From Halobaculum sp. MBLA0143 (GTDB taxonomy: Archaea > Halobacteriota > Halobacteria > Halobacteriales > Haloferacaceae), in assembly GCF_041361465.1 (NCBI RefSeq), contig NZ_JBGKAC010000001.1, positions 2,852,001 to 2,916,000 on the forward strand: a stretch of DNA of 64,000 nucleotides, written 5' to 3'. How positions within the stretch are numbered: position 1 is the first letter of the stretch; each line of letters opens with the position of its first letter. The notes under the pieces are model-generated. The model saw nothing but the letters and a program-made list of their open reading frames with translations. It ran no database searches and had not been told where the DNA came from. Made by a program: the position numbers and the translations under genes. This document shows positions 1-64,000 of this stretch, piece by piece.

Positions 1-800
1 CTCACGAGCCAGTCCGGATTGTGTTGTTCGAACATCGTCTCGTGATCGCCGTCCTCGCCGAGCCGCTCGACGATCTCTTTGCTCTCGCGGTCGACGACAA
101 TCGCCTGGTCGAAGTTCCGCGGCGACAGGAGGAACCGCCCGTCGCCGATCCGGTCGACGTCGTTGACGTGGGTCCAGTCCTCCGAGAAGCCACCGTCCGT
201 CGAGTTGGGGTAGTGGTTCCGGAACGTCCACTCCCAGACGAACTCCTCGGCCTCCCGGTCGTAGATCACGATCCGGTCGTTGCTCACCTCCGTCTCGTTG
301 TTCCAGTTTCGCATGTTGGCGATCACGAGGTTCCCGTTCGGGAGCATGTCCACGTCGTGGGTGTCGGTCATGTCGAACCGTTCCTTCCAGACGGCGTTTC
401 GGGTCGTCCGGTTCAGCTCCATCACGAGCGTCCCGTCCGGGTTCGTGGAGACGACGAGTAAGTTCCCGTTCGCCAACGGGTCGACGTCGTAGAACCAGGT
501 CGCGTCGTACGGCCCGCCGTCGAACACCCAGTTCGTCTGCCCGTTCGGCCCGGCCGAGACGACCCGCGCGGGCTTCTTCTCTGCGCCCTGTCCCTGGAAG
601 TGGAACCCCTGGATCGAGACGATGGTGTCGTTGTCGGCCGGCTCGCTGACGGTGCCCGGCTCCAGCCCGACCTGCCCGGGCGTGCCACTCGACTGCGGCG
701 CGACGGCCGCGACGCCCGCCGGCGCCACCAAGGCGACGACGAGTCCGAACACGGCCAGTCGGGCGAGCCGGCGGCGCCCGCCGAGACGGTCGTCTGTCAT
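1..800 (-). CDS. Arylsulfotransferase-like secreted protein (3' end outside window)
   Basis: The reading frame is open from an ATG at 800-798 to the left edge (266 codons seen). The first ~30 residues form a signal or anchor: basic RLGGRRRLARLA followed by a hydrophobic, Ala/Val-rich stretch. After it come beta-propeller-like repeats with DHDV-type elements: GGPYDATWFYDVDPLANGNLL, TDTHDVDMLPNGNLVIANM, WTHVNDVDRIGDGRFLLS. The repeated pattern of aspartate-histidine, then D-x-L-x-N/D-G-N/R, is typical of the arylsulfotransferase (ASST) / PQQ-like propeller family. In haloarchaea these are surface or exported proteins whose substrate is unknown; sulfate transfer is a family-based guess. It is read in the same direction as the liv operon but starts 77 bp after livF ends, so it is probably separate. 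Confidence 0.75.
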   Translation of the reverse strand, partial: MTDDRLGGRRRLARLAVFGLVVALVAPAGVAAVAPQSSGTPGQVGLEPGTVSEPADNDTIVSIQGFHFQGQGAEKKPARVVSAGPNGQTNWVFDGGPYDATWFYDVDPLANGNLLVVSTNPDGTLVMELNRTTRNAVWKERFDMTDTHDVDMLPNGNLVIANMRNWNNETEVSNDRIVIYDREAEEFVWEWTFRNHYPNSTDGGFSEDWTHVNDVDRIGDGRFLLSPRNFDQAIVVDRESKEIVERLGEDGDHETMFEQHNPDWLV

Positions 801-877
801 TGTCTCTCGGGAGTCGCGGTGTCGTTGAAACGTTTGTGTTCCCGGCCGCCTGTGGGGCGGCCGTGTGAGTCTGCGAA

Positions 878-1675
878 CTACCCGCCCAGGAAGTCCTGTC
901 GGACGGTCTCGTCGGCCAGCAACGTCTCCCCGGCGTCCTCGTAACGGTTCTCACCGCCGACGAGGACGTACCCTCGATCACACCGGCGCAGCGCCTCCTT
1001 GGCGTTCTGCTCGACCATCAGAATCGCCGTCCCGGTGTCGTTGATCTCGCTCACCTTCTCGAACATCTCGTCGACGAGGTCGGGCGCGAGCCCGGCGGAC
1101 GGTTCGTCCAACAGGAGCATCTCCGGCGAGAGCATGAGCGCGCGCCCCATCGCCAGCATCTGTTGTTGACCGCCGCTCATCGTCCCGGCCTTCTGGTCCT
1201 GGCGTTCCTCCAGGATGGGGAATCGCTGGAACACCTCCCGCAACGCGTCTTCGGGGGTCTCGTCCAGGATGTACGCCCCCATCTCGAGGTTCTCCCGGAC
1301 GGTCAACGACGCGAACACGTTGTCGTTCTGCGGGACGTAGCCCAGCCCCTCGTAGATGATCTCCTCGGGGTCCATCGCGGTGATCTCCGTCCCGGCGAAC
1401 GTCACCGTCCCGCCCATGTGGCTCGTGAGTCCGAACACGGACTTCATCACCGTCGACTTGCCGGCCCCGTTCGGGCCGACGATGGTGACGTACTCGCCGT
1501 CCCGAACGTCCAAGTCCACGTCAGAGAGGATCTGGAGATCGCCGTAGCCGGCGTCCAGCCCGCGGACCCGTAAGAGTGCGTCCGACCACGTCTCGATCTC
1601 CGTCTCGGCGCCGCCCGTGGCACCGATGTCGTCGCCGGTCGGCTCGTCTGCGGCCGGCGCGTCCGTCTCGCTCAC
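878..1675 (-). CDS. livF: Branched-chain amino acid ABC transporter, ATPase LivF
   Basis: 265-residue ABC ATPase, the last gene of livH-M-G-F. Walker A is GPNGAGKST (residues 67-75), the signature MSGGQ (166-170) and Walker B LLLDEPS (187-193), so all ATPase motifs are intact. The short loops and the GYG-D-x-Q-I-L start of the domain match LivF of the HAAT importer family. A ~30-residue acidic N-terminal extension precedes the domain; such extensions are common in halophiles. The start overlaps the livG stop by 4 nt (ATGA type), implying translational coupling. With LivG it should energise uptake of leucine, isoleucine, valine or related amides through LivHM; the real substrate cannot be read from the ATPase. 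Confidence 0.92.
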   Translation of the reverse strand: MSETDAPAADEPTGDDIGATGGAETEIETWSDALLRVRGLDAGYGDLQILSDVDLDVRDGEYVTIVGPNGAGKSTVMKSVFGLTSHMGGTVTFAGTEITAMDPEEIIYEGLGYVPQNDNVFASLTVRENLEMGAYILDETPEDALREVFQRFPILEERQDQKAGTMSGGQQQMLAMGRALMLSPEMLLLDEPSAGLAPDLVDEMFEKVSEINDTGTAILMVEQNAKEALRRCDRGYVLVGGENRYEDAGETLLADETVRQDFLGG

Positions 1676-2595
1676 ACGTCACCTCCGAGGTACGCCTCGA
1701 TCACGTCCTCGTTCGACTTCACTGCCGCCGGCGGCCCCTCCATGAGCACCGACCCCTGGTGCATCACGATGACGTGTTCACAGTTCTCCATGATCAGGTC
1801 CATGTCGTGTTCGACGATGAGGAAGGTGTACCCCTCCTCGCGCAGTTCGTGAACGTGCTCCAGCAGACGTTCCTCCAGCGACGGGTTGACCCCCGCGAAC
1901 GGCTCGTCGAGTAAGAGCACGTCCGGCTCCGTCAGGAGTGCTCGGGCCAACTCCAACAGCTTCCGTTGGCCCCCCGAGAGGTTGCCGGCGTACTCGTGTG
2001 CGAGGTGGTCGATCTCGAAGAACTCCAGGGTGTCCCAGCAACGCTCCAACACCTCGGACTCCTGTTCGACCACGCCGCTGCGGACGAACGGCAGCACGCT
2101 CCGCCACAGCGACTCGCCGCGTTGCTCACCCGGGGCGAGCATCAGGTTCTCCAGGACGGTCATCTCTCCGAACTCGCGGGCGATCTGGAACGTCCGGACG
2201 AGCCCTCGCTGCGCGACGGTGTGGGAGGGGAGCCCGGTGATGTCCTCCCCGCGGAAGGTGACTGTGCCGGCAGTCGGTTCGTGGACGCCCGTGATACAGT
2301 TGAACGTCGTCGACTTGCCGGCACCGTTCGGGCCGATCAGCCCCGTGACCGTCCCGGACTCCACCTGGAAGGTGGCGTCGTCGACGGCGGTGATCCCGCC
2401 GAACTCCTTGCGGAGCCCCTCGACGCGCAGCGGCACCTCCTGGGAGTCGGACGGCCCGCCGGTCTCTAGATCCGCTTCGGCGGTCGTCGTCCGCTCCGTC
2501 TCGACGCTGGCCTCGTCCGCCGTCGTCGTCTCGTCGGCGCTCGCGGCCGTCGTCGGCTCGCTGGCGGCCGTCTCTGCGGCGGGGTCGTCACTCAT
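1672..2595 (-). CDS. livG: Branched-chain amino acid ABC transporter, ATPase LivG
   Basis: 307-residue ABC ATPase. Walker A GPNGAGKST is at residues 88-96, followed further on by LSGGQRKLLELARAL and LLLDEPFAGVNP, the last matching LivG-type Walker B and D-loop (LivG rather than LivF because of the FAGVNP and IVEHDMDL-IMENC elements). I chose the ATG at 2595 (MSDDPAAE) rather than an in-frame ATG 9 codons upstream, because it overlaps the end of livM by 8 nt, as expected in a coupled operon. The first ~55 residues are Thr/Ala/Glu-rich, low in complexity and probably disordered. It works as a heterodimer with LivF on the cytoplasmic face of LivHM. Confidence 0.92.
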   Translation of the reverse strand: MSDDPAAETAASEPTTAASADETTTADEASVETERTTTAEADLETGGPSDSQEVPLRVEGLRKEFGGITAVDDATFQVESGTVTGLIGPNGAGKSTTFNCITGVHEPTAGTVTFRGEDITGLPSHTVAQRGLVRTFQIAREFGEMTVLENLMLAPGEQRGESLWRSVLPFVRSGVVEQESEVLERCWDTLEFFEIDHLAHEYAGNLSGGQRKLLELARALLTEPDVLLLDEPFAGVNPSLEERLLEHVHELREEGYTFLIVEHDMDLIMENCEHVIVMHQGSVLMEGPPAAVKSNEDVIEAYLGGDV

Positions 2596-3904
2596 CCGAC
2601 TCACCCCCGTCCGTGTAGGCACCGTCGTTAGACCGGGTTCTCAGCGGGACGCTCGCGGCCGCCTCCTTCCGGTGGCCCAACAGCCCCTGTGGCCGGCGGT
2701 GCATCAGGAAGACCAACACGACCCCCATGACGATCAACTGGAGCTGGCGGACGCTGTCGAGCATGTAGAACGCCAACGGCGCGAGGTCGGCGCTCCCGGC
2801 GATGGGCGCCAGCGCCTGCCCGAAGCTGGAGGGAGCCTCCACCGCGACGAAGTTGGTGACGACACTCTGGAGGAACCGCGGTCCCTGGAACAACAACGCG
2901 GCGAACAACGCCCCGCCCATCACGCTGCCGGTGTTGGACCCCGCGCCACCGATGATGAGCGCGATCCAGATGAAGAACGTCAGCCGCGGGCGGTAGGTGT
3001 TGGGGGTGATCGCCCCGCTGGTCATGTACCAGAGGATGCCACCCAGGCCCATCAGGGCGCAGCCGACGACGAACGCCTTCGTCTTGAACCCGTTCGTGTC
3101 CTTCCCGAGCGCGTTCGCGGCGTCCTCGTCCTCGCGGATCGCCTTGAGGACCCGCCCGAACGGGGAGTTGCCGAGCCGGTTCAGGAGGACGTAGTAGCCG
3201 GCGACGGCACCCAGCAGGATGACCCCGTACAACAGTCCGTCCGCGACCGGTTCGGGGTTGTTGTCGATCACGGTGCCGACCAGGCTCACCACCCCCTCGT
3301 AGACGCCACCGAGGAACAACGCCTCGAACAGCTGCCGGACGGGGCTGCCGAAGTCGAGCAACAGCCCGGAGCCGCCGCCGAAGCCGACGACGAGCCCGCC
3401 CACCTCGACCCGTTCGAAGGTGCTCGACAGGAAGGTGAACCGGACCATCTCGCTCGTCGCAACGGTGACGATCGCGAGGTAGTCCGCCCGGAGCCGCAGG
3501 GCGGGAATCGCGATCAGCAAGCCGAGGAAGCCGGCCGCGGCCATGCCGGCGAGCACGCCGACCCACAGCGGTAAGCCGAGGCCGCCGACGCTGCCGGCGG
3601 CCGTCTCCGTCGTCGGCGCCTTCGACACGACCGCCATCACGTAGATTCCGACGGCCATGAAGCCGACGACACCGATGTTGAACAACCCCGTGTACCCCCA
3701 GTGGAGGTTGAGCGCGAGCGACAGCAACGCGAACAAGGCGACGTAGAAGGTGAGGCTGGCGATGGAGTTCAGCTGCCCGCGGACGCCGTAGTCCAGCAAC
3801 ACCCCGACCAGGAAGTACGCGAGGTAGATCCCGCCGAGCAGCACGCCGATCTTCACCGCGTCTCGCTCCCAGGCGGCAGCGAGGGAGGAACGTGACTCGC
3901 TCAC
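2588..3904 (-). CDS. livM: Branched-chain amino acid ABC transporter permease LivM
   Basis: 438-residue inner-membrane permease. The start is a GTG at 3904 (VSESRSSLAAAWERDAVK), overlapping the livH stop by 4 nt (GTGA). The open frame continues far upstream only because GC-rich antisense frames lack stops. About ten hydrophobic segments run through the protein. The HAAT-family signature is clear: LHWGYTGLFNIGVVGFMAVGIY near residue 70, then IALIIGGAGSNTGSVMGGALF near the C-terminus, with the EAA-like loop RAIREDEDAANALGKDTNGFKTKAFV between. The basic-then-acidic C-terminal tail is cytoplasmic. It pairs with LivH to form the transport channel. Confidence 0.92.
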   Translation of the reverse strand: MSESRSSLAAAWERDAVKIGVLLGGIYLAYFLVGVLLDYGVRGQLNSIASLTFYVALFALLSLALNLHWGYTGLFNIGVVGFMAVGIYVMAVVSKAPTTETAAGSVGGLGLPLWVGVLAGMAAAGFLGLLIAIPALRLRADYLAIVTVATSEMVRFTFLSSTFERVEVGGLVVGFGGGSGLLLDFGSPVRQLFEALFLGGVYEGVVSLVGTVIDNNPEPVADGLLYGVILLGAVAGYYVLLNRLGNSPFGRVLKAIREDEDAANALGKDTNGFKTKAFVVGCALMGLGGILWYMTSGAITPNTYRPRLTFFIWIALIIGGAGSNTGSVMGGALFAALLFQGPRFLQSVVTNFVAVEAPSSFGQALAPIAGSADLAPLAFYMLDSVRQLQLIVMGVVLVFLMHRRPQGLLGHRKEAAASVPLRTRSNDGAYTDGGESDE

Positions 3905-5019
3905 GACGTGGCCCTCCCCGAGAACAGCCCGGTCGGTTTCACGATCAGGATGAGGATCATCGCAAGGAACGCGGCCGCCCGCGAGAAGCTGGACGGGATC
4001 CAGATCACGGACATGGAGGCGGTGAGCCCGATGACGAGCCCGCCGACGATCGCACCGTAGATAGAGCCGATCCCGCCGAGGATCACCGCCGCGAAGATGA
4101 GCAGGAGGAGAATCCAGCCGTCGAACCAGCCGAGAGTCCCCTTCCAGAGCACGAACACGTAGCCGGCGATCCCGGTGAGACCGCCGCCGATCACCCAGGT
4201 GAACTGGACGACCCGTTCCGTCGGGATCCCGGTGACCCGAGCGAGGTCCTCGTTGTCGGCCATCGCCCGCATCGCCTTCCCCAGACGGGTGCGCTGGAGC
4301 AGGAGGTGGACGCCGAGCATCAGGCCGCCGGCGACGACCACGAGCGTGGCGTCGTGAGCGCTGATCGAGACGGTCCCGTCCACGGCCGGGACGGAGACGC
4401 TCGGAACGGCGCCGGCGGCGGTCGTCCCCCGCTTCGCCGGCCCGAACACGAACTGGATCCCGTACCGCAGCGCGAACGCCACGCCGATGCTCGTGATGAG
4501 CAGCGTGATCCCCGAGCGGTCGCGCACCGGCTCGAACACGAGTCGGTCGATGATCAACGCCAACGCGACCGTCCCGACGCCGGCGACGAGCATCCCACCG
4601 ATCACCGCGAACGGCGTCGTCGTGACGGAGATCCCCAGCGCGCCGCCGAACACGGAGCCACCGGCACCGACGAGCAGCAACGACCCGACGTTCGCGCTCG
4701 AGCCGAAGCCGCCGGCGACGAGGTACGTCGTGGCCCACCCAGAGAAGGCCCCGGCGGTGATGTAGTCGCCGTGCGCGAAGTTGGCGAAGTTGAGGATACT
4801 GTACGTCATCGACAGCCCGATCCCGGCCAGCCCGATCACGAGCCCTCGTGCGAGACCGTCCTTGATCAGGACGGCCACCGACGAGATCTGGATCGACCCC
4901 GAAGCGAGCTTCCCGACGAGGTCGAACACCAGGAGTACGACTAACAGCCCGAACACGAGCGCCAGCGGATTCCCCGCCGCCAGCTCCCGGCCCCGACTGT
5001 AGGATTCTGTCACGCCCAT
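3901..5019 (-). CDS. livH: Branched-chain amino acid ABC transporter permease LivH
   Basis: 372-residue permease, first gene of the operon. I placed the start at the ATG at 5019 (MGVTESYSRGRELAAGN), 17 codons inside the longest frame, because the extra upstream residues lie over the probable promoter. Family features: GIGLSMTYSILNFANFAHGDYITAGAF (LivH N-terminal signature), the EAA-like loop RTRLGKAMRAMADNEDLARVTGIPTERV, and VILGGIGSIYGAIVGGLVIGL near the end. It partners LivM. No periplasmic-type binding protein gene (LivJ/K) lies on either side: uridine kinase is divergent upstream and an arylsulfotransferase-like gene follows the operon. Confidence 0.92.
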   Translation of the reverse strand: MGVTESYSRGRELAAGNPLALVFGLLVVLLVFDLVGKLASGSIQISSVAVLIKDGLARGLVIGLAGIGLSMTYSILNFANFAHGDYITAGAFSGWATTYLVAGGFGSSANVGSLLLVGAGGSVFGGALGISVTTTPFAVIGGMLVAGVGTVALALIIDRLVFEPVRDRSGITLLITSIGVAFALRYGIQFVFGPAKRGTTAAGAVPSVSVPAVDGTVSISAHDATLVVVAGGLMLGVHLLLQRTRLGKAMRAMADNEDLARVTGIPTERVVQFTWVIGGGLTGIAGYVFVLWKGTLGWFDGWILLLLIFAAVILGGIGSIYGAIVGGLVIGLTASMSVIWIPSSFSRAAAFLAMILILIVKPTGLFSGRATS

Positions 5020-5021
5020 GT

Positions 5022-5064
5022 GTATCTCACCCGTACGTAAGATACTCACACGGTATAAGTACCG
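5022..5064 (-). promoter_or_regulatory. Probable liv operon promoter with overlapping dyad
   Basis: On the minus strand a TATA-like CTTATACC lies about 32-40 nt before the livH ATG, consistent with a nearly leaderless transcript. It sits inside an inverted repeat, CGGTA-TAAG-TACCG (5051-5064). Two similar 9-mers, GTATCTCAC (5022-5030) and GATACTCAC (5041-5049), lie between it and the gene. A repressor binding the dyad would block TBP; this is inferred from position only. Confidence 0.4.
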
Positions 5065-5197
5065 CGACACCCGCGACCCTCGCCAACTCCGGTGTCGTTC
5101 GGCGGTCGCCCTCCCGGCTCCACGACGTGCGGGTGTCTGTCACCGACCCGAGAAAGCGGTGTGCTCAAGCCCCTCGGTGTCTCAGGCCACACCGGAC

Positions 5198-5899
5198 ATG
5201 AGTTCTTACCCGTCGTTCGTCGTGGGAATCGCCGGCGGGACCGGCGCGGGGAAGACGACGGTGTCGCGGCTGATCGCCGAGAGCGTCGGCGAGTCGGTCA
5301 CCCGCATCCCGATGGACAACTACTACGAGGACCTCTCGCACATGGACTTAGAGGAGCGCTCGAAGGTGAACTACGACCACCCGGACGCCTTCGAGTGGGA
5401 CCTGATGCGAGACCAGTTGCAGCAACTGTTGTCCGGCCAGTCCGTGGAGATGCCACAGTACGACTTCGAGATCCACAACCGGAAGGCGGAACCAGAGACG
5501 GTAGAGCCGACGGAGGTGATCATTCTGGAGGGGATCCTCTCGCTGTACGACGACGAGATCAACGAGATGCTGGACCTGCGGCTGTACGTCGAGACGGACG
5601 CAGACGTGCGGATCCTCCGTCGGATCGAACGCGACGTGATCGACCGCGGCCGCGACCTGGAGGGCGTCATCGAGCAGTACCTCTCGACGGTGAAGCCGAT
5701 GCACGAACAGTTCATCGAGCCGACGAAGAAGGCCGCCGACCTGGTGATCCCGGAGGGCGCGAACAGCGTCGCGATCAACCTCTTGGAGGAGAAGCTCCAA
5801 GCCGAGGTGAACGGGGACGCGACCCGCACCTGGGAACGCGGCGCGTTCGAGCGCGAGATCGACGGCGTCGACGACACCACGTCGTTCAGCGACGACTGA
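5198..5899 (+). CDS. udk: Uridine kinase
   Basis: 233-residue P-loop kinase, GTP/ATP-dependent phosphorylation of uridine (and cytidine) to UMP/CMP in pyrimidine salvage. The P-loop is GIAGGTGAGKTT near residue 10. Further family motifs are MDNYYEDL (substrate-binding region), NYDHPDAFEWDLM, YDFEIHNRK and VIILEGILSLYDDEI, followed by RRIERDVIDRGRDLEGVIEQY, the arginine-rich lid. All are intact and the length is normal for Udk. The ATG at 5198 directly precedes the conserved N-terminus; earlier in-frame codons encode non-conserved sequence. It is divergent from livH with a 178-bp gap. Confidence 0.93.
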   Translation: MSSYPSFVVGIAGGTGAGKTTVSRLIAESVGESVTRIPMDNYYEDLSHMDLEERSKVNYDHPDAFEWDLMRDQLQQLLSGQSVEMPQYDFEIHNRKAEPETVEPTEVIILEGILSLYDDEINEMLDLRLYVETDADVRILRRIERDVIDRGRDLEGVIEQYLSTVKPMHEQFIEPTKKAADLVIPEGANSVAINLLEEKLQAEVNGDATRTWERGAFEREIDGVDDTTSFSDD

Positions 5900-5959
5900 T
5901 CCCCGCGGCGACGCGCACCCCACACCCGCCGACCCACGACACGGCTCCCACGACGCGGT

Positions 5960-6520
5960 TCACTCCTCGTGTGCGCCGGCGTCCCCACCCGCGCGACCGG
6001 CCCCGGGGGCGTCCCCGTCCGTCACGGCGACGGTCGTCGTGTCCCGGCGCCGTCTGTAGCCGACGACGGCGAGTCTGACGACGGCGTAGCCGACGACCGC
6101 CAGCCCGACGGCCACCGAGGCGTTACCGAGCAGGTGCCGGACGAGCACCGCCCGTCCGACGGACGGGGACAGACTCGCCAGCGCGTCCGGCGACGGCGAC
6201 ACGCCGGGCGCTGGCCCGAGCAGCGTCGTCCCGAGCCAGTAGCTGACGCCGTACAGCGCGAACTTCACCGGGGGGCTGTAGACGACGAGCACCGCCGCGA
6301 GCGCGAGCTTGCTGGCCCGGTCGACGAACACCGCGACCGCGCCGAACAGGACGAGCGCGGCGCCGGCCGTCGGCAACACGGCGACGACTGTCCCGAGCGC
6401 GAACGTCGCCGCGATCTGGTGTGGCGTGTGGTCGGCTGCGACCGCCTGTGCCAGGCCGGCGCTCGCCCGTCCACGGACGGCGGCGAGACGAGCACGGACG
6501 GCGGCCCAGCGCGACAGCAT
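5960..6520 (-). CDS. DUF2062 membrane protein
   Basis: 186-residue membrane protein. The ATG at 6520 (MLSRWAAVRARLAAVRGRA) was chosen over an upstream in-frame start. The core TPHQIAATFALGTVVAVLPTAGA, then VDRASKLALAAVLVVYSPPVKFALYGVSYWLGTTLLG, matches the DUF2062 pattern (a P-x-x-I-A-x-x-F-A-x-G motif, paired hydrophobic segments and an N-P/S-P turn). About four membrane segments are visible; the C-terminus is Gly/Ala/acidic and probably disordered. In bacteria DUF2062 domains are found next to glycosyltransferases and lipid A-type enzymes, but no function is established for the archaeal stand-alone proteins. Confidence 0.75.
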   Translation of the reverse strand: MLSRWAAVRARLAAVRGRASAGLAQAVAADHTPHQIAATFALGTVVAVLPTAGAALVLFGAVAVFVDRASKLALAAVLVVYSPPVKFALYGVSYWLGTTLLGPAPGVSPSPDALASLSPSVGRAVLVRHLLGNASVAVGLAVVGYAVVRLAVVGYRRRRDTTTVAVTDGDAPGAGRAGGDAGAHEE

Positions 6521-6658
6521 CGTACGGGGGTACGGACGGCGCGGACATAAGCGAGGTGGGTGGGTCTCGGCGCGACGATCGGACCACCACGTCGTCTCGA
6601 CCCGCAGTAAACCGCCCGAGTGGGCACGAACGCGCACACATAAGCGAACTAACCAGAA

Positions 6659-6672
6659 ACTCGAATTCGAGT
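6659..6672. promoter_or_regulatory. Perfect 14-bp palindrome upstream of gcvPA
   Basis: ACTCGAATTCGAGT is a perfect palindrome, lying about 130 bp before gcvPA and about 140 bp before the divergent DUF2062 gene. It lies in an AT-richer stretch of the intergenic region and could be an operator for a dimeric regulator. A glycine-responsive role is speculation. Confidence 0.35.
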
Positions 6673-6803
6673 GAATCTCGCACACGCGCCCGCCGCCTCA
6701 CCCGGTAACGAACCACTCATACTTCTGGACGCACTTGGACGGATATGCACACAGGACGACGCGCAGCGTTACTGGAGACAGTTACGTTCGGAGGTGCCGG
6801 ACG

Positions 6804-8147
6804 GTGAGCGGACGCCGATCGGGGACACCGTTCGCCCCCCACACGCCGGCCGACACGCGGGCGATGTTGGACGAGATCGGCGTCGACTCGGAGACGGCCC
6901 TGTTCGACATCCCCGACGAGGTCGCCTTCGACGGTGACCTCGGGATCGAACAACGCTCCGAGCGCGAGATCGTCACCGAACTCCAGGAGACGTTCGCCGA
7001 CAACGACGACCTCGTCGAGTTCCTCGGACGGGGCCACTACAGCCACTACGTCCCGTCGCTCGTCGACAACCTCTCGCTCCGGTCGGAGTTCCTGACGAGC
7101 TACACGCAGTACCAGCCGGAGATCACTCAGGGGTTCCTGCAGGCGTTGTTCGAGTACCAGTCGATCCTGACGGAGCTGACGGGGCTGTCCGTCGCCAACG
7201 CCTCGATGTACGACGCCGCGACGGCGCTCGGCGAGGCGGCGCTCCTGGCCGAGCGGGTGCGCGCGGCCAGCGGGACGACCGTGCTCGTGCCCGAGCAGCT
7301 GCGCGACGGGAAGCGCGGGACGCTCGACAACTACGTCGACGGCTCGGACCTCACCGTCGAGACGTACCCGTACGCGGACGGGACGGTCGACACGGACGCC
7401 CTCGCGGACGCAGTCGACGACGACACGCTCCTGGTGTACGCGGAGACGCCGACGGCGACGGGAGCAATCGAGCCGGCGCTGGAGACCGTCGGCGACCTCG
7501 CGGACGACGCCGACGCTCTGTTCACCTACGGCAGCGACATCGTCGCGCTGGGGCTGTTGGAGGAGCCGGCCGCGGTCGGCGCCGACGTGGTCGTCGGCGA
7601 GGGGGCCTCGCTCGGGCTCCCGGCCGCAGACGGGATGGGGACCGGACTGTTCGCCTGCCGCGAGGACTTCCTCCGGCAGGTGCCCGGGCGGCTCGTCGGC
7701 GCGGGCGAAGACGAGTCCGGGCGGCGGGCGTTCACGCTGACGCTCCAGACCCGCGAGCAACACATCCGGAAGGAACGGGCCACCTCGAACATCTGTACGA
7801 ACCAGGCGTGGGTGGCGCTCCGGACGGCGATGCACGCCGCGACGCTGGGCGCCGACGGGCTGGCCGGGCTCGCCGAAGAGTCCGTCCGGCGCGCGAGTGA
7901 CTTCGCGGCCCGGATCGACGACGTGGACGGCGTGACCGCGCCGGTCCACGACCGCCACCACTTCCGGGAGTTCCAGGTGAGTGTCGCGGACGCGCCGAGT
8001 GACGCCGAGACGACGGCCGCCGGGCTGCGGGAGCACGGCTACGCCGTCCACGTCGTCGGCGACCACCGGCTCCAGGTGTGTGTGACGGAGACGAACGAAC
8101 ACGCGACGGACGGGCTGGTCGCGGCCCTCCGGGAGGTGACGGCATGA
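6804..8147 (+). CDS. gcvPA: Glycine dehydrogenase (decarboxylating) subunit 1 (P-protein alpha)
   Basis: 447-residue N-terminal half of the P-protein of the glycine cleavage system, which decarboxylates glycine and passes the aminomethyl group to the lipoyl-H protein. Start GTG at 6804, supported by GGAGGTG at 6790-6796. Family segments: [63 protein letters not shown], and later [13 protein letters not shown], both highly conserved in GcvPA. It overlaps gcvPB by 4 nt (ATGA), so the subunits are probably made in fixed ratio. gcvT and gcvH are not in the window. Split P-protein genes are usual in archaea and many bacteria. Confidence 0.94.
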
Positions 8148-9640
8148 GGTACGATCAGGCACGCTACGGCGACGACGAACGGTACCAACCCCTGCTGTCG
8201 GAGAAGGACTCGACGACGGTCGACCCGGGCGAGGAGTCGGCGCTCCCGGACGACCTGACGCGAGACTCGTTGGAGCTCCCGTCGCTGTCGGAGCCGGAGC
8301 TCGCGCGCCACTACACCCGACTGTCCCAGATGAACTGGGGGGTGGAGTCCGGCTCGTACCCGCTGGGGTCGTGTACGATGAAGTACAACCCCAAGTTCAC
8401 CGAGGAGGTGGCCGCAGACGAGAACGCGGCCGTCCACCCGGACCGACCGGACGAGACGGTCCAGGGCAACCTGAAGCTGCGGTACGACCTCCAACGGTAC
8501 CTCGCGGACATCGGCGGGATGGACGAGGTGACGCTCCAGCCGCCAGCGGGCGCGGCCGGTGAGTTCACCGGGATCACCGTGGCGAAGGCGTACCACGACT
8601 CCCACGACAACGACCGCAGCGAAGTGATCGTTCCGGCGTCGGCCCACGGGACGAACTTCGCCACCGCCGCGATGGCGGGCTACGAGGTCGTCGAACTCCC
8701 CTCGGGCGACGACGGGCGCGTCGACTTCGAGGCGTTGGAGGCGGCCGTCTCCGAGGAGACGGCGGCGCTGATGCTCACCAACCCGAACACGGTGGGGCTG
8801 TTCGAGCGGGAGATCGCCGACATCGCGGACCTGGTCCACGACGCCGGCGGTCTGCTGTACTACGACGGCGCGAACCTCAACGCCCTGCTCGGCCGCGGTC
8901 GCCCGGGCGACATGGGGTTCGACATCATGCACTACAACGTCCACAAGACGTTCGCCACGCCGCACGGCGGCGGCGGTCCGGGGGCGGGCCCGGTCGGTGT
9001 CGTGTCGGATCTCGCCGAGTTCCTCCCACGGCCGCACATCAGGGCGGTCGACGGCGACGGCGAGGTCGTGACCGTCGACGAGGACGGCGTCCCGGCGGAG
9101 GCGGACGACGGCGAACCCGTCGACGTCCAGTACGAGCGGTACGACCCGCCGGAGTCCATCGGCAAGGTCCACGGCTTCGACGGCAACTGGCTCGTGTTGG
9201 CGAAGGCGTACGCCTACATCGCGCGGCTGGGCGACGAGGGGCTGCGCGACGCCAGCGCGAAGGCGGTGTTGAACGCCAACTACCTCGCCGAGCAGTTGGA
9301 CCTGGAGGTGCCGTACGGTCCGTTCCACCACGAGTTCGCGGCGACGGCCGGCGACACCGACGCCGCAGACGTGGCGAAGCGGATGCTGGACTTCGGCGTC
9401 CACCCGCCGACGACGAAGTGGCCCGAGTTCATCCCGGAGGCGATGCTGACGGAGCCGACGGAAGTGGAAGGCCCCTCCGACCTTGACGACCTGGCGGCCG
9501 CGTTCAACGCCGCCGTCGGCAGCGACGAGGCGGAGCTGGAGGCGGCGCCTTCGCGGACGGCGGCCAGCCGGATCGACCAAGTGTCCGCGGCCCGGGAGCC
9601 GCAGCTGTCCTGGCACGCGCTCGACACGGACGAGGAGTGA
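8144..9640 (+). CDS. gcvPB: Glycine dehydrogenase (decarboxylating) subunit 2 (P-protein beta)
   Basis: 498-residue catalytic half of the P-protein. The PLP lysine is K268 in [22 protein letters not shown], the glycine-rich motif typical of the family. Other conserved blocks: [10 protein letters not shown] (residues 76-84), [25 protein letters not shown] and [12 protein letters not shown]. The C-terminal HHEFA...[16 protein letters not shown]...EAMLTEPTE segment is also standard. Start ATG at 8144 overlaps the gcvPA stop. It forms an alpha2beta2 complex with GcvPA in the cytoplasm, feeding one-carbon units to tetrahydrofolate through GcvT. Confidence 0.95.
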
Positions 9641-9701
9641 CCTGCGGCCGCGGCGGCGCGAATCCACTCGATTAAGTGTCCCCACGCTGGAGAGTTCGGT
9701 G

Positions 9702-10670
9702 ATGGCCTCGTACGTGGGGGTCGATCTCGGCGGGACGAACGTCCGGGCGGTCGTGGGCGACGGGACGGGGGCGGTCCACGGCGTCGCTCGGGCGTCCACC
9801 CCGGACGGCCCGACCGGGATCGCCGTGACGGAGGCAGTTCTGGACGTGGTTCGACAGGCGTGTGACGACGCCGGCGTGGTGCCGGAGTCCGTTCGCGCGG
9901 CCGGCGTCGGCTCGATCGGCCCGTTGGACCTGGCGGCCGGCGCGGTGGCGAACCCGGCGAACTTCCCGGCGTCCGTCGAACAGATCCCGCTGACCGGTCC
10001 GTTGTCGGAGCTGTTGGCGACGGACAGGGTGACGCTCCACAACGACACCAACGCGGGTGTGATCGGCGAACGGTTCTACAGCGACCGCAACCCGGACGAC
10101 ATGGCGTACCTGACGATCTCGACCGGGATCGGCGTCGGCGTCTGTGTCGACGGCAACGTGCTCAGAGGGTGGGACGGCAACGCCGGCGAGATCGGCCACA
10201 TCGTGGTCGACCCGGAGGGGGCCCTGACGTGTGGCTGTGGCCGCGACGGCCACTGGGAGGCGTACTGCTCCGGCAAGAACGTCCCGACGTACGCACGCCA
10301 CATTCACGAGACGGAGGGCGTCCCGACGGACCTCCCGTTGTCCGACTCCGGGCTCGACGCCGCGGACGTGTTCGCGGCCGTCGGCACCGACCCGTTGGCC
10401 GACCGGACGGTGGAACGCGTGACCGCCTGGAACGTCATCGGCGTGGCGAATCTGGTCCACGCGTACGCACCGCTGGTCGTGTTCGTCGGCGGCGCGGTGG
10501 CGCTGGAGAACCCGGAGACGGTGTTGGAGCCGCTCCGCGAACGGCTGCCCGACCGCGTGATGACGAACGTCCCGGACGTACGGGCGACGACGCTGGGCGA
10601 CGACGTGGTGGTGCGGGGAGCGTTGGCGGCCGCGCTCACCGGCGGCACCGGCGACCCGCAGGACGCCTGA
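9702..10670 (+). CDS. ROK family sugar kinase (glucokinase-like)
   Basis: 322-residue ROK-family kinase. The N-terminal phosphate-binding motif is GVDLGGTNVRAVV (residues 6-18); the middle has LHNDTNAG and STGIGVGVCVDGNVLRGWDGNAGEIGHI, which includes the catalytic Asp region (HNDTN) and the ExGH motif. The zinc-type motif is present as LTCGCGRDGHWEAYCSG, with C-x-C-G retained; the residue after DG is His where many ROK proteins have Cys, so zinc co-ordination may be atypical. There is no N-terminal HTH, so it is a kinase rather than a repressor. Glucose is the likeliest substrate, but ROK kinases vary. Start ATG at 9702. Confidence 0.85.
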   Translation: MASYVGVDLGGTNVRAVVGDGTGAVHGVARASTPDGPTGIAVTEAVLDVVRQACDDAGVVPESVRAAGVGSIGPLDLAAGAVANPANFPASVEQIPLTGPLSELLATDRVTLHNDTNAGVIGERFYSDRNPDDMAYLTISTGIGVGVCVDGNVLRGWDGNAGEIGHIVVDPEGALTCGCGRDGHWEAYCSGKNVPTYARHIHETEGVPTDLPLSDSGLDAADVFAAVGTDPLADRTVERVTAWNVIGVANLVHAYAPLVVFVGGAVALENPETVLEPLRERLPDRVMTNVPDVRATTLGDDVVVRGALAAALTGGTGDPQDA

Positions 10671-10716
10671 CCGCCGCGTGCGACGGGCTCTTGCCGTTGG
10701 CACGCCAGGCCCGAAC

Positions 10717-12228
10717 GTGCGACGACGTGACGCGATCCGTGCGGGACTGGCGGCCGTCGGCGTCGGAGTCGTCGGCCGCCGGGCCGGCGCTCGGACGGAG
10801 ACCCCGACACCGCAGGGTAGACTCCCCGTCGAGGGAGCCAAGGAGGCGGTCGTCTCTCCCGACGGCCGGACGGCGTTCCTGGCGACGACGGACGGCTACG
10901 CGACGGTCGACCTGCGGGAGCCGTCTGCGCCGGCGCTGCTGGCCCGCCGGCGCGACCCGTTGGCGGAGACGGACACCGGACCGATGACGGACATCTACGA
11001 CGTGAAGCTGGCCGACGACGGGGAGACCCTCGCCGTCGTCGGCCCGGCGAACTACGTCGCCGGGGAGTCGACGAACGGGGTTCTGTTCGTCGACGTGTCG
11101 GAGCCGGCGGCGCCGACGCCGCTGGCGTTCCACCGTACGTCGTTCCCGATCCACAACTGCGTGTTCGCCGACGGACACGTCTACCTCACGGGCAACGGTG
11201 CACGGACGGTCGACGGCGTCACCCGGAACGAACTCGTCGTGGTCGCGGCGGGCGCGGAGCCACGCGAGGTCGGCCGGTGGTCGCTCGTCGACCACGACGA
11301 ACGGTGGGCGGCGGTGAACTCCGGGTTCCGCGTGCTCCACGACGTGTGGGTCCGCGACGGGCTGGCCGTGCTGGCCCACTGGGACGCCGGGACGTACCTC
11401 TTGGACGTGTCCGATCCCGCGACCCCGACACACCTCGGGACCGTCCCGGCGGTGACGCCGGCGGAGCTGACGGACGACGGCAACGCCCAGTACACCTCGA
11501 CCCCGGGTAACCACCACTACGTCACGACGGACCCCGAGAACGAACTCCTGGGGATCGGTGGGGAGTCGTGGGCGGTCGAACGCGACGGGGAGCTTCGGGG
11601 CGGGCCCAGCGGGATCGACCTGTACGACGTGTCCGACCCGACGGCGCCGACCCGGCTGTCACGAATCGCGCCACCGACCTCGGCCGACCCCACCTTCCGT
11701 GGGACGTGGACGACCGCACACAACTTCACGATCCGAGCGGGGACGCTGTACTCCTCGTGGTACCACGGCGGCGTGAAGCGGCACGACCTGTCGGACCCGA
11801 CTGCGCCACGGGAGCTGTCCTGGTGGGTGGACCCGACGGCCGCGCGGTTCTGGGCCGCGACGCCGGCCGTCTCGGGTGAGTTCTTCCTCGCGTCGTCGAT
11901 GGGGACGGAGACCGGCGCGGCCGGGCTGTGGACGTTCCCGGAGACGGACGGCACCGGCGGTCGGCCGGCGGCGCTGACGGCGACGGACACCGGCGAGCAG
12001 ACCCAGACGACGACCGCGTCGGCTGCACGGGCGGCGACAGCGTCGCCCACCCCGACGGCGTCACGGACGCCGTCGGACCGGGAGCCACGGACCGCGACGG
12101 CGACGCGCTCGGAGACGACCGAGTCCGGGGAGACGGCGGCGTCGGCCCCGGGGTTCGGCGCCGTCGCGGCGGCCTGTGGGCTCGGGGTCGTCGCCTGGCG
12201 GCGACTCCGGTCGGCTGTGGAACCGTGA
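10717..12228 (+). CDS. LVIVD-repeat surface protein with PGF-type C-terminal anchor
   Basis: About 503 residues from GTG 10717 (an earlier in-frame start at 10678 adds 13 unlikely residues). The N-terminus [20 protein letters not shown] resembles a Tat signal. Repeats of the form [63 protein letters not shown] mark LVIVD/beta-propeller repeats. A long Thr/Ser/Ala spacer (probably glycosylated) leads to a tripartite tail: PGF at ~478-480, a hydrophobic helix, then WRRLRS, which fits the PGF-CTERM signal processed by archaeosortase A. The protein is therefore probably lipid-anchored on the cell surface. Function unknown; the histidine-rich HNC, TPGNHHY and AHNFTI loops could bind metal. Confidence 0.8.
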
Positions 12229-12302
12229 CACAGTTCCGTTCGGTCGGGGCGGGGGTCGGCGCAACCGCAAGGCTTCAACCCGCCGAGACCGAACGTCGAG
12301 CA

Positions 12303-12632
12303 ATGACCGAGGAGGACACACTCGCGGAGCGCGTCGAGGACTGGATGGTCGGACAGATGCCGATCATCCAGATGCACGGCGGGACGAGCGTCGTCCGCGA
12401 GGCGGACCCGGACGCGGGGCGAGTCGTGGTAGAACTCGGCGGCACCTGTTCCGGCTGCGGAATCTCCGACGTGACGGCCCAGAACATCAAGCGGGACCTA
12501 ATCTTGGACTTCGACGACGTCGACGACGTGGTCGTGAAGGTGCCGTCGACGGGCGAGGTGGGCGAGTCGACCGTCGAAGGCGGGCGCGGCGGCGACCTCC
12601 AGTTCTCCACCGAGAACGCGGACCACCTCTGA
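12303..12632 (+). CDS. NifU C-terminal domain protein (Fe-S cluster scaffold/carrier)
   Basis: 109-residue protein consisting almost entirely of a NifU C-terminal (Nfu) domain. The cluster-binding pair is C49-x-x-C52 in [21 protein letters not shown]. It probably holds a [4Fe-4S] cluster between two subunits and hands it to apo-proteins in the cytoplasm. ATG at 12303, with a 74-bp gap after the surface-protein gene, so it probably has its own promoter. The acidic C-terminal tail is typical of halophiles. Confidence 0.88.
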
Positions 12633-12637
12633 GCCCG

Positions 12638-12970
12638 TTACGACCCTCCGGAGTCCTCACGCAACGCCCGAACTGACGCGGCGACGCCGACGATCACGAC
12701 GACCCCGAACGTCAGCCTGCCGACGAGGCTGTTCGTCGTGAGGACCTGATACAGTCCGACACAGCCGACGCCGGCAGCGACCGCCACGACGACAACGGGT
12801 CTCTCACCGAGCTGGAGCCCGAGGACAGTGTCGAGCACGACGAGTCCCGCGACGACGAACACAGCCCCGTCGACCAGCGTCACAGTGCCCGACGACGCGA
12901 CACTGGACACGGACGACACCACCGCGAGTGTCACGACGGCGGTCAGGAGCGTCTGTTGCCTATCCATCAT
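12638..12970 (-). CDS. Small membrane protein, possible partner of the upstream secreted protein
   Basis: 110 residues with about four hydrophobic helices (LLTAVVTLAVVSSV, LVDGAVFVVAGLVVLDTVLG, VVVVAVAAGVGCVGLYQVL, LTFGVVVIVGVAASV) and a short charged tail. I recognise no family. It starts 18 bp after the stop of the Tat-exported protein at 12989-13840 and is read in the same direction, so the two are probably one operon. A small membrane protein behind an exported, possibly antimicrobial protein could be an immunity or transport factor; this is inference from position only. Start ATG at 12970 or 12967. Confidence 0.6.
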   Translation of the reverse strand: MMDRQQTLLTAVVTLAVVSSVSSVASSGTVTLVDGAVFVVAGLVVLDTVLGLQLGERPVVVVAVAAGVGCVGLYQVLTTNSLVGRLTFGVVVIVGVAASVRALREDSGGS

Positions 12971-12988
12971 AGGTGTGGAGGTGGTAGG

Positions 12989-13840
12989 TCAGTAAGTCGG
13001 GATGACGACGAGCTTCTGCGGGATCGGGACCCACCACTTTGCGACGTACACTTCGTAGAGGAAGTTGTTACAGTTGAGGGTTCCTCCGACCACGTCTTCG
13101 ACGAACTGCTCAGCGAGGCACCCTGCACCCGCGCCGACGACGAACGGAATGAGGTAGTCGTCCAGCACCCCGACTCCGGTGATGTCGTTGCCGACGAGGA
13201 ACGCCAAAGCGCCGATGAGAGCACCTGCGCTCTCGAAGTTGTCACAGACGTAGTCGTCGTCGTACGTGCCCTGGTAGTTGTACGCGAACCCGATGTACGG
13301 GAGCGCGTGACTCTGTGTGCCGATCTGATCCGTGGTGGCCGTTCCTTCGGGCGTCTGTTCTCGGTAGGTCTGTTGGTCAACTAGACCGACACTGTACACA
13401 CCGTTCTCGAAGTCGCTCAGCGTCTCTTGGCTAGCGAGGTGGATGGTCTCATCGACCTCCGTTGCGAGACGGACAGTGTCGTGTTCCACTGCTGCGTTCA
13501 GAGTGGTTTCTGGCGTGTCGTCGTCGCCACCGACCAGTGGGATCGAGAGGCCAACACCAGAGTTGTCGTACTTCCTCCGGACGACAGACGCCTCGTCCGT
13601 CTCCGGCTCGACCTCGTGCTCGTCCTCGAGGAGTTCTTCCATCGCTTCGAACGTCTCTGTGTCTGTGACCGTCTCAACGAGCGCCTCCTTGCCGGTTTCG
13701 TCGGCGCTGACGGTCACACTACTGGCCCCGAGGCCGGTTGCCAGACTGGTCGCGGCGAGGCCTGCTCGCCTGATGAAGCTCCGTCTGTCTCCACTCAGAC
13801 TCTGCAACGCTTCGGTCTTGGATGGGATTTTCTCACCCAC
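12989..13840 (-). CDS. Tat-exported protein, halocin-like preproprotein candidate
   Basis: 283 residues from a GTG at 13840. A twin-arginine signal is evident: DRRSFIRRAGLAATSLATGLGASS (R19-R20). The mature part has an acidic region (residues 48-175), then a hydrophobic Gly/Ala-rich C-terminal part with three cysteines (C199, C241, C257): CDNFESAGALIGALAFLVGNDITGVGV, then IPFVVGAGAGCLAEQ. This plan (Tat signal, hydrophilic N-terminal part, compact hydrophobic Cys-containing tail) recalls the halocin C8 precursor, which is the same length, but I cannot align the sequence and it has fewer cysteines. Codon use is more A/T-rich than in the neighbours, suggesting transfer. A small membrane protein gene follows and a regulator gene is divergent. 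Confidence 0.6.
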   Translation of the reverse strand: MGEKIPSKTEALQSLSGDRRSFIRRAGLAATSLATGLGASSVTVSADETGKEALVETVTDTETFEAMEELLEDEHEVEPETDEASVVRRKYDNSGVGLSIPLVGGDDDTPETTLNAAVEHDTVRLATEVDETIHLASQETLSDFENGVYSVGLVDQQTYREQTPEGTATTDQIGTQSHALPYIGFAYNYQGTYDDDYVCDNFESAGALIGALAFLVGNDITGVGVLDDYLIPFVVGAGAGCLAEQFVEDVVGGTLNCNNFLYEVYVAKWWVPIPQKLVVIPTY

Positions 13841-14057
13841 ATCCGATAATACTCTGCTGAAAATAAGAAAAACACTCTCAGTTTCTCTAGCTTGAATACA
13901 GCGAAATATTCAAATAGAACGCAAGCAGCTATCTCAGAGATAAAATTAGTAGTTCAATATTTCACTACTCCGTATAGCTACGAAGTGGTATGGAGTGTCT
14001 TTTCACCGTTTGATCGTCCCCCGGAACGGTTAATACACTCCCGTCGAACGGTATCGC
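13841..14057. promoter_or_regulatory. AT-rich divergent promoter region with palindrome
   Basis: A sharply AT-rich stretch between the halocin-like gene and the divergent regulator. On the minus strand TTATTTT lies about 20-27 nt before the GTG, so that transcript is probably leaderless. TATCTC-A-GAGATA (13930-13942) is a 13-bp palindrome that could be an operator. I see no coding capacity here. Confidence 0.45.
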
Positions 14058-14834
14058 GTGCCACGAGGCTGTCCAGAGGGGGCCGACGAGGCGGTGGAGG
14101 TGGTCCGTCGTCGCTACGACTGTCTACGCGCGATCGTGACGGAGCCGCGCGAGAAACGGGTGTTGGTCGAGGCGCTGGGGACGCCGCGGTCGACACTGGA
14201 CGACGTCGTTCGAGAGCTGGAGTCGGCGGGGCTCGTCGTCTACGAGGACGGGGTGTGGCGGCCGACGACGACCGGGCGAGTCGCGGCCGATGCCCACGCG
14301 GACTACCGGGAGACGGTGTCGGACCTGTGTGCGGCGGCACCGGTCGTGGACGCGCTACCCCACGACACGCCGTTGGACCGGACGTTCCTAGACGGGGCGA
14401 CCGTCCACGAAGCAGACCAGGCGCTGCCGGACGCGGTCGTCACGTCGATTCTGGAGTCGGTCGCGGACGCAGAACGGACGCGTGGGTTCGCCCCGACGGC
14501 GTTCGTCGGGTTCGCGGACCGCTTCCGGGACAGAGCAGTCGAGCGCGACGGGAGCCTGGAGCTCGTGCTCGCGCCGGACCTGTTCGACCTCCTGACGGGA
14601 CGCGGCCTGGAGGAGGAAGACCGGAACCTGGAGACGACAGTTCTGTCGGGGGAGATTCCGGTCGAGTTCGGGCTGTGGGTGGCAGACCACGACGAGGCGG
14701 GCGTGGTCGTCTACGCGGAACAGGGGATCAGAGGGGTCGTCGTCAACGATACGCCCGCCGCGGTGGAGTGGGCGGAGGAACTGTACCACCGGGTCCGCGC
14801 CGAGGCGCGGTCGGTGGAGTTCACCCCGGTCTGA
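14058..14834 (+). CDS. Winged-helix transcriptional regulator (haloarchaeal type)
   Basis: 258 residues from a GTG at 14058. An N-terminal winged helix is evident: VVRRRYDCLRAIVTEPREKRVLVEALGTPRSTLDDVVRELESAGLVVYEDGVWRPTTTGRVAADAH (residues ~15-85). The remainder, with LPHDTPLDRTFLDGATVHEADQALPDAVVTSILESVADAERTRGFAP and VYAEQGIRGVVVNDTPAAVEWAEELYHRVRAEA, fits the effector domain found in many haloarchaeal HTH regulators related to the methanogen FpoF/DUF1724-type family. The ligand is unknown. It is divergent from the halocin-like gene across an AT-rich spacer and might control it; its own codon use is GC-rich and typical of the chromosome. Confidence 0.72.
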   Translation: MPRGCPEGADEAVEVVRRRYDCLRAIVTEPREKRVLVEALGTPRSTLDDVVRELESAGLVVYEDGVWRPTTTGRVAADAHADYRETVSDLCAAAPVVDALPHDTPLDRTFLDGATVHEADQALPDAVVTSILESVADAERTRGFAPTAFVGFADRFRDRAVERDGSLELVLAPDLFDLLTGRGLEEEDRNLETTVLSGEIPVEFGLWVADHDEAGVVVYAEQGIRGVVVNDTPAAVEWAEELYHRVRAEARSVEFTPV

Positions 14835-15034
14835 CTCCAGCGAGCGCCTGCTCACCGGTCGGCCCTCTCTCGTCCGTGTCGAGACTCTCCCTTTCGGTCG
14901 AACCTCGCAGCTTTCGCTTCGAGCCCCCTGTCCCGAGTGGTGCGCGCCGCAGTGTGCACCCGGGAGGAGAACGTCGGTGTGACACTCGTTCACTAAAATA
15001 CTCGAATTAGAAGACGATTTACGTTAGGAGAGAA

Positions 15035-17137
15035 TTGGTTGCTGCTGTGAGACGAAGAAACTTCGTCGTAGGGGGCGCAGCGGCACTAGGACTGGGCAGT
15101 CTCTCGGGGCAGCCGGTGACGGCGGCGACGGGGATCTCCGACGTGGAGTTCTTCTCGCCGACGAGTCTGCTCGACGCGAACTACGGGGCGCTCACGGACG
15201 ACAGTCTGGTCGCCGCCTGGGCGGAGACGAGCGCTGACAATCGGGACTCCGACGGCGACGGGGACGCCTACTACTACGACAGTGGGACGCAGATCCCGCT
15301 CGTCGCGACGGACGAGACGGTGACGGCGTTCGGGTCGATCCTCGTCGCGGACAGTGACGCTGACTTCGCCACGTACGGCAACGACGAGCTCGTGTTGAAC
15401 GTGTTCGACAGCGACATGGGTGGCTCCGGGACGGTGCTGTGGGACGAGGGCCACGACCAGTACTGGCGGCTGTCGAAGTGCTCGACGTTCGAGTCGAAGG
15501 CGGAGTCGGCGGGGTACACGATCCAGAAGACGAACGACCTGACGCGGGACCTCCCGGACGCCGACGCAGTCGTCATCACGACTCCGAGCGACTTCGCGGA
15601 GTACGAGCTCCAGGAACTGTTCGACTTCGTCGAGAGCGGCGGCGCGGTGTACCTGTTCGGCCAGTCTGACTACAACAACTACGACCAGACGGAGAACCTC
15701 AACGATGTGGCCGGCTACCTCCAGCTGGGGTTCCGGTTCAACGACGACGAGGTGTACGACTACGACAGCAACGACGGGAACTACTACGAGGTGGTCTCCG
15801 GCGCGTTCAACACGTCCACGTTCGACTACTTCGGCGGTGGGGACGGTAGTGACGGCGGGGACGGCGGCGACGGCGGCGGCCTGGACGCCATCGGCACGCT
15901 CCAGAAGGGGACGACGTACACCGTGAACGTCACCAGCGTGGCCGACGGGGACACGGTGACGGTCGAGGGTGCGAACGGGAACACGGAGGACGTGCGGGTC
16001 CTGGGCGTCGACACGCCGGAGACGCCGTCCAACAGCAGCGCCGAGAACGTCCGGGAGTGGGAGGGAATCGAAGACGAGAGCTACCTCCAGAACCAGGGGT
16101 CGGCGGCGAAAGACTGGGCGAAGGCCGAACTCGGCGGCGTGACGGTCGACATGTTCTTCGACAGCAACGAGCCGCTCCGTGACCCGTTCGACCGCGTGCT
16201 GGGCTACCTCCGGTACGACCGGAGCGGCGACGGGACTCGGAACACGCTGTACAACCGCCGGCTGCTCCAGGAGGGGTACGCCCGGGTGTACGACTCCTCG
16301 CTGGCGAAACACGACGCGTTCGTCGACGTGGAGCTGTCGGCCCGCGACGCCGGGCGCCAGGTGTGGAGCCAGTCGGACCCGGCCGACAGCACGGAGTTCC
16401 GCGACCGGACGGTGTCGGAGGTGTTCGTCCCGGTGCCGTCGAGCGTCCGGACGACCGGCGGCGCGGTCGCGGACGGCCGTGTGCCGCTGCGGGCGGAGTC
16501 GACGGCGAGCCAGAGTCTCTCGGGCGGGGTGAGCTACGCCGAGCCGCCGTTGGTCGCGGTCGACGAGTCGGTGAACACGGCGGTGGTCGGTGGGCCACTG
16601 CTCGACGAGTACTACGACAGCGACTCGAGCAGCTACGACCACTTCACCTTCGTGTCGAACCTGATCGACTACCTCGGCTCGAACACGGGGCCGGTGTACA
16701 TCGACGGCGGCCACGGTCAGTTCGGTCACATCTACTCGCAGTCGGCCGAGGGGGCCGTCAACTACCTCCGACACCTCGGGGGTGAGGGTGGCATCCAACT
16801 GCGTGGGCTGAACACGATCACGTCGACGCGGCTGTCCGGCGGGCGGGCGCTGATCGTCACGATGCCGACGGTCGCGTACACGCAGTCGGAGCTGGACGCC
16901 CTGTCGACGTTCGTCTCCAACGGCGGCAGCCTGATCCTGATCGGCGGTGCGAAGATCGACACGTCGAACTCCGACCCGCGGGCGCTGCTGGACGACGTTG
17001 CCGCCGGCGTCGGGACGGATCTCCGGCTCAACGACGACAGCGTGACGGACGACACGAACAACGCCGCCAACGACCCGGAGTACGTCACGACGACGAACTT
17101 CGACACGTCGTTCCCGTTGTTCGACAAGTTCGCGTAG
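15035..17137 (+). CDS. Secreted staphylococcal-nuclease (thermonuclease) protein with flanking GATase-like domains
   Basis: 700 residues from TTG 15035, supported by AGGAG at 15026-15030; a GTG at 15047 is an alternative. A Tat signal, RRRNFVVGGAAALGLGSLS, leads to an exported protein. The middle (about residues 293-445) is a complete SNase domain: DGDTVTV from residue 304, VRVLGVDTPET with R321, D326, T327 and E329, and DPFDRVLGYLRYD with R387, the equivalents of the S. aureus nuclease active site. On either side lie segments (DADAVVITTPSDFAEYELQELFDFVESGGAVYLFGQSDYN and GRALIVTMPTVAYTQSELDALSTFVSNGGSLILIGG) typical of DUF4350/GATase-like folds. A Gly/Asp linker (GGGDGSDGGDGGDGGG) precedes the nuclease. 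Likely role: degrading extracellular DNA. Confidence 0.85.
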   Translation: MVAAVRRRNFVVGGAAALGLGSLSGQPVTAATGISDVEFFSPTSLLDANYGALTDDSLVAAWAETSADNRDSDGDGDAYYYDSGTQIPLVATDETVTAFGSILVADSDADFATYGNDELVLNVFDSDMGGSGTVLWDEGHDQYWRLSKCSTFESKAESAGYTIQKTNDLTRDLPDADAVVITTPSDFAEYELQELFDFVESGGAVYLFGQSDYNNYDQTENLNDVAGYLQLGFRFNDDEVYDYDSNDGNYYEVVSGAFNTSTFDYFGGGDGSDGGDGGDGGGLDAIGTLQKGTTYTVNVTSVADGDTVTVEGANGNTEDVRVLGVDTPETPSNSSAENVREWEGIEDESYLQNQGSAAKDWAKAELGGVTVDMFFDSNEPLRDPFDRVLGYLRYDRSGDGTRNTLYNRRLLQEGYARVYDSSLAKHDAFVDVELSARDAGRQVWSQSDPADSTEFRDRTVSEVFVPVPSSVRTTGGAVADGRVPLRAESTASQSLSGGVSYAEPPLVAVDESVNTAVVGGPLLDEYYDSDSSSYDHFTFVSNLIDYLGSNTGPVYIDGGHGQFGHIYSQSAEGAVNYLRHLGGEGGIQLRGLNTITSTRLSGGRALIVTMPTVAYTQSELDALSTFVSNGGSLILIGGAKIDTSNSDPRALLDDVAAGVGTDLRLNDDSVTDDTNNAANDPEYVTTTNFDTSFPLFDKFA

Positions 17138-17893
17138 TCAGTCGAGTTCGCCCTCGCGGATCGCCCGCTCGGCGTCTGCCCGGGCGGCGTCGGCGTCGAA
17201 CGACTCGACGATCTCGACCAGGGTCGCGCGGTCGGCGTCCGCCAGGTCGCGGACGTGGTCGGTGATCCGCGGCACCGCCCGGATCACGTTGTCGACGACC
17301 GGCACCGTCGCGGCCTGTGCCGACCGCGACAACGGGTTGAGGTCGATCACGATCTCCGTCTTCCCGAGTTCGCCGAGCGCCGCGGCGCGGTCGCCGTCCT
17401 CCAGGGGGACGAGCACCACGTCCGCGGCGGCGATGCCGTCGGCGTCCACCTTCCCGCGCTCGTGGTCGAGCCCCGGGACGCGTGCGTCGGCGGCGAGTCC
17501 CTTCACCTCGCTCGCGCCGTGGTCGCGGAGGTAGTCGGCGATCCGTCGCACGCGTTCGTCCGTCCGACCGAACAGGTTCACTTCGACGTCGGCGTCGGCG
17601 GCGTCGGCCAGCGCGACGATCTCCGCCGGGACGAGCGCGGCGACGTTGCCGTTGACCGACAGGACGGGGTGCTCGGCCAGACGGAGGTGAGCCGCAGCCG
17701 CGCGGGCGGCGTCGTCGGCGCTGTCGATCGTCTCCTCGCCGAGGAGGTAGTCGAACGCCTCGCCGCGTCCCTCGGCGATCAGCCCCTGCTTGGAGGTGAT
17801 CCCGGCGTCGACGCCCGCCTCGATCCGGTGTCGCGTCCGGAGTGACTGTGCCCGTGGGTGGTCGTCTGGGATCTCCGCGTGCTCGTCGCTCAC
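17138..17893 (-). CDS. 4-phosphopantoate--beta-alanine ligase (archaeal phosphopantothenate synthetase)
   Basis: 251 residues. Conserved COG1701 features: IPDDHPRAQSLRTRHRIEAGVDAGITSKQGLIAEGRGEAFDYLLGE at the N-terminus, LSVNGNVAALVPAEIVALADAADADVEVNLFGRTDERV in the middle, then LNPLSRSAQAATVPVVDNVIRAVPRI. It joins 4-phosphopantoate to beta-alanine with ATP to give 4'-phosphopantothenate, replacing the bacterial PanC/PanK route to coenzyme A. The neighbour at 17984-18832 encodes the enzyme before it in the pathway, on the same strand with a 90-bp gap, which strengthens the assignment. Start ATG at 17893. Confidence 0.93.
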   Translation of the reverse strand: MSDEHAEIPDDHPRAQSLRTRHRIEAGVDAGITSKQGLIAEGRGEAFDYLLGEETIDSADDAARAAAAHLRLAEHPVLSVNGNVAALVPAEIVALADAADADVEVNLFGRTDERVRRIADYLRDHGASEVKGLAADARVPGLDHERGKVDADGIAAADVVLVPLEDGDRAAALGELGKTEIVIDLNPLSRSAQAATVPVVDNVIRAVPRITDHVRDLADADRATLVEIVESFDADAARADAERAIREGELD

Positions 17894-17983
17894 GGCGTCG
17901 GGTTGTGCCGTGGGGGTGTTAGCGCCGTCGAAGACGGCGACCCGAACGCCACCGAAGACGGGGATCCACGCGTCGACTCCCGT

Positions 17984-18832
17984 TCACTCCCGCAGCCTGG
18001 CTCCGGCAGGGTCGATCTCGGTGACGACGGGGTCGTAGCCGGCGTCGGACAGCCCGGTCTCGCGGGCGACGACCGTCCGGCCGAGCATCCCCATCGCGGC
18101 GTCGCCGCCGGCCGCCTCGACAGCCTCGACGGCTTCCCGGACCGCCGGGACGAGGAGGTCGGCCTCGTCGGCGAACCCGCGAGCGAGCTCGAACAGTCGC
18201 TCCAGGGTCGGCTCCGTGCGGAGCCGGCGCAGGGCGCGCTCGCCGGCCGTGGCTACGGGCGCAGTGTCGTCGGCCAACACCTCGGCGGTCGACAGCTCAC
18301 CGAAGCTGACGTACTCGATCCGGCCGCGGGCGGGGAGCGTGTCCACGCGGCCGTGGTCCGGGCCGCCGGCGGCCAGGCGGAGCGGCACCCCGCCGGCGGC
18401 GGCGCCGACCACGTCGCCCAACCCCGTCCCGGCGTCCACCTCGGCGGCGTGGGCGACGGCGACGAGCGCGGCCGTCGTCCGTGCGGGGCCGTGGTGATCG
18501 GCGAGAGCCAGCGCAGTCCCGAGGGCGGCGCCGCCGGAGACGCCGAACCCGGCGCCGACCGGCACCGCAGCCTCGACAGCCACCCGCGTCGGTGGGGCGT
18601 CCAGCCGCTGTAAGACGTTCTCGACGGCCGGAACGGACGCCCGCTCCCCGTTCAGCGTGACGTGGTGGCCGGCGTCGGACTCGCGGCCGGTCACGCGGGT
18701 CTCGATCCCGTCGGCGAGCGCGACTCCGGCGCCGGTCGCGCCGGTCGTCGCCGGCTCGTCGCCCCGCTCGGGGGCGAAGAAGGCAGTGACGTGGGCGGGG
18801 ACGAACGCCCGAGACGGTTCGTGGTCGGTCAC
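17984..18832 (-). CDS. Pantoate kinase (GHMP family)
   Basis: 282 residues from GTG 18832 (a TTG at 18859 would add nine residues). The N-terminal FVPAHVTAFF and the glycine-rich VPVGAGFGVSGGAALGTALALA (P-G-A-G-F-G-x-S-G-G motif) mark archaeal pantoate kinase within the GHMP superfamily; VDAGTGLGDVVGAAAGGVPLR is also characteristic. It phosphorylates pantoate with ATP to 4-phosphopantoate, the substrate of the ligase encoded next. This PoK-PPS pair is specific to archaea. The KaiC-like gene ends 45 bp upstream on the same strand, so the three may be co-transcribed. Confidence 0.92.
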   Translation of the reverse strand: MTDHEPSRAFVPAHVTAFFAPERGDEPATTGATGAGVALADGIETRVTGRESDAGHHVTLNGERASVPAVENVLQRLDAPPTRVAVEAAVPVGAGFGVSGGAALGTALALADHHGPARTTAALVAVAHAAEVDAGTGLGDVVGAAAGGVPLRLAAGGPDHGRVDTLPARGRIEYVSFGELSTAEVLADDTAPVATAGERALRRLRTEPTLERLFELARGFADEADLLVPAVREAVEAVEAAGGDAAMGMLGRTVVARETGLSDAGYDPVVTEIDPAGARLRE

Positions 18833-18877
18833 GCCCGCCCACAGCGGGCGCCGAGACAAGGCTCCGTCGGTCCGGCG

Positions 18878-19504
18878 TCAGAACTCCGTCCACTCGGAAG
18901 CCGGACCGCGGCCGTCGCGGACCCGGAGTTCGCGGCGACCGTTCTCCTCTCTGGTGTCGATCACGGTGTCGAACGGCTCGTACATCGTGTGGAGCGTCTG
19001 TTCGTCGTGCATCGTCGAGCCGACGGTGGCGACGGTGAACCACCCCTCGCTCTCGGCCTGCTTCGTCAGGACCCGGGTGAACTTGTACACGTCCTCCGGG
19101 TCGAGGTACACCAACAGCTCCGACAGCGAGTGGAGTCCGACACCGACCTGATCGTCGTACTCTCGGAACCGCTCGAACTGGTCGGTGAACTTCATGCCGA
19201 TCTCCGTGACGTTCTTCGGCGAGGAGACGTACCGCGTCAGGTCGTCGTCTTCCACGCCGCCGCCCTGTTGCTTGGTGACACAGTCGACGACACCCACGTC
19301 GCTGGGCGCACAGCCGGCCGCGTCGACGAACTCCGCCCGCACCTCCTCCGCCGGGTCGCCCGTCGTGATGACGATCCCGCGGTCCGCGGCCTCCCCCAGG
19401 AGCTGGAACAACAGCTGGTACTTGCCGGTCATCGGCGGCCCCGCGACGAGGACGCTCTGGCCCGACTGGATCTCCGTGACGGAGACTGGGGTGTCGCCGA
19501 GCAT
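18878..19504 (-). CDS. KaiC/RecA-like ATPase with altered P-loop (haloarchaeal HTR-like type)
   Basis: 208 residues from the ATG at 19504. The fold follows the RecA/KaiC superfamily: SGQSVLVAGPPMTGKYQLLFQLLGEAADRGIVITTGDPAEEVRAEF (Walker A-like at residues 22-29), then VGVGLHSLSELLVYLDPEDVYKFTRVLTKQAESEGWFTVATVGSTMHDEQT (Walker B-like region). The P-loop is GPPMTGKY: the Ser/Thr after the lysine is Tyr, so magnesium-nucleotide binding may be weak or different. Such proteins occur in haloarchaeal genomes near transducer and taxis genes and are thought to signal, but no function is proven. It lies between cheW and the CoA genes. Confidence 0.7.
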   Translation of the reverse strand: MLGDTPVSVTEIQSGQSVLVAGPPMTGKYQLLFQLLGEAADRGIVITTGDPAEEVRAEFVDAAGCAPSDVGVVDCVTKQQGGGVEDDDLTRYVSSPKNVTEIGMKFTDQFERFREYDDQVGVGLHSLSELLVYLDPEDVYKFTRVLTKQAESEGWFTVATVGSTMHDEQTLHTMYEPFDTVIDTREENGRRELRVRDGRGPASEWTEF

Positions 19505-19868
19505 ACGTGATATTAGATCACGGACACTCAAAACCCTTGTCCACATTCCGGACACTCCTTCGGCCGTATTTTGGAATTTTTGGGCCTCGAACCGGTGATC
19601 CTCCGAAGTCGGCGGTGCGGCGGCACGGCCACCCACGGTCGATCGTCTCCGACCGACCACCCTGCCGGCGCACGCTCACGCCGCCTCCGGCGAGACGGAC
19701 GATGTCCGGGGGTCGCCGACCGCAGGACGACCCGCTACACACTGATTGTACATGGTCGGTGTCCAGTACTACACCGATCATAAGCATTCGCCTTCCGGAA
19801 TCAAAACTGATACTCGAGCGCCAACGGCTGGGCGGGAACGGTGACCGACTCTAACGGCCGAGAACGGC
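19505..19868. other. 364-bp intergenic stretch without a recognisable gene
   Basis: Between the KaiC-like gene start and the cheW stop. I see no ORF with protein-like features. The 9-mer CGGACACTC occurs twice (within 19515-19560), and on the minus strand GGGTTTTGAGTG lies about 25 nt upstream of the ATG at 19504, so this end probably holds that gene's promoter. The remainder is GC-rich with no clear hairpin terminator for cheW. Confidence 0.4.
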
Positions 19869-20315
19869 TCACTCCGTAACCGGCTCGACCCAGACGACGA
19901 ACCTGTCTTCGTCTTTCACGATGCCACGGACGGCGTCTTCCGTCGCGGTCGTCGCGTCGTCCACCTGATCCGACGCTACGTCCCGGACCTGGTACACCTC
20001 GTCGACGGTCCAGCCCACCGTGCCGCCGTCCTCGATGGCCTCCGGGTCGAACACGACGATACGTTCGCTCTCCGTGTCGCCCTCGACACCCAAGAGCGTC
20101 TTCGGGTCGATGATCGTGGTCGTCTGCCCCCGGAGGTCCATCACCCCCTCGACGTGCCGCGGTGAGTTGGGAATCGTGGTCAGGTCGCCGGCGTCGACGA
20201 TCTCGTCGATGTACCCGATGTCGAGACAGTACGTCTCCTCGCCGAGCCCGAACTCCAGAACCTGTGTCGACTCGCCGGCCGCAGTGTCGCCGTCCGCGCG
20301 CTGTCGACTCGCCAT
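19869..20315 (-). CDS. cheW: Chemotaxis adaptor CheW
   Basis: 148-residue CheW domain protein, coupling transducers (Htr/MCP) to the CheA kinase. Typical features: VLEFGLGEETYCLDIGYIDEIVD at residues ~19-41, TIPNSPRHVEGVMDLRGQTTTIIDPKTLLG, and VGWTVDEVYQVRDVASDQV. The N-terminal ~17 residues are hydrophilic and variable. It is divergent from the cheB-A-R operon across 137 bp, and GATTAAATC about 25-30 nt before its ATG gives a likely leaderless transcript. Confidence 0.95.
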   Translation of the reverse strand: MASRQRADGDTAAGESTQVLEFGLGEETYCLDIGYIDEIVDAGDLTTIPNSPRHVEGVMDLRGQTTTIIDPKTLLGVEGDTESERIVVFDPEAIEDGGTVGWTVDEVYQVRDVASDQVDDATTATEDAVRGIVKDEDRFVVWVEPVTE

Positions 20316-20350
20316 ATCTGTCTCCCGGACTGCGTCCGATTTAATCCTGT

Positions 20351-20368
20351 CCCCCGAGTTATCGGGGG
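20351..20368. promoter_or_regulatory. Inverted repeat in the cheW/cheB divergent promoter
   Basis: CCCCCGA-GTTA-TCGGGGG is a perfect 7-bp dyad with a 4-nt centre. It lies just upstream of the cheW TATA-like element (GATTAAATC on the minus strand, around 20337-20345) and about 90 bp before cheB, where a regulator could act on both promoters. Confidence 0.45.
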
Positions 20369-20458
20369 TGAAAATCAGACCAGAGAGTTGAATACACGCT
20401 TTCCGGTACAGTTCCGTATGAGACTGGAGACTCCACCGCGACCCGGGGGTGAGTGTCC

Positions 20459-21523
20459 GTGACGCCCGGCGACACGCCGGCGGTGGTCGTCGTGGACGAC
20501 TCCCGGTTCATGCGGGGACTCATCTCCGACACGCTGGAGTCCGGCGGCGTCGACGTGGTCGGCGAGGCCGAGGACGGCGAGGAGGCAGTCGCCGTCGTCG
20601 AGGAGCTCCGGCCGGACGTGGTGACGATGGACGTGAACATGCCTCGGGTGGACGGAATCGAGGCGACACGCCGGATCATGGAACAGGTGCCGACACCGAT
20701 CCTGATGCTGTCGGCGTACACGGAAGACGGAGCCGACGAGACGTTCGACGCGTTGGACGCCGGGGCAGTCGACTTCATCGCCAAGCCCGGCGGGGAGGTG
20801 TCTGCGGCGGTGACGGACCTGGAAGAACAGCTCGTGGAGCTGGTCCACTCCGTCGCCGACGCGGACGTGTCCGACCGCGGTCCCGGCGAGGAGTCGGCGC
20901 CAGAGCCGGCCGCGGAGCCACACCCGGAGACGGTCGACGTGGAGCCGAACACGACCGTCCTGATCGGGTCCTCCACCGGCGGCCCGGACGCGGTCGAACG
21001 AGTCGTCGGGGCGCTCCCGGGCGACGCGGACGTTCGAGTGTTGATCGTCCAACACATGCCGGAGGCGTTCACCGGACGCTTCGCCGACCGGTTAGACGAG
21101 TCGACCGCGTTGTCCGTCAGCGAGGCCGAGGACGGCAGCCGGATCGGCCGCGGAGAGGCGCTCGTCGCCTGCGGGGGACGCCACCTGGAGGTGTCCAGCT
21201 ACCGGGACGGCAGACTCCGGGTGAAGACGGTCGACGAGGACCGTGGCCAGGGTGTCCGGCCGTCGGTGAACGTCACCTTCGAGTCGGCCGCAGAGACGGT
21301 CGACGACCCGTTGATCGGCGTGGTGTTGACCGGTATGGGCGACGACGGCTCCGAGGGTGTGAAGACGCTCAAGCGTGTCGGTGCCCGCGTGATCGCACAG
21401 GACGAGGACACGTCGGTGGTGTACGGGATGCCCAAGCGGGCGGCCGCAACCGGCTGTGTGGACGAGATACTGCCGCTCGGCGAGATCGCCGGCGGCGTCG
21501 TCGGAGGGATCGCAGATGTCTGA
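20459..21523 (+). CDS. cheB: Chemotaxis response regulator protein-glutamate methylesterase CheB
   Basis: 354 residues from GTG 20459, six nt after GGGGGTGA; a GTG at 20453 is the alternative. The receiver domain has VVDDSRFMRG, phospho-acceptor D58 in VVTMDVNMPRVDG and the conserved lysine in FIAKPGGE. After an acidic linker (~140-165) the methylesterase domain carries the catalytic triad: Ser172 in IGSSTGGP, His199 in VQHMPEAFTGRFADRL and Asp296 in LTGMGDDGSEG. It removes methyl groups from transducers for adaptation, activated by CheA phosphorylation. It overlaps cheA by 8 nt. Confidence 0.95.
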   Translation: MTPGDTPAVVVVDDSRFMRGLISDTLESGGVDVVGEAEDGEEAVAVVEELRPDVVTMDVNMPRVDGIEATRRIMEQVPTPILMLSAYTEDGADETFDALDAGAVDFIAKPGGEVSAAVTDLEEQLVELVHSVADADVSDRGPGEESAPEPAAEPHPETVDVEPNTTVLIGSSTGGPDAVERVVGALPGDADVRVLIVQHMPEAFTGRFADRLDESTALSVSEAEDGSRIGRGEALVACGGRHLEVSSYRDGRLRVKTVDEDRGQGVRPSVNVTFESAAETVDDPLIGVVLTGMGDDGSEGVKTLKRVGARVIAQDEDTSVVYGMPKRAAATGCVDEILPLGEIAGGVVGGIADV

Positions 21524-23699
21524 CGCACACAAGACGTTCGTCCGAGAGAGCGAAGAGGGAATCACCGATCTGAACAACGCGTTGCTGGACCTGGAGTCGG
21601 ACCCGGACGACCCGGAGGCGATGGACCTCATCTTCCGGACGGCCCACACGCTGAAGGGGAACGCCGCGGCGATGGGATTCGAGCAGTTCTCCGGGCTGGC
21701 ACACGCGATGGAGGACCTGTTGGACGAGGTCCGCGACGGCCACATCGAGGTGACGACGGAGCTGATGGACATGCTGTTCGAGGCCGTCGACATCTTAGAC
21801 GCCATGCTGGCCCAGATCGACGAGAACGGCGACACCTCCACCGACCCCTCGGGCCTGGAAGAACGGCTGCGGGCCGTCGCCGACGGGGATGTGGACCTGG
21901 AGACGGACGACGCCGGCGACCCAGACGAGGGGAGCGACGCCGAGCCGTCGACGGCCGAGTCGGCGGAGTCGGCGGACGCGGAGTCGACGGGCGCGAAGTC
22001 GACGGACGCGGAGTCGGCCGCCGCCGGCGACCACGGGCTCTCCCCGGCCGACGACGAGGGGGTGTACCTCGCCAGCGTCGACGTCGGTGACACGGACATG
22101 CCGGGTGTCGACGCGATGTTCGTCCTGGAGGCCACAGAGGAGGCGTTCCCGGGGATCGAGACCCGCTCGGACCGCGACGCGGTGGAGGACGGTGACTTCG
22201 AGGAGACGTTCGACGTGTACGTCCGCGACGAGAGCGCCGAGACGGTGACCGCCGGGCTGTCGGCCGTGAGCCAGGTGTCGGGCGCGGACGTGACCGTCGT
22301 GGAGCCGTCGCCGGCAGACGGGGCGGACGACACGGACGACGGCGAGGCGCCGGCGGAGTCGGAGCCGGCGGCCGACGACACGGCGGCGTCGACGGACGAG
22401 GAGACGGAGACGGAGTCGACGACAGAGTCGGACGAGGAGACGGAGACGGACACCGGGAGCTCCACGACGACGAGCTCCTCCGACAGCATCTCCTCGATCC
22501 GGGTGGACGTCGAGCAGTTGGACGACCTCTACGGGCTGGTCGAGCAGCTGGTGACGAGCCGGATCAAGCTCCGGCGGGAGATGGAGGAGGCGGGGATCGA
22601 CTCCGAGAACCTGGACGAACTGGACAAGATCTCCTCGAACCTCCAGAACACCGTGATGGACATGCGGCTGATCCCGTTGTCGTCCGTCGTGGACACGTTC
22701 CCGCGGCTGGTTCGAGACCTCGCCCGGGACCAGGACAAACAGGTGGACTTCGAGATCGACGGCCGGGACATCGAACTGGACCGGACGATCCTGACGGAGA
22801 TCCGGGACCCGTTGGTCCACGTCCTGCGTAACGCCGTCGACCACGGAATCGAGCCGCCGGACGAGCGGGAGGCGGCCGGCAAGGACCCGACCGGACAGAT
22901 CGAACTGCGTGCCACCCGCGAACGGGACCACGTCAACATCGTCGTCGAGGACGACGGCGCGGGGATCGACGCCGACGGTCTCCGGAAGAAGGCGGTCGAG
23001 GAAGGGGTCAAGACCCCCGACGAGGTGGAGGCGATGGACGACGACGAGGCGCGGGAGCTGATCTTCCACCCCGGCCTCTCCACGAACGAGGAGGTGACGG
23101 ACGTGAGCGGCCGTGGTGTCGGGATGGACGTGGTCCGGACGACGGTGAAACAGCTCGACGGGACGGTGTCGCTCGACTCCACGCCGGGCGAGGGGAGCCG
23201 GTTCGAGATCAGACTGCCGGTGACGGTTGCAATCGTCCGCGTGATGTTCGTCAAGGTGGACGGGACGGAGTACGGCATCCCGATCAAGAACATCGCCGAG
23301 GTGTCCCGGGCCGGCAACATCGAGACGGTCAACAGAGAGGAGGTCGTCCGTCACGACGGCGACATCTACCCGGTGATCCACCTCCGAGAGGTGTTACAGG
23401 ACAACGCGGGTGGCAACACACAGCCGACACCGGCGGCGGCAGACGGCGGTGTCGCGGACGACACTGGCGACGGGCTGTTGGACGACACAGACGGTGACGA
23501 CGGGATGCTCGTCCGCATCCGCGAGGAGAATCGCCCGGTCGCGCTCCACTGCGACGAGGTGCTCCACCAGGAGGAGGTCGTCGTCAAGCCGTTGGAGGGA
23601 ATCCTGAGCGGCATCCCGGGGCTCTCCGGCACGGCAGTGTTGGGTGACGGGGACGTGGTGACCATCCTCGACGTGGAGACGCTGGGGGAGACGTACTGA
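21516..23699 (+). CDS. cheA: Chemotaxis histidine kinase CheA
   Basis: 727 residues. The phosphotransfer domain has His44 in FRTAHTLKGNAAAMGF. A long acidic Ala/Ser/Glu linker (~120-175), a P2-like segment and a second acidic linker follow. SISSIRVDVEQLDDLYGLVEQLVTSRIKLRREM begins the dimerisation domain; the ATPase domain has LRNAVDHGIEPPDER (N box), VEDDGAGIDADGLR (G1) and TDVSGRGVGMDVV (G2). The C-terminal CheW-like domain contains TVAIVRVMFVKVDGTEYGIPIKNIAEV. It phosphorylates CheY and CheB in response to transducer state. Start ATG at 21516. Confidence 0.96.
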   Translation: MSDAHKTFVRESEEGITDLNNALLDLESDPDDPEAMDLIFRTAHTLKGNAAAMGFEQFSGLAHAMEDLLDEVRDGHIEVTTELMDMLFEAVDILDAMLAQIDENGDTSTDPSGLEERLRAVADGDVDLETDDAGDPDEGSDAEPSTAESAESADAESTGAKSTDAESAAAGDHGLSPADDEGVYLASVDVGDTDMPGVDAMFVLEATEEAFPGIETRSDRDAVEDGDFEETFDVYVRDESAETVTAGLSAVSQVSGADVTVVEPSPADGADDTDDGEAPAESEPAADDTAASTDEETETESTTESDEETETDTGSSTTTSSSDSISSIRVDVEQLDDLYGLVEQLVTSRIKLRREMEEAGIDSENLDELDKISSNLQNTVMDMRLIPLSSVVDTFPRLVRDLARDQDKQVDFEIDGRDIELDRTILTEIRDPLVHVLRNAVDHGIEPPDEREAAGKDPTGQIELRATRERDHVNIVVEDDGAGIDADGLRKKAVEEGVKTPDEVEAMDDDEARELIFHPGLSTNEEVTDVSGRGVGMDVVRTTVKQLDGTVSLDSTPGEGSRFEIRLPVTVAIVRVMFVKVDGTEYGIPIKNIAEVSRAGNIETVNREEVVRHDGDIYPVIHLREVLQDNAGGNTQPTPAAADGGVADDTGDGLLDDTDGDDGMLVRIREENRPVALHCDEVLHQEEVVVKPLEGILSGIPGLSGTAVLGDGDVVTILDVETLGETY

Positions 23700-23827
23700 T
23701 GACACGCGACGGGGACGGGGACGGAGTGTCTGCCCGGGGGCGGCGACACGTACAAGCCACCACACTCGCAACGATAGAGACGATGCGTCAGTCGACGGGG
23801 GCCAGGAGACGGGGGGAGACCGAATGA
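23699..23827 (+). CDS. Possible 42-residue coupled ORF between cheA and cheR
   Basis: An ATG at 23699 shares its A with the cheA stop (TGATG), and its TGA at 23825-23827 overlaps the cheR ATG (ATGA). It would encode a 42-residue, Arg/Asp/Gly-rich basic peptide starting MTRDGDGDGVSARGRRHVQA. The exact coupling at both ends is suggestive. The composition, however, is also what a GC-rich spacer would give, and I know no family for it. It may be a real small protein or only a ribosome-passage ORF that couples cheR translation to cheA. Confidence 0.35.
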   Translation: MTRDGDGDGVSARGRRHVQATTLATIETMRQSTGARRRGETE

Positions 23828-24648
23828 GCGGTTCGCGTTCGGACGACGAGGCGTTCGACCGTGTCGTCCGACACATCGAAGACGAGGTGCCGTTCGAGCC
23901 AGGGTACTACAACGAGGCGTACCTCGAACGACGGATCTCCGCTCGGATGCAGCGGCGCGACGCCGACGACCACACGGAGTACCTCCGGATCCTCCGGCGC
24001 GACGAGTCGGAGCGCGACGAACTGTTGGACGCGCTGACGATCAACGTCACCGGCTTCTTCAGAGACCCCGACATGTGGGAGAACCTGTTGCCGGTGTTGC
24101 GGGATCTGACGAGCGAGCGCCGGCGGGTGGAGGCCTGGAGCGCCCCGTGTGCAGACGGGCGAGAGCCGTACTCGCTGGCGATGGTCGCCGCCGACGACCC
24201 GTCGGTCACCGCCCGGCGACTCGACATCCTGGCGACGGACATCAGCGAGGAGGCAATCGACGCCGCCCGCGCCGGCGTGTACGAGACCACCCGGACGACG
24301 GACATCGCGGACGAACTCGGACCGTTGGACAGCTACGAGCCGTACGTGGAACGGGACGGGGACAGGTTCCGGGTGCGCGACCGCGTCGAGAAGCAGGTGA
24401 CGTTCGACACCCACGACCTGATCCGCGACGAGCCGGAGTCGCCGAAGGACCTCCTGTTCTGTCGGAACCTCCTGATCTACATCGACGCGGAGTACAAGAC
24501 GCCGTTGTTCGAGACGCTGCGCGCGTCGCTCCGCCACGGAGGGTACCTCGTGCTCGGCAAGACGGAGAGCGTCCCGCCGGAGTGTCGTGACGCGTTCGAG
24601 CCGGTCGCCAAGCGGAGTCGGATCTACAGACACGTCGGAGGGGACTGA
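23824..24648 (+). CDS. cheR: Chemotaxis protein methyltransferase CheR
   Basis: 274 residues. The N-terminal helical domain (EVPFEPGYYNEAYLERRISARMQRRDADDHTEYLRIL) precedes the SAM-binding domain: LTINVTGFFRDPDMWENL (residues ~71-88), VEAWSAPCADGREPYSLAM (motif I, usually W-S-A-G-C-S-T-G-E-E-P-Y; here A-P-C-A-D-G-R-E-P-Y) and LLFCRNLLIYID. It methylates glutamates of transducers using S-adenosylmethionine, opposing CheB. ATG at 23824; its stop overlaps the next ATG by one base. Confidence 0.95.
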   Translation: MSGSRSDDEAFDRVVRHIEDEVPFEPGYYNEAYLERRISARMQRRDADDHTEYLRILRRDESERDELLDALTINVTGFFRDPDMWENLLPVLRDLTSERRRVEAWSAPCADGREPYSLAMVAADDPSVTARRLDILATDISEEAIDAARAGVYETTRTTDIADELGPLDSYEPYVERDGDRFRVRDRVEKQVTFDTHDLIRDEPESPKDLLFCRNLLIYIDAEYKTPLFETLRASLRHGGYLVLGKTESVPPECRDAFEPVAKRSRIYRHVGGD

Positions 24649-25871
24649 TGTCACTGTACCAGCTCGCACGGGAAAACGAGATCGAGGAACTGTCCGATCG
24701 AGCCCGGTCCAGCGAGAGCGACGCGGTCAGACGGCGTGCCGCGGAGATGCTGGGCGACGTGGGCGACGTGGACGACACTCAGGTGACGGACACCCTCGCC
24801 GAGCTGGCGCTGGAAGACGAGGACGCCGAGGTGCGGGCGATGGCGGTCGACGCCCTGAGCGACCTCGGCCAGGAGGCGTTGGAACAGCTGATCGTCAAGG
24901 ACGCCGGCATCGACCCCGGGGCGACGGACTGGACGGCGGTGCGGGCGTTCGGCGAGGCGTTGGACGCCGACCGCGCGGAGTGTCGGATGGCGGCCGCCAG
25001 CGCCCTCGGCCGGATCGGCGACGGGGACGGCGTCCGGCCGCTGATCGAACGGCTGGACGACGACGACCAACGGGTCCGCGAACGGGTGTGTTACGCGCTC
25101 GGACAGGTCGGCCACCCGCAGGCCGTCGAGCCGTTGATCGAGCGGTTGGACGACGACCACGAACGGGCGCGGTCGGCGGCCGCGGACGCCCTCGGCACCA
25201 TCGCCACGGGGAAGGCACTGGCGGCGCTGCGGGAGATGCTGGACGACGAGAACGCCGCGATCCGACGAGTGGCGGCGAGTGCGCTGGGCAACGCGGGCAG
25301 CGCGGCGCCGGTGCCGGACCTGGTGGGTGCGTTGGACGATCCACACGACGCGGTGGGTCAGGCGGCCGTGTTCTCCGTGATCCAGTTGCTGTCGACGGCC
25401 CCGACGGACCAGAGCCACGAGGTCCGCGAGGCGATCGTCGAGGAGCTGGAGGGGGTAGACGACGGGACGGTCGTCGATCCGTTGTTGGAGGTGATGGCGG
25501 AGGCGTCGGAGCCCGGCCAACGCCGCAACGCGGTGTGGTTCCTCGGTCGGGTGACCGACCAGGAGGACCCGCCGAAACGAGTGGTCGACTCGTTGATCGA
25601 CACCTTCGCCGACGACGACCGGATGACCGCACAGTTCGCGTCGACGAGCGTGACGGAACTCGGCGGGCTGTACGTGGAGTCGTCGCTGATCGACCTCTTG
25701 GAGGACGACGACGAGCCGGCGAGCGCTCGTGCCCGGGCGGCGTACGCTCTCGGCGAGGTCGGCGGCGAGCGCGGTCGGGAGGTGTTAGACCGGATGACGG
25801 ACGAAGACGTGGAACCGGAAGTTCGAAAACGTGCGTTCTCGGCACTCTCGAAGCTCGGAGGGATTCGATAA
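24648..25871 (+). CDS. HEAT-repeat protein of the che operon
   Basis: 407 residues made almost wholly of PBS-lyase-type HEAT repeats: VRRRAAEMLGDVGDV, VRAMAVDALSDLGQEA, CRMAAASALGRIGDGDGVRPLIERLDDDDQRVRERVCYALGQVGHPQAVEPLIERLDDDHERARSAAADALGTIATGKAL and more. The repeats form a protein-binding superhelix. Its place between cheR and cheF matches Halobacterium salinarum OE2401F, a HEAT-repeat protein reported to interact with Che and archaellum components along with CheF. It is therefore likely a cytoplasmic adaptor linking taxis signalling to the archaellum motor. Starts on the cheR stop and ends on the cheF ATG, each by one base. Confidence 0.88.
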   Translation: MSLYQLARENEIEELSDRARSSESDAVRRRAAEMLGDVGDVDDTQVTDTLAELALEDEDAEVRAMAVDALSDLGQEALEQLIVKDAGIDPGATDWTAVRAFGEALDADRAECRMAAASALGRIGDGDGVRPLIERLDDDDQRVRERVCYALGQVGHPQAVEPLIERLDDDHERARSAAADALGTIATGKALAALREMLDDENAAIRRVAASALGNAGSAAPVPDLVGALDDPHDAVGQAAVFSVIQLLSTAPTDQSHEVREAIVEELEGVDDGTVVDPLLEVMAEASEPGQRRNAVWFLGRVTDQEDPPKRVVDSLIDTFADDDRMTAQFASTSVTELGGLYVESSLIDLLEDDDEPASARARAAYALGEVGGERGREVLDRMTDEDVEPEVRKRAFSALSKLGGIR

Positions 25872-26749
25872 TGGCAGCACAAGACGACCAGGAGGAGTAC
25901 ATGCTCGCGGACACCAAAGGGCGGTTCGCTCAGGCGGTCAAAGGCGGCCGCCCGCTCAACGACGTGTCGTGGACCCCCGGCCGGATCGTCCTGTCGAACC
26001 GTCGCCTGGTGCTCGTCGGCAACGACGGCAAGCGGACGATTCCGCTGTCGGACGTGAGCAAGATCGGCGGGCGCCACGACGTGACCCAGGAGGTCCAACG
26101 GGTCTCGAACTACGTCAGTCTCCGCCTCGGAGAGGACGTGTTGTTGGTGGCCGCAAAGAACCACGAGGAGTTCCAGACGAACGTCTACCAGGCGTTCCTG
26201 GACCGACGGGTGATCTACGCCCGACACCCGGCCGTCGCCGGCGGGGTCGTCCAGGACACGGAGTGGGAGAAGGCCCGGCTGAAGGTGGAGGCCGACGGCG
26301 TCTCCGTCGCCTTGGAGTCGGGTGAGTTCGTCCGGCTGGAACTGGACGACATCGGCACCCTCGACACCGCCGAACGCACCGTGTTCGACGAGAAACGGAA
26401 GGTGATCGAGGCGGAACACACGAACGACGAGGGCGGCAGCGTCCAGACGTACCTCTCGGGCGAGGGGTGGCGGATGGCCGTCCTGAAGTCGTACCTCGGT
26501 CAGAACCAGGAACGCACCAGCGGTGCCGTCGAGCTGTCGGAGTCGGAACGCGAGGTGCTGATGGCGCTGTACTCCGGAGTGTCGTCGTTCGACGTGCCGC
26601 AGTTCCTCGACATGGAGGTGGAACGCGTCGAGGAGATCTTCGAACGACTGATCGAGGTGAACGTGTTGGAGGAGGTGCGCAAGCGCCGCGAGGTGAACCT
26701 CGAGCCGCGGGGCCGCAACATCGCCAGCGAGGCGATGAACGAGCAGTGA
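25871..26749 (+). CDS. cheF: Taxis adaptor CheF (DUF439)
   Basis: 292 residues. YMLADTKGRFAQAVKGGRPLNDVSWTPGRIVLSNRRLVLVGNDGKRTIPLSDVSKIGGRHDVTQ is the DUF439 signature; a PH-like repeat follows (KARLKVEADGVSVALESGEFVRLELDDIGTLDTAERTVFDEKRKVIEAEHTNDEGGSVQTYLSG), then a C-terminal winged-helix-like part (LSESEREVLMALYSGVSSFDVPQFLDMEVERVEEIFERLIEVNVLEEVRKRREVNLEPRGRNIASEAM). In archaea CheF binds phospho-CheY and the archaellum switch complex (FlaC/D/E), bridging the bacterial-type Che pathway to the archaeal motor. It is the last gene of the operon here; cheY, cheC, cheD and archaellum genes are outside the window. Confidence 0.94.
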   Translation: MAAQDDQEEYMLADTKGRFAQAVKGGRPLNDVSWTPGRIVLSNRRLVLVGNDGKRTIPLSDVSKIGGRHDVTQEVQRVSNYVSLRLGEDVLLVAAKNHEEFQTNVYQAFLDRRVIYARHPAVAGGVVQDTEWEKARLKVEADGVSVALESGEFVRLELDDIGTLDTAERTVFDEKRKVIEAEHTNDEGGSVQTYLSGEGWRMAVLKSYLGQNQERTSGAVELSESEREVLMALYSGVSSFDVPQFLDMEVERVEEIFERLIEVNVLEEVRKRREVNLEPRGRNIASEAMNEQ

Positions 26750-26771
26750 GACTGCCGATCGGATCCCTCTG

Positions 26772-27056
26772 TTACAGGTACCGCTTGAGCATCCGGAACT
26801 TCCCCTGACACTCGTCTCGCAGGAACCTCGTTACGTCCTTCCCGCGACCGCTCGGAATGCAGACACCACCGTTCCCGCGGTTGAGGAAGTCGAGTGCGTT
26901 ACATGCGTCATCGAGCGCGTTTGTTGCGCCCGTGCTACTGACGTTCTTCGGGTAGTGGTTCTCGATCTTCTGTTCGGAGAGACGGCCACCCCCGACACCC
27001 CTGAAACGGACGATAATTGAGACGATGTGGCACTTCGAACTGGTCATCACTACCAT
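26772..27056 (-). CDS. Small hypothetical protein, cysteine-containing
   Basis: 94 residues from ATG 27056 (ATG 27047 also possible). It is basic for a halophile ([39 protein letters not shown]) and has cysteines in SSKCHI, DDACNAL, GGVCIPSG and RDECQG. No signal peptide or membrane helix is clear and I recognise no family. Codon use is more A/T-rich than in the che operon, which ends only 22 bp away on the other strand. It and the two genes after it look like an inserted accessory patch. Confidence 0.5.
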   Translation of the reverse strand: MVVMTSSKCHIVSIIVRFRGVGGGRLSEQKIENHYPKNVSSTGATNALDDACNALDFLNRGNGGVCIPSGRGKDVTRFLRDECQGKFRMLKRYL

Positions 27057-27131
27057 ACCACGCGCCGGTTGGTGATAACTGTTTTCACTAAAACTAGTAT
27101 CTAAACATTATCTCTCTATCTTCTCTCCGGT

Positions 27132-27182
27132 ATGTCGGTACGTATCGACATGTGTGTCTGTGCTGATAGACACACTTTTAAT
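27132..27182 (+). promoter_or_regulatory. Promoter with two 8-bp-spaced dyads before a small HTH regulator
   Basis: Dyad 1 is ATGTCG-N8-CGACAT (27132-27151) and dyad 2 is GTGTGTCT-N8-AGACACAC (27152-27175). Both have eight-base spacers, they abut, and their centres are 22 bp apart (about two helical turns). A TATA-like CTTTTAAT follows directly (27175-27182), about 75 nt before the regulator's ATG. The layout suggests binding of two dimers and probable autoregulation. Confidence 0.55.
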
Positions 27183-27254
27183 CCCAGCCGTACTTCGGTC
27201 AGAAGCAGAGCATCGTCTGACCACACCGAGGCGAGTACCACGGACAAGACAACA

Positions 27255-27611
27255 ATGCCAGAGACGACACAGAACCGGTGGGAGGAGGAGGACATGAAAC
27301 GACAGCGGCTGTCGGAGCCGAGCGGGTGGCTCCACCTGACGAGCAACGATCACGCGCAGCTGTTGGTCGACGCGCTGATCGACGGCTACCCGGACAGCTT
27401 CAACAAGACGGAGCTGGCGGACTTCGCGGGTGTCAGCCGGGACACCGTGTACGACCACATCGAGCTTCTCGAAGAGCTAGATGTCGCAGAGGACGTGAAC
27501 CGTGGCAAACAGACGCGGTACAGATTCGATCCGGACAGCGACGTGAGCGACGCGATCCTCGCGGTTGATGCGGCAGTGCAGTCGGCTCAAGAGATGGACG
27601 AGAACTGCTGA
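27255..27611 (+). CDS. Small winged-helix transcriptional regulator
   Basis: 118 residues from ATG 27255 (MPETTQNRW). The winged-helix core is NDHAQLLVDALIDGYPDSFNKTELADFAGVSRDTVYDHIELLEELDVAEDVNRGKQTRYRFDPDSDV, with a helix-turn-helix at KTELADFAGVSRDTVYDHIELLEE and a wing at GKQTRYRF. The type is common in haloarchaea and no ligand domain is present, so it probably responds to DNA topology, redox or a partner protein. The upstream twin dyads suggest it represses itself. It converges with a membrane-protein gene ending 5 bp away. Confidence 0.75.
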   Translation: MPETTQNRWEEEDMKRQRLSEPSGWLHLTSNDHAQLLVDALIDGYPDSFNKTELADFAGVSRDTVYDHIELLEELDVAEDVNRGKQTRYRFDPDSDVSDAILAVDAAVQSAQEMDENC

Positions 27612-27616
27612 GGTGG

Positions 27617-28240
27617 TCAATCGATCGACTCTCGAATCCGTTCTACTTCAACGGCGATACGCTCCAACGGTTCGGGTCTACCCGTGGTGTCTGGCGCTGG
27701 TCCGATCTCCGACAGTTCGTACTCTAGGTCGACGGGAACCCTATCTCCGAATGCGTCTCGCATCTCGCCGTCGACTCGAAGATAAGCGTACTGATCGCTG
27801 GCGTCTTCCTTCTCGTCAGTGAGATGTTTGAACGGCTCTTCGAGAATCGGCTCGGACTGTCCAACACCGAGGTTACGGAGTGACACCTCCGTCTCCTCCG
27901 TCGCCCCGTCTTCTGCCACCACACAGAGCGTCAACTCGGCGCTCCGGGCTGGGCCGTTCCCGACGTTCAACAGCTCCGGAACGAGGCCGTATCGATCCGT
28001 GACGACGACCAACACTGGTGCCGTCTCCCGCCGCCTCGTCTCCCGCGACTCTTGAAGTAGTCCGTACGTGAGATAGGCGTACACCGCGGTCACAACGACG
28101 AGTAGGAGCGAGGTCAAGACGGAGACGTCCCTCGCGCCCACATCGCTGGTGAACAACAGGACGGCGATCACGAAGCTCACGAGTGTGACGAACACGAGGA
28201 GTGGCACGCCGACGGCCGCCGGGTCGTCGGTGAACGACAT
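27617..28240 (-). CDS. Hypothetical membrane protein
   Basis: 207 residues. Two N-terminal membrane helices (VGVPLLVFVTLVSFVIAVLLFTS and VSVLTSLLLVVVTAVYAYLTYGLL) are followed by a soluble ~130-residue domain: APVLVVVTDRYGLVPELLNVGNGPARSAELTLCVVAEDGATEETEVSLRNLGVGQSEPILEE, which looks like a beta-sandwich (the 'V-x-N-V-G-N-G-P-A' motif occurs in many small bacterial and archaeal membrane proteins of unknown role). The C-terminus is acidic. Function unknown. It is convergent with the HTH gene and divergent from gcdH. Confidence 0.6.
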   Translation of the reverse strand: MSFTDDPAAVGVPLLVFVTLVSFVIAVLLFTSDVGARDVSVLTSLLLVVVTAVYAYLTYGLLQESRETRRRETAPVLVVVTDRYGLVPELLNVGNGPARSAELTLCVVAEDGATEETEVSLRNLGVGQSEPILEEPFKHLTDEKEDASDQYAYLRVDGEMRDAFGDRVPVDLEYELSEIGPAPDTTGRPEPLERIAVEVERIRESID

Positions 28241-28346
28241 AGTGTCGTGTTAATTCTCTCGATATTTAAAATCCGACCCGCCGCTCCGCACGGGTAGTGG
28301 CAACCTTTGCGACAGTTCTATGAGCCGCCCACACCCACGCGAGAGT

Positions 28347-29510
28347 ATGCTCGACTACGTGGACCTCGGGGCGGACCTCACCGAAGAGGAGACGCTGATC
28401 CGCGACACCGCCCGGGAGTTCGTCGCCGAGGAGGTCCAGCCGGAGATCGCCGACCACTACGAGGCGGGGACGTTCCCGACGGAGCTGATTCCGGAGATGG
28501 GGGAACTCGGCTTCTACGCCCCGAACCTGGAGGGGTACGGCTCCCCCAACGTCTCCGAGCGGGCCTACGGCGTCCTGATGCAGGAGCTGGAGGCGTGTGA
28601 CTCCGGGCTGCGGTCGATGGCGTCCGTCCAGGGGGCGCTCGTGATGTACCCGATCCACGCCTTCGGGAGCGAGGCCCAGAAAGAGGAGTGGCTGCCGGCG
28701 CTCGGACAGGGTGAGGCGGTCGGCTGCTTCGGGCTGACGGAGCCGGAACACGGCTCGAACCCGGCGGGGATGGAGACGACGGCGGAACGCGACGCGGACG
28801 GCTTCGTGTTGAACGGCGCGAAGACGTGGATCACGAACTCCCCGATCGCGGACGTGGCGGTCGTGTGGGCGCGCTTGTCCTCGGCCGAGGGGTCGCCGGT
28901 GCGTGGCTTCCTCGTCGAGACGGATCGCGACGGCGTCACCACCAACGAGATCCACGACAAGCTGTCGATGCGGGCGTCGATCACCGGAGAGATCGACTTA
29001 GACGACGTGCGCGTCCCCGAAGAGAACGTCCTCCCGGGTGTCGAGGGGATGAAGGGGCCGCTGGCGTGTCTCACACAGGCCCGCTTCGGGATCGCCTGGG
29101 GGGCCGTCGGTGCCGCCCGCGACTGCTTCGAGACGGCTCGGGAGTACACGACGGACCGCGAGCAGTTCGGCGGCCCGGTCGCTCGGTTCCAGATCCAACA
29201 GGAGAAGCTGGCGGAGATGGCGACCCAGATCACGCTCGCCCAACTGCTGGCCCACCGGCTGGCGGACCTGAAGGAGCGCGGCGACCTCCGGCCACAACAG
29301 GTGTCGATGGCCAAGCGCAACAACGTCCGGATGGCCCGCGAGCAGTCGAAGGTGGCCAGAGAGATGCTGGGCGGCAACGGGATCACGACGGACTACTCCC
29401 CGATGCGGCACATGGCGAACCTGGAGACGGTGTACACGTACGAGGGCACCCACGACATCCACTCGCTGATCCTGGGGGAGGATCTGACGGGTATCGCGGC
29501 GTTCGAGTAG
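28347..29510 (+). CDS. gcdH: Acyl-CoA dehydrogenase, glutaryl-CoA dehydrogenase type
   Basis: 387 residues from ATG 28347 (MLDYVDLGADL); an ATG at 28320 would add nine residues. The sequence follows glutaryl-CoA dehydrogenase closely: ACDSGLRSMASVQGALVMYPIHAFGSEAQKEEWLP (substrate-carboxylate arginine), CFGLTEPEHGSNPAGMET (FAD/substrate loop), REMLGGNGI and the catalytic base E366 in YTYEGTHDIH-LILG. It would oxidise and decarboxylate glutaryl-CoA to crotonyl-CoA in lysine/tryptophan or aromatic breakdown, using FAD and passing electrons to ETF. TATTTAAAAT at 28262-28271 is a likely promoter element. Confidence 0.88.
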   Translation: MLDYVDLGADLTEEETLIRDTAREFVAEEVQPEIADHYEAGTFPTELIPEMGELGFYAPNLEGYGSPNVSERAYGVLMQELEACDSGLRSMASVQGALVMYPIHAFGSEAQKEEWLPALGQGEAVGCFGLTEPEHGSNPAGMETTAERDADGFVLNGAKTWITNSPIADVAVVWARLSSAEGSPVRGFLVETDRDGVTTNEIHDKLSMRASITGEIDLDDVRVPEENVLPGVEGMKGPLACLTQARFGIAWGAVGAARDCFETAREYTTDREQFGGPVARFQIQQEKLAEMATQITLAQLLAHRLADLKERGDLRPQQVSMAKRNNVRMAREQSKVAREMLGGNGITTDYSPMRHMANLETVYTYEGTHDIHSLILGEDLTGIAAFE

Positions 29511-29619
29511 CGCCGTCCCGTCTCGTCGCGCGTCTCAGTATCCTTCTCGCCGCCGTGGGTTTGAAAACTCGTGCGTCCGAGCGTCTAGACGTGAGAGGGC
29601 CGTCTCGTGGGGTGAGCGG

Positions 29620-31335
29620 ATGATCGTCGTCGACGTCGCGTACGTCGTGACGGCTGCCGCGGGGGTCGGGCTGACCGCCGTCGCCGTCCGGTTCGACCGG
29701 GACGTGCTCGGCGGGCGCTCGTTCGCGTGGTTCCTCGGGCTGCTCGGCGTCTGGAGTGCCGTCTGTGGCGTCGGGGGTCTCACGGGCGTGTTCCCGTCGC
29801 CACGAGCGACCCCAGCGGTTCCCGGTGTGGTGTTCATGCCCGCCGTCGGCGTGGGAACGACGACGGTCCCGTTGCTCCTGTTCGCGCTCCAGTACACCGG
29901 CCGGATCACGCGACCGGGCCGCCGACTCGTCGGGCTCCTGGCAGTGATGCTCGCCGCCTTCGTCGTCTGGGCCGCCGCCGTCTGGGGGCGGTCTGGCGAC
30001 GGAGTCGGCACTGTAGTCCTCGTCGGGGCGAGTGTCGGGTGGAGCGTCTTGAGTCTCGCGTTCGTGGCAGTCGCAGTGTACGCGCTCGTCGACGCCGTCG
30101 GCGGAACGGTGCTCGGCTGGACGGAGGCGATCGCGGTGATCGTCCCCGCGGCCACGATCAACACCGCCTGGCGTGTGACGACTTTCGTCTACCAGATTGG
30201 CAGCGAGTCCGCGACCGCGCTCACCGTCGCGGTGCCGCCGGCCGCGACGCTGCTCGTGACGGTCCCGTTGCTGGCGCGTCGGGACCCGTTCGAGACGCTC
30301 CCGGCGGTCGGTCGCCGGGGACGACAGGCGGCGATCCGTGAGACGGACGACATCGTTGTCGTCGTGGACGACGACGACACCGTCGTCGAGGTGAACGCGG
30401 CCGCCGAGGCGACACTCGGCGACGGAATTCCCGGCGAGACGGCCGTGGCGGACCTACTCGACGCGACGGCGGCCGAACTGTCGACCACGGAGACGGTGCG
30501 GCTGGACGGCCGAGCGTACGACCCGCAGGTGTCGTGGCTGTCGGACCACCACGACCGGCGGCTCGGCGCGGTGGTCAGCTTACGAGACGTGACGGCACGC
30601 GAGTCACGCGAACAACGGCTCTCCGTGTTGAACCGTGTACTCCGGCACAACGTCCGCAACCAGATGGACGTGATCCGCGCGCACGCCGAGGCGCTGGACG
30701 ACGACCACGGCGTGGCGATCCGCGAGACGGTGGACACGGTGTCGAAGCTCGGCAGTGACGCCCGGACGGTCGCCCGGCTCGCCGACTCGGAGACGGTGTC
30801 CGTCCGGATCGACGAGGTCGTCGACGGCGTCGTCGCCGACCACTGCGAGGGGGTGACGGCGACGGCGACCCACGACGCCACGGTCGCCGAGTCCGTCGGC
30901 GGCGACGAACTGGACGACGGCGACGAACTGGACGCCCGCGTCGTGGCAGACGGGAGCGACGGCACCGTCGGCGACGGGGTGACGGTGACGACGGCCGTAC
31001 CCTCGGCGACAGTCACCACGGACGAGCGAGCGCTCCGGGTGGCACTCGACAGCGCCGTCGCCAACGCGGTGGAACACGCCGACTCGCAGGTGACGGTGGG
31101 CTGCCGGGAACGAGAGACTGCCGACGGCTACGTCGTCGCCGTCGCCGACGACGGCCCGGGGCTCCCGGCCTCGGAGCGGGCGGCCTTGGAGGTGGACCGC
31201 GAGACGCAACTGGAGCACGCGACCGGGCTCGGGCTGTGGAAGCTCCGGTGGGCGGTCGAGGCGCTGGGCGGCACCGTCTCCGTGTCGACGGACGACGGGA
31301 CGACGGTCTCCGTGACCGTCCCGGACCGTGGGTGA
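29620..31335 (+). CDS. Membrane sensor histidine kinase (7TM-type N-terminus, PAS, HATPase)
   Basis: 571 residues. The first ~225 residues form about seven hydrophobic helices, the '7TM histidine kinase N-terminal' type frequent in haloarchaea. Then a PAS-like domain (DDIVVVVDDDDTVVEVNAAAEATLGDGIPGE...GAVVSLRDVTAR), the H-box with His343 in VLNRVLRHNVRNQMDVIRAHAE, and the HATPase domain (VALDSAVANAVEHADSQVTV; VADDGPGLPASERAALEVDRETQLEHATGLGLWKLRWAVEALGG). A 40-residue acidic insert lies before the N box. No response regulator gene is adjacent; haloarchaeal kinases often are orphans. Signal unknown. ATG at 29620. Confidence 0.88.
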   Translation: MIVVDVAYVVTAAAGVGLTAVAVRFDRDVLGGRSFAWFLGLLGVWSAVCGVGGLTGVFPSPRATPAVPGVVFMPAVGVGTTTVPLLLFALQYTGRITRPGRRLVGLLAVMLAAFVVWAAAVWGRSGDGVGTVVLVGASVGWSVLSLAFVAVAVYALVDAVGGTVLGWTEAIAVIVPAATINTAWRVTTFVYQIGSESATALTVAVPPAATLLVTVPLLARRDPFETLPAVGRRGRQAAIRETDDIVVVVDDDDTVVEVNAAAEATLGDGIPGETAVADLLDATAAELSTTETVRLDGRAYDPQVSWLSDHHDRRLGAVVSLRDVTARESREQRLSVLNRVLRHNVRNQMDVIRAHAEALDDDHGVAIRETVDTVSKLGSDARTVARLADSETVSVRIDEVVDGVVADHCEGVTATATHDATVAESVGGDELDDGDELDARVVADGSDGTVGDGVTVTTAVPSATVTTDERALRVALDSAVANAVEHADSQVTVGCRERETADGYVVAVADDGPGLPASERAALEVDRETQLEHATGLGLWKLRWAVEALGGTVSVSTDDGTTVSVTVPDRG

Positions 31336-31391
31336 CCGCCTCGGGTCCCGTCTCGGGGGTGACGGACGCGACCGCTACCCCCAGAGAGATT

Positions 31392-32843
31392 ATGTCGTCG
31401 CTGGCCGACGGCACGGACGTGACAGATCCGTTCGTCGTCGTCGGCGGTGACGCCGCCGGCCTGAGTGCCGCGAGCAAGTGCCGACGCGAGCACCCCGACC
31501 GCGAGGTGATCGTCTTCGAGCGCGGCCGGTGGGTGTCGTACGCCCACTGCGGGCTCCCGTACTACGTGAAAGGCGAGGTGGACGACCTGCTGTCGCTCAC
31601 CACACTCTCGCCCGAGGAGGTCGACGACCGGGGGATCGACCTCCGGCGGGAGTACGAGGTGACCGCCGTCGACACGGCCCGCCGGACCGTGACCGTCGAG
31701 GGGCCGGACGGAGTCGTCGAGCAGTCGTACGGCGACCTGTTGCTCGCCACCGGGGCACGGGCGGTCGCGCCCGTCGACGGCGTCGACTTGGAGGGCGCGT
31801 TCACTCTCCACCACATGGACTCGGCGGCGGCGCTGCGGGCGTTCCTGTCGGAGCCGGGGACGGTCGACCCGGCGACGGTCGGCGACGACTACACGGACGA
31901 GTCGGCCGTCCGGCCGTACGCCGAGCGGGCGCCGCCGGAGACGGCCGCGATCGTCGGCGGCGGCTACGTCGGCGTCGAGACCGCAGAGGCGTTGGCCGCC
32001 TGGGATCTGGAGGTCCACCTGTTCCAACGAGGTGACGCGCTGCTCCCGCCGTTCGGCGAGGCGGTGAGCGAGGTCGTCGCCGACGAACTCCGCGAGCGCG
32101 GGGTCCACCTCCACCTCGGCTGTGAGGTGAAGGCACTCGACGGCGACGGGACGGATCGGTTGTCCGCGATCCGTCACACGGACGGGGAGACGACGGCGGA
32201 GGCGGCCGTCGTCGGCGTCGGCGTCCGGCCGAACGCGGAGCTGGCCACGGAGGCGGGCGTGGAGACGGGCGCGAACGGGGCGGTCGCGGTCGACGAGTAC
32301 GGCCGGACGAGCGCGCCGGACGTGTACGCCGCCGGCGACTGCGCCGTCGCGGAACACGTCGTCACCGGCCGGCGAACGTGGGTCCCGCTGGGGCTGACGG
32401 CGAACCGTGCCGGCCGGGCCGTCGGCGCGACCGTCGCCGGCGACCCGACGCCGACGGGCGGTGTCGCCGGCACGGCAGTGGTGAAGGCGTTCGACCAGGA
32501 GTGTGGCCGGACCGGGATCTTGGACCACGACCGGGCCCGCGAGGCGGGCTTCGACCCCGTCTCCGAGACGGTGACGGCCGGCTCGCGGTCGGGCTACTAC
32601 CCCGGGAACGCCGACACGACGGTGACACTGTGTGCCGACCGCGACACCGGGCGACTGCTCGGCGGGAGCGTCGTCGGCACGGACCGGGCGGCCGTCCGGA
32701 TCGACACCGTGGCGACGGCCCTGACCGGCGGGCTCACGGTCGACGAACTGGAGCGGACGGACCTGGCGTACGCACCCCCGTTCTCCCCCGTCTGGGACCC
32801 CGTCCTCGTCGCGGCGAAGGTGGTGTCGGGGAGCGTGGCGTGA
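31392..32843 (+). CDS. CoA-disulfide reductase / NADH oxidase-like flavoprotein
   Basis: 483 residues from ATG 31392. FAD-binding motif FVVVGGDAAGLSAASKCRRE (GG-D-A-A-G), a redox-active single cysteine C53 in VSYAHCGLPYYVKG, the NAD(P)H motif AAIVGGGYVGVETAEALAAW and VYAAGDCAV near the FAD end place it in the CoADR / NADH oxidase (Nox) / NADH peroxidase group. C53 with flanking H-C-G-L-P-Y matches enzymes that cycle a Cys-S-S-CoA or Cys-sulfenic acid. It might keep CoA reduced or remove peroxide or oxygen; these cannot be told apart by sequence alone. A ~25-residue acidic insert (DPATVGDDYTDESAVRPYAERA) precedes the NAD domain. Confidence 0.85.
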   Translation: MSSLADGTDVTDPFVVVGGDAAGLSAASKCRREHPDREVIVFERGRWVSYAHCGLPYYVKGEVDDLLSLTTLSPEEVDDRGIDLRREYEVTAVDTARRTVTVEGPDGVVEQSYGDLLLATGARAVAPVDGVDLEGAFTLHHMDSAAALRAFLSEPGTVDPATVGDDYTDESAVRPYAERAPPETAAIVGGGYVGVETAEALAAWDLEVHLFQRGDALLPPFGEAVSEVVADELRERGVHLHLGCEVKALDGDGTDRLSAIRHTDGETTAEAAVVGVGVRPNAELATEAGVETGANGAVAVDEYGRTSAPDVYAAGDCAVAEHVVTGRRTWVPLGLTANRAGRAVGATVAGDPTPTGGVAGTAVVKAFDQECGRTGILDHDRAREAGFDPVSETVTAGSRSGYYPGNADTTVTLCADRDTGRLLGGSVVGTDRAAVRIDTVATALTGGLTVDELERTDLAYAPPFSPVWDPVLVAAKVVSGSVA

Positions 32844-32927
32844 CCGACGAGACGGCCGGATCTGACGAGTGGTAACTCTTGTGGAATCTACGGGTTTGAA
32901 GACCGAGACCGCCGTACGAATGGTGGG

Positions 32928-33203
32928 ATGAAGAAGAACGAACTGCTCCACGTCCACAGTCTGCTGCTGGCGCTGGCTCGCCAGTTCACGGAGCGTGGAG
33001 TGGTGTCTGACGAGGCGCTCGACAGCTACCGGGAGACCGGCGTGACACCGATGTCGCTACGTGCCGCCCGAGACGACCACGTCGACGCGGTCCTGGAGCT
33101 GGCGACCGCCCTCGGCGGGAGCTTAGACGCGGCCGACCCGACCGCCGGCGACGACGTCGACGAAGCCGACGACGGCCAGCCCGTCGTCGCCGAGTCGGAG
33201 TGA
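32928..33203 (+). CDS. UPF0058 family protein
   Basis: 91 residues. The N-terminal 65 residues, MKKNELLHVHSLLLALARQFTERG then YRETGVTPMSLRAARDDHVDAVLELATAL, match UPF0058, a small helical archaeal family. The C-terminal tail is acidic and disordered. The function is unknown; structures of relatives show helical dimers. ATG at 32928 with TGGTGGG just before it, followed by an 83-bp gap to a gene of different composition. Confidence 0.85.
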   Translation: MKKNELLHVHSLLLALARQFTERGVVSDEALDSYRETGVTPMSLRAARDDHVDAVLELATALGGSLDAADPTAGDDVDEADDGQPVVAESE

Positions 33204-33286
33204 GGTTCCTTCCCCCGGTGGGTGTGAATCGGTAGCGACTGGTGAATCGGAAACTACTCTTACCGGGATTGTCTACCGCCGTGTGA

Positions 33287-34129
33287 ATGGTGCTCGGCGG
33301 GGTCCAGGCGTTCAATCTGGTCTCGATACTGTTGTTGATTCTGCCCGGCTGGCTCGGAGTGAAGCTGTACCTCGACGGTGTCGAGCGGAGTGACCGGCTC
33401 GGCCGGATTGACACTGTCGTGGTGAGTATTGTGGTGTCGCTGTGTGGCTTACTAATATTAGCAGTGTTTTACACACTCTGGCTCCTCGTCTTCAGCTACC
33501 CGTCGTCTCCGTGGTACCCTACAGTTCGACAACTGTCACCACTGGTTCAGGCGCCCGTACTTGTGATTATAAACTATGCAAATCTCGTAGTAGTGGCATC
33601 GATTCTTGGGCTATACTGTGCGTACAGTGGTCGCCTGATCGGTCAACTCCCCGACGCGCCGAACAAGGTCTGGCGGACGAGACTCGAAGCCGTCGAGAAA
33701 AGCCCAGGAGGCGACAAAATCCGAGTCGTCACAACAGACGGCGACCGGATCACAGGTGAACTCGGAAACTGGAGTGTCGACTCCCGAGATCTCGTCGTCG
33801 AGGACCCGAAGTGGACTGAAGTCGGTGTCTCTGGTGACGACCGAATACTCAAGAACCGTCGCGGTAGCGTTTACATCCGTGACAGTAGAATCGCCCGTGT
33901 CTACGTGGAGGGACTGGAAGATGCAGAGAGAAGGGATTCTGACGGTGAGACCGCAGAGAGAAACGAAACGACGAACGATCTGATCGACGCTGCCAAACAG
34001 GACGCCGACGGAGGTGACGAAGGGCCAGACGATGTAGAATCGAGTGACAGCAACTCAAACGAGAGACAACTCGCTGTTGCGCGCCATCCGCGGGTACTCC
34101 GTGTACACGTACTCCAGCAGGTCCCATAG
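33287..34129 (+). CDS. DUF6338-like membrane protein
   Basis: 280 residues. Three membrane segments (FNLVSILLLILPGWLGVKLYL; TVVVSIVVSLCGLLILAVFYTLWLLVF; VIINYANLVVVASILGLYCAY) are followed by a cytoplasmic SH3-like region: KVWRTRLEAVEKSPGGDKIRVVTTDGDRITGELGNWSVDSRDLVVEDPKW...RRGSVYIRDSRIARVYVEG. The 'PG' in the first helix and the W-x-R...V-x-x-x-D-G-x-x-x-x-G core resemble DUF6338. Codons in the membrane part are A/T-rich. Its last 75 bp overlap, antisense, the end of the gene at 34055-34492, so the final ~25 residues (RHPRVLRVHVLQQVP) are probably a readthrough of that overlap. Function unknown. Confidence 0.65.
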   Translation: MVLGGVQAFNLVSILLLILPGWLGVKLYLDGVERSDRLGRIDTVVVSIVVSLCGLLILAVFYTLWLLVFSYPSSPWYPTVRQLSPLVQAPVLVIINYANLVVVASILGLYCAYSGRLIGQLPDAPNKVWRTRLEAVEKSPGGDKIRVVTTDGDRITGELGNWSVDSRDLVVEDPKWTEVGVSGDDRILKNRRGSVYIRDSRIARVYVEGLEDAERRDSDGETAERNETTNDLIDAAKQDADGGDEGPDDVESSDSNSNERQLAVARHPRVLRVHVLQQVP

Positions 34130-34492
34130 GTCTACGTCCTCGAAGTCGTCGCCGAGTTCCTCCAACTCGCCCTCCGGTACTGGGAAGTCCATTTCGTCGG
34201 AGTTCTCGACGGCTCGTCTCCCCATGTCTGTCAGCGTGTACACCTGTACCTTGTTCCCGAACTCGGTCTCCTCCTCGTCGTAGTCGATCAGATCGCCGTC
34301 GACCAACCGGTCGATGTCGTCGTACAGGTCCGGCGAGAACGGACCGTAGTCGTCCGCACGGAAGTCGTACGGACTGGCTCCTTCCCGCTCCCGCTGTGCG
34401 AGGAAGACGAGCTTCTGGAAGCGGGTGATTCCCTCCAGTCGACCGTCCTCTGCGATGTCGAGCATCGCCAGTGGGAGCAGTTGTTCGTTCAT
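34055..34492 (-). CDS. Panacea/SocA-like (DUF4065-type) protein
   Basis: 145 residues from ATG 34492 (MNEQLLPLAMLDI); longer in-frame starts read basic, non-conserved sequence. LLPLAMLDIAEDGRLEGITRFQKLVFLAQREREGASPYDFRADDYGPFSPDLYDDIDRLVDGDLIDYDEEETEFGNKVQVYTLTDMGRRAVEN has the pattern of Panacea-type helical proteins: an opening I-T-x-x-x-Q-K-L-x-F-L, then Y-x-F-x-x-x-x-Y-G-P-F-S, then Y-x-L-T-x-x-G. Panacea domains are known as versatile antitoxins or regulators. Here the partner would be the convergent membrane protein, but a toxin-antitoxin role is unproven. PadR-like regulator is the main alternative. Confidence 0.6.
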   Translation of the reverse strand: MNEQLLPLAMLDIAEDGRLEGITRFQKLVFLAQREREGASPYDFRADDYGPFSPDLYDDIDRLVDGDLIDYDEEETEFGNKVQVYTLTDMGRRAVENSDEMDFPVPEGELEELGDDFEDVDLWDLLEYVYTEYPRMARNSELSLV

Positions 34493-34609
34493 CTGTCTTC
34501 GTCTGCGTATTCGCAATCCGAACACAAGGCGCTTTCGCCCCGTCTTCGTACCTGAACCCTCGCCCCCGGACCGCAACGAACTAAGTTCCGACCGCCCGAC
34601 CACACCAGC

Positions 34610-36349
34610 ATGTCACTGGAGGGGTACTGGGGTGTCGGGCCGAAGACGGCCGCGACGCTCCGCGAGTCGCTGGGCGAGGAGCGAGCCGTACGAGCCATCG
34701 AGTCGGCGGACGTGCGTGCCCTGACAGACGCCGGGGTCACCGCCGGACGCGCGACCCGGATTCTCCGGCGAGCGACCGGCGAGGGGGCGATGGAGGTGCT
34801 CGCCACCAGCGACGCCCGGAGCGTCTACGACGACCTGCTCGACCTCGCGGCCGACTACGCCGTCACCCGACACGCCGGCGACCGGATCAGAGTGTTGACA
34901 CCGCTGCCGGACCGCGCGGCCCGGGAGTCACGGCTGGACGACGTGCTCGCGGCCCGGGAGGCGTGGGAGGCGCTCGACGACGACGCCCGGGAGGCGACCT
35001 TGGACGCCTTCGAGCGGTACGACGAGGCGGACGGCACGGACCGGGCGGCCGTCGAGACGGTGCTGGAGCTGCGGGCCGCCGGGTTAGACGGCAGCCACTT
35101 CGAGGCGCTGGCGGACGTCGACGAGACGGCGCTGCGGGAGGCGGCCGACGCCCTGCGCTACCTCGACGGGGAGACCGTCCGGGAGGGAGCAGACGAGCGA
35201 CTGGACCGACTGCGCGAACGGCAGTCGGCGGCGGCCGACCTGCGCGACTCCGCGCTGGACGTGGTCGAGACCGTCCGGAGCCGGGGCACGCGCGACGCGG
35301 ACGCCTTCCAGTCTGCGGCCGTGGAGTACGTCGCCGAGGAGACCGGCCTCGGGAGCGCGGAGGTGCGGGCGGTGGCGCCTGACGACGCCCGGGACGCGGC
35401 GGACTTCGTCGGGGAGACCCTGCGGGCGCTCGCCGACGACCTGGAGACGCGGGCGGCCGACCGGGCGGAGACGGTGCGAACGGAGCTGTCGGCGGCGGTC
35501 GACGCCGCGGGGACGGACGTAGAGACGGCCGTCGCCGCCGTCGACGATATCGCCTTCCGACTGTCGCTGGCACGGTTCGCGGCCGCCCGCGACCTCGTCC
35601 GCCCGCGGCTCGGCGGCGACGGCGTGGCCGTCCGCGAGGCCCGCAACCTGACGCTGTCCGGCGAGGTGCAGCCCATCACGTACGGCGTCGGCGATCACGA
35701 CCGCCGACGAGTCCCCGAGGGCGACCGGGTGAGCGTGCTCACGGGCGCCAACTCCGGCGGGAAGACGACGTTACTGGAGACGCTGTGTCAGGTGACACTC
35801 CTGGCGGCGATGGGGCTGCCCGTTCCGGCCGAGGAGGCCGAAGTGGGAGCGTTCGACAGCGTCGTGTTCCACCGCCGGCACGCCTCGTTCAACGCCGGCG
35901 TGTTGGAGTCGACGCTCCGGTCGATCGTCCCGCCGTTGTCGGGCGACGGGCAGACGCTGATGTTGGTCGACGAGTTCGAGGCGATCACGGAGCCGGGACG
36001 GGCGGCGGACCTGCTCAACGGGCTCGTGGAGCTGACGGTCGACCGCGGTGCCGTCGGGGTGTACGTCACCCACCTCGCGGACGACCTCTCGCCGCTGCCG
36101 GAGACCGCCCGGATCGACGGTATCTTCGCCGAGGGGCTGACGGACGACCTGGAGCTTCGGGTGGACTACCAGCCACGGTTCGACAGCCTGGGGAAGTCGA
36201 CGCCGGAGTTCATCGTCTCGCGGCTCGTCGCCAACGCGGGCGACCGTGCCGACAGACAGGGGTTCGAGCGGCTGGCGGCCGCCGTCGGCGAGGACGCCGT
36301 CCAACGGACGCTGGAGCAGGGTGACTGGCAGCCGGCCGACGGGGAGTGA
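34610..36349 (+). CDS. MutS-like ATPase with N-terminal helix-hairpin-helix domain
   Basis: 579 residues. Residues 1-55 form a helix-hairpin-helix-type DNA-binding region (YWGVGPKTAATLRESLGEERAVRAIESADVRALTDAGVTAGRATRIL). A long, acidic, Ala/Arg-rich helical region (100-330) resembles the MutS clamp. The MutS V ATPase follows: RNLTLSGEVQPITYGVG, Walker A GANSGGKTT (379-387), FDSVVFHRRHASFNAGVLESTLRSIV, Walker B LMLVDEFEAITEPG and VYVTHLADDL. There is no mismatch-recognition (MutS I) domain, so it is not a mismatch-repair MutS; it belongs with archaeal MutS-related or MutS2-like ATPases that act on branched or paired DNA. Function inferred. Confidence 0.8.
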   Translation: MSLEGYWGVGPKTAATLRESLGEERAVRAIESADVRALTDAGVTAGRATRILRRATGEGAMEVLATSDARSVYDDLLDLAADYAVTRHAGDRIRVLTPLPDRAARESRLDDVLAAREAWEALDDDAREATLDAFERYDEADGTDRAAVETVLELRAAGLDGSHFEALADVDETALREAADALRYLDGETVREGADERLDRLRERQSAAADLRDSALDVVETVRSRGTRDADAFQSAAVEYVAEETGLGSAEVRAVAPDDARDAADFVGETLRALADDLETRAADRAETVRTELSAAVDAAGTDVETAVAAVDDIAFRLSLARFAAARDLVRPRLGGDGVAVREARNLTLSGEVQPITYGVGDHDRRRVPEGDRVSVLTGANSGGKTTLLETLCQVTLLAAMGLPVPAEEAEVGAFDSVVFHRRHASFNAGVLESTLRSIVPPLSGDGQTLMLVDEFEAITEPGRAADLLNGLVELTVDRGAVGVYVTHLADDLSPLPETARIDGIFAEGLTDDLELRVDYQPRFDSLGKSTPEFIVSRLVANAGDRADRQGFERLAAAVGEDAVQRTLEQGDWQPADGE

Positions 36350-36355
36350 CGCGAC

Positions 36356-37072
36356 TCACGCCGTCGACAGCCCGCGAACGTACCGCTCGAAGTTGTCGAA
36401 CAGTCGCTTAGCTTCGCAGGCGGCGGCGGACTGTTCCTCGTCGATCCCGGCCAACACCGTCTCCACTCTGTCTTCGCCCAGCCGCTCCCGCTTCCCGTCG
36501 GTGACGTGTTCGGCCGTCTCGCGGTCGTACTCCGGGTGGAACTGGACGCCCCAACAGTGACCCTGCCGGAAGGCGTGGAGCCCGTGGTCGTTCTCGGCGA
36601 GTTCGACGGCCGCCGGCGGGAGGTCTACCACCGTGTCGCCGTGGGTGGTGAACACGGTGAACTCCCGGTCGATCCCGGCGAACAGTTCGTCGCCGTGGTG
36701 ACGCACCTCCCGGTAGCCGATCTCGAACTCGTCCATCCCCGTGACGCGGCCGCCCAGCGCCTCGGCCAACACCTGGTGGCCGTAACACACCCCCAACACC
36801 GGCAGCCCGGCGTCTGCGGCCTCACGGACCCAGTCGATCAACGGCGGGATCCACGCTTCGTCCCAGTAGACAGACGCCCGCGATCCGGTGACGACCGCAG
36901 CGTCGAACTCGCCGGCACCGGGGGTCGTCGCCGACTCTGGGTCGACGGCCGGCGGCAGTTCCCCGTCGTTCGCGTCGAACTCCACGAGTTCGGCGTCGAG
37001 CTCCCGTCTGAAGTTCCGTGTCGTGTGTTCGTCCTCGTGGGCCGCGTTCAACAGTGCGAACCGGAGTGTCAC
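36356..37072 (-). CDS. Class I glutamine amidotransferase (GMP synthase-like)
   Basis: 238 residues from GTG 37072. The nucleophile lies in VLGVCYGHQVLAEALGG, and the catalytic histidine-glutamate pair in CWGVQFHPEYDRETAEH, so the triad is intact. The pattern (ITGSRASVYWDEAWIPPLIDWVREAADAGLPVLGVCYGHQ and REVRHHGDELFAGIDREFTVFTTHGDTVVDLP) matches stand-alone GATase1 proteins of the 'GMP synthase-like' group. These are not true GMP synthases; they may deglutamylate or amidate small molecules. The gene is convergent with the MutS-like gene, stops 6 bp apart. Substrate unknown. Confidence 0.82.
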   Translation of the reverse strand: MTLRFALLNAAHEDEHTTRNFRRELDAELVEFDANDGELPPAVDPESATTPGAGEFDAAVVTGSRASVYWDEAWIPPLIDWVREAADAGLPVLGVCYGHQVLAEALGGRVTGMDEFEIGYREVRHHGDELFAGIDREFTVFTTHGDTVVDLPPAAVELAENDHGLHAFRQGHCWGVQFHPEYDRETAEHVTDGKRERLGEDRVETVLAGIDEEQSAAACEAKRLFDNFERYVRGLSTA

Positions 37073-37124
37073 GCCTCCGTCTCCGGCTCCCGCCCCGAAG
37101 TGTCTTGCGCGCGCCCCGATCGCG

Positions 37125-37967
37125 TCAGCCTCGACCGTCCGCGTCCGTCGTCTCGTCGGCCGTCCCGCCGCCGTCGTCGTCTCCGCCGTCCCCCCCGGCT
37201 CCGTCCGTCGTGTCGGCTGCCTCGCCGTCGTCGGTGTCGTCGGTGGGTGTCCGACTCTCGTCGTCGGTGTCGTCGGTGTCGCCTCCCCCGTCGGTGTCGT
37301 CGTCGGTGTCGTCGTCGTCGGAGCCGCTCCCGCTCGTGAGCAGTCGGCGTGCAACCGCGTCCAGCCGGTCGTAGGCGGTGTCGACGAACAGCCCGCTGAC
37401 GAACGCCACCCCGGCGACGACCCGTCGCGGACCGTCGCTGGCGATACCGCCGCTCGCGCTGGCGTCGGTCGCCCCTTCGAGCACGGTCTCCGGGAGCACC
37501 AGCCCGACGAAGAGGTACGTCCCGACGGCCACCGGGAGCGCGGCGATCAGTCGCACGCTCCACTGGAACAACCGCCAGTCTGCCGTGTCGGTCTTGTACA
37601 TCCTGGTGAACACGTAGCCGAGACCCCCCAACAGGGCGTACACGTAGACGAACGGCGGCACGATGGGCACCACCGACGCGACGCTCAGCGTCTCCAGAAA
37701 CGTCGGGAGCGCCCCGGGACGCGCCGGCACCCTGCTCGTCGCCAGGACGAGCAACGACGTGAGCGCGGTGAGCGTCACCACACCCAGCCCGCGGGCGGCC
37801 CTGTCTGGGGGTCGGGAGAACCGTCCCTCACCGCTCGCGCCCCCACCGTCGGCCCCGCCAGCCCCCACGTCGCCGTCGTTCCCACGGCTCTCGTCCGTCT
37901 CGGCCGTGTCGTCCGCCGAGCCCGTCGCCGCCTCGGTCGCAGCCACTCCTTCGTCGGCCCCGTTCAC
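37125..37967 (-). CDS. Membrane protein with acidic tails
   Basis: About 280 residues from GTG 37967 (VNGADEGVAATEAAT). The open frame continues upstream to 38717, but those residues are the antisense of the next gene. Four membrane segments are visible (GVVTLTALTSLLVLATS; VPIVPPFVYVYALLGGLGYVFTRMY; FQWSVRLIAALPVAVGTYLFVGLVLP; VVAGVAFVSGLFVDTAYDRLD), bounded by Gly/Asp/Ala-rich N- and C-terminal tails. The last ~70 residues are almost entirely Asp, Thr, Gly and Ser. I recognise no family and no function. Confidence 0.6.
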   Translation of the reverse strand: MNGADEGVAATEAATGSADDTAETDESRGNDGDVGAGGADGGGASGEGRFSRPPDRAARGLGVVTLTALTSLLVLATSRVPARPGALPTFLETLSVASVVPIVPPFVYVYALLGGLGYVFTRMYKTDTADWRLFQWSVRLIAALPVAVGTYLFVGLVLPETVLEGATDASASGGIASDGPRRVVAGVAFVSGLFVDTAYDRLDAVARRLLTSGSGSDDDDTDDDTDGGGDTDDTDDESRTPTDDTDDGEAADTTDGAGGDGGDDDGGGTADETTDADGRG

Positions 37968-38050
37968 ACCGCGACTGATTGCTCTAACTGAATGTAGTTG
38001 ACGGCGCTCTCGCGGCCGAACGGGGAGAGATCCGGGACGAACGGGACGTA

Positions 38051-38827
38051 CTACTCCCCGAGGAAGGCGTGGAGCCGGTCGTTCACCGGACGTGCGGCCT
38101 CGACGCCGACGAGGTGGCCGGCGTCCGGGACGGCGTGGAACTCCCCGCGGGGGAGGTCGTCGGCGAGCCGTTCGCCCGCCGCCGCCGGGACGACGGCGTC
38201 GTCCGCGCCGTGGACGACCAGTGTCTCGTCGGTCACCTCGTACAGCCAGTCGGTCGCGTCCGTCACCGCGTCGGCCTGCGCCTCCCAGACGGCCGGCGGG
38301 GCGTCTTCTGCCGTCCGCCAGTCCACGATCCGGTCGACCGTCTCCGACCGTGCGGTTCGGAACTCCTCCGTCAGCCCGGCGGTCAGCGACTCTCGGACCG
38401 CGTCGGGGTCGTTCGGGTCCGCGGCGAGCGCCCCCGGATCGTACGCCGACGGCGACGCGGCCGTGCCCAACAGGACGAGTCGGTCGACCCGCCCGAGTCG
38501 CCGGGCGGCGTGGATCGCGACGTGGCCGCCCAGCCCGGCCCCGACGACGTGTGCAGAGTCGGCGCCGACCGCCGACAACACCGCCTCTACGTCGGCGACG
38601 AGATCGTCGATCTCGTACGGCCCCGGCGGCGCGTCCGACCGGCCAGCCCCCCGTGTCGTCGGGACGACCGTCCGGAACGGACCCGCCAGCGCACCCGCCT
38701 GCCAGGCCCACTGCCACGGGCCGAGGCCGAAGTCACCCAGGAACACCACGGTCTCGGTCCCGTCGACGGTGCCGCGGCCGTCCGTCTCGTAGTAGATCCG
38801 TACGCCGCTCTCGGTCGTGTGTGGCAC
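38051..38827 (-). CDS. Alpha/beta hydrolase-fold protein lacking the nucleophile serine
   Basis: 258 residues from GTG 38827 (VPHTTESGVRIYYE). The fold is clear: oxyanion region FLGDFGLGPWQW, strand-turn HVVGAGLGGHVAIHAARRLGRVDRLVLLGTA, acid LVVHGADDAVVP and histidine VPDAGHLVGVE. At the nucleophile elbow, however, the sequence is G96-A-G98-L-G100: Gly98 stands where Ser is expected (G-x-S-x-G). The codons are unambiguous in the window (GGG). The protein may be a pseudo-hydrolase or use another chemistry; a sequencing error cannot be excluded. No operon partner is obvious. Confidence 0.8.
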   Translation of the reverse strand: MPHTTESGVRIYYETDGRGTVDGTETVVFLGDFGLGPWQWAWQAGALAGPFRTVVPTTRGAGRSDAPPGPYEIDDLVADVEAVLSAVGADSAHVVGAGLGGHVAIHAARRLGRVDRLVLLGTAASPSAYDPGALAADPNDPDAVRESLTAGLTEEFRTARSETVDRIVDWRTAEDAPPAVWEAQADAVTDATDWLYEVTDETLVVHGADDAVVPAAAGERLADDLPRGEFHAVPDAGHLVGVEAARPVNDRLHAFLGE

Positions 38828-38906
38828 ACGCCCGGTTCGTCGGGGACGAACGTGAGCGTGACGGACGACCGCAACGCGCTTGTTCTGCCGACCCCTCACC
38901 ACGTCC

Positions 38907-39290
38907 GTGAGCGAGGACCTCCTCCGACTGGACGACCCGCCGGCCGACGCCAGCCCGACCGAGATCGCGGACGCCATCGAGGCCCGTGCCGACCGCGACC
39001 CCGCCCGGATCGCGGTCGACGTGGACAAGACGCTGACGACGGGCGAGGGAGCGCCGTGGTGGGAGGACGCGCTCGCGGCCGACCTGAACGAGCGGGTGGC
39101 CGAGATTGTCGACGAACTGTACTCTCGGGGCCACACGATCCTGATCTGGACCGCCCGGCCCTGGCGCGTCGCCGACGAGACCGCCGGCTGGCTCACCGGC
39201 AACGGGGTTCGCTACCACGGGCTCCGGATGGAGAAGGGGTCGAGTGACGTGTACCTTGACGACAAAGCCGTGAACGTCGAGAGGGTCTGA
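38907..39290 (+). CDS. Small HAD-superfamily phosphatase-like protein
   Basis: 127 residues from GTG 38907 (VSEDLLRLDD). Motif I is IAVDVDKTLT (D38 and D40), motif II LIWTARPWR and the acidic motif IV VYLDDKAVN, so the HAD catalytic set is complete in a capless form. Proteins of this kind act on sugar-phosphate or nucleotide-phosphate substrates (the 'capsular polysaccharide'-type HAD); the substrate here is unknown. It precedes a second HAD gene by 91 bp. Divergent from the alpha/beta hydrolase. Confidence 0.78.
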   Translation: MSEDLLRLDDPPADASPTEIADAIEARADRDPARIAVDVDKTLTTGEGAPWWEDALAADLNERVAEIVDELYSRGHTILIWTARPWRVADETAGWLTGNGVRYHGLRMEKGSSDVYLDDKAVNVERV

Positions 39291-39381
39291 CGGCCCCGGC
39301 GGTCGAGAGGGCGACACGGCCGGGCGGCCCACCACAGCCCCGGTAGCTTGAACTCGGCCTCTCCCGTCTCACGCATCCAGG

Positions 39382-40008
39382 ATGCACCTCGTCGTCGACT
39401 ACGGCGGCGTCGTGGCCCACCACGACGACCCCCACGAACAACTCGAGCGGATCCTCGGCGTCGATCCCGAGACAGAGCTGCGACGCGTCGCGCTCGCGTA
39501 CTTCGCGTTCCGCGACGGGTTCCTCCGGACCACCGAGGAGTATCTCGATCTCCTCTCGACGGTCACGGGGGCGTCACGCGGGGCGTGCCGCGAGTACCTC
39601 GACGAGCGTTGGCTCGACCCCGAGCTGCCGGCAGCACACGCCGCCGCGCTCCGGACGTTGGCAGCCGACCACACGCTCGTCTGTTTCAGCAACGGGGTCC
39701 GGCCGTGGATCGAGACGGTACTGGCCGACCACGACGTGTTGGAGTGTTTCGGCGAACTCGTCGTCTCCTCGGAGATCCGACGGGCGAAACCCCACCCACG
39801 GGGGTACGTCGACTGTCTGCCCGAGGGCGACGAGCGTGTGGCCATGGTCAGCGACGAGTACGACGAGGATCTGCTGATGGCCGAGCAGTTCGGGATGACC
39901 TCCGTGTGGGTCGAGAACGACGACGAGCCGCGGTACGGGGAGCCGGACCACCGCGCCGCGTCGTTCGCCGAGTTCCCCGCGGTGGTCCGCGAGGTCGACG
40001 GGGAGTGA
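39382..40008 (+). CDS. HAD-superfamily hydrolase (subfamily IA type)
   Basis: 208 residues from ATG 39382. Motif I is LVVDYGGVVAHHD, where the second Asp is Gly as in the IA variant-3 group (D-x-G-G-V); motif II is VCFSNGVRPWIETVLA, motif III the lysine of IRRAKPHPRGYVDCL and motif IV MVSDEYDEDLLMAEQFGM. A helical cap lies between motifs I and II. Relatives include haloacid dehalogenase-like and YihX-type phosphatases. Substrate unknown. Not overlapping its neighbours. Confidence 0.82.
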   Translation: MHLVVDYGGVVAHHDDPHEQLERILGVDPETELRRVALAYFAFRDGFLRTTEEYLDLLSTVTGASRGACREYLDERWLDPELPAAHAAALRTLAADHTLVCFSNGVRPWIETVLADHDVLECFGELVVSSEIRRAKPHPRGYVDCLPEGDERVAMVSDEYDEDLLMAEQFGMTSVWVENDDEPRYGEPDHRAASFAEFPAVVREVDGE

Positions 40009-40047
40009 GACGGCACCGCCGCACCGGTGTCGCTCGCCGCGATCGAG

Positions 40048-41751
40048 CTACGACGCCAGCCCCACCGTCTCCCGGTAGGAGCCGTACTCGCGTTCGAACA
40101 CATCCATGATCTCGCCCATCGTGGCGTACGCCTTCACCGCGTCCACGATGTACGGCATCACGTTCTCCTCGGTGTCGAGTGCGTCGTCCAACGCCGCCAG
40201 CCGTTCGCGCACCTCGTCGTCGTCGCGTTCTTCCTTGACGGACTCGAGCCGTTCCAGTTGGCGCTCCTGAACCTCCTCGTCGACCGACAACAGGTCGGGT
40301 TCGGTGTCCTCTTCGATCTCGTACTCGTTGACACCGACGACCGTCTCCTCGCCGGCGTCGACCCGTTCCTGGTACTCGTAGCTGGACTCCTGGATCTCGC
40401 GGTGGAAGTAACCCTCCTGGATCCCCTTCAGGACCCCGTCGCGGACCGAGCCGTCGCCCATCTCGCGGATCTCCTCGATGTACGCCATCGCCTTCTCCTC
40501 GACCTCGTCGGTGAGGCTCTCGACCATGAACGAGCCGGCGAGCGGGTCGACGGAGTCGGCGGCACCGGACTCCTCGGCGATGATCTGTTGGGTCCGCAGC
40601 GCCACTCGGACGGCCTTCTCGGAGGGGAGCGCGAGCGCCTCGTCGAAGGAGTTGGTGTGGAGGCTCTGTGTCCCGCCGAGCACGCCCGCCAGCGCCTGGA
40701 TCGTCACGCGGACGATGTTGTTGAGCGGCTGTTGGGCGGTCAGCGACTGGCCCGCCGTCTGGGTGTGGAACTTCAGCCGCTTGGACTCCGGCTTCTCGGC
40801 GTCGTACCACTCGCCCATCACGTTCTGGTAGATCCGGCGGGCCGCGCGGAACTTCGCCACCTCCTCGAAGATCGAGTTGTGGGAGTTGAAGAAGAAGGAC
40901 AGCTGCGGGGCGAACTCGTCCGTGTCGAGGCCGCGCTCGCGGGCGGCCTCCACGTAGGCGAACCCGTCGGCCAGCGTGAACGCCAGCTCCTGGATCGCCG
41001 TCGAGCCGGCCTCGCGGATGTGGTACCCCGAGATCGAGATCGGGTAGAGCCCGGGCGTCTCCTCGACGGCGAACTCGACCGTGTCCGTCACCGTCTCCAA
41101 CGACGGCTCCGGCGGGATCACCCACTCCTTCTGTGCGATGAACTCCTTCAGCATGTCGTTCTGCATGGTGCCGCGGAGCTGGTCCCGGTCGACACCCTGC
41201 TGGTCCGCCAGCGCGATGTACATGGCGTAGATCACCGGGGCGCTGGGGTTGATCGTGAACGAGGTGGACACCTCACTCAGGTCGATCCCGTCGAAGAGGA
41301 TCTCCATGTCGCGGAGGGTGTCGACCGCGACCCCCTCTTTGCCCACCTCGCCGTCCGACAGTGGGTCGTCGGAGTCTTTCCCCATCAGCGTCGGCATGTC
41401 GAACGCCGTCGACAGCCCGGTCTGACCGTTGTCCGTGAGGTAGTGGAACCGCTCGTTCGTCTCCTCGGCGGTGCCGAAGCCGGCGAACTGCCGCATCGTC
41501 CACGTCCGGCCGCGGTACATCGTCGGGTACGGCCCGCGCGTGTACGGCTCTTCGCCCGGGAACCCGATGTCCTCCTCGAAGTCGATGTCGGCCACGTCCT
41601 CCGGCCCGTACAGCCGGTCGACCTCCAGATTCGACACGGTGGCGAACCGATCTCTTCGCTCGCCGTGTCGGTCCAGTACCGGGTCGCGCGTCTCCGCTTC
41701 CCACTCCTCGCGGGACTCGCGGATCGACGCGAGGTCGTCCTCGTCGTACAT
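40048..41751 (-). CDS. mcmA: Methylmalonyl-CoA mutase, catalytic (large) subunit
   Basis: 567 residues from ATG 41751 (MYDEDDLASIRES). Conserved blocks: GFPGEEPYTRGPYPTMYRGRTWTMRQFAGFGTAEETNERF, GQTGLSTAFDMPTLMG, SFTINPSAPVIYAMYIALADQQG, RGTMQNDMLKEFIAQKEWV, YPISISGYHIREAGSTAIQELAFTLADG, and QSLHTNSFDEALALPSEKAVRVALRTQQII. It ends without a cobalamin-binding domain, so the B12 subunit must be a separate gene, as in other archaea. It interconverts methylmalonyl-CoA and succinyl-CoA, used in propionate breakdown or the methylaspartate route of haloarchaea. Intact. Confidence 0.94.
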   Translation of the reverse strand: MYDEDDLASIRESREEWEAETRDPVLDRHGERRDRFATVSNLEVDRLYGPEDVADIDFEEDIGFPGEEPYTRGPYPTMYRGRTWTMRQFAGFGTAEETNERFHYLTDNGQTGLSTAFDMPTLMGKDSDDPLSDGEVGKEGVAVDTLRDMEILFDGIDLSEVSTSFTINPSAPVIYAMYIALADQQGVDRDQLRGTMQNDMLKEFIAQKEWVIPPEPSLETVTDTVEFAVEETPGLYPISISGYHIREAGSTAIQELAFTLADGFAYVEAARERGLDTDEFAPQLSFFFNSHNSIFEEVAKFRAARRIYQNVMGEWYDAEKPESKRLKFHTQTAGQSLTAQQPLNNIVRVTIQALAGVLGGTQSLHTNSFDEALALPSEKAVRVALRTQQIIAEESGAADSVDPLAGSFMVESLTDEVEEKAMAYIEEIREMGDGSVRDGVLKGIQEGYFHREIQESSYEYQERVDAGEETVVGVNEYEIEEDTEPDLLSVDEEVQERQLERLESVKEERDDDEVRERLAALDDALDTEENVMPYIVDAVKAYATMGEIMDVFEREYGSYRETVGLAS

Positions 41752-41823
41752 GCTCGAACACTGCACAGCCGAGACGTTAACGGTTCGGGTCACAAATTAA
41801 CTCGATTCCGGGTTTACAGCCCG

Positions 41824-42531
41824 TCAGCGGCCGGAGACGGCGCGGGACAGCACCGCGAGCGCGACGACCGGCACCGCCGGCCCGAACAACGCCGCCAGGA
41901 GCAGTGCTGGGCTCGTTCCGGGGGTGTCACCGTCGGCGACCGCTGCCGCCGGCGGGGTCGTCACTCCCCCCGACGGGCGTTCCGTCCCCGGCGACGTTGC
42001 CCCCGCGGTCTCTGTCGTCGCTGCGCTCCCTGCACCGTCCGTCGACCCGGGCGCTCGAATCGTCAGCGTCGTCTCGTCGCCCACGCCTCGGGGGACGGAC
42101 AGCGCGACGGTGTAGTTCCCGGGCCTCAGGCGTGTGTCCGTCTCGGTCGCCGCGACCCGCCCGCCGACCGCCCGGAGTTCGAGCCGTCCGGCGGCGTCTG
42201 GCGGGGTCGTCTCTAAGAGGAGCGTCACCCGGCCGTCGCCGTCGTCGCGGACGACGACGGACACGTCGACATCGGGGCCGGACAGCCGGACGGTCGTGCG
42301 GTCGACACGGTGGAGATTGATCGGCACTTCGACGGTCTCGCCGGCGGTGCCCGCCACCGGCGCTCGGTCGAAGGAGACGAACTGGTGGGCGGCGACGGGG
42401 GCGGCCAGCAGCCCGACGCCGAGCGCGACCGTGAGGAACGCGGCGGTCGCACCGACGGTCACGTGGGTCGCGTCGCCGTCTCCCTCGCGGGGCTGTGACC
42501 GTCGCACACCGGTCGTGTGGCGTCGTCGCAC
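41824..42531 (-). CDS. Putative surface protein with C-terminal membrane anchor
   Basis: 235 residues from GTG 42531; an inner GTG at 42462 (VTVGATAAFLTVALG) would place the signal peptide at the very start and may be correct. A signal or anchor (GATAAFLTVALGVGLLAAPVAAHQF) is followed by a beta-rich domain (APVAGTAGETVEVPINLHRVDRTTVRLSGPDVDVSVVVRDDGDGRVTLLLET...LRPGNYTVALSV), a Thr/Ser/Gly/Pro linker, and a final helix (PALLLAALFGPAVPVVALAVLSRAVSGR). The layout suggests an exported, cell-surface, Ig-like domain protein. No function assigned. Confidence 0.6.
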   Translation of the reverse strand: MRRRHTTGVRRSQPREGDGDATHVTVGATAAFLTVALGVGLLAAPVAAHQFVSFDRAPVAGTAGETVEVPINLHRVDRTTVRLSGPDVDVSVVVRDDGDGRVTLLLETTPPDAAGRLELRAVGGRVAATETDTRLRPGNYTVALSVPRGVGDETTLTIRAPGSTDGAGSAATTETAGATSPGTERPSGGVTTPPAAAVADGDTPGTSPALLLAALFGPAVPVVALAVLSRAVSGR

Positions 42532-42538
42532 TTAGTTG

Positions 42539-42979
42539 TCAGCCCGTGGTGGTCGCGTCCGACTCCGACGGGAGCGTCCCACGCCGGTCGCGGACGTACC
42601 ACTCCAGCGTGCCGACGACGGCGTACACCACGACCGCCGGAACGTCTTGGAAGAGAACGAACAACAACGACACCGACAGGCCGCCGCCGACGGCGAGCAA
42701 CGCCACGGAGACACCGACGAACACGGGTGCCGGCGACACCAGCCCGAATCTGAGGTACAACGCCACTGGCACCCCGAAGACCACGACCGGTCCCAGGCCG
42801 TACGAGACGAGGAAGAAGACGACTGCAATCAGCGTCCCCGCTAGGTCGTCGGTCGGGACCAGGGGGCCGCCGCCGACGGCGAGCAACACGGGAGTGAGGA
42901 GCACCGACGCGAGCAGTCCAGCCGGCACGCCGTACCGGAGCGCCGTTCGAGTCGTCGTCTGTGGGGAGGGCAGTCGCAC
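42539..42979 (-). CDS. Small membrane protein, paralogue A
   Basis: About 146 residues from GTG 42979 (VRLPSPQTTTRTALRYGVPAG), chosen because it lines up with the start of the tandem paralogue; a GTG at 43117 also opens the frame but adds unrelated Arg/Pro-rich sequence. Four membrane helices: VPAGLLASVLLTPVLLAVG, LIAVVFFLVSYGLGPVVVFGVPVALYL, VFVGVSVALLAVGGGLSVSLLFVLF and VPAVVVYAVVGTLEWYVRDRRGTLP. The end A/T-LEWYVRD-RRGTLP is shared with the gene at 43114-43542. Its own codons are GC-rich. Function unknown. Confidence 0.6.
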   Translation of the reverse strand: MRLPSPQTTTRTALRYGVPAGLLASVLLTPVLLAVGGGPLVPTDDLAGTLIAVVFFLVSYGLGPVVVFGVPVALYLRFGLVSPAPVFVGVSVALLAVGGGLSVSLLFVLFQDVPAVVVYAVVGTLEWYVRDRRGTLPSESDATTTG

Positions 42980-43113
42980 GGGTCGGTCGTCGGCGGCAGA
43001 AGCTATATTCTCTCTGGCCCGGCACCGAGGGCGACTCTCGTCTGTGCGACCCGGGCGACCGGCGTACGGCGGTCGGAACCGCTCGGGTGCGGGGCCTCGG
43101 CCGACGACACGGC

Positions 43114-43542
43114 TCACGACACGCGACCTGTCGGAAGCGTGCCACGCCAGTCACGGACGTACCACTCCAGCGCGCCGACGACGGCGTACATCACACACAT
43201 CGGCGGTACCTGTATAAGAACATACATGAACGGGAGCCGTGTGTTTCCACCGATGACACCCCAGAATACCAACGTCCCTACGAGTACGGTGGCCGGCAAC
43301 CGCAGCCCAAGTCTGAAGTACAACGTCGCTGGTACCCCAATCACAGCACAAGGCAGTAAAAAATAAAAAATAAAAGAAACTATATATGAAATAAATAGTA
43401 TTGCAAAATTAGAATTAGATAGAATGTAACTAAACTTATTAAAAAACAATACAATATTTGTAATAATAGTTCCTACAAGCCCAACAGTCAATCCGTGTTT
43501 GATCGCCTGTCTCGTACTCGCTGGTGGCAAATACGCACTCAT
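43114..43542 (-). CDS. Small membrane protein, paralogue B
   Basis: 142 residues from ATG 43542 (MSAYLPPASTRQAIKHGLT). Four membrane helices (GLVGTIITNIVLFF; ILFISYIVSFIFYFLLPCAVIGVPATLYFRLGL; TVLVGTLVFWGVIGG; VLIQVPPMCVMYAVVGALEWYVRDWRGTLP). It closely parallels paralogue A in layout and in the tail ALEWYVRD-W-RGTLP, but its codons are strikingly A/T-rich, especially 43360-43545. It starts 29 bp after the secreted protein gene at 43572, so they are probably one transcription unit. Function unknown; an immunity role is only a guess. Confidence 0.62.
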   Translation of the reverse strand: MSAYLPPASTRQAIKHGLTVGLVGTIITNIVLFFNKFSYILSNSNFAILFISYIVSFIFYFLLPCAVIGVPATLYFRLGLRLPATVLVGTLVFWGVIGGNTRLPFMYVLIQVPPMCVMYAVVGALEWYVRDWRGTLPTGRVS

Positions 43543-43571
43543 TTAAATATTGGGCGGGGTGGAGACAGTGT

Positions 43572-44558
43572 TTAGGCGTCGAAAAACGCCCAGGACCCGT
43601 CGTGTGAACTGAACTCGCTTGAGTTGTTGCCGACGTACACGCTCTCATGGTTCACTCCGTGGCCCTCTTCCCAGAAGTCTACGGCCGCGCTCTTTGCCGT
43701 ATCGATTCCCCAGTGAACGTCTAGCCCGAGAAACTCACTGAGTTTCCCGTGGTAACAGGGATCTCTGTGTGCCTGACCGATTGTCTCGACCCCATCAAAC
43801 GGCACGTCGTACAGCCGTATGTGGTACTGGTAGCTGTTCAACTCACATGTTGGAGCGTGGAGCGCCTTCATGACGTGGGCATCAGTCTTCTTTGTCCCAC
43901 CGTTCGGGGGGTTGACGTGGTGGTCAATCTTCAGCTGTGGAACGACTGAGGTGTAGTTAGCCCAGATGGACCCGTTCTGACCCCAAAACATCTGATTTTC
44001 TATAAGCGATACATCCTTCGTCTCCCAGGCGACGTTGAACGGAGACCCACGATTCTGTTTGTTCTCGGCGTCGTCTCCGTTGTCGTACTGGTACAACGGG
44101 ACGTTCCCGTCGATTGTCGGCACGTCCAATCCACCTAGGTCGGACGCCTGGCTCCAGATCTTCGCCTCCGCAGTCGCGTGTTCGGCCTGTGTGCCGATCA
44201 CCTCGCTCGTTTGGAAGCTGTAGCTCTGTCTGTCGTCGTCTCGAACCGCCTCGGAGACGAACTCCTCTGAGACCGTCCGCGGCTCGTACCGGAACTCTGG
44301 GTCTCCGTAGCGCTCTTCAAGCGCCTCGCTCCGGAACACTCTGTGAACGGTGTACGTGTCTTCGCTCGCCTCGGCGAGTCGAACGTCCAGCGTTCCACTC
44401 GCGTACACCGGGAGTCGCCGGTCGTTGCCGGCGCCCGCGGTTCCGACTGGACCGTCGTCTGCCGTCGGACTGTCCGTCGCTGCCGTCCCGATTCCGGTTG
44501 CCGCCGTCACACCTACTGCACCGCCGATGGCTTGGAGGACCGAGCGTCTTCTTGGCAT
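43572..44558 (-). CDS. Tat-exported hypothetical protein
   Basis: 328 residues from ATG 44558 (MPRRRSVLQAIGGAVGVTAATG), a Tat signal; an in-frame upstream start adds sixteen basic residues. The mature part has GTLDVRLAEASEDTYTVHRVFRSEALEERYGDPEFRYEPRTVSEEFVSEAVRDDD, then NQMFWGQNGSIWANYTSVVPQLKIDHHVNPPNGGTKKTDAHVMKALHAPTCELNSYQYHIRLYD and HRDPCYHGKLSEFLGLDVHWGIDTAKSAAVDFWEEGHGVNHESVYVG. Two cysteines and several H/W/Y-rich loops; no known family. Codons are more A/T-rich than average. It is followed by two paralogous four-helix membrane proteins. Confidence 0.6.
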   Translation of the reverse strand: MPRRRSVLQAIGGAVGVTAATGIGTAATDSPTADDGPVGTAGAGNDRRLPVYASGTLDVRLAEASEDTYTVHRVFRSEALEERYGDPEFRYEPRTVSEEFVSEAVRDDDRQSYSFQTSEVIGTQAEHATAEAKIWSQASDLGGLDVPTIDGNVPLYQYDNGDDAENKQNRGSPFNVAWETKDVSLIENQMFWGQNGSIWANYTSVVPQLKIDHHVNPPNGGTKKTDAHVMKALHAPTCELNSYQYHIRLYDVPFDGVETIGQAHRDPCYHGKLSEFLGLDVHWGIDTAKSAAVDFWEEGHGVNHESVYVGNNSSEFSSHDGSWAFFDA

Positions 44559-44736
44559 AGCTGCGGCAGCCCGGTCACCTCGAAACAATTTAAACCTACT
44601 GAACAATATCTAGCAGAGTAGTTGATGTTGTTGTGCGAGGGGTCAACTACACCACTCTCGGTACGGCTTTTACAGTGGTCTTTCCCCTCGCCCCCGGTTC
44701 GACACGCTTTACGCGGCCCACCCCCGAGCGTTCGGT

Positions 44737-45717
44737 ATGACAGCGGAGCCAGCCGTCGTCTGTGAGGGGGTCGAACGGGCGTACGGCGACACCGTCGCGT
44801 TAGACGGCGTCTCGCTGGCGGTCGACGCCGGCGAGGTGTTCGGGCTCGTCGGGCCGAACGGTGCCGGCAAGACCACGCTCGTCCGGGCGCTCACGGGGAC
44901 GACGAGCGTCGACGGGACGGTCCGGGTGTTCGGCGAGTCGCCGACGGGCGTGGACCGCGCCCGGATCGGGCTGCTCCCCCAGGAGTTCGCGCCACCGAGC
45001 CGCCTCACCGTCCGGGAACTGCTCGCCTACTACGCCGGGCTGTACGACGATGCGCGGCCGGTCGACGCCGTGATCGAGGACGTGGGACTGACGGACGCCG
45101 CCGACACCTGGTACGAGGAGCTGTCGGGCGGGCAGCGCCGTCGCGCCTGCGTCGGTGCCGCGCTCGTCAACGATCCGGAGCTGTTGTTCTTAGACGAGCC
45201 GACGACCGGGATCGACCCGGCCGGCCGCCGCGCGGTGTGGCGGCTCGTGGAGTCGCTGGCGGCCGACGGCACGGCCGTCCTGCTGACGAGCCACTCGATG
45301 TCGGAGATCGAACGGCTGAGCGACCGGGTCGGACTGCTGCGCGGCGGGGAGTTGGTCGCCGTCGGCTCGCCGGCGGGGCTCGTCGCCGACCACGCCGGCC
45401 CAGCGCGGCTCGTCGTCGAGCCGGGCGAAGACACTCCCGCGAGCGCCGTCGCCGACGCGCTCCGGGACGCCGGCTTCACCGTGGCCGTCGGCGACGGTGA
45501 GGCGGCAGTCGAGGGGGTGGCGACGGCGGAGATCGGCAGCGCGGTGACGGCGTTGGACGACGCCGGGGTCGCCTACGGCGCGCTGACGTGGACGGAGCCG
45601 GGACTGGAAGACGCTTACCTCCGGCTCACGGGCGAGACGTTCGAGGGCCACCACCAGCCCGGGGCGAGCGTCGTCACGGGGGACGGCGACCGCGAGGAAC
45701 CGGAGGTGGAGGCGTGA
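44737..45717 (+). CDS. ABC transporter ATPase (ABC-2 exporter type)
   Basis: 326 residues. Walker A GPNGAGKTT (39-47), signature ELSGGQRRRACVGAAL, Walker B LLFLDEPTTGIDPAG, H-loop LLTSHSMSEIERLSD. A C-terminal ~100-residue accessory domain (HAGPARLVVEPGEDTPASAVADALRDAGFTVAVGDGEAAVEGVATAEIGSAVTALDDAGVAYGALTWTEPGLEDAYLRLTGETF) is typical of drug/peptide exporters. It overlaps the permease gene by 4 nt. Exporters of this class move drugs, lipids or modified peptides. The RiPP-like genes begin 63 bp after the permease, but from their own promoter. Confidence 0.88.
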   Translation: MTAEPAVVCEGVERAYGDTVALDGVSLAVDAGEVFGLVGPNGAGKTTLVRALTGTTSVDGTVRVFGESPTGVDRARIGLLPQEFAPPSRLTVRELLAYYAGLYDDARPVDAVIEDVGLTDAADTWYEELSGGQRRRACVGAALVNDPELLFLDEPTTGIDPAGRRAVWRLVESLAADGTAVLLTSHSMSEIERLSDRVGLLRGGELVAVGSPAGLVADHAGPARLVVEPGEDTPASAVADALRDAGFTVAVGDGEAAVEGVATAEIGSAVTALDDAGVAYGALTWTEPGLEDAYLRLTGETFEGHHQPGASVVTGDGDREEPEVEA

Positions 45718-46496
45718 GCCGTCTGGGTCGGATCCGGGCGGAGGCGACGGCCGCGACGCGGTCGTTCCTCCGACGGAAGACGGCGGTGTTCTTCACCTTC
45801 TTCTTCCCGGTGATCCTGGTGGTCGTGTTCGGCGCGCTCGTCCGGACTCGCCCCGGCGGTGGGGGGCTGTTCACCGCCCCGCCGGCGTACTACGTCCCGG
45901 GCTACCTCGCTACGGTCGTCCTGTTCACGCCGTTGTCCCGGATCGGGTCGGAGATCGCCCGTCACCGCGACGACCACCGGTTCGAGAAGCTGGCGACCAC
46001 GCCCCTGTCCCGCGCGGAGTGGCTGGCCGCCCACACGCTCGTCAACCTCGGCGTGATCGGCGTCGCGGCCGGGCTCATCCTGGGGCTCGTCCTGTCGTTG
46101 ACGGGCGCACAGATCCCGGTGTCCCCGGCGCTCGTGTTGCTCGTCCCGTTCGTCGTGCTCGCGGTCGTGTTGTTCTGTGGGTTCGGGGCCGTGCTCGGCC
46201 GGGTCGCCGACTCGCAGGACGGCGTGATCGCCGCCTCCAACACCGTGGCGCTCCCGCTGCTGTTCCTGTCGGACACGTTCGTGACGCCGTCGCTGCTGCC
46301 CTCGTGGTTCGGCACCGTTGAGTTCCTCTCTCCGCTCACCTACTTCGCCCGCGGCGTCCGGACGGTGACGTTCGTGCCGACCGGCACCGGCCTCCCGGCG
46401 CCGCCGCTGGGGACGACCGGAAACCTCGCGGTCCTGACGGCGCTGGCGGTCGTCGCCTTCGCCGCCGGTGCCGTCGCCGTCCCGCGGACGGAGTGA
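45714..46496 (+). CDS. ABC-2 type transporter permease
   Basis: 260 residues from GTG 45714. Six membrane helices; the pattern AEATAATRSFLRRKTAVFFTFFFPVILVVVFGALV, then PGYLATVVLFTPLSRIGSEIARHRDDHRFEKLATTPLSRAEWLAAHTLVN and LSDTFVTPSLLPSWFGTVEFLSPLTYFARGVR, identifies an ABC-2 membrane subunit (E-x-x-x-x-x-x-E-x-L-x-x-T-P motif). Coupled to the ATPase by GTGA overlap. It exports an unknown substrate; a neighbouring peptide is a possibility. Confidence 0.88.
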   Translation: MSRLGRIRAEATAATRSFLRRKTAVFFTFFFPVILVVVFGALVRTRPGGGGLFTAPPAYYVPGYLATVVLFTPLSRIGSEIARHRDDHRFEKLATTPLSRAEWLAAHTLVNLGVIGVAAGLILGLVLSLTGAQIPVSPALVLLVPFVVLAVVLFCGFGAVLGRVADSQDGVIAASNTVALPLLFLSDTFVTPSLLPSWFGTVEFLSPLTYFARGVRTVTFVPTGTGLPAPPLGTTGNLAVLTALAVVAFAAGAVAVPRTE

Positions 46497-46525
46497 CTGG
46501 TTTCGCTCGCTGTCTGCTGTCTCAA

Positions 46526-46560
46526 GGTTTTATATCGCGGTAGCAACGACGGGTCGGGGA
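46526..46560 (+). promoter_or_regulatory. Promoter of the ATP-grasp/M50 pair
   Basis: GGTTTTATATCGCGG (around 46526-46540) contains a strong archaeal TATA sequence. It lies about 25-30 nt before the ATG at 46560, so the transcript is probably leaderless and independent of the ABC genes upstream. Confidence 0.6.
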
Positions 46561-47501
46561 TGACAGTACTCCTCGTCGGCAACTACTTCGGCCACGAGTT
46601 CGACGCGCTGGCGACGGCCGTCCGGGAACGCGGGACGGAGGCGGTGACGGTCGACACGGACGAGTGGCCCAGCGAGCGGCCGCTGACGCTCGACCCGGGC
46701 GCGGGCAGCCTCACCGTCGACGGGACGACGCTGTCCGTCGACGACGTGACGGGGGTGTTCGTCCGACACAACGGGCTGTTCGTCCCGGCGATCAGGGACT
46801 ACACGGACGGCGTCGTCAGCGAGGACGACAACCCGTACGCGGCACTCACCCAGCTCCGGGAGTACCGCGGGCTGTTCCGGAGCCTCCTGCGGACTGTCGA
46901 CGCCGCCGGCGGGACGGTGTTCCCGGGACTCGACGGGCTCCGGTGGCAGGAGACCAGCGTCGCCGCCTGCTGTCGACTGGGTGAGGCCGGGCTCCCGGTG
47001 CCGCCGTCGCTCGCCACCTCCGACACGGCCGCCGCCCGAGCGTTCCTGGAGCGACACGAGCGGGTCGTCTGCAAGCCGGTCGCGGAGTTCGGCGGCGTGA
47101 AGGCGCTGACGGCGGCGGACGCCGACGTCTTGGAGGGCCTGACCACGCCCGTGTTCCTCCAGGCGCTCGTCCCGGGCGACGACGTACGGTGTTACGTCCT
47201 CGACGGGGAGTTCCTGGGCGCCTTCGAGTACGTCTCCGACGTGGAGGGGTTCTCGTTCAAGACCGGCGACGAACACCCGGACGCGGTGCCGGCCGACCTC
47301 TCTGCCGCCGCCGTCGCGGACGTTCGGGAGGCGGTCGCCGTCTCGCCGATGCGGTACGCCGCCGTCGACCTCCGAGTGGACGGCGGCGACCACACTGTGT
47401 TGGAGGTGAACGCGGGCGGCCGGTTCGCGCTGGCGGACCGAAGCGGCGTGACGGACGTGACCGACGCGCTCGCGGACGCACTCGTCTCCGATGCGGGCTG
47501 A
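46560..47501 (+). CDS. MvdD-like ATP-grasp peptide ligase (RiPP maturase candidate)
   Basis: 313 residues. The N-terminal part has the layout of ATP-grasp RiPP ligases: VDTDEWPSERPLTLDPGAGSLTVDGTTLSVDDVTGVFVRHNGLF. The ATP-grasp core is present: K172 in VVCKPVAEFGGVKAL, FLQALVPGDDVRCYVLDGEFLGAFEY (R210), D270 in YAAVDLRVDGGDHTVLEVNAGGRFA with E282 and N284, the metal ligands. Homologues in graspetide pathways (MvdC/MvdD) join Asp/Glu side chains of a precursor to Ser/Thr or Lys. The gene overlaps the M50 protease gene by 11 nt. RimK-like ligation of another substrate is the alternative. Confidence 0.8.
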   Translation: MTVLLVGNYFGHEFDALATAVRERGTEAVTVDTDEWPSERPLTLDPGAGSLTVDGTTLSVDDVTGVFVRHNGLFVPAIRDYTDGVVSEDDNPYAALTQLREYRGLFRSLLRTVDAAGGTVFPGLDGLRWQETSVAACCRLGEAGLPVPPSLATSDTAAARAFLERHERVVCKPVAEFGGVKALTAADADVLEGLTTPVFLQALVPGDDVRCYVLDGEFLGAFEYVSDVEGFSFKTGDEHPDAVPADLSAAAVADVREAVAVSPMRYAAVDLRVDGGDHTVLEVNAGGRFALADRSGVTDVTDALADALVSDAG

Positions 47502-48510
47502 GACGGAACGCGAGGAGACGGCGTACGGGTTCAGTTGGTGCCTGACGGACGGCCAACACTACGTCCGCGCCCCGGACGGCGACGTACGGGCGGTCAACGG
47601 ACAGACGGTGGAACTCCTCCGGCTGTTCGCGACCGAGGAGTTGACACGCGAGGCGCTGTGTCGCCAGCGCGACGGCGGGGAGGCGGTGTTAGACGAGTCG
47701 TCGGCCGTCGACCCGGAGACGGTGATCGACCTGTTCGACCGGTACCGCGAGGACGGCTTCCTCCGGGAGGGGGAACCGGTGGTCAGGCTCCACCCGCCCG
47801 CAGAGGTACGGCTGTGGCCGCGTCTGCTGGCGACGCTGCTGGCCGTGGCGGCGCTCGTCGCCGTCGCCGTCGCGCGGGCGCCGGCCTTCCGGGCGCTCGC
47901 GGCCGACCCGCCGAGCCTCTGGCTCGTGGCGGCGTTGTTCCCCGCGACGCTCCCGTTCGTCGCCGTCCACGAGCTCGGCCACTACGCGACCGCCAGCCGC
48001 CACTTCGACTCGTCCATCCGGATCGACACGGTCAACGGGGTCGTCCCGGCGGTCGTCACCGACACCACCGGCGCGTGGCTGTTGCCGCGCAACAGGCGGG
48101 TGTGGATCAACGTCGCCGGCCCGCTGGCGGAGTCGCTGACGGCCCTCCCGGTCGCGGCGGCAGTCGCCGTCGGCGCCGGCGGGACGGCCGCACTCCTGGT
48201 GCTCGCGGCCGTGCTCTCGGACGTCGTCTTCGCGCTCAACCCGTTCTTCCACGGGGACGGCTACTGGATCGCCTCGGACCTGCTGGGCGTCGAGAACGTC
48301 CGGTCCCGCGGGCTCGACGCCGTCCGGCGCCGCGAGCTCACCTGGCCGGCCGTCTACGTCGTCGTCTCGTACGCCGTCGGGGCCGCCTTCGTGCTCCAGG
48401 TGGTCGTCGTGACGGTCCTCGTAGAAGGTGTTCGTGGCGTGGTCTACGCCGCGCCGGTCGTCCTGTTGGCCGCCCTCGCGTGGGCGGACGTCGACCTCCG
48501 GACGGCCTGA
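47491..48510 (+). CDS. RiPP-type M50 membrane metalloprotease with N-terminal PqqD-like region
   Basis: 339 residues. Residues 10-100 (YGFSWCLTDGQHYVRAPDGDVRAVNGQTVELLRLFATEELTREALCRQRDGGEAVLDESSAVDPETVIDLFDRYREDGFLREGE) look like a PqqD/RRE-type winged helix that binds leader peptides. The membrane part has the zinc motif H160-E-L-G-H164 (AVHELGHYATASRHF) and the distal NPFFHGDGYWIASDLLGVENVRSR (250-273), which strongly resembles the N-P-x-x-x-x-D-G-Y motif of 'putative peptide zinc metalloproteases' found with RiPPs. It probably cuts or processes a modified precursor at the membrane. Five or more helices. Intact active site. Confidence 0.83.
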   Translation: MRAETEREETAYGFSWCLTDGQHYVRAPDGDVRAVNGQTVELLRLFATEELTREALCRQRDGGEAVLDESSAVDPETVIDLFDRYREDGFLREGEPVVRLHPPAEVRLWPRLLATLLAVAALVAVAVARAPAFRALAADPPSLWLVAALFPATLPFVAVHELGHYATASRHFDSSIRIDTVNGVVPAVVTDTTGAWLLPRNRRVWINVAGPLAESLTALPVAAAVAVGAGGTAALLVLAAVLSDVVFALNPFFHGDGYWIASDLLGVENVRSRGLDAVRRRELTWPAVYVVVSYAVGAAFVLQVVVVTVLVEGVRGVVYAAPVVLLAALAWADVDLRTA

Positions 48511-48529
48511 CTGTGGTCGCGGTCGGCGA

Positions 48530-48631
48530 CTACAGCGCTTCGACGACGAGCGTGCTTCTCACCAGGGTACTGTCGCGGTCTTCTGCGGAGCGGTCCTCCA
48601 GTTCGTCGACGACGTGCTTGTCTTCGGACAT
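48530..48631 (-). CDS. 33-residue peptide, candidate RiPP precursor
   Basis: An ORF too short for standard calling: ATG at 48631, TAG at 48532-48530, verified codon by codon. The first 20 residues are highly charged (Asp/Glu/Lys/Arg/His), as in a leader; the last 13, STLVRSTLVVEAL, hold the tandem repeat STLV-R-STLV followed by a single Glu. Such a tail, with four hydroxyl residues and a nearby carboxylate, fits an ATP-grasp-modified peptide forming ester links. It converges with the M50 gene, stops 19 bp apart. A GAAATTACTTC element about 35 nt before the ATG, in an AT-rich stretch, is a plausible promoter. Not proven to be expressed. Confidence 0.55.
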   Translation of the reverse strand: MSEDKHVVDELEDRSAEDRDSTLVRSTLVVEAL

Positions 48632-48816
48632 CTGCAGTTTAGTCGATGATGCGCGGTTTGAAGTAATTTCTGCATTTGTGTTGCTCTATCAAGGCAGTAA
48701 CTATCGTGGGGTGGAGACAGCACCGTGACTTTTTGTCGGCCCGGCGCCCAGGAGGTTGACGTGACACGACGAGGTGGAGTCCGGACCACAGACGCGTCGG
48801 TCCGGGGTGGTGTGGC
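48632..48816. promoter_or_regulatory. Divergent promoter region of the small peptide and polD2
   Basis: The first ~60 bp are AT-rich and serve the minus-strand peptide. The remainder is GC-rich, with GGAGG at 48751-48755 upstream of the polymerase GTG. A 185-bp stretch with no other ORF that I can support. Confidence 0.4.
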
Positions 48817-51800
48817 GTGAGACCGGCCGACGAGCGGTACTTCGAACGGCTCGAAGAGCAGCTAGACGAGGCGTTCGACCGCGCACGGACCGCACGAGAG
48901 CGTGGGCTCGACCCGGAGCCGGAGATCGAGATCCCGGTCGCTCGCGACATGGCCGACCGCGTGGAGAACATTCTGGGGATCGACGGGGTCGCCGAGCGGG
49001 TCCGGGAGCTGGAAGGGGAGATGGCCCGCGAGGAGGCTGCGCTCGAACTCGTGACGGACTTCGTCGAGGGCACCGTCGGCGACTTCGACACCCCGGCCGG
49101 CAAGATCGAGGGAGCGGTCCGGACGGCGGTCGCGCTGCTGACCGAGGGCGTCGTGGCGGCGCCCATCGAGGGGATCGACCGGGTCGAACTGTTGGACAAC
49201 GACGACGGCACTCAGTTCGTCAACGTCTACTACGCCGGGCCGATCCGGTCTGCGGGCGGCACCGCACAGGCGTTGTCGGTCCTGGTGGCCGACTACGCCC
49301 GGTCGTTGCTCGACATCGCGGAGTTCCACCCCCGCGACGCCGAGGTGGAGCGGTACGCCGAGGAGACCGACCTGTACGACTCCGAGACCGGGCTCCAGTA
49401 CACGCCCAAGTCGGAAGAGACGAAGTTCATCGCCGAGCGGATGCCGATCATGCTGGACGGGGAGGCTACCTCCGACAAGGAGGTGTCCGGCTTCCGCGAC
49501 CTCGAACGGGTCGACACCAACTCCGCTCGCGGGGGGATGTGTCTCGTGCTCGCGGAGGGAATCGCGCTGAAGGCCCCGAAGATCCAACGGTACACCCGCC
49601 AACTCGACGAGGTGGACTGGCCGTGGCTCCAGGACCTCATCGACGGCAACTACACGGACGACGCGGACGACGAGGACGAGGCGACAGGCGACGAGACGGC
49701 GTCGGACGCGGACGACCCGGACGACACGGAGGCGGCCACGGAGGGGCCGCCGCGGCCGGAGCCCAGCGAGAAGTTCCTCCGGGACCTGATCGCCGGTCGC
49801 CCGGTGTTCGGTCACCCCTCCGAGCCGGGCGGCTTCCGGCTCCGCTACGGTCGGGCGCGCAACCACGGGTTCGCCACTGCCGGCGTCCACCCGGCGACGA
49901 TGCACCTCGTCGACGACTTCCTCGCCACCGGCACCCAGATCAAGACGGAACGGCCGGGGAAGGCCGCGGGCGTCGTCCCGGTGGACTCCATCGAGGGTCC
50001 GACCGTCCGGCTGGCCAACGGCGACGTGCGCCGGATCGACGACCCCGAAGAGGCGCTCGAGGTCCGCAACGGCGTCGAGGAGATTCTGGATCTCGGCGAG
50101 TACCTCGTCAACTACGGGGAGTTCGTCGAGAACAATCACCCGCTCGCGCCCGCCTCCTACACGGTGGAGTGGTGGATCCAGGAGTTCGAGGCCGCCGGCG
50201 CGGACGTGCAGGCGCTCCGGGACGACCCGACGGTGGAACTGGACGATCCGGATCCCGAGGAGGCGCTGTCGTGGGCAGAGTCGTACGACGCCCCGCTACA
50301 CCCGAGTTACACCTACCTCTGGCACGACGTGTCCGTCGCCGACTTCGAGGCGTTGGCCGCGGCCGTCGCCGACGGCGAGGTGACCGGCGACGTGCTCGTG
50401 ATCGAACACACGGACCGGGTCGCACACACACTGGAGTCGTTGTTGGTCGAACACTCCCGAACGGCCGACGCCGTCCGGATTCCGGCGTTCCGGCCGTTCC
50501 TGCGACAGCTCGGCGTCACCGACGGCCTCTCCCGGACCTGGGAGACGCTCCCGGAGGCGGCCCGGACGTACGACGACGGCGACAACGCGATTCGCGCCGT
50601 CGGCGCCGTCGCGCCGTTCCGGGTCCGCGAGCGGGCGCCCACCCGGATCGGCAACCGGATGGGCCGCCCGGAGAAGTCGGAGTCCCGGGAGCTGTCGCCG
50701 GCCGTCCACACCCTGTTCCCCATCGGTGAGGCCGGCGGGAGCCAGCGCTCCGTCGGCGAGGCGGCCCGCACCCGGACGGACGCCGGTCGCGGCGTGATCG
50801 AAGCCCGGGTCGGTGACCGCACGTGTCCGGACTGTGAGAGTCACACCTACGAGCTCCAGTGTCCCGACTGCGGCAGCCACACGGAGCCGTACTACGAGTG
50901 CCGGGACTGCGGAACGGTGTGTGAGCCGGACGAGTCCGGCCGCGTCCTCTGTGACCACTGTGACCGCGAGGTGGAGAGCCCCCGGGAGTTCACGGTCGAC
51001 CTCAACGCCGAGCTCGCCGACGCCTTGGACGCGATCGACGAACGCGAGGGGGCGTTCGAGATGCTCAAAGGCGTCAAAGGGCTGTCGTCGGCGGACAAGA
51101 CTCCGGAGCCGTTGGAGAAGGGCGTGCTCCGTGCGAAACACGGCGTCTCGGCGTTCAAGGACGGCACCGTCCGGTACGACATGACGGACCTGCCGGTCAC
51201 CGCGGTCCGGCCGTCGGAGCTGGACGTGACTGCCGGCCACTTCCGGCAGTTGGGCTACGAGACGGACATCGACGGGGAGCCGCTGCGTCACGACGACCAA
51301 CTGGTCGAGCTGAAGGTGCAGGACGTCGTGTTGTCCGACGGCGCGGCCGAACACATGATGAAGACGGCCGACTTCGTGGACGACCTGCTCGAACGCTTCT
51401 ACGGACTGGCACCGTTCTACGAGGTGAACGAGCGGGACGACCTCGTCGGCGAACTCGTCTTCGGGATGGCCCCACACACGAGTGCGGCCGTGGTCGGCCG
51501 GGTCGTCGGCTTCACCTCCGCGGCCGTCGGCTACGCGCACCCGTACTTCCACGCCGCGAAGCGTCGGAACTGCTTCCACCCGGGCACGAAACTGTGGTAC
51601 GAGGACGGGTCTGGCTCGGTCCACCACGAGCGAATCGAGACGTTCGTCGAGCGGTATCTGGACGAGGAGACCGCAGACAGCGACGACTTCGGAGCGCTCG
51701 TCTCCGAACTCGACGACGTGGACGTGACGGTTCCCTCGGTGACGGCCGACGGCGAGGAGGTCCGCCGCCCAGTCGAGGCGGTGAGCAAACACCCCGCGCC

Positions 51801-52908
51801 GGACCACCTGATCGAGGTGCGCGCGGAGGGTGACCGGTCGCTGACTGTGACGCCGGACCACTCGCTGCTCGTCGCCCGCGACGGCGAGATACAGCGCGTC
51901 GACGCCCGGGACCTCGCCGTCGGCGACGACCTCCCGGTGCCGGCGACTCGCGGCGGCGCGCTCGCGGCCGACACGAGCGCCGACGTGACTTCCGACGCCG
52001 AACGGGACGACCCCGACCCCCGACGAGCCACCCCCGACGGGGGCGTCCCGACGGCGACGGTGACGGACACGGAGATCGTCGCGGGCGACACGACACACAC
52101 CTACAACCTCACGGTCGCTGGAACGCACACGCTCGTCGCCGAGGACACACACGTCGCCCAGTGTGACGGCGACGAAGACTGCGTAATGTTACTGCTAGAC
52201 GGCCTTCTCAACTTCTCTGAAACGTTCTTGCCAAACCAACGCGGCGGAAAAATGGACGCGCCCTTAGTGATGTCTTCCCGGATCGACCCGACGGAGATCG
52301 ACGACGAGGCGCACAACATGGACATCGTCGACCAGTACCCTCCGGAGTTCTACGAGGCGACCCGCGAGCAGGCGGACCCGGAGACGGTCGACGTCCAGAT
52401 CGCCGAGGAGACGCTGGACACCGCCAACCAGTACCACGGGTTCGACCACACCCACGACACGACGGACATCCACATGGGGCCGTCGCTGTCGGCGTACAAG
52501 ACGCTCGGATCGATGATGGACAAGATGGACGCTCAACTCGACCTCTCGCGGACGCTCCGGGCCGTCGACGAGACGGACGTGGCCGAACGGGTGATCGAGT
52601 ACCACTTCCTCCCGGACCTGATCGGCAACCTCCGGGCCTTCTCCAGCCAGGAGACCCGGTGTCTCGACTGCGGCGAGAAGTACCGCCGAGTGCCGCTCAC
52701 CGGTGACTGCCGCGAGTGCGGCGGCGACGTGAACCTCACCGTCCACCGTGGCTCCGTCAACAAGTACATGGACACCGCCCGCCAGATCGCCGAGGAGTTC
52801 GACTGCCGCGAGTACACGAAACAACGCCTGGAGATCCTCGACCGCTCGCTGGAGTCCATCTTCGAGAACGACAACAACAAACCCACGAGTATCGAGGACT
52901 TCATGTGA
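48817..52908 (+). CDS. polC: DNA polymerase D large subunit (DP2) containing an intein
   Basis: 1363 residues (1166 after removal of the intein at 919-1115). Start GTG 48817. DP2 signatures: NVYYAGPIRSAGGTAQALSVLVADYAR, RGGMCLVLAEGIALKAPKIQRYTRQLDEV, RMGRPEKSESREL, zinc ribbons CPDCESHTYELQCPDCGSHTEPYYECRDCGTVC...CDHC, and YAHPYFHAAKRRN|CDGDEDCVMLLLDGLLNFS, in which the intein splits the catalytic region, then QRGGKMDAPLVMSSRIDPTEIDDEAHNMD. A C-terminal zinc ribbon (CLDCGEKYRRVPLTGDCREC) ends the protein. It forms the replicative PolD with DP1. An acidic insert (~280-310) is halophile-specific. Confidence 0.95.
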   Translation: MRPADERYFERLEEQLDEAFDRARTARERGLDPEPEIEIPVARDMADRVENILGIDGVAERVRELEGEMAREEAALELVTDFVEGTVGDFDTPAGKIEGAVRTAVALLTEGVVAAPIEGIDRVELLDNDDGTQFVNVYYAGPIRSAGGTAQALSVLVADYARSLLDIAEFHPRDAEVERYAEETDLYDSETGLQYTPKSEETKFIAERMPIMLDGEATSDKEVSGFRDLERVDTNSARGGMCLVLAEGIALKAPKIQRYTRQLDEVDWPWLQDLIDGNYTDDADDEDEATGDETASDADDPDDTEAATEGPPRPEPSEKFLRDLIAGRPVFGHPSEPGGFRLRYGRARNHGFATAGVHPATMHLVDDFLATGTQIKTERPGKAAGVVPVDSIEGPTVRLANGDVRRIDDPEEALEVRNGVEEILDLGEYLVNYGEFVENNHPLAPASYTVEWWIQEFEAAGADVQALRDDPTVELDDPDPEEALSWAESYDAPLHPSYTYLWHDVSVADFEALAAAVADGEVTGDVLVIEHTDRVAHTLESLLVEHSRTADAVRIPAFRPFLRQLGVTDGLSRTWETLPEAARTYDDGDNAIRAVGAVAPFRVRERAPTRIGNRMGRPEKSESRELSPAVHTLFPIGEAGGSQRSVGEAARTRTDAGRGVIEARVGDRTCPDCESHTYELQCPDCGSHTEPYYECRDCGTVCEPDESGRVLCDHCDREVESPREFTVDLNAELADALDAIDEREGAFEMLKGVKGLSSADKTPEPLEKGVLRAKHGVSAFKDGTVRYDMTDLPVTAVRPSELDVTAGHFRQLGYETDIDGEPLRHDDQLVELKVQDVVLSDGAAEHMMKTADFVDDLLERFYGLAPFYEVNERDDLVGELVFGMAPHTSAAVVGRVVGFTSAAVGYAHPYFHAAKRRNCFHPGTKLWYEDGSGSVHHERIETFVERYLDEETADSDDFGALVSELDDVDVTVPSVTADGEEVRRPVEAVSKHPAPDHLIEVRAEGDRSLTVTPDHSLLVARDGEIQRVDARDLAVGDDLPVPATRGGALAADTSADVTSDAERDDPDPRRATPDGGVPTATVTDTEIVAGDTTHTYNLTVAGTHTLVAEDTHVAQCDGDEDCVMLLLDGLLNFSETFLPNQRGGKMDAPLVMSSRIDPTEIDDEAHNMDIVDQYPPEFYEATREQADPETVDVQIAEETLDTANQYHGFDHTHDTTDIHMGPSLSAYKTLGSMMDKMDAQLDLSRTLRAVDETDVAERVIEYHFLPDLIGNLRAFSSQETRCLDCGEKYRRVPLTGDCRECGGDVNLTVHRGSVNKYMDTARQIAEEFDCREYTKQRLEILDRSLESIFENDNNKPTSIEDFM
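51571..52161 (+). mobile_element. Mini-intein in DP2
   Basis: 197 residues (C919 to Q1115 of the precursor). Block A begins CFHPGTKLWYEDGSGSV; block B is SLTVTPDHSLLVARDG (T-x-x-H present); then LAVGDDLPVPA and, at the C-terminus, TTHTYNLTVAGTHTLVAEDTHVAQ, so the last residue is Gln, not Asn, before the Cys of the C-extein (CDGDEDC). No homing endonuclease domain fits in the space, only an acidic linker. Inteins at this PolD site in other archaea also may end in Gln. Splicing is probably active. Confidence 0.9.
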
Positions 52909-52911
52909 AAC

Positions 52912-52973
52912 CGACATTTTTCCCCCTCGGGTGAGCGCGCGCAGCGCGCTCACCGCTCGGGGCAAAAATGTCG
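52912..52973. terminator. Long inverted repeat after polC
   Basis: The arms CGACATTTTT-CCCC and GGGGCAAAAATGTCG are complementary with one mismatch. Inside them, GTGAGCGCGC pairs perfectly with GCGCGCTCAC around the 3-nt loop GCA (52931-52953). The whole element spans about 62 bp, starts 3 bp after the polC stop and is followed by ATCAAAAA. It is probably a bidirectional terminator, or the remains of a small palindromic mobile element. A second small hairpin (GGGCC-TTC-GGCCC) follows near 52993-53006. Confidence 0.55.
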
Positions 52974-53083
52974 ATCAAAAAGGCGCTCGCTCGGGCCTTC
53001 GGCCCTCGCTCGCGTCCTGGCTCTAGTGCTCCACCGCGACCGCACCGCCACCGCTCGGCCCCACACCGCGACCGCACCGCCGA

Positions 53084-53593
53084 TCAGTACTTCACCACGG
53101 CGTGGAGAATCCCCGCGGTCTGACCGACGTTCCCCAGCGTCAGTCCGACGAGCAGCGCGACGGGCATGACACTCCCGGCAAGGTAGACGACGGCTCCGGC
53201 CAGCGACAGCCCGCCGGCCGCGAGGTACAGCCGCCTCGCGCCCACCGTCTCGACGGCCCGCCCGGTGTACGCCAGCGCGACTCCGGGGACGACGAGCCAG
53301 CCGACGACCGTGATCGTCTGCATCGCGGCCGTCGGTCCGGGGACGAGGAACGACGCCGTCCCGACGAGCGTCACCACGAACCCGACGACGATCACCCACA
53401 GCCACGCCCGTAACACCCCCTCCTGCATGTCGCCGTACGACAGCAGCGCGAACGCGGCCAGTAGGACGGTCATCACGACGTGTGCGATCAGCACGGTCCG
53501 TGTGGCGACCAGCCCCAGGTGCGCGGCCGTGACGAATGTCCACGCCAGCGGCACCAGCAGCCCCGGTCCGGTCTCGCGGAGGCGTCTGAACAC
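53084..53593 (-). CDS. Hypothetical membrane protein
   Basis: About 169 residues from GTG 53593 (VFRRLRETGPGLLVPLAW); GTG 53602 is also possible. Five or six membrane helices: LLVPLAWTFVTAAHLGLV, LIAHVVMTVLLAAFALLSYGDM, WLWVIVVGFVVTLVGTASFLV, ITVVGWLVVPGVALAYTGRAV, LYLAAGGLSLAGAVVYLAGSV, PVALLVGLTLGNVGQTAGILH. No charged loops or motifs suggest a function. It is divergent from the VOC gene, 91 bp away, and lies downstream of polC in the opposite direction. Confidence 0.65.
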   Translation of the reverse strand: MFRRLRETGPGLLVPLAWTFVTAAHLGLVATRTVLIAHVVMTVLLAAFALLSYGDMQEGVLRAWLWVIVVGFVVTLVGTASFLVPGPTAAMQTITVVGWLVVPGVALAYTGRAVETVGARRLYLAAGGLSLAGAVVYLAGSVMPVALLVGLTLGNVGQTAGILHAVVKY

Positions 53594-53684
53594 GCACGCC
53601 ACGACCGGCGGCGCGGGGATGAACTTTGCCTTGCCCTGCCGCCCGAGCGAACGATTCAGGCCCCCCGGCGGGCTACGGCCTCCC

Positions 53685-54416
53685 GTGACCGACGACACCA
53701 CGACGGCCGAGCGGGATCCGGCGCTGGCCAGGCTCGCCCTGGAGACGACCGACCTCTCGCGGGCGACGCTGTGGTACGCCGACCGGCTCGGGCTCGTCCC
53801 GACCCACCGCACGGCGACGGAGACCGTCTTCGACGTCGGCGGCAGCCGGCTCGTCTTGCGGCGGCCCGACGCCGTCCCCCGCGGCGGACTCCACGTCCAC
53901 TACGCGCTGGAGACGCCCGCTCGGGAGTGGCCCGCCTGGCGCGCCCGCTTCCCCGACGCCGAGACGGTCTCGTTCGGCGACGCCCACTCCGTCTACCCGT
54001 TCGACCCGGACGGCCACTGTCCGGAGGTGGCCGGCTTCGGCGACGACGGCTGTGGGCTGACCGGCGTGTTCGAGCTCGTCTTGGAGGTGGCCTCCCGGGC
54101 GGACGCCGAGGCGGCCTACCGCGAGCTCGGGTTCGAGCCGGTCGACCGCAGCGAACGACGCCGGCGCGTCCGACTCCGCGGCCCCGCCGACGCCGCCCGT
54201 CAGGTGGATCTGGAACTGTGGGAGCCACAACTGGGGCTGGCGGGTGCTCGTGGCGGCGTCCACGTCGACTTCGGGCTCCGGGTGGCCGACCCGGTCGCGG
54301 CCGCAGACCGCGCGTTCGGCGACCACCCAGCGGTCCACCCGCACGAACGCGAGGACGGCTCCGTGGAACTGTACGACCCGGACGGTCACCATCTGGTGTT
54401 GTTGCCGCGGACGTGA
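53685..54416 (+). CDS. VOC (glyoxalase/dioxygenase) superfamily protein
   Basis: 243 residues from GTG 53685. Two tandem VOC modules: LARLALETTDLSRATLWYADRLGLVPTHRTATETVFDVGGSRLVLRR...GGLHVHYALETPA...SVYPFDPDGHCPEVAGF, then TGVFELVLEVASRADAEAAYRELGFEPVD...GGVHVDFGLRVADPVAAADRAFGDHPAVHPHEREDGSVELYDPDGHHLVLLPR. Possible metal ligands are the His of LHVHY and HVDF and the Glu of CPEVAG and VELYDPDGHH. This is the catechol 2,3-dioxygenase-like two-domain arrangement, but the substrate cannot be told. Acidic and GC-rich, typical of the chromosome. Confidence 0.78.
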   Translation: MTDDTTTAERDPALARLALETTDLSRATLWYADRLGLVPTHRTATETVFDVGGSRLVLRRPDAVPRGGLHVHYALETPAREWPAWRARFPDAETVSFGDAHSVYPFDPDGHCPEVAGFGDDGCGLTGVFELVLEVASRADAEAAYRELGFEPVDRSERRRRVRLRGPADAARQVDLELWEPQLGLAGARGGVHVDFGLRVADPVAAADRAFGDHPAVHPHEREDGSVELYDPDGHHLVLLPRT

Positions 54417-54571
54417 CGGCGGTCGTGCGGCACACCACGGGGGGAGCCAGTACGTCCCGAGACCCGGCTGCGCTCGCTTCGACCCCCTGCTTCGAACGGT
54501 CGGATCCACCCTGCTACGCGGTGTCGGTCCGAAACGGGGCAGGTGTCACAAAAAGCTGTCCTGGGCCTACG

Positions 54572-54964
54572 CTAGATAGAGTCTACGTGCTGGGCTTTCA
54601 CCCACTCTTGTCCACGAATCCGACCAAATGCAGTGTAGTCGTCCGGCTGGATTGGAAGTTCTCCGTCGACACCAACTATCAGAAAAGACTTATTTTCCGA
54701 GAATGATGTTCCTATTATATCCTCTTTATACGATTCGAATGCTATCCTCTCCTCGTCTTTCGTAATCCTAGCCTGGAGTCGTTTCTCTACAATATTAAAT
54801 TCTTTATTATTAGAAATTGTAACCAAGACGTGTATGTTCATCTTGTCTTCGACGGTCGTCTTTACCGACTCAACTGAGATCGGCGGCCTCGCCAGGGCCG
54901 CGCAGCCACTGGTGACAACAGTGCTCGTACACGCGGCTGAACGTAAGAACTCTCGTCGTCTCAT
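54572..54964 (-). CDS. Tat-type lipoprotein, hypothetical
   Basis: 130 residues from ATG 54964 (MRRREFLRSAACTSTVVTSGCAAL). RRREFLR is a Tat motif and VTSGC a lipobox, so Cys21 should be lipidated and the protein held outside the membrane. The body (ISVESVKTTVEDKMNIHVLVTISNNKEFNIVEKRLQARITKDEERIAFESYKEDIIGTSFSENKSFLIVGVDGELPIQPDDYTAFGRI) looks like an Ig-like beta-sandwich. Codons are strikingly A/T-rich for this chromosome, so the gene is probably acquired. Function unknown. Confidence 0.62.
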   Translation of the reverse strand: MRRREFLRSAACTSTVVTSGCAALARPPISVESVKTTVEDKMNIHVLVTISNNKEFNIVEKRLQARITKDEERIAFESYKEDIIGTSFSENKSFLIVGVDGELPIQPDDYTAFGRIRGQEWVKAQHVDSI

Positions 54965-55160
54965 ACAACTAAGTAGTGGTGGCGTCTGTGTATGCTTTGT
55001 GAATTTGGCTATCAAGATCAATTCGTTACTATGCTCTGTACATGTCGAGAATACGTAATGTTCGATAGATACTGTTTGAGGCGCTTACTGGTTCCACCGC
55101 AGATTCCAACCCAGCGTCTCGAAGTGAGGATTTTTGACCGGGGGCGATAGACGGGAGCGT

Positions 55161-56300
55161 GTGACGACCCTGGTCCTGTGTGTGGACCGGACGGACGACA
55201 TCGGCCGCAAGTCCGGAGTGCGCACTCCGGTCGTCGGCTGGGAGGCGGTCCGGTCGCTCGTCACCGACGTGGGGCTGTCGGATCCAGAAGACGCCGTCGT
55301 CAACTCTATTCTGGAGTCGCTCCGGGTGGCCCGCGACCTCCAAGACGAGGGCGAGGAGACGGTCGTCGCGGTCGTCTCCGGCAGCGGCGACTCCGGGGTC
55401 GGACGCGATCGAGCGCTGGCGACCGGGATCGACTCCGTGCTGGAGCGGTACGACGCCGACGGGGCGATCGTCGTCGTCGACTCCGCCGCCGACGAACGGG
55501 CGGTGCCGATCGTGGAGTCGCGGCTCACCGTCGACTCCGTCGACCGAGTGGTCGTGCGACAGGCCCGCGACATCGAGTCGACGTACTACCTCCTCAAGCA
55601 GTTCATGGCCGACGAGGAGCTCCGAGAGACGGTGCTCGTCCCGGTCGGGATCGGGCTCATCCTGCTGCCGATCCTGTTGGTCCAGTTCTCCCCGGCCGTC
55701 GCGCTGGCTGGACTCACCTCGTTGTTGGGCGGGGCGTTGCTGTACTACGGGCTCGGGATCGACGAGGCGGCCGAGAGCGCCCCGGAACGAGCCCGTGAGG
55801 CGCTGTACTCCGGCCAGGTGTCCGTCGTGACGTACGTCGTCGCCGGCGGGCTCGCGGTCGTCGGCGCGTCGCTCGGTGCCCTGGAGGTGACCGGGGGAGC
55901 GGCGGCCCCGTTCATCGGCGCCGTCAGGTTCGTGTACGCGGCCGTCCCGTGGCTGACCGCCGCCGCCCTGACGGCCTCGCTGGGCAGACTGTTGGACGAG
56001 ATCATCCGCGAGGAGGCGGTCAGGACCCCGTATCTCAACCTCCCGTTCGGGCTGGGGGCGCTCGGGCTCGTCGTACGCGGGTTCGCCGGCTGGTTCTTGG
56101 AGCGGCGCGCCGGCCGAGGCCACCTCGTCGTGTTCGACCTGACGCTGTCCGCGACCCAACGACTCGCCGTGTTCATCCTCTCGGGGATCGTGCTCGCGGT
56201 CGTCGGCTTCCGAGTGGCCTCGCGCGCCTCCGAGGAGACGCTGGACGAGGTGATCGAGGCGGAGCCGGACGAACGCCCCGACGGCGGCGAACGGGAGTAG
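55161..56300 (+). CDS. DUF373 family membrane protein, copy 1
   Basis: 379 residues from GTG 55161. DUF373 features: TLVLCVDRTDDIGRKSGVRTPVVGWEAVRSLVTDVGLSDPEDAVVNSILESLRVARDL, then VVVVDSAADERAVPIVESRLTVDSVDRVVVRQARDIESTYYLLKQFMAD, then six or so membrane helices. The N-terminal part looks like a soluble alpha/beta domain with acidic, possibly metal- or nucleotide-binding motifs. The family is archaeal and its function unknown. Its stop touches that of a convergent paralogue (zero spacing). Confidence 0.82.
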   Translation: MTTLVLCVDRTDDIGRKSGVRTPVVGWEAVRSLVTDVGLSDPEDAVVNSILESLRVARDLQDEGEETVVAVVSGSGDSGVGRDRALATGIDSVLERYDADGAIVVVDSAADERAVPIVESRLTVDSVDRVVVRQARDIESTYYLLKQFMADEELRETVLVPVGIGLILLPILLVQFSPAVALAGLTSLLGGALLYYGLGIDEAAESAPERAREALYSGQVSVVTYVVAGGLAVVGASLGALEVTGGAAAPFIGAVRFVYAAVPWLTAAALTASLGRLLDEIIREEAVRTPYLNLPFGLGALGLVVRGFAGWFLERRAGRGHLVVFDLTLSATQRLAVFILSGIVLAVVGFRVASRASEETLDEVIEAEPDERPDGGERE

Positions 56301-57413
56301 CTACTGCGGCTCCGGCTCCACGCTGTAGCGTGACTCCGCGACGGCGAACGTGAGCGTGGACAACACCCCCAAGAGCGTGCCCGCGGCGAGCGTGACCGCG
56401 AGCCGCGTGCTCGAGATCGGTTCGACACCCGCCGCCGGCGGGAGGAAGTAGCCCGCCACCCCGTGGAGGACGATGGCGATCGCCAGGACGTAGAACGGGG
56501 CGTTGACGTACTGCCACCGGAAGCTCTCGGCGAGGTACTCGTCGGTCACCTGCCCCAACGAGGTGGTGACGCCCGCGACGGCGAACCACCGGACGGAAGC
56601 ACGGACGAACAGGGCCGCCCCCCGGACGGCCGACAGCCCCGGATCGGCCTGCCGGACGGTCTCCAGCTGCCGGAACCCTTCGACGAGGCCGACGACGATC
56701 AGTGCCACCGCGACGGCGTAGGTGACGATCGTGAGCCGGCCGGCGTACAGTCCGCGGCGGAGCCGGGCGGCGGCGTTGTCGACTGTCTCCTCCAGCCCGA
56801 GGCCGTGGAACAACGAGTACAGCCCCAGGAGTCCGGACAACAGCCCGAGCACGGCGGCGCCGGGGATGTTCAGAAACGACGCCGCGATGGTCGCGGGGTA
56901 GATCAACAACAGGATGCCCAACGGGACGAGGATCGTCCCGCGGGTCTCCGGGTCGTTCAACACCTGCTTCATCGTGTAGTAGATCGACTCCAGATCCTGG
57001 GCCTGCCGGACGACGACGCGCCGGGTGCCGTCGATGGGCACCCGCGACCGGATGACGGGGAAGACGGACTCGTCTTGTGCACCGTCCGTGACGAGCACAC
57101 TCTTGACCGTCTCGCCGGTCGTCAGCGACGCCAACACGGTGTCGACCTCCTCGCCGACGGCGCGGTTGGCGGCCACGTCGGAGCCGTCGACGCCGGTGAC
57201 GACCGCCACCGCCACCTCCTCGTCGGCCTCCCGACGGAGCTCGTCGTACGTCCGGATCGCCTGGAACAGGACGTTCACGTCGGAGTCCTCCGGGTCGCTC
57301 GTCGCCAGCGCGACCGCCGCTCGCTCGACCGCGTCGCGCCCGACGACGGGCGTCTCGATCCCGGTCTTGCGACCGAGGTCGTCGTCGAGATCGACCGGGA
57401 GGACCAACAACAT
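56301..57413 (-). CDS. DUF373 family membrane protein, copy 2
   Basis: 370 residues, paralogue of the gene at 55161-56300: LLVLPVDLDDDLGRKTGIETPVVGRDAVERAAVALATSDPEDSDVNVLFQAIRTYDELRREADEEVAVAVV, then VRQAQDLESIYYTMKQVLNDPETRGTILVPLGILLLIYP, with about six helices. The two copies are convergent and end back-to-back: stop codons TAG and (antisense) TAG at 56298-56303. Function unknown; a family-wide D-D-x-G-R-K-x-G motif is kept in both. ATG at 57413. Confidence 0.82.
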   Translation of the reverse strand: MLLVLPVDLDDDLGRKTGIETPVVGRDAVERAAVALATSDPEDSDVNVLFQAIRTYDELRREADEEVAVAVVTGVDGSDVAANRAVGEEVDTVLASLTTGETVKSVLVTDGAQDESVFPVIRSRVPIDGTRRVVVRQAQDLESIYYTMKQVLNDPETRGTILVPLGILLLIYPATIAASFLNIPGAAVLGLLSGLLGLYSLFHGLGLEETVDNAAARLRRGLYAGRLTIVTYAVAVALIVVGLVEGFRQLETVRQADPGLSAVRGAALFVRASVRWFAVAGVTTSLGQVTDEYLAESFRWQYVNAPFYVLAIAIVLHGVAGYFLPPAAGVEPISSTRLAVTLAAGTLLGVLSTLTFAVAESRYSVEPEPQ

Positions 57414-57473
57414 CGGAGACGAGTAGCGCTCCCGTACACGAAAACTTTCGGGGCCAGGCGAGCGAGCCGTCCG

Positions 57474-59765
57474 TTACTCCTCCAGGGCGAGGGAGGCCAG
57501 GAGCGCCTCCAGCTGCACCTGTTCGTTGGCGCCTTCGGTGATCCGGTAGTCCGCCTCGCCGATCCGTTCCAACAGCCGGACGGCCTCGCGGTCGTCCAGG
57601 TCGAACTCCCAGACGGAGCGGTGGAGCTGGTCGATCACGTCCCCGCCGGCGATCCCCGTCTCCGTCAGCAGGGTGTCCAGCGTCGCCCGGGCCCGCGAGA
57701 AGTCGCCGGCCAGCGCGTCCGACACCATCGACTCGATCTCCTCGGGTCTGGCTGTGGCGGTGATCTCGTAGACGGCCTGCTCGTCGACGGCGTCACCGGT
57801 CGTCGCGGCCGCCTGGAGGGAGTTGATCGCCCGTCGCATGTCGCCGTCGGCGGCGTACACGAGCGCGTCTTCCCCGTCGTCCGTCACCTCGATCCCCTCC
57901 TCGCCGGCGATCTTCCGGACCTGCTCGCGGACGGCGGCGTCCGACAACGGAGCGAACCGGAACACCGCACACCGCGACTGGATCGGGTCGATGATCTTCG
58001 AGGAGTAGTTACACGACAGCACGAACCGGGTGTTGTCGGAGAACTGCTCCATCGTCCGCCGAAGTGCTGCCTGTGCGTCGTCTGTGTTGTGCGTAAGGAC
58101 GCCATTCCCGAGGAGGAAATTGGGGGTTCCCTCCATCGTGATGTTGTATGCTTTGCCACGGTGACTGTACTCGATCTGCTCTACCTCCACAGTCGACACC
58201 GCTGCTCGTCCACCGTCGGCGACAGCACTCGCACTGAATTCTTCTCGGTCGTAGCGCCTGTCGTGTGGCACACCATCGTCACCGACGACAACGAACTCGT
58301 ACTCGTCACCGTATAGCTTCATGAACTCGGATATCTTCTCGGGCTGACCCCATAGTTCGGCGACTCCTTCGACCTCGATGATCGTGTCGCCCACGCGGAA
58401 GTCCGGATAGTACGCAGAGTCTGACAGCTCGAACCGCGGCTCGTACTCGTACTCGACACCCGCTTCGTTCAGCGCAACGGCAACCTCTCGTTCCCAACTG
58501 GAGCGAACAACATGATCGAGTTCTTCGACGTACTCTGCGGATCCGGTGAACATTTCGTGCCCCCTCAACGCCTCCGACACCTTCTCTGCAACCTCGGGAT
58601 CTTTCATCGGGTTGTCGTCTCCAGATATGTCGACGACTGGGTACTCCGTGTTCTCGACTCCACGCCCGATCACCCTCGCCTTCTTCTCGTCATCCAACCC
58701 CTGCCACCACTCTGCGACCGACTCTCCGATATTGGACTTGATCTCTTCGGAGTCGGCCTCGACGACCCACTCCTCCCAAGAGGTTCCGGATCGCATCTCA
58801 CTGAATTGGTCACGGAACTCTTCTACGCTCTCCTCGTCCATCTCCCAGATGTGGGTCCCGTGGAAATCTCCACCGTAATTAGGGTTGTTCTCACCCTCAA
58901 GTCTACCGTCAGAGAGAGTCTGAACGATCTTTGCGCGCCGTTCGTCCGACCACTCTGATCCGTGCATCGGGTTGCCTTCTCCCTGCATCTGTCGACTGTG
59001 TCCCTCGTTTTTGCAGTCTACAGAGCAGAAACGACCCGAACTCCATTCTCCGCAGACCTCACACGGCGAGACACCGACTTCGCCACCAAAGTCAGCAATC
59101 TCGTCACCCGGACTCAACTCGTGCAGTTCCTTCTCGACCAGTTCTCGATTCTCTCCAACAGTGAAGAAGGGGTGCTTCGGACTGGCGACTACCGTTCGAC
59201 CGTCCGACAGTTCGAGCCGGAAGAAGTCTGCAACCCCCGAGTCGACTAGCTTCCCCTTGTCTGACTGAATTTCGTTGGTGTCGAAGTCGACGGATGGGAT
59301 CGGTTCTCCGTCCTCTGCAACCTCCTCCACTGGCTTCACCTCCGGAGCGGAGGGGTAACCAGTGACGACCTCCGTGCCCGGCGGGAGGCACAGTGAGTCC
59401 GACTCGTCGAGGAAAATAATAGTGTGGTCGTGATCGGGGCTGAACGACTCGCGGGCGAAGCTCTTGATACGGTCACGCACCACGTCGATCCCGCGTTGGT
59501 CGGAGGCGTTCAGCTCCAGGAAGTTCTGTCGCCAGTTGTCGCCGTACAGCTCTCGGGCGATCGCTTGGGCGGCGGTGGTCTTGCCGACGCCGGCCGGTCC
59601 AGAGAAGAGGAGATGTGGGAGGTCGTTGCGCTCGATGTAGCTCTCCAGGCGGCCGATCACGTTCTCCTGGCCGCTCACGTCTGCGAGCGTCTGTGGACGG
59701 TACTTCTCGATCCAGACCTCCCGTCCCGGCGCCGCAGTTCCGTCGTCTCCGTCGGTCTCACTCAT
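57474..59765 (-). CDS. rfcS: Replication factor C small subunit with an intein
   Basis: 763 residues from ATG 59765 ([24 protein letters not shown]); 328 after intein removal. Clamp-loader ATPase features: [23 protein letters not shown], Walker [23 protein letters not shown] (56-64), [23 protein letters not shown], Walker [11 protein letters not shown] interrupted by the intein at residue 126, [47 protein letters not shown] and the [14 protein letters not shown] motif. The arginine finger SRC is present. It loads PCNA onto DNA. The intein sits directly after the Walker B motif, a known insertion site. Confidence 0.95.
58086..59390 (-). mobile_element. Large intein in RFC with non-LAGLIDADG nuclease-like insert
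   Basis: 435 residues, C126 to N560. Block [12 protein letters not shown]; block B-like: [12 protein letters not shown] (His73 of the intein); C-terminus: [23 protein letters not shown] before Thr+1. Between, in order: a zinc finger with C110, C113, C122, C126; segments [17 protein letters not shown] and [21 protein letters not shown] that resemble NUMOD3 DNA-binding modules; and residues ~290-380, [26 protein letters not shown]...[16 protein letters not shown], like a PD-(D/E)XK/Vsr-type nuclease (E300, D330, E339). The lysine expected after E is Glu341. No LAGLIDADG motif. It is A/T-richer than the extein. Confidence 0.8.
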
Positions 59766-59854
59766 GTTCACGGCTACACGCGGCGACGGCATAAACGCCC
59801 CGAGACGGGGCGTGGTCCGCTAGGCTGAAGCCACACGCCCCCGTCCGTCCGGGC

Positions 59855-60055
59855 GTGAACGTCACCTGCGAGGTCGTCGGCGAGGAGACGACGACCGTCT
59901 CCGTCGCCGCCGACGCCACCTACGCGGACCTGTGTCGTGCGGTCGGCTACTCCCCCCACGAGGTGACGGTCCTGGTCGACGAGACCCCGGTCGCGGAGGA
60001 CGCCCCGGTGGAGACGGACCGCGTGACCGTCCTCAGACTCGTGAAGGGTGGGTAG
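59855..60055 (+). CDS. samp2: Ubiquitin-like small archaeal modifier protein SAMP2
   Basis: 66 residues from GTG 59855: a beta-grasp protein ending in the conjugation diglycine, VLRLVKGG (G65-G66). Sequence and length match Haloferax SAMP2 closely (NVTCEVVGEETTTVSV...TYADLCRAVGYSPHEVTVLVDETPVAEDAPVE). It is adenylated by the E1-like UbaA, joined to lysines of target proteins and also serves in tRNA thiolation. The stop TAG is directly followed by the GTG of a GNAT acetyltransferase gene, so the two are co-transcribed. Confidence 0.94.
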   Translation: MNVTCEVVGEETTTVSVAADATYADLCRAVGYSPHEVTVLVDETPVAEDAPVETDRVTVLRLVKGG

Positions 60056-60550
60056 GTGGCGGCCGACCACCGCGTTCGGTCGGCGCGCCCGGCGGAGACG
60101 GCCGCCGTCCGCCGACTCCTGTCTGCGGCGTTGTTGGAGCCGCCGCCGGACCTCTCCGCCGCCGTCGCCGACGGCCACGTCCACGTCGTCGCCGACGGCG
60201 GCGGCCGGGGCCGGACGGCCCCCGTCGGCTGTCTCGTCCGCCGCCCGCCGACCACGACGCCGGACGCCGACGCCGTCGTCGCGGCGCTGCGGGCGCTCGA
60301 CGGCCCGCCGTTCGACCCGGCCGACTGGCGCGAGACGACGGCCGCGAGTCACGTCGACGCAGTCGCGGTCGCTCGGGGCCGACGCGGCCGTGGGGTGGGG
60401 AGGGCTCTCGTCGCGGCCGCCCGGAGCGCCGTCGACGCACCGGTGACGACCGCCTTCCGACCGGCCGTGCGACCGTTCTACGAGGCGCTCGACTTCCGCG
60501 TCACCTCCGTGCCCGACGCTGACCGCCTCGTCGCCTGGGACCCACTATGA
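60056..60550 (+). CDS. GNAT family N-acetyltransferase
   Basis: 164 residues from GTG 60056, abutting the SAMP2 stop. The acetyl-CoA site is VDAVAVARGRRGRGVGRALVAAARSAV (Q/R-x-x-G-x-G/A in the form R-R-G-R-G-V-G), and the C-terminal FRPAVRPFYEALDFRVTSVP is typical of GNAT proteins. The N-terminus VRSARPAETAAVRRLLSAALL starts the fold. Substrate unknown; the tight linkage to SAMP2 suggests a role in the same process, though this is inference. Its stop lies within the first copy of the tandem repeat. Confidence 0.85.
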   Translation: MAADHRVRSARPAETAAVRRLLSAALLEPPPDLSAAVADGHVHVVADGGGRGRTAPVGCLVRRPPTTTPDADAVVAALRALDGPPFDPADWRETTAASHVDAVAVARGRRGRGVGRALVAAARSAVDAPVTTAFRPAVRPFYEALDFRVTSVPDADRLVAWDPL

Positions 60551-60733
60551 CTGCCAACCTCGTCGTCCGGGGCGCGTCGTGACTGCCAGCCTCGTCGTCC
60601 GGGGCGCGTCGTGACTGCCAGCCTCGTCGTCCGGGGCGCGTCGTGACTGCCAGCCTCGTCGTCCGGGGCGCGTCGTGACTGCCAGCCTCGTCGTCCGGGG
60701 CGCGTCGTGACTGCCAGCCTCGTCGCCCGTCGG
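60548..60733. repeat. 32-bp tandem repeat, about 5.6 copies
   Basis: Five full copies begin at 60548, 60580, 60612, 60644 and 60676, with a partial copy from 60708. The unit starts TGACTGCCAGCCTCGTCGTC and ends GGGGCGCGTCG. Copies are almost identical (the first has one A for G). 32 is not a multiple of 3, and the repeats contain TGA in one frame, so they are not coding. There are no spacers, so it is not a CRISPR array. Confidence 0.9.
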
Positions 60734-60804
60734 TCGACGGCCACCGACCCCGGAGTGGTCTGTCGACCGTCAGCTACTCGACCGAGCGGCCGCTCCCGAG
60801 AGTC

Positions 60805-61686
60805 GTGACCGAAGACGGCAGCCGCGAGACGGACGGTGAGACCGAGAGTGCGCTCGTCACCCGCCGTCGTGTGCTCGGTGCCGGCGCCGGCCTGCTCGGG
60901 CTCGGCGGCGTCGGCGCCGGCTACGTCTACACGGCGCTCCAGAGCAGCGACGGCGACTACACTGCGCCGGCGTCGTTCCCGACCCTCTCCACCCGGGGTG
61001 CGTTCGACGAAGCCGGCGACGCACAGTTCGACGGGCCACACCCGACCCCGCGTCCGAACGGAGTGCCGGACGGTGACGAGTTCGTCCTGTTCGTCCACGG
61101 CTTCCAGACGGACCACGAGAGCGCCAGAGACCAGGCACACACCGCGGCGGTCGGGCTGTCGGAGACGACGCGACCGCTCCCGGTCGTCGCGTACAGTTGG
61201 GACTCCAACCGGGAGTGGGGAGTGGCGAAGTCGAGCGCCGAGGCCAACGGCCGGGCACTCGCGGCGTGGCTCGCCGAGTACGCCGGCCCGCCCGTCCACG
61301 TCGTCGCCCACTCGCTGGGAGCGCGTGTCACCGGCGAGACGCTTCGTGCGCTCGCGCCCGACGACACGACGACCGTCGCGTCCGTGTCGCTGCTCGGCGG
61401 CGCGATTCCACACGACAGCGTCGAGCACGACGGCCGCTACGGCGACGCCATCGCGGCCGCGTCGCCGCCGGTCCGGAACTACCACAGCAGACGCGACCGC
61501 GTCCTCGGCTGGGTGTACCGACTGTCCGACGGAACCCGAGCGGTCGGCCACGGCGGCGCCGCCGACCCGACGGCCACGCCGGACGGCTACACCGACGTCG
61601 ACGTGACGGCGACGGTGCCGGACCACCGTTCGTACTACGAGCCCGGCGAGGGCTGTCTCCCGGCCGTCGCGGAGCGACTCCCCTGA
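60805..61686 (+). CDS. Tat-exported alpha/beta hydrolase (lipase-like)
   Basis: 293 residues from GTG 60805. Tat signal: ALVTRRRVLGAGAGLLGLGGVGAGYVYTAL. The hydrolase fold has VLFVHGFQTDHESARDQ, the nucleophile in VVAHSLGARVTGETLRAL (A-H-S-L-G), and probable acid and histidine near NYHSRRDRVLGWVYRL and VPDHRSYYEPGEGCLP. It resembles DUF900/lipase-type serine hydrolases. An extracellular esterase or lipase is likely; substrate unknown. The gene follows the tandem repeat. Confidence 0.82.
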   Translation: MTEDGSRETDGETESALVTRRRVLGAGAGLLGLGGVGAGYVYTALQSSDGDYTAPASFPTLSTRGAFDEAGDAQFDGPHPTPRPNGVPDGDEFVLFVHGFQTDHESARDQAHTAAVGLSETTRPLPVVAYSWDSNREWGVAKSSAEANGRALAAWLAEYAGPPVHVVAHSLGARVTGETLRALAPDDTTTVASVSLLGGAIPHDSVEHDGRYGDAIAAASPPVRNYHSRRDRVLGWVYRLSDGTRAVGHGGAADPTATPDGYTDVDVTATVPDHRSYYEPGEGCLPAVAERLP

Positions 61687-61725
61687 ACGACGGGCCCGTG
61701 CCGCTCCGCCGGTGCCGGTCGCCCG

Positions 61726-63168
61726 TCACTCCCCGACGACCTCGGCGACGACAGACGCGACGAGTTCGCGGCCGTCGGCGACGATCGCGTCCGTCGCCGC
61801 CTCGTCGCCGGCCTCGGCGTACACCCGCACCTTCGGCTCCGTGCCGCTGGGGCGGACCAACAGCCAACTGCCGTCCTCGAACAGGAGTTTGAAGCCGTCG
61901 ACCGTCACCACGTCGTCGACGGCGCGGTCGGCGACACGGTCCGGAATCCGGTCGCCGAGCCGGTCGACCACGGCGGTCTTGGCGTCGTCCGGGCAGTCGA
62001 CGCTGACCTTGTCGGCGACGATCCGACCGTGTTCCGCCTCGATCCGGTCGATCCGGTTGTCGTACGGCTCGACGGCGTGGATCGCGGCCGCCAACAACGC
62101 GAGCGTGACGCCGTCCTTCTCGCGGACGTGGCCACGGACGGAGAAGCCGCCGGACTCCTCGCCGCCGATCAGGGCGTCCGACTCCGCCATCGCCTCCGCG
62201 ACCCACTTGAACCCGACCCGGGTCTCGACAGTCTCCGTGTCGTGTGCGGCGGCGATCCGGTCGATCAGGAACGTCGTCGAGACGGTCCGCACCGCCGGCC
62301 CGGTCTCGGCGGAGAGCAGCGCGTCGTACGTCGCGGCGTACAAGAGGTTCTCGTCGACGACCCCTCGGTCGGGCGTGACGATCGCCAGTCGGTCGGCGTC
62401 GCCGTCGTTGGCAATCCCCAGCGTCGCCGGGCCGGAGCGGACGCGCTCGACCAGTTCGTCGAGGTACTCCGCCGACGGCTCGGGGGAAGCGCCGCCGAAC
62501 TCCGGGTCCGCCTCCGTCCGGAGCCGGTGAACGTCCGCGCCGGCGTCTGCCAGGAGCGCGTCCGTGACGCCGCGGCCGCTGCCGTGGATCGCGTCGTACG
62601 CGACCTCGAGCCCGTTCAGATCGGGGATGCCGTCCGCGACCGCCGGGGTGTCGTCGAGGTAGCGGGCGACGAGCCGGCGAGCGTTGTCGGCGTGGGGGGT
62701 CTGGAGGTCGACCCGTCGGACACTCCCCCGGTCGTCGCCGGTCGCGTCCGGGTCGGCGGCGCGGAGTCTGGCGACGATCTCGTCGGTGACGGCCGGCAGC
62801 GCCGGCGCGCCGTCCCCGGGGACGAACTTCACGCCGTTGTACTCCGGCGGGTTGTGAGAGGCCGTCACCACGAGCGCGCCGACGGCGTCGCGGTCGACGA
62901 TGCCGTAGGCGACCAACGGCGTCGGGCGGTCACGCTCCGGGAGGAGCACGTCGAAGCCGTTGCCGGCGAGCACGTCCGCCAACGACTCCGCGAACCCCTC
63001 CGAGGTCGGTCTGGCGTCGTAGCCGACGAGCACCGGACCGTCCGTCTCCCCCGCGTCCGCGAGGTAGTCGGCGACCGCCTGCCCGACCGCCCGGACCCGT
63101 TCGTCCGTGAACTCCGCCAGCGTGTCCCGCCAGCCGTCCGTCCCGAAGGCGATGGCGTCGGTGTCCAT
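61726..63168 (-). CDS. Phosphohexomutase (phosphoglucosamine/phosphomannomutase family)
   Basis: 480 residues from ATG 63168. IAFGTDGWRDTLAEFTDERV (G-T-x-G-W-R), the phosphoserine loop VVTASHNPPEYNG, the metal loop IANDGDADRLAIV and the sugar-binding GGEESGGFSVRGHVREKDGV and RPSGTEPKVRVYAEA are all intact. Members convert 6-phospho to 1-phospho sugars (mannose, glucose or glucosamine). The presence of GEESGGF and absence of long inserts fits the phosphomannomutase/phosphoglucosamine mutase group; the exact sugar is unknown. Supplies sugar nucleotides for surface glycans. Confidence 0.88.
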   Translation of the reverse strand: MDTDAIAFGTDGWRDTLAEFTDERVRAVGQAVADYLADAGETDGPVLVGYDARPTSEGFAESLADVLAGNGFDVLLPERDRPTPLVAYGIVDRDAVGALVVTASHNPPEYNGVKFVPGDGAPALPAVTDEIVARLRAADPDATGDDRGSVRRVDLQTPHADNARRLVARYLDDTPAVADGIPDLNGLEVAYDAIHGSGRGVTDALLADAGADVHRLRTEADPEFGGASPEPSAEYLDELVERVRSGPATLGIANDGDADRLAIVTPDRGVVDENLLYAATYDALLSAETGPAVRTVSTTFLIDRIAAAHDTETVETRVGFKWVAEAMAESDALIGGEESGGFSVRGHVREKDGVTLALLAAAIHAVEPYDNRIDRIEAEHGRIVADKVSVDCPDDAKTAVVDRLGDRIPDRVADRAVDDVVTVDGFKLLFEDGSWLLVRPSGTEPKVRVYAEAGDEAATDAIVADGRELVASVVAEVVGE

Positions 63169-63256
63169 ACGTCGACCGTCGCCCCGACCGGTCAAAAAGC
63201 CGCCCGGAAGCGAACCGTTCGAGCGACTGTCGGCGTAGGCGGGGTGTTAGTGTGTC

Positions 63257-63364
63257 CGTCGGGTGCGTCCCCCGACGGGGTCTTACCGTACCCGTCGGGC
63301 GTACTCTCCGACGGGGTCTCACTGTCTCCGTCGGGCGTACTCTCCGACGGGGTCTTGACCACTG
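63257..63364. repeat. 36-bp tandem repeat with internal hairpins, three copies
   Basis: Copies begin at 63257, 63293 and 63329, each with CGTCGGG then CCGACGGGG, so CCGTCGG...CCGACGG can pair as a 7-bp stem. The 36-bp unit leaves one frame open throughout, merging in-frame with the FMN reductase upstream region, but the encoded RRGLTVSVGRTL repeat is not protein-like. It ends 17 bp before the reductase ATG. Confidence 0.8.
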
Positions 63365-63380
63365 GACGGCTACTGTGGGT

Positions 63381-63977
63381 ATGGCAGACTCACCGCGTGT
63401 CGTCGCCGTCTGCGGCTCCCGCCGCGAGGGGAGCTACACTCGGGCGGCGCTCCAGTACGCGCTCGCCGGTGCGGCCGACGCCGGCGCCGAGGCGGAACTA
63501 CTCAACCTGGGCGACCCAGGGCTGGACCTCCCGCTGTACCACCCGGGCCACGATCCCGAAGAGACGGGCGACGTGGCGGCCGCGCTGGAACGGGTTCGGA
63601 CCGCGGACGGTGTCGTCGTAGGGTCGCCGGTGTACCACGGCTCGTACTCCTCTACGTTCCGGAGCTTCCACGACTGGTGTTCGTTCGACGAGTACGACGA
63701 CACCGCAGTCGGGTTGTTGGCGACGGCGGGCGGCGGCACCTTCTCCAGCACGCTCGACCACATGCGGGTGACTGTCCGCGGCGTTCACGGCTGGGTGATC
63801 CCACACCAGGTCGGGGTTCGCAACGCCTCCTCGCAGTTCGTCGACCGGACGGAGACGACCGACGGCGACGGCGTGGACGCGGCGTACGTGTTCGACGACG
63901 AGAGCCTCCGCGACCGGACGGAACGACTCGGCCGCGAGGTGACGACGGCCGCGACACGACTGTTCGGCGAGGAGTAG
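63381..63977 (+). CDS. NADPH-dependent FMN reductase-like flavoprotein
   Basis: 198 residues from ATG 63381. Flavodoxin-like fold: VVAVCGSRREGSYTRAALQYALAGAADAGAEAELLNLGD (FMN phosphate loop G-S-x-x-x-x-S), GVVVGSPVYHGSYSSTFRSFHDWCSFDEYDDTAVGLLATAGGGTFSSTLDHMRVTVRGVHGWVIP. Family members reduce FMN, quinones or azo compounds with NAD(P)H. The role here is unknown. The ATG is chosen because the frame upstream consists of the hairpin repeats. Confidence 0.85.
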   Translation: MADSPRVVAVCGSRREGSYTRAALQYALAGAADAGAEAELLNLGDPGLDLPLYHPGHDPEETGDVAAALERVRTADGVVVGSPVYHGSYSSTFRSFHDWCSFDEYDDTAVGLLATAGGGTFSSTLDHMRVTVRGVHGWVIPHQVGVRNASSQFVDRTETTDGDGVDAAYVFDDESLRDRTERLGREVTTAATRLFGEE

Positions 63978-63983
63978 CGTCGG

Positions 63984-64000
63984 CTACAGCTCTTCGACGG
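63984..64000 (-). CDS. Possible C-terminal end of a minus-strand gene
   Basis: The last 17 bp read on the minus strand as ...V-E-E-L-stop (TAG at 63986-63984), a typical acidic haloarchaeal C-terminus. Only four codons are visible, so this is weak. Confidence 0.25.

Follow-up and report, generated by a model that had tools for sequence, protein, structure and literature searches.

Organisation of the locus

The window (the whole 64,000-nucleotide stretch of Halobaculum sp. MBLA0143 DNA that was analysed) carries, on the forward strand, a gene for a 313-residue PsnB-like ATP-grasp ligase of the graspetide-synthetase type (46560-47501), assigned from phmmer, NCBIfam, tree and residue-conservation results. 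Its 3' end overlaps by 11 bp the 5' end of a gene for a 339-residue MpaP-like M50 intramembrane metalloprotease (47491-48510), which was assigned from the NCBIfam daptide_HExxH model and an AF2 model with a PDB fold match. Convergent to this pair, on the reverse strand at 48530-48631, lies a 33-codon ORF encoding MSEDKHVVDELEDRSAEDRDSTLVRSTLVVEAL, whose N-terminal part is acidic and whose tail reads STLVRSTLVVEAL; this is the predicted precursor peptide gene. The original prediction had described the ligase, the overlapping protease and the convergent ORF, and its description and coordinates are accurate. The TATA box that it placed 5' of the enzyme genes reads TTTATAT (46529-46535, forward strand). 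The centre of this box is 28 bp 5' of the ligase ATG, a spacing that would fit a leaderless transcript. Nearly every locus checked has an AT-rich box ~26-34 bp ahead of the ligase ATG, and such a box at promoter distance is usual for the precursor gene and for the ligase gene, each separately. The precursor is usually its own transcription unit, on the strand opposite to the enzymes, a feature that speaks against a single pathway of the kind proposed below.

Beyond these genes, a 1363-residue ORF occupies 48817-52908 on the forward strand. By eye it looks like the large subunit of DNA polymerase II split by an intein (CFHPGTKLWYEDG ... HNLTVAGTHTLVAEDTHVAQC), and homologues 66-88% identical over the first 300 residues are present in 12/12 related genomes searched.

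The ATP-grasp ligase

The best PDB match of the ligase (phmmer, residues 4-310, E 3.3e-24) is 7drm, the plesiocin cyclase PsnB (PMC10452190), with MdnB, AMdnB and CdnC next. In NCBIfam the ATP-grasp ribosomal peptide maturase model TIGR04187 comes first (E 2.8e-19), with a score of 69.5 that is far below the curated cut-off of 350 bits. The ATP-grasp residues K172, R210, D270, E282 and N284 are all retained. In an IQ-TREE phylogeny the archaeal ligases group with PsnB, MvdD and TgmB, and a branch with support of 100/99 separates them from the RimK-type enzymes; the grouping with RimK that would have spoken against the original prediction is absent. The ligase had been called MvdD-like, but PsnB and TIGR04187 are closer relatives of it than MvdD is.

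The ligase also shows generic similarity to the RimK, LysX and MptN profiles of NCBIfam, in which the ribosomal-peptide-maturase models score best. This similarity is what an amino-acid ligase of the RimK/LysX/MptN type would give, with the protease and the small ORF as chance neighbours. We regard that reading as extremely improbable: RimK-type function is ruled out by the 100/99 branch, the ligase-protease pair recurs in 13 genomes of several families, and the precursor tracks the pair.

Three Halorussus loci (L063:7688-9663, L139:6008-7990 and L141:6021-7980) have tandem ligase genes with a single precursor, an arrangement that recalls the MvdC/MvdD pairs of microviridin clusters.

The M50 protease and its N-terminal domain

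The MpaP model (daptide_HExxH, NF041824) matches residues 85-281 of the window protease (E 5.9e-15; score 55, far below the curated cut-off of 300 bits) and matches 14/14 protease orthologues; the LiaK/YydH model NF058609 matches 12 of the 14. Both zinc motifs of M50 proteases, HExxH and NP...DG, are present and invariant in the 14 orthologues. The first is HELGH at residues 160-164 (47968-47982, forward strand), with H160, E161 and H164 invariant. The second, the third zinc-ligand motif of M50, is NPFFHGDGY at residues 250-258 (48238-48264, forward strand), with P251, G255, D256 and G257 invariant; this is the C-terminal NP-x4-DGY motif noticed at the outset. The AF2 model (pLDDT 86) has the M50 protease SpoIVFB as its best PDB match (prob 1.00). 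In a profile comparison of the orthologues the protease is nearer to RiPP leader proteases than to RseP, and a Streptomyces MpaP is among its best bacterial plasmid matches. MpaP has been described as an RRE-dependent intramembrane peptidase that removes the daptide leader (PMC10036551).

Residues 1-100 of the protease (47491-47790, forward strand), folded alone, give an AF2 model with pLDDT 90.9 in which strands are followed by three helices. Foldseek places lasso-peptide B1 proteins (TbiB1 / lasso B1) in complex with leader peptides at PDB ranks 1, 2, 3, 6 and 14, with weak E values of 0.1-0.8. We model this region, from AF2 and Foldseek, as a PqqD/RRE-like predicted leader-binding fold on fold matches of that E range. 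The PqqD-like N-terminus of the original prediction is thus retained as a modelled fold, to which five of the 14 best PDB matches, all lasso B1, point, but with E values of only that order and no match found to Pfam PqqD.

The predicted precursor peptide

Using a profile from 17 other loci, the window ORF ranks 1/1287 among candidate small ORFs (all starts; E 0.038), more than chance would give for the charged, leader-like sequence that had drawn attention to it. With held-out profiles, each built without the tested locus and its near copies, the predicted precursor ranks first in 18/18 loci, window included, and out of sample it is the top match at 6/6 further Halorussus ligase loci (L136-L141, E 4e-11 to 4e-4). 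A same-leader ORF is conserved beside the orthologous enzyme genes, as the original prediction required. A genome-wide precursor model, in which the window row is included, matches the window ORF with E 6.8e-10. An ORF of 30-47 residues with the same leader is present at 16 of the first 17 new ligase loci, examples being MNDDSKHLIGELEDSQVTERESTALPSCISVEML (L061), MKHFVEDLNESDVEDVENRTNTVVSTPITWFGG (L064) and MSSNDDDTVHFVEDLEERSNAAPMVTTMALGEEGATTMACFETGC (L082). The exception, L075, has a distant ligase without a protease. At L138, L140 and L065 the protease is absent beside the ligase and precursor. Judged by these comparisons and by codon conservation in a sister genome, we take the 33-codon ORF to be a real gene.

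L075 (6691-7647, genome G380) encodes a divergent, low-GC ATP-grasp relative adjoining a methyltransferase, with no recognisable precursor, and is probably a separate, horizontally acquired system.

The predicted leader comprises precursor residues 1-19 (48575-48631, reverse strand), with the motif xHhhxELE...ER, in which H6 and R19 are nearly invariant in the alignment. The archaeal leaders carry [KDE]H[FYV][VI]E.L, with a proline in some only, and their alignment shows no evident Phhx(1,2)h motif like that of bacterial graspetide leaders. That helix motif is found in about half of bacterial graspetide precursors (PMC8939145), and because it is not universal among graspetides its absence here is not decisive. 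A phmmer search of PDB chains with two archaeal precursors gave no match to PsnA2.

The sister genome G401, of the same genus, allows leader and core to be compared at the codon level. Its locus (L157:4123-7787) runs from ABC genes through a ligase remnant (~67 residues matched) to sensor-kinase and response-regulator genes, which replace the protease, and on to a persisting precursor ORF, MSVPENNHVVDELEDRSAEGRDSTHLTSIFAEPL, with a GTG start. Over the 17 leader codons shared with the window there are six synonymous changes and one non-synonymous change, and the core has substitutions and an indel. Purifying selection thus acts on the leader and the core is free to change, the pattern expected of a RiPP precursor. 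A second ligase of G401 is intact and may have a divergent precursor of its own (E 0.13).

Distribution and gene neighbourhood

Among 391 Halobacteria genomes, ligase (E < 1e-25) and protease (E < 1e-30) were found in exactly the same 13. The precursor model matches those 13 and one borderline genome, G202 (E 6.5e-4); since the model was built from the same loci this co-occurrence is partly circular, and the held-out and out-of-sample tests provide the independent evidence. A phylum-wide draw of genomes gave no new carriers. Named carriers are Halorussus litoreus, H. amylolyticus, H. salilacus, Halocatena salina, Halopiger djelfimassiliensis, Natronolimnohabitans and Halovivax, and several of the hosts are haloarchaea in cultivation (Halorussus, Halocatena, Halopiger and Halovivax). 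Neither of the two public plasmid gene tables checked, one from H. salina and one from H. salilacus, lists the precursor gene; both tables are known to be incomplete. Two scans of IMG/VR found no relatives, and a viral origin was rejected.

No gene family beyond ligase, protease and precursor is common across the subclades. The original prediction had suggested export by the ABC genes just upstream (44737-46496), and this we abandon: at 23 other loci no homologue of the permease occurs, the ATPase matches there are distant paralogues, and in the sister genome the ABC genes stand beside a ligase remnant. The ABC pair is local to the genus of the window and is probably not part of the system.

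Nor was a conserved exporter or immunity gene found at the loci. Signalling is a frequent role of M50 proteases, and the small ORF could instead encode an acidic regulator or a membrane-protein partner, as a pro-peptide substrate of regulated intramembrane proteolysis, which the ligase modifies for signalling; the lack of an exporter or immunity gene and the promoter-like box that the precursor usually has to itself would both fit. A constant leader with a fast-changing core that includes an indel is, however, typical of RiPP products and not of regulators, and the protease is nearest to RiPP leader proteases rather than RseP. We consider a regulatory role very unlikely.

One further haloarchaeal locus, L144:4663-7534 (genome G278), has an MvdD-like ATP-grasp gene with no M50 protease, directly 3' of a gene for a trypsin-like protein. 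The long tail of this protein consists of repeats (KNKFTDE..., DRRKATGLDK), and it could be a protease-fused graspetide precursor.

Core sequences and proposed ring chemistry

In graspetides the donor residues lie ahead of the acidic acceptor (PMC7823629). The predicted core in the window, DSTLVRSTLVVEAL (48533-48574, reverse strand), has Ser/Thr donors followed by one Glu acceptor. Compared with ESTALPSCISVEML (L061) and ESTIVVSCHVIDVQ (L136), the cores of this subclade keep ST, S and one acid (E, E and D) at one position. A donor at least three positions ahead of an acidic residue is found in 19 of the 24 predicted cores, window included. The cores of the sister subclade, VTTMAMGEEVG (L068), PTTLAVGEEGG (L073) and VTTMALGEEGATTMACFETGC (L082, TTMALGEEGATTMACFETGC), share the paired-Thr/paired-Glu layout of plesiocin. 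Plesiocin forms two adjacent esters per repeat (PMC12291112). The cores of L069, L070, L071, L072 and L080 end in GECPEKC[WS], and their two cysteines suggest a disulfide or a further crosslink.

The remaining five cores (L064, L066, L079, L137 and L138) have no donor followed by an acidic acceptor, which leaves them with no obvious side-chain ester; in L064 and L079 the core has no acidic residue at all. Among the points that the graspetide reading leaves unexplained, this is the chief one. These five loci would be accommodated if the system were a RiPP pathway in which the ligase performs chemistry other than side-chain cross-linking, for example use of the C-terminal carboxylate (giving a side-chain-to-tail lactone), activation of a leader acid, or amino-acid addition. 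The protease would then free a short C-terminal product as in the pearlins, where the C-terminal modified residues of peptides are clipped off by the M50 proteases TglG and TmoG (PMC10885120). Against this, the nearest relative of the ligase, PsnB, is a cyclase that forms esters, and the window subclade keeps its acid after a conserved Ser/Thr. In addition, we noticed no PEARL (lantibiotic-dehydratase-like) enzyme at the loci, where conservation of any other gene family stops at close relatives. We judge such chemistry quite unlikely. It is also rather unlikely that these genes form a haloarchaeal RiPP class of their own, in which a PsnB-like ligase links peptides of 30-40 residues with no need for a core Asp or Glu (e.g. 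through the C-terminal carboxylate) and an RRE-guided intramembrane protease releases them with no separate exporter.

A proposed haloarchaeal graspetide pathway

That the three genes make and process a modified peptide, as originally proposed, is supported by their joint conservation, their enzyme families and the leader-core architecture computed here. Precursor, ATP-grasp ligase and M50 protease are likely to constitute a minimal graspetide-type RiPP pathway, and the set very probably makes a small cyclised peptide. Most likely these loci represent a graspetide family of haloarchaea whose leader protease, of the M50/RRE type, is dedicated to it.

Which bond is formed, where the leader is cut, which way the product leaves and what it does are inferred. 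Binding of the 33-residue precursor would be by way of its leader (KHVVDELEDR...), which is acidic and helical. The ligase would phosphorylate a core side-chain carboxylate, Glu31 in the window, and the activated Glu31 would form an omega-ester ring with the hydroxyl of a Ser or Thr at residues 21-22 or 26-27, with the loss of 18 Da. The membrane-bound protease would use its N-terminal RRE-like domain to hold this leader too and would remove it within or at the membrane, with the cut expected close to a conserved [EDNS]R-x-[NS]-[TA] site, and may also release the product outward. By default, we would guess that the product is a secreted protease inhibitor or an anti-archaeal peptide.

Graspetides are essentially a bacterial class. 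A 2025 survey of archaeal RiPPs covers lanthipeptide, YcaO, radical-SAM and lasso types and leaves graspetides unmentioned (PMC12144867), and a 2026 graspetide survey has one archaeal group, predicted in Thermoprotea (PMC13097080). The original prediction knew of no characterised archaeal example. In the open-licence literature we likewise found no haloarchaeal or characterised archaeal graspetide, although that predicted Thermoprotea group exists and an earlier report elsewhere is possible. The loci described here offer a complete and testable three-gene archaeal pathway with ~24 precursor sequences, and haloarchaea have reportedly served as hosts for the heterologous expression of archaeal RiPP clusters (PMC12144867). 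They also lead us to propose a dedicated leader protease for graspetides, whose leader peptidases were called unknown in a 2022 phylogenomic survey that does not name M50 proteases (PMC8939145).

Comparison with known systems

One of the closest known systems is that of plesiocin (PsnB/PsnA2), a group 2 graspetide of Plesiocystis pacifica. PsnB is the best solved relative of the archaeal ligase, TTxxxxEE-like units occur in the sister archaeal cores, and most archaeal loci have one ligase per precursor. The archaeal precursors differ in their length of 30-47 residues, with one or two units and a different leader, and the archaeal loci have a dedicated M50/RRE protease and no C39 peptidase-transporter. 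The actinobacterial TgmB (GRASP_SAV_5884, TIGR04187) provides the best-scoring NCBIfam model for the ligase, and annotated tgmA-tgmB-tgmC operons of Streptomyces are among the bacterial plasmid matches of the sister-locus ligase L068, but no methyltransferase (TgmC/PIMT) is conserved at the archaeal loci. The archaeal graspetides predicted as group 36 in the 2026 RODEO survey (Thermoprotea; PMC13097080) belong to another archaeal class and co-occur not with an M50 protease but with a chromosome-segregation-like protein.

On the protease side, the daptide peptidase MpaP (NF041824) is homologous over residues 85-281. Daptides carry the C-terminal chemistry of MpaABCDM, whereas the partner of the haloarchaeal protease is an ATP-grasp ligase, and no other gene family, daptide genes included, is conserved beside it across the subclades. 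EpeP/LiaK is likewise an M50 protease in a RiPP cluster, to which the NF058609 matches of the orthologues relate, and has been proposed to cleave and export its peptide (PMC10885120); the epipeptides, however, are formed by radical-SAM epimerase chemistry and not by an ATP-grasp enzyme.

Follow-up and report, generated by a model that had tools for sequence, protein, structure and literature searches.

A 33-codon open reading frame (ORF) in the haloarchaeon Halobaculum sp. MBLA0143 is likely (a probability of roughly four in five) to encode the precursor of a graspetide-type RiPP. Such a system would comprise a PsnB-type synthetase and, as probable leader peptidase, an RRE-site-2-protease. The ORF almost certainly encodes a RiPP precursor. 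Positions refer to the window, the whole 64,000-nucleotide stretch of DNA that was analysed.

The small gene and its closest relatives

The ORF lies in a 306-bp gap between an M50-like gene (ending at 48510) and PolC (starting at 48817), and an ATP-grasp ligase gene adjoins the M50 gene. It translates as MSEDKHVVDELEDRSAEDRDSTLVRSTLVVEAL followed by a stop, with two STLV units separated by an arginine and a VEAL tail. The tail holds four Ser/Thr (S21, T22, S26 and T27) and one Glu (E31), and is preceded by D18 and D20, a composition that agrees with a preliminary description made from the sequence.

48530..48631, minus strand: precursor peptide gene (almost certainly), 33 codons, ATG start; from translation, orthologues by the closest ligases, a synonymous-change test and a family profile
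48572..48631, minus strand: leader, residues 1–20 (MSEDKHVVDELEDRSAEDRD), with a conserved KHxxxxLED motif; kept in genomes G124, G058 and G460 and, more distantly, in other haloarchaeal precursors
48533..48571, minus strand: predicted core, residues 21–33 (STLVRSTLVVEAL); from alignment, varying among relatives
48661..48669, minus strand: AT-rich promoter-like box AAATTACTT, −38 to −30 from the ATG

The exact border between leader and core would fall at residues 20/21, as judged from the alignment. GC content is 0.40–0.43 across 48630–48719, compared with about 0.6–0.8 around it. Over 25 precursor loci, AT-rich boxes occur at −38 to −29, and the window box lines up with them; the AT-rich, promoter-like stretch described ahead of the ATG is supported. 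A sigma-70-type promoter and terminator scan, whose models are unsuited to archaea, returned nothing, and no tRNA was found near the ORF.

The 33-residue peptide alone served as query against 392 genomes from the order of the host. Only two non-self matches fell below an E value of 0.05, at G124:C2:398357-398443 (E = 0.003; 38-aa frame; peptide MEDDNKHLIGDLEDREVTERESTIVVSCHVIDVQ) and G058:C3:147608-147697 (E = 0.013; 44-aa frame; peptide MNDDSKHLIGELEDSQVTERESTALPSCISVEML). Both genomes belong to the genus Halorussus, and G058 is taken as Halorussus litoreus. The two closest homologues of the ligase, found in a separate search, are G058:C3:145565-146494 and G124:C2:398634-399566, about 1,100 bp and 181 bp, respectively, from the peptides. 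If roughly 27 ligase copies, each taken as about 4 kb, are spread over ~1.45 Gb, we estimate the chance of one such coincidence at ~1 × 10−4 and of both at ~1 × 10−8.

A third relative comes from G460, a 74% complete MAG of the same genus, in which contig C8 is syntenic with the window (ABC ATPase, 78%; ABC permease, 86%). Only the first ~66 ligase codons are left there, and kinase and response-regulator genes take the place of the rest of the ligase and of the whole M50 gene; homology to the window picks up again inside the precursor and continues into PolC. The precursor persists with a GTG start (VSVPENNHVVDELEDRSAEGRDSTHLTSIFAEPL). Across 17 leader codons, 7 differ from the window and 6 of these differences are synonymous, including TCC/AGC for serine (pN/pS = 0.17; 1 nonsynonymous codon compared with 5.9 expected). 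None of 20,000 randomizations gave a value as low, and the effect was strongest in the ORF's own frame. The orphan precursor beside the replaced ligase and M50 genes (L083 4322-7714) marks a possible degenerating locus, and misassembly of the MAG contig could lie behind its structure. No ligase was found in the same-genus genomes G296 and G461.

Because independent relatives of the peptide sit by relatives of the ligase, and because the leader differences are mostly synonymous, the ORF is beyond chance, and we conclude from these sequence comparisons that it is a real, conserved protein-coding gene. The preliminary description had proposed an unlisted small gene with a charged, leader-like first 20 residues, placed in a gap near a peptide ligase and a peptidase, and all of this stands: the leader is conserved and the peptides of relatives likewise lie by ligase homologues. 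It had named a lack of protein-level conservation, or frame breaks, as grounds for rejection and had proposed a homology search in haloarchaeal genomes for synonymous-site variation; a conserved peptide with synonymous leader change was found, and the proposal withstands its own grounds for rejection. Its expectation of conserved STLV tails failed, as the tails of the relatives are ESTIVVSCHVIDVQ, ESTALPSCISVEML and DSTHLTSIFAEPL. A functional STLV repeat is ruled out by this absence, and the LV repeat is a peculiarity of the window strain because the tails of relatives lack it.

The ligase, the peptidase and neighbouring genes

The plus-strand genes that face the ORF encode the following proteins:

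44737..45717, plus strand: ABC transporter ATPase (DrrA-like), possible exporter; association not general, kept by the ligase remnant in G460
45714..46496, plus strand: ABC-2 type permease (DrrB-like), GTG start overlapping the ATPase stop
46560..47501, plus strand: ATP-grasp ligase of graspetide-synthetase type, PsnB-like by profile and fold; invariant D270, E282, N284 and R210
47491..48510, plus strand: M50-like intramembrane peptidase; HELGH at residues 160–164, NPFFHGDG at 250–257
47515..47772, plus strand: predicted RRE-like leader-binding domain, peptidase residues 9–94; by fold comparison
47914..48507, plus strand: site-2-protease domain, peptidase residues 142–339; predicted fold matching RseP (Z = 9.7), SpoIVFB (9.6) and MjS2P (8.4)

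The window ligase by itself gives weak matches to curated graspetide models; among its relatives, the TIGR04187, MvdC and MvdD models match 16 of the 16 scanned (best E = 1.8 × 10−52). A ligase profile searched against the PDB retrieves 7drm (E = 2.8 × 10−72), which is PsnB, the plesiocin synthetase (PMC10452190), followed by microviridin-type synthetases at about 1 × 10−26 and RimK at 1.3 × 10−17. In a fold search with the predicted model (pLDDT 85.5), the top 15 matches are all PsnB chains (TM 0.73–0.82), and RimK/LysX/ArgX-type ATP-grasps follow the PsnB and microviridin enzymes among both profile and fold matches. D270, E282 and N284 are invariant and occupy positions at which ATP-grasp enzymes hold metal. 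In the ligase tree, the window groups with G124 and G058 (support 100/99) within a haloarchaeal clade (100/100) that is distinct from the group formed by bacteria and the haloarchaea with TTxAxGEE cores. By profile and modelled fold, we assign the window ligase to the graspetide synthetases of PsnB type.

The M50 gene overlaps the ligase gene by 11 nt, and at most loci an M50 peptidase accompanies the precursor and the graspetide-type ligase, with HExxH and GDG invariant across relatives. The protein weakly matches the daptide model NF041824. In the predicted structure (pLDDT 83.9), the listed fold matches of residues 9–94 are RREs (lasso B1, Z = 6.2; TbiB1, 5.7; TigE, CteB, PbtF, LynD, TbtB and TruD), with modest Z (~6), yet all from RiPP pathways. 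Pfam gave no match to this N-terminal domain, and none of PqqD type, so that the RRE is seen by fold only. From this model, we predict that the M50 protein joins an RRE-like domain, at its N terminus, to a site-2 protease.

Whether the ABC pair has a part in the pathway is uncertain, since G460 retains both genes next to a broken ligase. The DrrA/DrrB-like genes have no peptidase domain, and no NHLM-type transporter was found among the window neighbours. Further along, the window PolC (DP2; 48817-52908) has an intein-like insert (Pfam Intein_splicing, residues about 939–1211), and at 42539-43542 lie tandem genes for small, paralogous membrane proteins that terminate in ALEWYVRDRRGTLP or a variant thereof; they are repeated in the same-genus contig L083 as well.

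A precursor family in haloarchaea and bacteria

Of the 392 genomes searched in the order, 20 carry the ligase. Ligase neighbourhoods were fetched and their short ORFs compared all-against-all with BLAST. Nearly every related ligase locus has a tiny ORF with a common type of leader (x-HF[IV]E-x-L); these leaders read x-HF[IV]E[DE]L-E... or KH[LV][IV]x[DE]LED.... Locus L078/L096 (MAG QS_1_68_20) has no recognizable precursor or M50 gene near its ligase. Loci with both ligase and precursor were tabulated, 24 in all with the window and Halovivax L094 counted; 22 of these have the two genes on opposite strands. Purifying selection is evident in other precursor pairs as well (pN/pS of 0.08 for L074-L076, 0.22 for L074-L077 and 0.34 for L061-L067).

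When 391 genomes of the class were scanned with a profile of the precursors, 15 matches reached E ≤ 0.01, and every one was in a genome with the ligase; because the model was trained on the same peptides, this shows specificity and not independent discovery. A profile from which the window subfamily was held out ranks its members 2nd of 1,105, 1st of 331, 1st of 302 and 3rd of 208 ORFs. The first of these ranks is that of the window precursor; leader homology between its subfamily and the rest is weak in this test, which as independent support is only moderately strong. NCBIfam models did not match the tested precursors, and a comparison of precursor sequences with PDB chains, seeking a link to the PsnA2 leader, gave no matches.

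The cores extend to recognizably plesiocin-like sequences. Haloarchaeal relatives carry TTMALGEE, TTMAMGEE and TTLAVGEE (...VTTMAMGEE... at L073; ...TTLAVGEE... at L079/L080), and single TTxxxxEE units occur in Halovivax L094, L073 and L079/L080; the precursor of Halovivax sp. KZCA124 reads ...HFVEDLEERSNAAPMVTTMALGEEGATTMACFETGC. The leader of plesiocin is LFIEDL, and an FI-E-x-L-type leader is common to it and the haloarchaeal precursors. In bacterial relatives, LFITEL and LFIDEL leaders precede TTMAVGEE cores, and these plesiocin-like precursors lie directly upstream of the ligase:

L097 4582-4761: PsnB-like locus, Paenibacillus mendelii
L101 4552-4974: PsnB-like locus, Hydrogenedentota MAG

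Some loci are more elaborate. At L061, L062 and L067 (Halorussus ruber, G074 and Halorussus halobius), two adjacent diverged ATP-grasp ligases, perhaps for two-step ring formation, accompany one tiny TFIEAL-type precursor, with tails like QTQHTSGPSDDK, and an M50 gene in a separate orientation. At L095 (MAG QS_1_68_17, 6004-6869) there are three tandem precursors with HFVADL leaders and differing cores.

For the family as a whole, we lean towards a haloarchaeal graspetide branch in which one leader would serve two recognizers, a PsnB-type ring-former and an RRE fused to a site-2 protease as dedicated leader peptidase. Its precursors would be tiny, mostly on the opposite strand and unannotated, with cores from plesiocin-like to short and one-acid. 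Within a range of core sequences that includes the plesiocin-like ones, the window core stands at a divergent end.

Core chemistry, pathway and known systems

In the three window-type loci with an intact ligase, a gapless alignment keeps the pattern [DE]ST-x3-S[TC]-x3-[ED]. Ser–acid pairs are spaced i, i+5 in all three (S26–E31 in the window, and S27–D32 and S27–E32); the degenerate G460 locus has i+4 instead. The window core has no TTxxxxEE and one acid only. The inner Thr–Glu connectivity of TTxxxxEE has an i to i+5 spacing, which is also that of window S26–E31. Because the ligase is a relative of graspetide synthetases, ester-ring formation on the window core is plausible, and we predict a single ester; to S26–E31 as the exact pair we give a chance of perhaps one in three. 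Chemistry other than esters is possible too, as several related cores (for example, ..STPITWFGG) lack any acid beyond the leader.

These acid-free cores bear on a reading in which the precursor is real and the ATP-grasp enzyme adds an amino acid to a C terminus or side chain, as RimK and LysX do, with the M50 protein freeing the modified end, as do TglG and TmoG in pearlins. Some related cores ending in ITWFGG lack a downstream acid, RimK/LysX/ArgX-type ATP-grasps are the next matches after graspetide synthetases, and M50 proteases work in pearlin pathways (PMC10885120). However, PsnB and the microviridin synthetases rank far ahead of RimK in the profile search, and relatives have plesiocin-like TTxAxGEE cores; we regard amino-acid addition as unlikely. 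A small unmodified regulator or pheromone-like protein of the cluster could equally have its own promoter and lie opposite the ligase at nearly all loci, but the combination of conserved leader and variable tail is typical of a precursor, and the bacterial ligase relatives have plesiocin-like precursors directly upstream, so this reading is very improbable. The shortness of the ORF and its unconserved STLV repeat would suit a functionless chance ORF in spacer DNA, which is ruled out by the relatives found blind beside the closest ligases and by the nearly synonymous-only leader change in a same-genus genome; the promoter position and leader motif common to the family also speak against it.

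In the graspetide reading, the precursor would have a promoter of its own and be read towards the modifying operon, and its leader (KHxxxxLEDR) would dock on the PsnB-like ligase. The ligase would use ATP to activate E31 and join it to a Ser/Thr hydroxyl in a side-chain ester ring, with S26 favoured because a Ser and an acid lie five residues apart in three loci. The RRE-like domain of the M50 protein would bind the leader, and the site-2-protease domain would separate leader from core at the membrane. The core would then be released or exported, perhaps via the adjacent ABC-2 transporter, to act as, possibly, a protease inhibitor, a halocin-like antagonist or a signal.

Plesiocin (PsnA2/PsnB, group 2 graspetides) has the closest solved synthetase to the window ligase by profile and fold, and shares TTxAxGEE cores with some haloarchaeal relatives. 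The window system differs in its archaeal host, its opposite-strand precursor, its short core without TTxxxxEE or repeats and with one acid, and its RRE-site-2-protease, with no peptidase-containing transporter among the neighbours; group 2 graspetides co-occur with an NHLM-type transporter (PMC13097080). The microviridin enzymes MdnB and MdnC share the ATP-grasp family and fold of the window ligase, with lower similarity, and the window precursor lacks the PFFARFL leader and TxKxPSD core. The RiPP M50 peptidases (EpeP/YydH, the daptide HExxH protease and TglG/TmoG) have in common with the window protein a site-2-protease domain with HExxH and a proposed role in product release; the predicted N-terminal RRE-like domain sets the latter apart. 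PMC10885120 describes M50 proteases in epipeptide and pearlin pathways and, for graspetides, peptidase-containing transporters; neither it nor PMC13097080, in the portions available, mentions an M50 protein paired with a graspetide synthetase. The enzyme that cleaves graspetides was called unknown by Makarova et al. 2022 (PMC8939145), and a microviridin leader protease has since been reported (PMC13039773).

Reported archaeal RiPPs (lanthipeptides, YcaO, radical-SAM and lasso peptides, and graspetide group 36) are likewise ribosomal peptides with leader and core, but involve other enzymes or another archaeal class. The main text of an archaeal RiPP survey (PMC12144867) names no graspetides, PMC13097080, in the sections available, places group 36 in Thermoprotea alone, and the main text of PMC8939145, which covers 174 graspetide families, has no haloarchaeal graspetides; the supplementary lists of these papers may include some of these ligases. 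Reported haloarchaeal RiPPs are chiefly lanthipeptides, YcaO, radical-SAM or lasso peptides; the present finding adds a distributed graspetide-type family. The RRE-site-2-protease is a concrete candidate for a graspetide leader peptidase, and leader-guided intramembrane release by this fusion is directly testable in genetically tractable haloarchaea. The graspetide ring-peptide pathway is best known from bacteria; if our reading is true, haloarchaea would hold a branch of their own.
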